From assembly GCA_013694685.1 (NCBI GenBank), contig JACDBY010000198.1, forward strand, positions 1-11,860: DNA of 11,860 nucleotides. The letters run 5' to 3'. This document shows, piece by piece, positions 1-11,860 of the stretch. The notes below the pieces were generated by a model. That model did not search any database and was not told the DNA's origin. It worked only from the letters and a program-made list of their open reading frames with translations. Each line of letters opens with the position of its first letter. Position 1 is the stretch's first letter. Both the position numbers and the translations under genes were made by a program. Source of the stretch: Actinomycetota bacterium (GTDB lineage: Bacteria > Actinomycetota > Thermoleophilia > Gaiellales > Gaiellaceae).

Positions 1-1950
1 GTGCTAGGTCCGGACGGCCCGTTCACGATGACGGGCGAACCGGTGCTGACCGCCGAGCCGTCCTGGGCCGGCCAGCCGATCGCCGCGGTCGCGGCGGACA
101 CGCTCGAGGCGGCCGCAGCCGCGCTCGTTGCGCTCGCGCCCGAGCTCGAGACCGTGGCGCCGCTCGAGCTCGACACGGGGCTCGAGGAGCAGCGCTTCAC
201 GGAGGAGCCCGAGGAGAAGCTGCGCGGCGATCCCGACGCGGCGCTCTCCGAGGCCCACGTCAGGGTCGAGCTCACGTGCGAGACGCCGGCGCACGTGCAG
301 ACGCCGCTCGAGCCGCATGCGGCCGTCGCTCACTGGGAGGGCGACTCCCTCACCGCCTGGGTCTCCACCCAGGGGATCTTCGACGCACGCCGCGAGCTCG
401 CGCGTCGCTTCGGCCTGCAGAACGAGCAGGTCAGAGTGTTGGCGGAGTTCATCGGCGGTGGCTTCGGCGGGAAGCAGGGCGCAGGGGTCGAGGCCTTGCT
501 TGCGGCGGAGCTCGCTCGCGCGTCGGGTCGCCCCGTCCGGCTCGCGCTTTCCCGGCACGAGGATCAGATCGTCGGCGGTCGGCGCGCGCGGACACGCCAG
601 ACGGTGACGCTCGGTGCGCGCCGCGACGGCACGCTGACCGCGGTCGAGCTCGCCGCGGTGGTCGACATGGGCGCGGGTGGCTGGGTCTTCCCCGTCGGCG
701 AGCCCGCACTCTCGCTCTACGCCTGTGCCAACGTCCGCGCGATGGTCTTCCCCGTGCGCACGAGCCTGCGGGCGCAGAACGCGTTCCGCGCCCCGGGCGT
801 CGTCGAGGGCGTGACCGTGCTCGAGCAGGCGATGGACGAGCTTGCGGTGGCGCTCGACCTCGATCCGCTCGAGCTCAGGCGGCTAAACCACGTCGACCGC
901 GACCAGGGGTCCGACCTGCCGTACTCGAGCAAGCGGCTTCTCGCCTGCTACGACCGGGCGGCGGAGCTCGCGGGCTGGTCGAATCGCGACGTCCTCCGCG
1001 CGCTGGGAGACGACGGGCTGTTGCGGGGGATGGGCTGCGCGACCCAGATCTGGTGGGGCGGCGGTGGCCCGCCCGCGCACGCGAGCGTCCGCCTCGACGC
1101 GGACGGCCGCGCGCTCGTGACCACCGGGATCCAGGACATCGGGACGGGCACTCTGACCGCAGCCCGGATCGTCGCGGCGGAGGAGCTCGGGCTGCGGCTC
1201 GACCACGTCGTCGCCCGGGGAGGCGACACAGGCCCGAACCTCTACGCGCCCGTCTCGGGCGGCTCGATGACGACGCCCGCCGTGATGCCGGCGGTCCGGA
1301 GCGCAGCAGGCAAGGCACGCAGGGCGCTCCTCGGGCTCGCGGCCGACGTGCTCGAGATCGCGGCCGACGACCTCACGATCTCGAACGGGAGAATCGTCTC
1401 CCGCGACGGCGCTCTCGACGTCGACGTCACCGAGGTGACGGGCAAGCTCGGCAACGCGACGATCGACGGCTCGGGCACCCGCGGCCCCAACCCCGAAGGT
1501 TTCCGCGTGAACACGTTCGGTTGCCAGATCGCGCAGGTCGCGGTCGACCCGGGAACGGGTGTCGTCAGCGTGGAGCGCGTCGTCGCCGTGCACGACGTCG
1601 GCCGGATCGTGAACCCGCTCACCGCCGCGAGCCAGGTCGAGGGTGGCGTCGTCCAGGGAATCGGCTACGCGCTCAGCGAGGAGCTCCTCGTCGACCCGAC
1701 GACGGGCATGCCCGTGAACGGCCACCTCGACGACTACAAGGTGCCGACGATCGCCGATACGCCGGAGATCGTCGTCGACTTCGTCGACCGGCCGGACGAG
1801 AATCTCCCGAACCTCGGTGCGAAGGGTCTCGGCGAGCCCCCGATCGTGCCCACCGCCGCCGCGATCGCGAACGCGTTCGCGCACGCGACCGGTCGCCGCG
1901 CGGACGCGTTGCCGCTGACCCCCGCGCGAGTCCTGGAAGCCCTCGCGTGA
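1..1950 (+). CDS. Molybdenum hydroxylase large (molybdopterin-binding) subunit, xanthine dehydrogenase family, 5' partial
   Basis: This is the catalytic Mo-pterin subunit of a xanthine dehydrogenase/aldehyde oxidase-type enzyme, which hydroxylates N-heterocycles or aldehydes using water and passes electrons to [2Fe-2S] and FAD partners. The 649 visible residues contain the family landmarks: GGGFGGK (152-158), AFRAPG (261-266), GIQDIGTGT (376-384), HDVGRIVNP (531-539) and GLGEPP near the end, with Glu612 as the expected catalytic base. The reading begins inside the protein (VLGPDGPF, typical of sequence about 80 residues in), so the GTG at base 1 is not the start and the N-terminal ~80-100 residues lie upstream. 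The CO dehydrogenase form I loop AYxCSFR is absent; AFRAPG points to a xanthine dehydrogenase-like enzyme. The stop TGA overlaps the GTG start of the FAD subunit. The substrate cannot be told from sequence. The family assignment is secure. Confidence 0.93.
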   Translation: MLGPDGPFTMTGEPVLTAEPSWAGQPIAAVAADTLEAAAAALVALAPELETVAPLELDTGLEEQRFTEEPEEKLRGDPDAALSEAHVRVELTCETPAHVQTPLEPHAAVAHWEGDSLTAWVSTQGIFDARRELARRFGLQNEQVRVLAEFIGGGFGGKQGAGVEALLAAELARASGRPVRLALSRHEDQIVGGRRARTRQTVTLGARRDGTLTAVELAAVVDMGAGGWVFPVGEPALSLYACANVRAMVFPVRTSLRAQNAFRAPGVVEGVTVLEQAMDELAVALDLDPLELRRLNHVDRDQGSDLPYSSKRLLACYDRAAELAGWSNRDVLRALGDDGLLRGMGCATQIWWGGGGPPAHASVRLDADGRALVTTGIQDIGTGTLTAARIVAAEELGLRLDHVVARGGDTGPNLYAPVSGGSMTTPAVMPAVRSAAGKARRALLGLAADVLEIAADDLTISNGRIVSRDGALDVDVTEVTGKLGNATIDGSGTRGPNPEGFRVNTFGCQIAQVAVDPGTGVVSVERVVAVHDVGRIVNPLTAASQVEGGVVQGIGYALSEELLVDPTTGMPVNGHLDDYKVPTIADTPEIVVDFVDRPDENLPNLGAKGLGEPPIVPTAAAIANAFAHATGRRADALPLTPARVLEALA

Positions 1951-2828
1951 CGAGCTACGTTCGCCCGGAGTCGCTCGACGACGCGCTCGTCGCCCTCGGC
2001 GAGGACGGCGCCGTGCCGATGGGCGGCGGTACCGACCTCGCGGGTCAGATCGATCGGGGCATCCGCGACCCGACGGCACTCGTCGATCTCGGCGCGTCCG
2101 GCCTCGGCACCATCGAGCAGGACGCCGACGGTCTGACGATCGGCGCAGCGGTGACGCTCGCCACGCTCGCGGAGGCGCCCGAGCTCGAGCCGTACGCCGC
2201 GGTCCGCACGGCGGCGTCGCTCGCCGCCTCGTCGCTCATCCGCAACGTCGGCACGGTCGGCGGCAACCTCTGCCAGCACACGCGCTGCTGGTACTACCGC
2301 GGCGAGGAATGGCACTGCTGGCTCGGCGGTGGAGACACGTGCTACGCGCAGATCGGCGATCACCGGAAGCACAACCTGGAGACCGGGGACTGCATCTCAG
2401 CGCACCCGTCCGACCTCGCGCCCGCTCTGGCAGCGTGTGGCGCGACCGTCGAGATCCGCTCCCGCGGCGGCGCTCGCGAGCTGCCGCTCCTCGAGCTCTA
2501 TCGGCGTCCCACGGACGAGAACCGGTCGCTGCTCGCGCTCGAGCCAGGGGAGCTCGTGGTCGCCGTAAACCTGCCCGGCCCGCCGGACGCTTCCGCCTAC
2601 GAGCGCGTCGGTGAGCGTGCCGCTTTCAGCTTCCCGCTCGTCTCGGTCGCAGCCGCGCGTCGCGGCGACGAGACGCGTCTGGTTGCCGCCGGTGTCGCGA
2701 ACATCCCGCGGGAGCTCGACACCGGCGACCCGCTCGCCGGCCTGCCCGGCAATCCGCAGACCCTCTGGAAGCGGACGCTCCTCGCGACGCTCGCCGACCG
2801 GGCGCTCGCAGCCGTCACACCGTCGTAG
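1947..2828 (+). CDS. Molybdenum hydroxylase FAD-binding (medium) subunit with extra four-cysteine segment
   Basis: This 293-residue protein is the FAD-carrying electron-transfer subunit partnering the upstream Mo subunit (CoxM/YagS-type FAD-binding domain, then a short CO dehydrogenase flavoprotein C-terminal domain from about residue 185). The FAD-binding signatures GGGTDL (26-31) and NVGTVGGNL (100-108) are intact. Between them and the conserved AHPSDLA (152-158) lies a cysteine-rich insert, C114-x9-C124-x7-C132-x16-C149. It resembles the region carrying an additional [4Fe-4S] cluster in the periplasmic aldehyde oxidase PaoB/YagS; cluster binding here is inferred. The GTG start is chosen because it overlaps the stop of the previous gene (GTGA) and gives the normal N-terminus (SYVRPESLDDAL). 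The [2Fe-2S] subunit is not downstream, so it is presumably upstream of the window. A hairpin follows directly after the TAG stop. Confidence 0.92.
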   Translation: MTSYVRPESLDDALVALGEDGAVPMGGGTDLAGQIDRGIRDPTALVDLGASGLGTIEQDADGLTIGAAVTLATLAEAPELEPYAAVRTAASLAASSLIRNVGTVGGNLCQHTRCWYYRGEEWHCWLGGGDTCYAQIGDHRKHNLETGDCISAHPSDLAPALAACGATVEIRSRGGARELPLLELYRRPTDENRSLLALEPGELVVAVNLPGPPDASAYERVGERAAFSFPLVSVAAARRGDETRLVAAGVANIPRELDTGDPLAGLPGNPQTLWKRTLLATLADRALAAVTPS

Positions 2829-2848
2829 GCGCCGGACCTGTCCGGCGC
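2829..2848. terminator. Hairpin between convergent genes (likely bidirectional terminator)
   Basis: GCGCCGGA (2829-2836) and TCCGGCGC (2841-2848) form a perfect 8-bp stem with a CCTG tetraloop, starting at the first base after the FAD subunit stop and ending 9 nt before the stop of the opposing amidohydrolase gene. There is no T-tract on either strand, which is common for GC-rich actinobacterial terminators. The call rests on position and stem strength. Confidence 0.7.
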
Positions 2849-2857
2849 TCGTCCGGG

Positions 2858-4012
2858 TTACGCCGCGGTCGTGACCGCGAGGATGCTCGCCAGGTGCGCC
2901 AGCCGGAAAGCGCCGCGCTGGGCCCGGCCCCGATCGACGTCGCCGTCCGTCTCGGACGCGAGGCTCCAGAGGTCCTGTGTCGCGACGAGGAGCTCGCGAA
3001 TCTGGTCGGTCGCGGCCCGGTGTCCGTTCGAGCGCTCGTCACACGCGTTCAGCGCGAGCCCGATCACCCCGAAGTCGTCGGACGGGTGGCGGAGCCAGAG
3101 CATCGCCGAGGCCATGGTCAGGTACTGGTGGATCCGCAGGAACGTGATGGGGTGCGAGAGCTCGGTCGGGCCGGTCGGCGCGGTCGGCGCGATCGGCTTC
3201 TCGCCGTCGGCGATGCGCGCGGCCGTGTCGTGCAGCAGGCAGCGAAGCTGCCCGTCGTCGAGCCCCGACGCTCGCGCGGTGCGGACGGTCATGAGCAATG
3301 AGTTCGGCTGCCGTCCGTAGGGGTAGTCGGAGGCGTAGACGATCTGCTCGGGCGGGACGAGCCGGTAGAGGTCGAGGAGGTCGAGCGGGCTCCAGACCGA
3401 GGTGTCGAAGAACACCCCGGGACGTCCGGCGAAGTTCTCCGCCAGGGCGGCCAGGTCGATGATCCCGGCGTGGGCGATGATCAACGCCGGCGGCTCGTGC
3501 CGGGAGACGAGGCGGGCGAGCGAGTCGGCGATCGGCGGCAGGCCACGACCGCCGTGGATGAGGATTGGCACGCGCCGGTCGGCGGCGAGCTCGAACACCG
3601 GCTCGAGCCGCGGGTCGTCGGGCAGAAACCGCTGGGCCCGGGGGTGGAGCTTGACGCCGCGCGCGCCGAGGTCGATGCACCGCGTGGCCTCCTCGATCGG
3701 CGACTCGTCGAGGTCGAGCCGGACGAACGGGATCAGCTCGCCGCTCGCCGCCGCCGCGTGGTCGAGTGTCCGCTCGTTGGCGGCGGTGAAGCAGGGGTGC
3801 CGGTCGGGCTCGTCGAGGCAGAAGACGTTCGACCGCGTGATCCCGTACGCGCGCTGGATACCGAGGAGCTCGTCCCGGTCGCCGATCATCCCGTCGATGT
3901 CGGCGCCGAGATGAGTGTGCGCGTCGAAGACCGGTGTGTCGCGCGGGAGCTCGGCACGTGCGAGCGCTGCGTACTGCTCGAGCAACCCGTTCGCCCGGTC
4001 GATGGCGTCCAC
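2858..4012 (-). CDS. Amidohydrolase-family (Amidohydro_2) metal-dependent hydrolase with C-terminal helical extension
   Basis: This 384-residue protein has a TIM-barrel amidohydrolase domain over about residues 26-270. Expected metal-site residues are visible: the FDAHTHLG motif (His32, His34), VKLHP (121-125), IHGG (His153), IIAHAG (His181) and YASDYPYG (Asp229). Such enzymes hydrolyse or decarboxylate small cyclic or carboxylic compounds; the substrate is unknown. After the barrel comes a short Pro/Thr linker (residues 275-283, encoded by a 9-nt tandem repeat) and about 100 mostly helical residues that do not resemble the standard domain. The GTG start at 4012 is chosen because the conserved fold begins about 25 residues later and a TAAACT promoter-like box lies exactly 7 nt upstream; no Shine-Dalgarno is visible. 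It lies 88 nt downstream of the oxidoreductase gene on the same strand and may be transcribed with it or from its own promoter. Confidence 0.87.
   Translation of the reverse strand: MDAIDRANGLLEQYAALARAELPRDTPVFDAHTHLGADIDGMIGDRDELLGIQRAYGITRSNVFCLDEPDRHPCFTAANERTLDHAAAASGELIPFVRLDLDESPIEEATRCIDLGARGVKLHPRAQRFLPDDPRLEPVFELAADRRVPILIHGGRGLPPIADSLARLVSRHEPPALIIAHAGIIDLAALAENFAGRPGVFFDTSVWSPLDLLDLYRLVPPEQIVYASDYPYGRQPNSLLMTVRTARASGLDDGQLRCLLHDTAARIADGEKPIAPTAPTGPTELSHPITFLRIHQYLTMASAMLWLRHPSDDFGVIGLALNACDERSNGHRAATDQIRELLVATQDLWSLASETDGDVDRGRAQRGAFRLAHLASILAVTTAA
3164..3199 (-). repeat. 9-nt tandem repeat encoding a Pro/Thr linker
   Basis: On the plus strand, ggtcgggcc, ggtcggcgc, ggtcggcgc and gatcggctt follow one another without gaps. 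Read on the minus strand they encode a PTAPTGPT-like linker between the amidohydrolase barrel and its C-terminal extension. Such short in-frame repeats can change copy number by slippage without breaking the frame. Confidence 0.6.
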
Positions 4013-4019
4013 GCGTTCG

Positions 4020-4025
4020 AGTTTA
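4020..4025 (-). promoter_or_regulatory. Candidate -10 box (TAAACT) for leaderless amidohydrolase transcript
   Basis: TAAACT on the minus strand fits the actinobacterial TANNNT -10 pattern and is followed by 7 nt and then the GTG start. Transcription would begin at or next to the start codon. The box lies in the least GC-rich stretch of the window (about 4013-4060), as expected for a promoter. No convincing -35 element is visible. Confidence 0.5.
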
Positions 4026-4057
4026 GGTGCGATTCGTATTGATAGAAGCTTCCCAAC

Positions 4058-4110
4058 CCGCGAGAACTGCAGCGTTAGCGCGTCGCATTTCTCGCGGCTA
4101 CTAGGCCGCG
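4058..4110 (-). promoter_or_regulatory. Two overlapping, mutually exclusive hairpins after the oxidoreductase gene
   Basis: Hairpin A pairs CGCGGC (4093-4098) with GCCGCG (4105-4110) around the TAG stop of the oxidoreductase gene. Hairpin B is a perfect 9-bp inverted repeat, CCGCGAGAA (4058-4066) with TTCTCGCGG (4089-4097), separated by 22 nt. Both use bases 4093-4097, so only one can form at a time. Neither is followed by a T-run in the direction of transcription. They could act as terminator, attenuator or 3'-end stabiliser; the sequence alone does not decide. Confidence 0.5.
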
Positions 4111-4817
4111 CCGAGCAGACGTTCGACGAAGACCGCCTCCGGCACCGACCCGGCCCACGCGTACCGTCCGTCGACGACGATCGCGGGAACCGCGCGCACC
4201 CCGTGGCGCTCGGCCTCGACCGCGAACTCCGACGCCTCGATGCCGCGTGCGGTGATGCGGGGCGATGCGAGCGCGAGCCTCGTCGCCAGCAGCACGGCCG
4301 GCGGGCAATGTGGTCAGGTCGGTGTGACGAAGACGTCGATCGCGACGTCCCGGTCGAGCTCGGTGACGCGGTCGAGAGTCGCGACCGAGAGCCCCGGCTC
4401 GGCGCGTCCGGCCTCGATGATCGCTCCGACGAGCGTCGCGAGCTCGTAGCCGGCGGGCATCCCGAGGTAGAGGAGACCGACGCCCGTCGGGCCTGCGATC
4501 GTCGTCCGCGGCCACGGCCCCGCTTCCTCGTGCTCGAGCACCGCCAACCGCACGATGCCTTCGTGCGAGTCTCGAGGCCGATCGCCGGCCGACGTCGTAC
4601 CAGCCTGTTGCAAGCGCCCGAGAGCGCACACTGCCTCGACGATCGCGCGGGTCGCCGCGTTCGTGTCGAGCTCGCGACCGCCGGCGGCAAGAAGCGTCAC
4701 CGGTGCGGCCGACGGGCCGAGCTCGAGGGTTACCGCGACATCGCGCTCGAGCGCGGCGAACGCGTCGCGGATCGTCGACTGCTCGTGGTCGCCGAGGATC
4801 GGGAGAGCCGCGCTCAC
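4101..4817 (-). CDS. Putative selenoprotein: PDO/glutaredoxin-like double-thioredoxin-fold oxidoreductase with in-frame TGA (Sec168) in a UPHC motif
   Basis: Read through one TGA at 4314-4316, this gene encodes 238 residues matching the two-thioredoxin-fold protein disulfide oxidoreductase family (also like the AhpF N-terminal domain). The first domain (to about residue 135) includes GVGLLYLGMPAGYE (112-124 region), typical of PDO. The second starts at DVAIDVFVTPT (157-167), and there TGA stands in place of the first redox cysteine, followed by Pro169-His170-Cys171-Pro172. The cis-proline loop RAVPAIVVDG (208-217, Pro211) and the normal C-terminus follow in frame with no other damage. A SECIS-like hairpin sits just after the TGA. 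I infer selenocysteine at 168. The first domain has lost its CXXC, so UPHC would be the only redox centre; Cys64 is the only other cysteine. Its role would be cytosolic dithiol/disulfide or peroxide-linked reduction. GTG 4817 overlaps the carboxypeptidase stop (GTGA), so translation is probably coupled. Alternatives are a nonsense mutation or a base error. Confidence 0.82.
4284..4303 (-). promoter_or_regulatory. Candidate bacterial SECIS element
   Basis: Counting the T of TGA as base 1, bases 14-20 (CGCCGGC) pair with bases 27-33 (GCUGGCG), seven pairs including one G-U. They enclose a six-base loop CGUGCU (21-26). The loop carries G22-U23, almost the same place as the G23-U24 that SelB reads in E. 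coli fdhF. The loop begins 17 nt after the TGA and has a G in its first two bases; both agree with the bacterial SECIS consensus as I recall it (16-37 nt spacing, G in the first two loop positions). The hairpin lies wholly inside sense codons 172-178 of the oxidoreductase. SelB binding is inferred. Confidence 0.65.
4314..4316 (-). other. In-frame TGA, probable selenocysteine codon
   Basis: The TGA sits between ACC (Thr167) and CCA (Pro169), exactly at the N-terminal redox position of a thioredoxin-fold CXXC. It differs from a Cys codon by one base (TGC or TGT). It is the only interruption in the 239-codon frame. Confidence 0.78.
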
Positions 4818-6298
4818 ACGGCCAGGGCGGCGCTCTTCTCACGCAAGTACGCGAGGTACGGCTCGGGGTCGATCGTCGGCGAGCCGGCGAGCCGCTCGAT
4901 CGTCTCCTTGGGCGTCAGCTTCCGACCGAGCGCGTAGAGGTTGTCCCGCAGCCAGTCGGAGAGCGGCAGGGGATCGCCGGCCGCGAGCTGGGCATCGAGA
5001 TCGGGCAGCGCCTCGCGCACGACCCGCCAGAATTGGAGCGAGATGACATTCCCGAGCGCGTAGGTCGGGAAGTACCCGAGCGCGCCGCCCGACCAGTGGA
5101 CGTCCTGCAGGACCCCACGCGCGTCGTCCGGCACGTCCACGCCGAGGAACTCCTTCATCCGCGCGTTCCACACGTCGGGCAGATCCTCGAGCGCCACGGC
5201 TCCTTCGAGGAGCTCCTGCTCGAGCTCGAAGCGCAGGATGATGTGGAGGCTGTAGGTCGTCTCGTCCGCATCGACCCGGATCAGACCCGGCTCGGCCCGG
5301 TTGATCGCCCGCACGAAGTCGTCGAGCTCGACGGAGTCGAGCGACGGGAACGTCTCCTGCAGCGGCTTGTACCAGTGCTCCCAGAAGGGTCGGCTCCGCC
5401 CGACGAGGTTCTCCCACGTCCGGCTCTGCGACTCATTCACGCCGAGCGAGGGAGCGCCGGAGAGCGATGACCGGGTGAGGCTGTCGGCGTTGCCGTGCGC
5501 GTAGAGCCCGTGCCCCGCCTCGTGGAGCGACGACCAGATCGACTCGAGATCGTCCGGCTGATAGCGGGTCGTGAGCCGGACGTCACGGTTCGAGAACGAC
5601 GTGCAGAAGGGGTGTGCCGTCCGGTCGAGCCGCCAGGTCTCCTCCTCGAAGCCGAGGGTCGCGAGCATCCGCTCGCCGAGCTCGCGCTGCTTCTCGGGCG
5701 GGAAGTTGCCGGTCAGGAACGACGCGTCGACCTCGGGCGCGGACGCGACGATCTCGGTCAACGCGGGCCGGAGGACGGCGAACACCTCGCGCACCTCGGT
5801 CGTCTGCATCCCCGGCTCGAAGTCGTCGAGCAGCGGGGTGTACGGGCTGTCGGACCACTCGAAGCAGTCGACGTACTGCCGGCGCAGCTCGAGGTTGCGC
5901 CGCAGGTAGGGCAGGAAGGACGCGAAGTCGCTCGTTCGCCGCGCTTCGACCCAGGCGTGGTGGCCGCGGGCGGCTTCGCGCGTCATCTCCGTGCGGAGCT
6001 TCGTCGGCACCCGCCGGGCCTTCTCCCAGTCACGTCGGGTGACGCGGACGAGACTGCGGTCGTCCGAGTCGTACGGAAGCTTCTCGACGAGAGGCTCGCA
6101 TGCGTCCAGCAGCCGTCCGACCTCGTCGTCGACGAAGCGCTCGTGGGCGATCCGGCCGAGCGTCGCGAGCTGCTCGGCGCGCGCCTCCGTGCCGCGCGAC
6201 GGCATCGTCACACGTTGATCCCAGCCGAGCACGCCAGCCGCATGCCGCAGGTCTGCGCCCTCAGCCAGCCGGACGCGAAGCTCGTCGAGCGGTCCCAC
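4814..6298 (-). CDS. M32-family metallocarboxypeptidase (carboxypeptidase Taq type)
   Basis: This 494-residue cytosolic zinc carboxypeptidase, close to the usual ~500, removes C-terminal residues from peptides. The family motifs appear in order: HPF (229-231), DVRLT (239-243, DxRxT), HEAGH (259-263, zinc ligands His259 and His263 with catalytic Glu260), NESQ (288-291), IRVDAD (340-345) and GVLQDVHW (395-402). The fourth motif is normally HES/GQ; here the histidine is asparagine (codon AAT), while the following glutamate, the expected third zinc ligand, is kept. GTG 6298 is chosen because it gives the family-typical N-terminus (DELRVRLAEGADLRHAAGVLGWDQ region) and has a TAGGCT box 8 nt before it. 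The open frame continues upstream but those residues look non-coding. The TGA stop overlaps the GTG start of the oxidoreductase by 4 nt. A divergent aminopeptidase gene lies 202 nt away. Confidence 0.92.
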   Translation of the reverse strand: MGPLDELRVRLAEGADLRHAAGVLGWDQRVTMPSRGTEARAEQLATLGRIAHERFVDDEVGRLLDACEPLVEKLPYDSDDRSLVRVTRRDWEKARRVPTKLRTEMTREAARGHHAWVEARRTSDFASFLPYLRRNLELRRQYVDCFEWSDSPYTPLLDDFEPGMQTTEVREVFAVLRPALTEIVASAPEVDASFLTGNFPPEKQRELGERMLATLGFEEETWRLDRTAHPFCTSFSNRDVRLTTRYQPDDLESIWSSLHEAGHGLYAHGNADSLTRSSLSGAPSLGVNESQSRTWENLVGRSRPFWEHWYKPLQETFPSLDSVELDDFVRAINRAEPGLIRVDADETTYSLHIILRFELEQELLEGAVALEDLPDVWNARMKEFLGVDVPDDARGVLQDVHWSGGALGYFPTYALGNVISLQFWRVVREALPDLDAQLAAGDPLPLSDWLRDNLYALGRKLTPKETIERLAGSPTIDPEPYLAYLREKSAALAV

Positions 6299-6306
6299 CG
6301 GCGTGC

Positions 6307-6312
6307 AGCCTA
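6307..6312 (-). promoter_or_regulatory. Candidate -10 box (TAGGCT) for the carboxypeptidase operon
   Basis: TAGGCT on the minus strand lies 8 nt before the GTG start of the carboxypeptidase gene, in the same arrangement as three other genes here. A leaderless transcript would cover the carboxypeptidase and the oxidoreductase. An alternative pair, TTGCAT (6389-6394) and TAGGAT (6364-6369), has a rather long 19-nt spacer and would give a leadered transcript. Confidence 0.42.
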
Positions 6313-6429
6313 GAGAATCGAGTGGCCGCTCGTAGGGGCACCCCAACCCACCACCCGCTGCGAATCCTATCGAGATCGTTGTCCGAGAATGCAACGGATC
6401 TGTGCCAATCGTGTGCCATCTCAGCGCCG

Positions 6430-6459
6430 ACGTCTGGGCCTCATGAAGGGGCCAGACGT
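6430..6459. promoter_or_regulatory. Inverted repeat in the divergent promoter region (possible operator)
   Basis: ACGTCTGG (6430-6437) and CCAGACGT (6452-6459) form a perfect 8-bp inverted repeat with a 14-nt spacer that itself holds a small CCT/AGG stem. It lies upstream of the predicted aminopeptidase promoter within the 202-nt divergent region (6299-6500). It could be a regulator binding site or an RNA hairpin on a longer transcript. Confidence 0.4.
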
Positions 6460-6465
6460 GCTCTC

Positions 6466-6478
6466 GTTCTGCGAGAAC
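6466..6478. promoter_or_regulatory. 13-bp palindrome over the expected -35 region (possible operator)
   Basis: GTTCT-GCG-AGAAC is a perfect palindrome with a 3-nt centre. It ends 9 nt before the TAGGGT box and so covers where a -35 element would lie, a usual place for a repressor site. It is not a LexA box, whose actinobacterial form is GAAC-N4-GTTC, the opposite half-site orientation. Confidence 0.38.
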
Positions 6479-6487
6479 CTCGTCGAG

Positions 6488-6493
6488 TAGGGT
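6488..6493 (+). promoter_or_regulatory. Candidate -10 box (TAGGGT) for leaderless aminopeptidase-acs transcript
   Basis: TAGGGT fits TANNNT and is followed by 7 nt (TGCGCCT) and the GTG start of the M24 gene. No Shine-Dalgarno is at the usual spacing. No clear -35 hexamer is visible. Confidence 0.5.
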
Positions 6494-6500
6494 TGCGCCT

Positions 6501-7657
6501 GTGCCGAACGTCCTTCTGATCGGCGACACCATTCGGTCGACGGATCTGCGGCACGCAGTGCCGGTCGAGATCGGCGATCCCTTCCGGTACGCGGAGCTCG
6601 AAGGTCGCCGTGTTGCCGTGGTCTGGAGCGTCGAGGGCGATCGGATCACCGCCGTCGACCCCGGGATCGAGATCGTCCCGGCCGAGACCTTTCCGGCCGA
6701 CGACCTGATCCGCGATGGGGCCGACATCTACGAGATCCCGCTCGTCCAGACGGTGAGGATCGCGAAGGCGCTCGGGTTGCGCGAGGCGATCGTGCCGCGG
6801 GGCTTCCCGCTGGGGCACGCGGACGCCCTCCGCGCGGACGGCGTCGAGCTCCACGTCGACCAGCGTGCGTTCGACGACCGTCGCCGCCGCAAGACCGCGC
6901 AGGAGCTGGACGGCATCCGCGCGGCGTCGCGGGCGGCCGAGGCGGGAATGAGCGCGATCGTCGACCTCCTCACCCGATCGGAGCCCGGCGATGGCGGCCG
7001 TGCCGTCGACGGCGAGCCGCTGACGTGCGAGCTCCTCCAGGCGGCGGCGATCGAGAAGTTCGGCGAGCACGGCTGCCGCGGCGACGACCTGATCGTCGCC
7101 CGCGGGCCGCAGGCGGCCGACGGTCACGACCGAGGCTCGGGACGGCTCGCGAACGACGACGTCCTGGTGTGCGACCTCTTCCCGCGCCACGGCGAAAGCG
7201 CGTACTTCTCCGACATGACGCGCACCTTCGCTGTCGGCTCGCCCGACTCCGAGATCGCGACGTGGCACGAGCAGACACTCGAGGCGCTCGAGCTCGCGCG
7301 CGGGCTCGCCCGGGCCGGCGTCAACGGCGGCGCCGTGCATCGCGCCGTCTGCGCGTTCTACGAGGAGCGCGGCCATCCCACGCAGATGTCGGTGCCCGAG
7401 GGGACGGTGCTGCGGGACGGCTTCTACCACGGTCTCGGTCACGGTGTGGGGCTCGATGTGCACGAGTCGCCGTCGCTCGGCAAGATCGGTCACGAGCTCG
7501 TCGTCGGTGACGTGATCACCCTCGAGCCGGGTCTCTACCGGCACGGCTTCGGCGGCGTCAGGCTCGAGGACACGCTGCTCGTCACCGAGGACGGTGTCGA
7601 GACGATCACCGAGTTCCCGTACGACCTCGACCCGACCCGGACGCTCGCCGCAGCTCG

Positions 7658-7661
<4 letters not shown>
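6501..7661 (+). CDS. M24-family metallopeptidase, Xaa-Pro aminopeptidase-like
   Basis: This 386-residue protein has a shortened creatinase-like N-terminal domain (about 1-130) and a pita-bread catalytic domain (about 135-380). All five dinuclear-metal ligands expected for M24 are present: Asp225 (VLVCDLFP), Asp238 (YFSDMTRTF), His314 (GLGHGVGLDVHE), Glu342 (ITLEPGLY) and Glu356 (GGVRLEDT). His209 and His321 match the conserved substrate-site histidines. It probably removes N-terminal residues before proline or cleaves dipeptides in the cytosol. Related M24 enzymes include prolidase and creatinase, so substrate is not fixed. The GTG start follows a TAGGGT box by 7 nt. The stop overlaps the ATG of the acetyl-CoA synthetase gene (ATGA), so the two are co-transcribed and probably translationally coupled. 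Confidence 0.9.
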
Positions 7662-9607
<1,946 letters not shown>

Positions 9608-9612
9608 CCCCC

Positions 9613-9636
9613 GAGGCGTGGCTTCAGCCGCGCCTC
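9613..9636 (+). terminator. Strong hairpin terminator after acs
   Basis: GAGGCGTGGC (9613-9622) pairs with GCCGCGCCTC (9627-9636) in a 10-bp stem with one G-U and a TTCA tetraloop, beginning 6 nt after the acs stop. On the opposite strand the G-U becomes a C-A mismatch, so it is tuned for the plus-strand transcript, though it may also stop the opposing decarboxylase transcript, whose last codons it overlaps. There is no T-tract. Confidence 0.72.
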
Positions 9637-11003
9637 AGCGCCCTCTCGAACACCGCAACCGTCCGCTCGACGTCCTCCTCCGTCGTCCGCCAACTCGAGA
9701 CGGAGAGCCGGATCGCCGGGCGCCCGTCCCAGGTCGTCCCGCTCATCCAGGCTTCGCCGCCGTCCTGCACGGCTGCGAGCGCGCGCGTGGTCGTGGCGTC
9801 GTCAACGAACCGGAAGAGCACCTGGTTGAGGACGACGTCGTTCAGCACCTCGCAGCCTGGTAGCCCGGCGATGCGCCCGGCAAACGCGCGAGCGTGATCG
9901 CAGCAGCGCTCCACGAGCTCCGTCACACCTGAGCGGCCGAGCGAGCGGATCGCCGCGTACACGGGCACCGAGCGTGCGCGGCGCGAGAACTCGGGCCCGT
10001 AGGCCAGCGGCTCGCGCCCCTCCGACTCGTCGACCTGGACGAGGTACGAGGCGGTCGCGCTCATCGAGCGCCGATGAGCGGCGGGATCGGCGCAGAAGGC
10101 GATCCCACAGTCGTACGGGACGTTCAGCCACTTGTGCGCGTCCGTCGCCCACGAGTCGGCGCGCTCCACGCCGGCGACGAGTTGCCGGAAGCGCGGGCTC
10201 GTGCCGGCCCAGAGCCCGAAGGCGCCGTCGACGTGGAGCCAGGCACCCGCCGCCTCGCAGGCGTCGGCGACCGCCGGGAAGTCGTCGAACGAGCCCGTGT
10301 TCACCTCCCCCGCCTGCGCACAGACGATCGTCGGGCCGTCCGCCTCGGCGAGCACGCCCGGGAGAAGCCCGGCCAGCATGCGCCCCTGACCGTCGCAGGG
10401 AACGAGCCGCACCTGATCCGCCCCCACACCCAGCAGCCGCAAAGCCCGGTCGACGGTGACGTGCCGCTTGTCGCCCGCCACGATCCGCAGCGCGGGGCCG
10501 CCCTGGAGCCCGCGCTCACCGACACTCCAACCGGCGCGGTCGAGCACGGTGTCGCGCGCGACGGCGAGCGCTGTCGTATGCGCCATCTGGCAGCCCGTGA
10601 CGAAGGCGAACGAGGCGGCGTCGGGCAGGCCGAGGAGCTCACGCACCCACCTGCCGGCAGTCTCCTCGATCACGGCCGCTGCGGGTGTCGGGAGGAGGAG
10701 GCCCGCGTTCTGGTCCCAGGCCGAGACGAGCCAGTCGGCGGCGAGGGCCGACGGGAGGGTGCCGCCGATCACGAACCCGAAGTAGCGTCCCGAGCCCATG
10801 GATGTGAGCCCTGGCTCGGCGTCGCGCGCGAGCGACTCCACGACCTCGCGGTCGGGTGTCGGGCCTTCCGGCAAGGCTCCGCCGAGCGTCTTTCTGAGCT
10901 CCGCGACCGTCGCCCGGGCGGGAATCGGCCGTTCGGGTGCGGACGCGACCCAGTCCGCCGCGAGCTCCGCCGCTCGAGCGAGCACCTGAGCCTCGTCGTT
11001 CAC
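9624..11003 (-). CDS. PLP-dependent decarboxylase, aromatic-L-amino-acid decarboxylase (group II) family
   Basis: This 459-residue fold-type I PLP enzyme belongs to the group II decarboxylases (aromatic amino acid, glutamate, histidine, diaminobutyrate). Visible features are the N-terminal substrate-side segment GSGRYFGFVIGG (70-81), the cofactor-phosphate region FVTGCQMAHTTAL (134-146), HVDGAFG (257-263) with Asp259 expected to bind the pyridine nitrogen, and DAHKWLNVPYDCG (288-300) with Lys291 as the Schiff-base lysine. It is likely to make an amine and CO2 from an amino acid; the specific substrate is not predictable, and some homologues are aldehyde synthases. The GTG start follows a TAGACT box by exactly 7 nt and the stop of the upstream membrane protein by 10 nt. 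The gene ends inside the hairpin shared with acs. Confidence 0.9.
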   Translation of the reverse strand: MNDEAQVLARAAELAADWVASAPERPIPARATVAELRKTLGGALPEGPTPDREVVESLARDAEPGLTSMGSGRYFGFVIGGTLPSALAADWLVSAWDQNAGLLLPTPAAAVIEETAGRWVRELLGLPDAASFAFVTGCQMAHTTALAVARDTVLDRAGWSVGERGLQGGPALRIVAGDKRHVTVDRALRLLGVGADQVRLVPCDGQGRMLAGLLPGVLAEADGPTIVCAQAGEVNTGSFDDFPAVADACEAAGAWLHVDGAFGLWAGTSPRFRQLVAGVERADSWATDAHKWLNVPYDCGIAFCADPAAHRRSMSATASYLVQVDESEGREPLAYGPEFSRRARSVPVYAAIRSLGRSGVTELVERCCDHARAFAGRIAGLPGCEVLNDVVLNQVLFRFVDDATTTRALAAVQDGGEAWMSGTTWDGRPAIRLSVSSWRTTEEDVERTVAVFERALRRG

Positions 11004-11010
11004 GCGCAGG

Positions 11011-11016
11011 AGTCTA
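11011..11016 (-). promoter_or_regulatory. Candidate -10 box (TAGACT) containing the upstream stop codon
   Basis: TAGACT on the minus strand is followed by 7 nt (CCTGCGC) and the decarboxylase GTG. The first three bases of the box are the TAG stop codon of the membrane protein gene. This would give the decarboxylase its own leaderless transcript even if it is also read through from upstream. Confidence 0.45.
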
Positions 11017-11860
11017 CGTTCGACCCCGCGTCCGCCTTCCTGTCCGACCCCCGTGTCCGACCCCGTGTCCGACTTCAGTCGGACACGTGCTCTTCTCGTC
11101 TCGGCGTAGGGCCAGGGCAGCCGCGGCGGCGAGGGCGAGGACGACGAGCCAAACGGGCTCCGGCCGCGGCTCGAGGGCCGAGGGAATCTTCCAGCCGACC
11201 CAGTCACGCTTGACGAGCTGCTCGTTCCACGCGTCCTGGACGAGATTGACCGCGCCGTAGGCGAACGCGAGCGCCAGGTACAGGCGGGTCACCGTCGCGA
11301 GTCGCCCCGGGGTCAGGCGGACGCGAGTGAGGAGGAGCGCGCTCGCGACGAGGAGCGTTCCGTCGAGACCGTGGTGGTGGCCGAGATGGACGGCGGCGAG
11401 CACCGTCCCGTCGGGCTCGACACCGCGGCGCTCCATGATGAAGACCCCTTCGGCGAGGTAGAAGCCGAGCTCGGCCGCGAGCCACGGGATCGAGCCGAGG
11501 AGGGCAAGGACGCCGACACCGAGCCGGAGCGGGTCTAGCGGCAGTCGCGGCGCGAACCCGGTGCCGGCCCGGCGGCGGGCAGCCAGCGTCAGTCCCAGGG
11601 CGAGCAGGACGCCGAGCGCCGGCAGGGCGTTCACCGGGCGCGCATCGAGGTCGGCCTGGTCGACGACTCCCGGCCAGGCCGTGACCGCGCAGAGTGCGAT
11701 CGCCGGCGCGCCGACGGTCCAGGCGCGGCGTCGAAGCGTCTGCATCGCGACGAGCACGAGCGCGATCGCGACGAGCGAGATCGGGAAGTTCGAGACGACG
11801 AGCGCCCGCGAGAGACCGCCCGCAAGCCCGTCGCGCGACACGTGATAGAGCTCGGCCGGC
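11014..11860 (-). CDS. Multi-pass membrane protein of unknown function, probably 5' partial, with repeat-derived tail
   Basis: I do not recognise the family. The visible ~281 codons show about seven hydrophobic segments (counting from the GTG at 11841, near residues 13-33, 41-60, 71-87, 106-128, 155-172, 182-202 and 226-245), so it is an integral membrane protein. A His-rich motif HLGHHHGLDG (about 152-161) sits just before the fifth segment and could bind metal or haem, but this is speculative. The frame is open to the window edge (residues ELYH precede the GTG at 11841) and reads as protein-like, so the true start may be outside; GTG 11841 is the fallback. The last ~25 residues (Gly/Arg/His-rich, after KSTCPTE) are encoded by a tandem repeat and hairpin rather than ordinary coding sequence. 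The decarboxylase follows 10 nt after the stop, suggesting an operon. Confidence 0.72.
   Translation of the reverse strand, partial: PAELYHVSRDGLAGGLSRALVVSNFPISLVAIALVLVAMQTLRRRAWTVGAPAIALCAVTAWPGVVDQADLDARPVNALPALGVLLALGLTLAARRRAGTGFAPRLPLDPLRLGVGVLALLGSIPWLAAELGFYLAEGVFIMERRGVEPDGTVLAAVHLGHHHGLDGTLLVASALLLTRVRLTPGRLATVTRLYLALAFAYGAVNLVQDAWNEQLVKRDWVGWKIPSALEPRPEPVWLVVLALAAAAALALRRDEKSTCPTEVGHGVGHGGRTGRRTRGRT
11018..11078. repeat. Degenerate 12-nt tandem repeat, about five units
   Basis: Units starting with GTCCG (or GTTCG) run at 11018, 11030, 11042, 11055 and 11067, with core GTCCGACCCCGT. The units at 11042 and 11055 are nearly identical, and the two nearest the decarboxylase have diverged. 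The array encodes the tail of the membrane protein and ends next to the decarboxylase -10 box. Confidence 0.7.
11064..11087. repeat. Perfect 10-bp hairpin at the end of the tandem repeat (REP-like or terminator-like)
   Basis: CGTGTCCGAC (11064-11073) and GTCGGACACG (11078-11087) form a perfect stem with a TTCA loop. Its left arm is the last unit of the 12-nt repeat, so repeat and hairpin appear to be one composite element. It lies inside the 3' end of the membrane protein gene. It may be a dispersed palindromic repeat; the rest of the genome is needed to tell. Confidence 0.65.

Follow-up and report, generated by a model that had tools for sequence, protein, structure and literature searches.

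A probable one-site selenoprotein derived from the protein disulfide oxidoreductase family in the Gaiellales

The window, which is the whole stretch of 11,860 nucleotides that was analysed, contains a gene on the minus strand with a GTG start at position 4817 and a TAG stop at 4103-4101 (gene limits 4817 to 4101). When TGA was read as selenocysteine (Sec, U), the gene formed one frame of 238 residues. The read-through translation has a single U at residue 168, encoded by a TGA at 4316-4314 (minus strand), in the context FVTPT-U-PHCPPA. The lone in-frame TGA at the first position of a C-P-H-C motif, on which the sequence-only reading was built, was therefore confirmed. The standard code splits the same gene into open reading frames of 167 and 64 residues, as that reading had also stated. 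The N-terminal part (4317-4817, minus strand; 167 residues) holds a first domain without CXXC in the alignment, and it had no Pfam match by itself. The C-terminal thioredoxin domain (4113-4343, minus strand) carries the UxxC motif and an AVPAIV stretch, and it was matched by Thioredoxin_3 (Pfam PF13192) at residues 159-235 of the read-through protein with 52.1 bits. The frame ends at residue 238, and no flavoprotein domain is fused to it.

The start of the gene and the stop of an M32 carboxypeptidase gene share 4 bases. The neighbouring genes in the window (1-1950 and 2858-11207) encode a molybdenum hydroxylase large subunit, an amidohydrolase, the M32 carboxypeptidase, an M24 peptidase, an acetyl-CoA synthetase, and a PLP-dependent decarboxylase. 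The ten relative loci that were read preserve this order in part, and each of them, like the window, has an Amidohydro_2-type gene no more than about 4 kb away; genes for the molybdenum hydroxylase, the acetyl-CoA synthetase, and the M24 peptidase are often near in relatives, and the M32 carboxypeptidase gene adjoins the selenoprotein gene in the genus only. No small redox partner genes were seen near the gene in the window's genus with a simple ORF picker (at least 100 aa), which could miss small ones. ARAGORN also called a tRNA-Val(gac) at 2189-2282 (minus strand). A long open frame on the opposite strand encloses it, and the call was set aside as a probable false positive.

The read-through protein was used as the query against 129 genomes of the order, and 20 of them matched. 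The codon is spanned by 18 loci in 18 genomes, the window included; this set excludes partial matches in G079 and G009 and second pieces in G060 and G110, which do not extend across the codon. All 18 loci contain exactly one TGA, at VTPT-U-PHCPPAVLLA, and the sequence downstream of it is conserved in frame. The frame is thus kept past the TGA over the full Thioredoxin_3 domain, as had been claimed from the window alone. Random disruptions in relatives would have counted against the Sec assignment, and no stop other than the TGA codon was found inside the order and class matches.

Cys homologues were found as well. In the protein database, 620 of 8000 scored candidates matched, and the best 120 of the 620 were listed (119 without the window's own). 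Among these 119 listed homologues, 86 end exactly at [VI]TPT, 32 continue (31 with Cys, 1 with Trp), and 1 has no motif. A database protein ending at VTPT was taken as a TGA stop, the stop codon itself being absent from the database record. The suspicion that automatic annotation misses this gene was borne out by the 86 truncated entries. Two of the database homologues are unusual. In P0004, Trp stands in place of Sec (VTPTWPHC), and the tree puts this protein among the U-type rows; the Trp may be the product of gene calling that reads TGA as Trp. P0013, a protein of 189 aa, misses the VTPTxPHC stretch and keeps both flanks, perhaps through a gene-calling or assembly artefact.

The same TGA was also found outside the order. 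The class search (399 genomes, 29 matches) identified it in a genome of another family (L120). Seven class loci have no stop; TGC was read in five of them, and L123 and L124 gave no motif match. Two loci came from the scan of a genome collection: L001 in the relative G061, and L002 in an uncultured Acidobacteria MAG, which has TGA at this codon. The phylum search (396 genomes, 33 matches) found 13 genomes in which the match covers most of the profile and contains one TGA: three from the window's family and ten from three other actinobacterial families. The TGA was placed at the codon in all of these ten, nine by the motif search and the tenth (L145), which the motif missed, by separate reading. 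The phylum loci L159, L160, L162, L166, and L169 gave no motif match, and G569 is a weak partial match with one TGA. Cys occupies this position in the stand-alone protein L146 and in the long frames of the phylum set whose motif was read; these Cys-bearing long frames are presumed to be AhpF. Homologues with Cys at residue 168 and others with TGA at the same codon, which the sequence-only reading had proposed to look for, were therefore both found. TGA at a redox position together with Cys homologues at the same residue is one mark of a bacterial selenoprotein, and the gene shows it.

A bacterial SECIS is a hairpin just 3' of the UGA with a G in the apical loop. The order loci contain a hairpin of this type. 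In the window it lies at 4284-4303 (minus strand), with a 7-bp stem, a 6-nt loop (CGUGCU), and 17 nt between the UGA and the loop. It covers the 11th to the 30th nt after the UGA and has a stability of -11.4 kcal/mol; 0 of 300 synonymous shuffles were as stable. Of the 18 order loci, 17 share this value, the window among them, and one has -9.0 kcal/mol. Per order locus, 0 (window) to 8.7% of the synonymous shuffles were as stable, with many loci at 4 to 9%. The corresponding range was 37.7 to 91.7% in five Cys control loci, which come from other families with other residues and are not Cys members of the window's branch. Another Cys locus, L146, also contains a hairpin, with a stem of 5 bp and a raw stability of -7.2 kcal/mol.

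Codon usage in the hairpin is strongly restricted. Codons +4 to +10 (PPAVLLA) read CCG CCG GCC GTG YTG CTG GCG, with five of the seven columns identical in 18/18 loci and the others in 15/18 and 17/18. GTG and CTG are used here, though the pooled genes prefer GTC and CTC (pooled GTG 0.35, CTG 0.24). Outside the hairpin, only those of Tyr, Glu, and Ile are conserved sense columns that use one codon throughout. Within the window's branch the stem is too invariant for covariation to be judged, and the Acidobacteria row is the one source of any such signal. Covariation was therefore set aside, and the hairpin argument in this branch was built on synonymous constraint.

The folding results were mixed. 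RNAfold, applied to the 48 nt after the UGA, placed the hairpin in the lowest-energy fold in only 10 of the 18 order loci, including the window; another fold scored lower in 8/18 and in L120. The fraction of shuffles as stable was 1.7% for L120 (0 with its own codon usage) and 6.0% for L002 (2.0%). In L002 the hairpin geometry is maintained and the loop again begins with CGUG; the stem differs by one compensatory pair and by a G-U pair replaced with A-U. In family f29, the hairpins of seven loci do not stand out from the shuffles (7.8 to 58.2%). Shuffles with own codon usage gave 18.4% for L143 and 11.6% for L144, which are weak, and 3.0% for L145. In these three loci both partners of two stem pairs have changed, one pair occurring as U-A, G-C, and C-G, and L143 and L144 encode identical residues in the stem region. 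In the covariation control for L143-L145, which is a weak one with three sequences, 22 of 500 shuffles scored as high, and 46 of 500 did so for pair changes on both sides.

For the selenium machinery, matches to selA were found in 82 of the 129 order genomes, selB above the cut-off in 73, and selD above the cut-off in 102. Within the genus, selA is present in 5/7 genomes, selB in the same five members, and selD in 6/7; all three genes occur in five of the six same-genus relatives. ARAGORN identified tRNA-SeC(tca) in 4/4 loci given to it, of 30 fetched, and two of the four are in the genus. A 5-kb stretch contains selA, selB, and tRNA-Sec in each of G061 and G057. Rfam put tRNA-Sec over the cut-off in 105/129 genomes, an inflated count because other tRNAs score about 46-52 bits. 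Among the genomes with the gene, selA is present in 14/18, and at least one of selA, selD, or a tRNA-Sec of at least 58 bits is present in 17/18, the exception being the window's own. The association of the gene with selA across the order was not significant (14/18 vs 68/111, p 0.20).

Other candidate selenoproteins were found in these genomes. Fdh-alpha matches with one in-frame TGA occur in 5 of the 6 other genus genomes; four of these five matches are below the family cut-off, and the TGA was counted without its position being read. G060 has an additional Fdh-alpha copy without TGA, and G061 has a partial Fdh-alpha match without a stop. The selD match of G005, G007, G009, G012, and G016, which belong to another family of the order, contains a single in-frame TGA, and SelD may itself be a selenoprotein in these genomes.

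The window's own genome is a draft that is 86.7% complete and consists of 493 contigs. No selA was found in it, no selB or selD above the cut-off, no tRNA-Sec above the cut-off (best 46.7 bits vs 47), and no Fdh-alpha at E 1e-100. The search for sel genes suggested by the sequence-only reading thus succeeded in close relatives and failed in the genome itself. That reading had named the lack of these genes in a complete genome as evidence against Sec, which is not the situation here since the genome is a 493-contig draft. For incompleteness to explain this, the assembly would have to lack two places, that of selA-selB-selC and that of selD. In G062 of the same genus, selA, selB, and a tRNA-Sec above the cut-off were likewise not found, and selD and an Fdh-alpha match with TGA are present; this is the pattern that a missing contig would give.

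These data bear on three other explanations of the TGA. The codon may be a true stop, either because the gene is a pseudogene or contains a sequencing error, or because the 167-residue product is functional. Gene calling does end the protein there in most of the listed homologues. However, the recurrence of the TGA in 18/18 order loci and the conservation of the downstream domain ruled this out, the matches have no further stop, and the Cys homologues read through; its probability is close to nil. A different possibility is that Sec is right for the family and that decoding has been lost in this species, so that the gene is a relic. The failure to find selA, selB, selC, selD, and Fdh-alpha in the own draft genome (G000) would agree with such a loss. 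Against it, the gene is intact with one TGA, its hairpin is the same as in the relatives, the genome is a draft, and G062 shows a comparable gap while retaining selD and the TGA-containing Fdh-alpha match. A relic is thus improbable.

The UGA might also be recoded by a tRNA with a UCA anticodon as Cys or another residue instead of Sec. The missing sel genes of the own draft genome could be read in this way, and so could the Trp of P0004, though gene calling may explain the latter. Such recoding is very improbable in view of the tRNA-SeC(tca) identified by ARAGORN in 4/4 loci (two of them in the genus, near selA and selB) and the one-TGA Fdh-alpha matches of the genus. The synonymous constraint at the SECIS-like hairpin also fits SelB-dependent insertion. 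Sec at codon 168, as proposed by the sequence-only reading, is therefore strongly supported at the sequence level by the TGA conserved across species, the Cys homologues, the hairpin under synonymous constraint, and the sel genes in close relatives. Confidence in Sec is slightly lowered by the lower-scoring alternative folds in 8/18 loci and the below-cut-off Fdh-alpha matches. Taken with the protein comparisons below, the gene very probably encodes a selenoprotein in which UGA codon 168 is Sec, a one-site oxidoreductase derived from protein disulfide oxidoreductases (PDO).

The relationship to PDO was compared with family models and known structures. The best NCBIfam family of the window protein is TIGR02187 (PDO_seleno_TRX), with 138.2 bits and E 2.3e-40, short of the 185-bit cut-off. 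The seven further branch rows that were scored also stay under 185: 145, 149, and 155 bits for TGA rows, and 143, 146, 153, and 179 bits for Cys rows. The non-branch TGA rows (four rows from other actinobacterial families and the Acidobacteria row) score 218 to 261 bits. The four actinobacterial rows among them have a first-domain CXXC (CETC, CISC, CEYC, and CEFC), and the Acidobacteria row has only ETC. No N-terminal CXXC was found before the UxxC in any of the 132 branch rows (100 taken as Sec, 31 Cys, 1 Trp). This count and the tree used 14 of the 18 order loci (L007, L014, L016, and L020 were left out), 13 of them with a fixed stretch of at most 143 residues upstream. The lost first-domain CXXC may explain the low TIGR02187 scores of the branch, and the UxxC would be the only redox site left in it.

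In the PDB, the Pyrococcus PDO 1a8l is the best match to both the window protein (E 1.1e-21) and the alignment profile (E 3.4e-39). The likeness consists of the FVTPTCPYCP context and the C-terminal domain, whereas the window protein differs by Sec in place of Cys and by the missing first CXXC; the single-sequence alignment spans residues 103-237 only. The N-terminal domains of AhpF come next in the profile search (1zyn, E 2.9e-21; 1hyu, E 2.1e-20). AhpF has likewise lost the first CXXC and kept the second. The window protein resembles this domain in the profile, but it is a stand-alone protein without the AhpF flavoprotein domain, and the AhpF family model gave 58.9 bits against a cut-off of 502.9. 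According to PMC7465337, a PDO consists of two thioredoxin folds, each with a CXXC. The window's branch retains only the second site, and its scored rows are below the family cut-off; the protein is a derived PDO relative and not a full PDO. The initial label of PDO-like therefore holds for the best structural match and the best family, and not for the first active site or the family score.

Selenium forms of the PDO family have been published since 2006. In the 2006 survey (PMC1794560), two Sec forms are given, from Carboxydothermus hydrogenoformans and Symbiobacterium thermophilum, the latter placed under Actinobacteria. Four Sec sequences of the family are described from Asgard archaea in PMC11227280. 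The window protein shares the best family and the UxxC motif with the known Sec forms, but the eight scored rows of its branch have 138-179 bits, below 185, and the branch has no N-terminal CXXC. The view that a PDO-type Sec protein is unusual in actinobacteria was thus correct only in part, given these published forms and those found here in other actinobacterial families. In searches of an open-access library, no naming of this protein from Gaiella or Thermoleophilia was found. As far as these searches show, the kind of protein is already known, and the branch without the first active site is not described in the open-access literature.

The following mechanism is proposed. tRNA-Sec and SelB would decode the UGA at codon 168, assisted by the downstream hairpin. 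The selenolate would attack a substrate disulfide, Cys171 would resolve the intermediate, and re-reduction might be carried out by an NADPH-dependent flavoprotein of the thioredoxin-reductase type. The most likely role would be that of a thiol/selenol-disulfide oxidoreductase with one active site. In the Sulfolobus solfataricus PDO, as reported in PMC7465337, the C-terminal site has thiol-transferase activity and the isomerase activity needs both sites. By analogy, the protein is predicted to donate electrons to partners such as peroxiredoxins or redoxin-domain proteins, without acting as an isomerase. The same source states that PDOs are found only in thermophiles; relatives of the window gene, if they are mesophiles, would not fit this distribution.

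One candidate partner was found in the sister genus g32: a second candidate selenoprotein, in which a YNCE beta-propeller is fused to a redoxin domain. It matched in 11 of the 129 order genomes at E 1e-30, with one in-frame TGA in 11/11. In the three loci read, the TGA is at the first position of WUGPC (FFASW-U-GPC): L179 (5643-7052, minus strand), L177 (5641-7164, minus strand), and L176 (2679-4103, plus strand). In five of the 11 genomes the fusion match and the PDO-like match share a strand and are separated by 9 to 29 nt (the PDO-like match of G111 being partial); in two the distance is about 900 nt, in two they are on different contigs, and in the other two no PDO-like match was found. 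A term search of one review gave no mention of 'propeller' or 'NHL'. This arrangement of genes suggests that the PDO-like and propeller-redoxin proteins may work together. It is conceivable, though doubtful, that the branch represents a one-site selenium relay without the N-terminal site, in which electrons pass between two selenoproteins in the sister genus.

Sec and Cys appear to have been exchanged repeatedly in this branch. In a quick tree built from the N-terminal part, with 135 rows and only 141 columns, which is a small number for a set of this size, at least 8 exchanges were counted by parsimony, 4 of them forced by well-supported branches. In summary, these proteins would form a large group of selenoproteins, most of them misannotated, in actinobacteria that have received little study, with 86 of the 119 listed homologues cut at the active site. 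Through the repeated exchange, the branch would offer a natural series in which the advantage of Sec over Cys can be compared within one enzyme. From the loss of the N-terminal site, a shift from an isomerase-type to an electron-transfer function is predicted.
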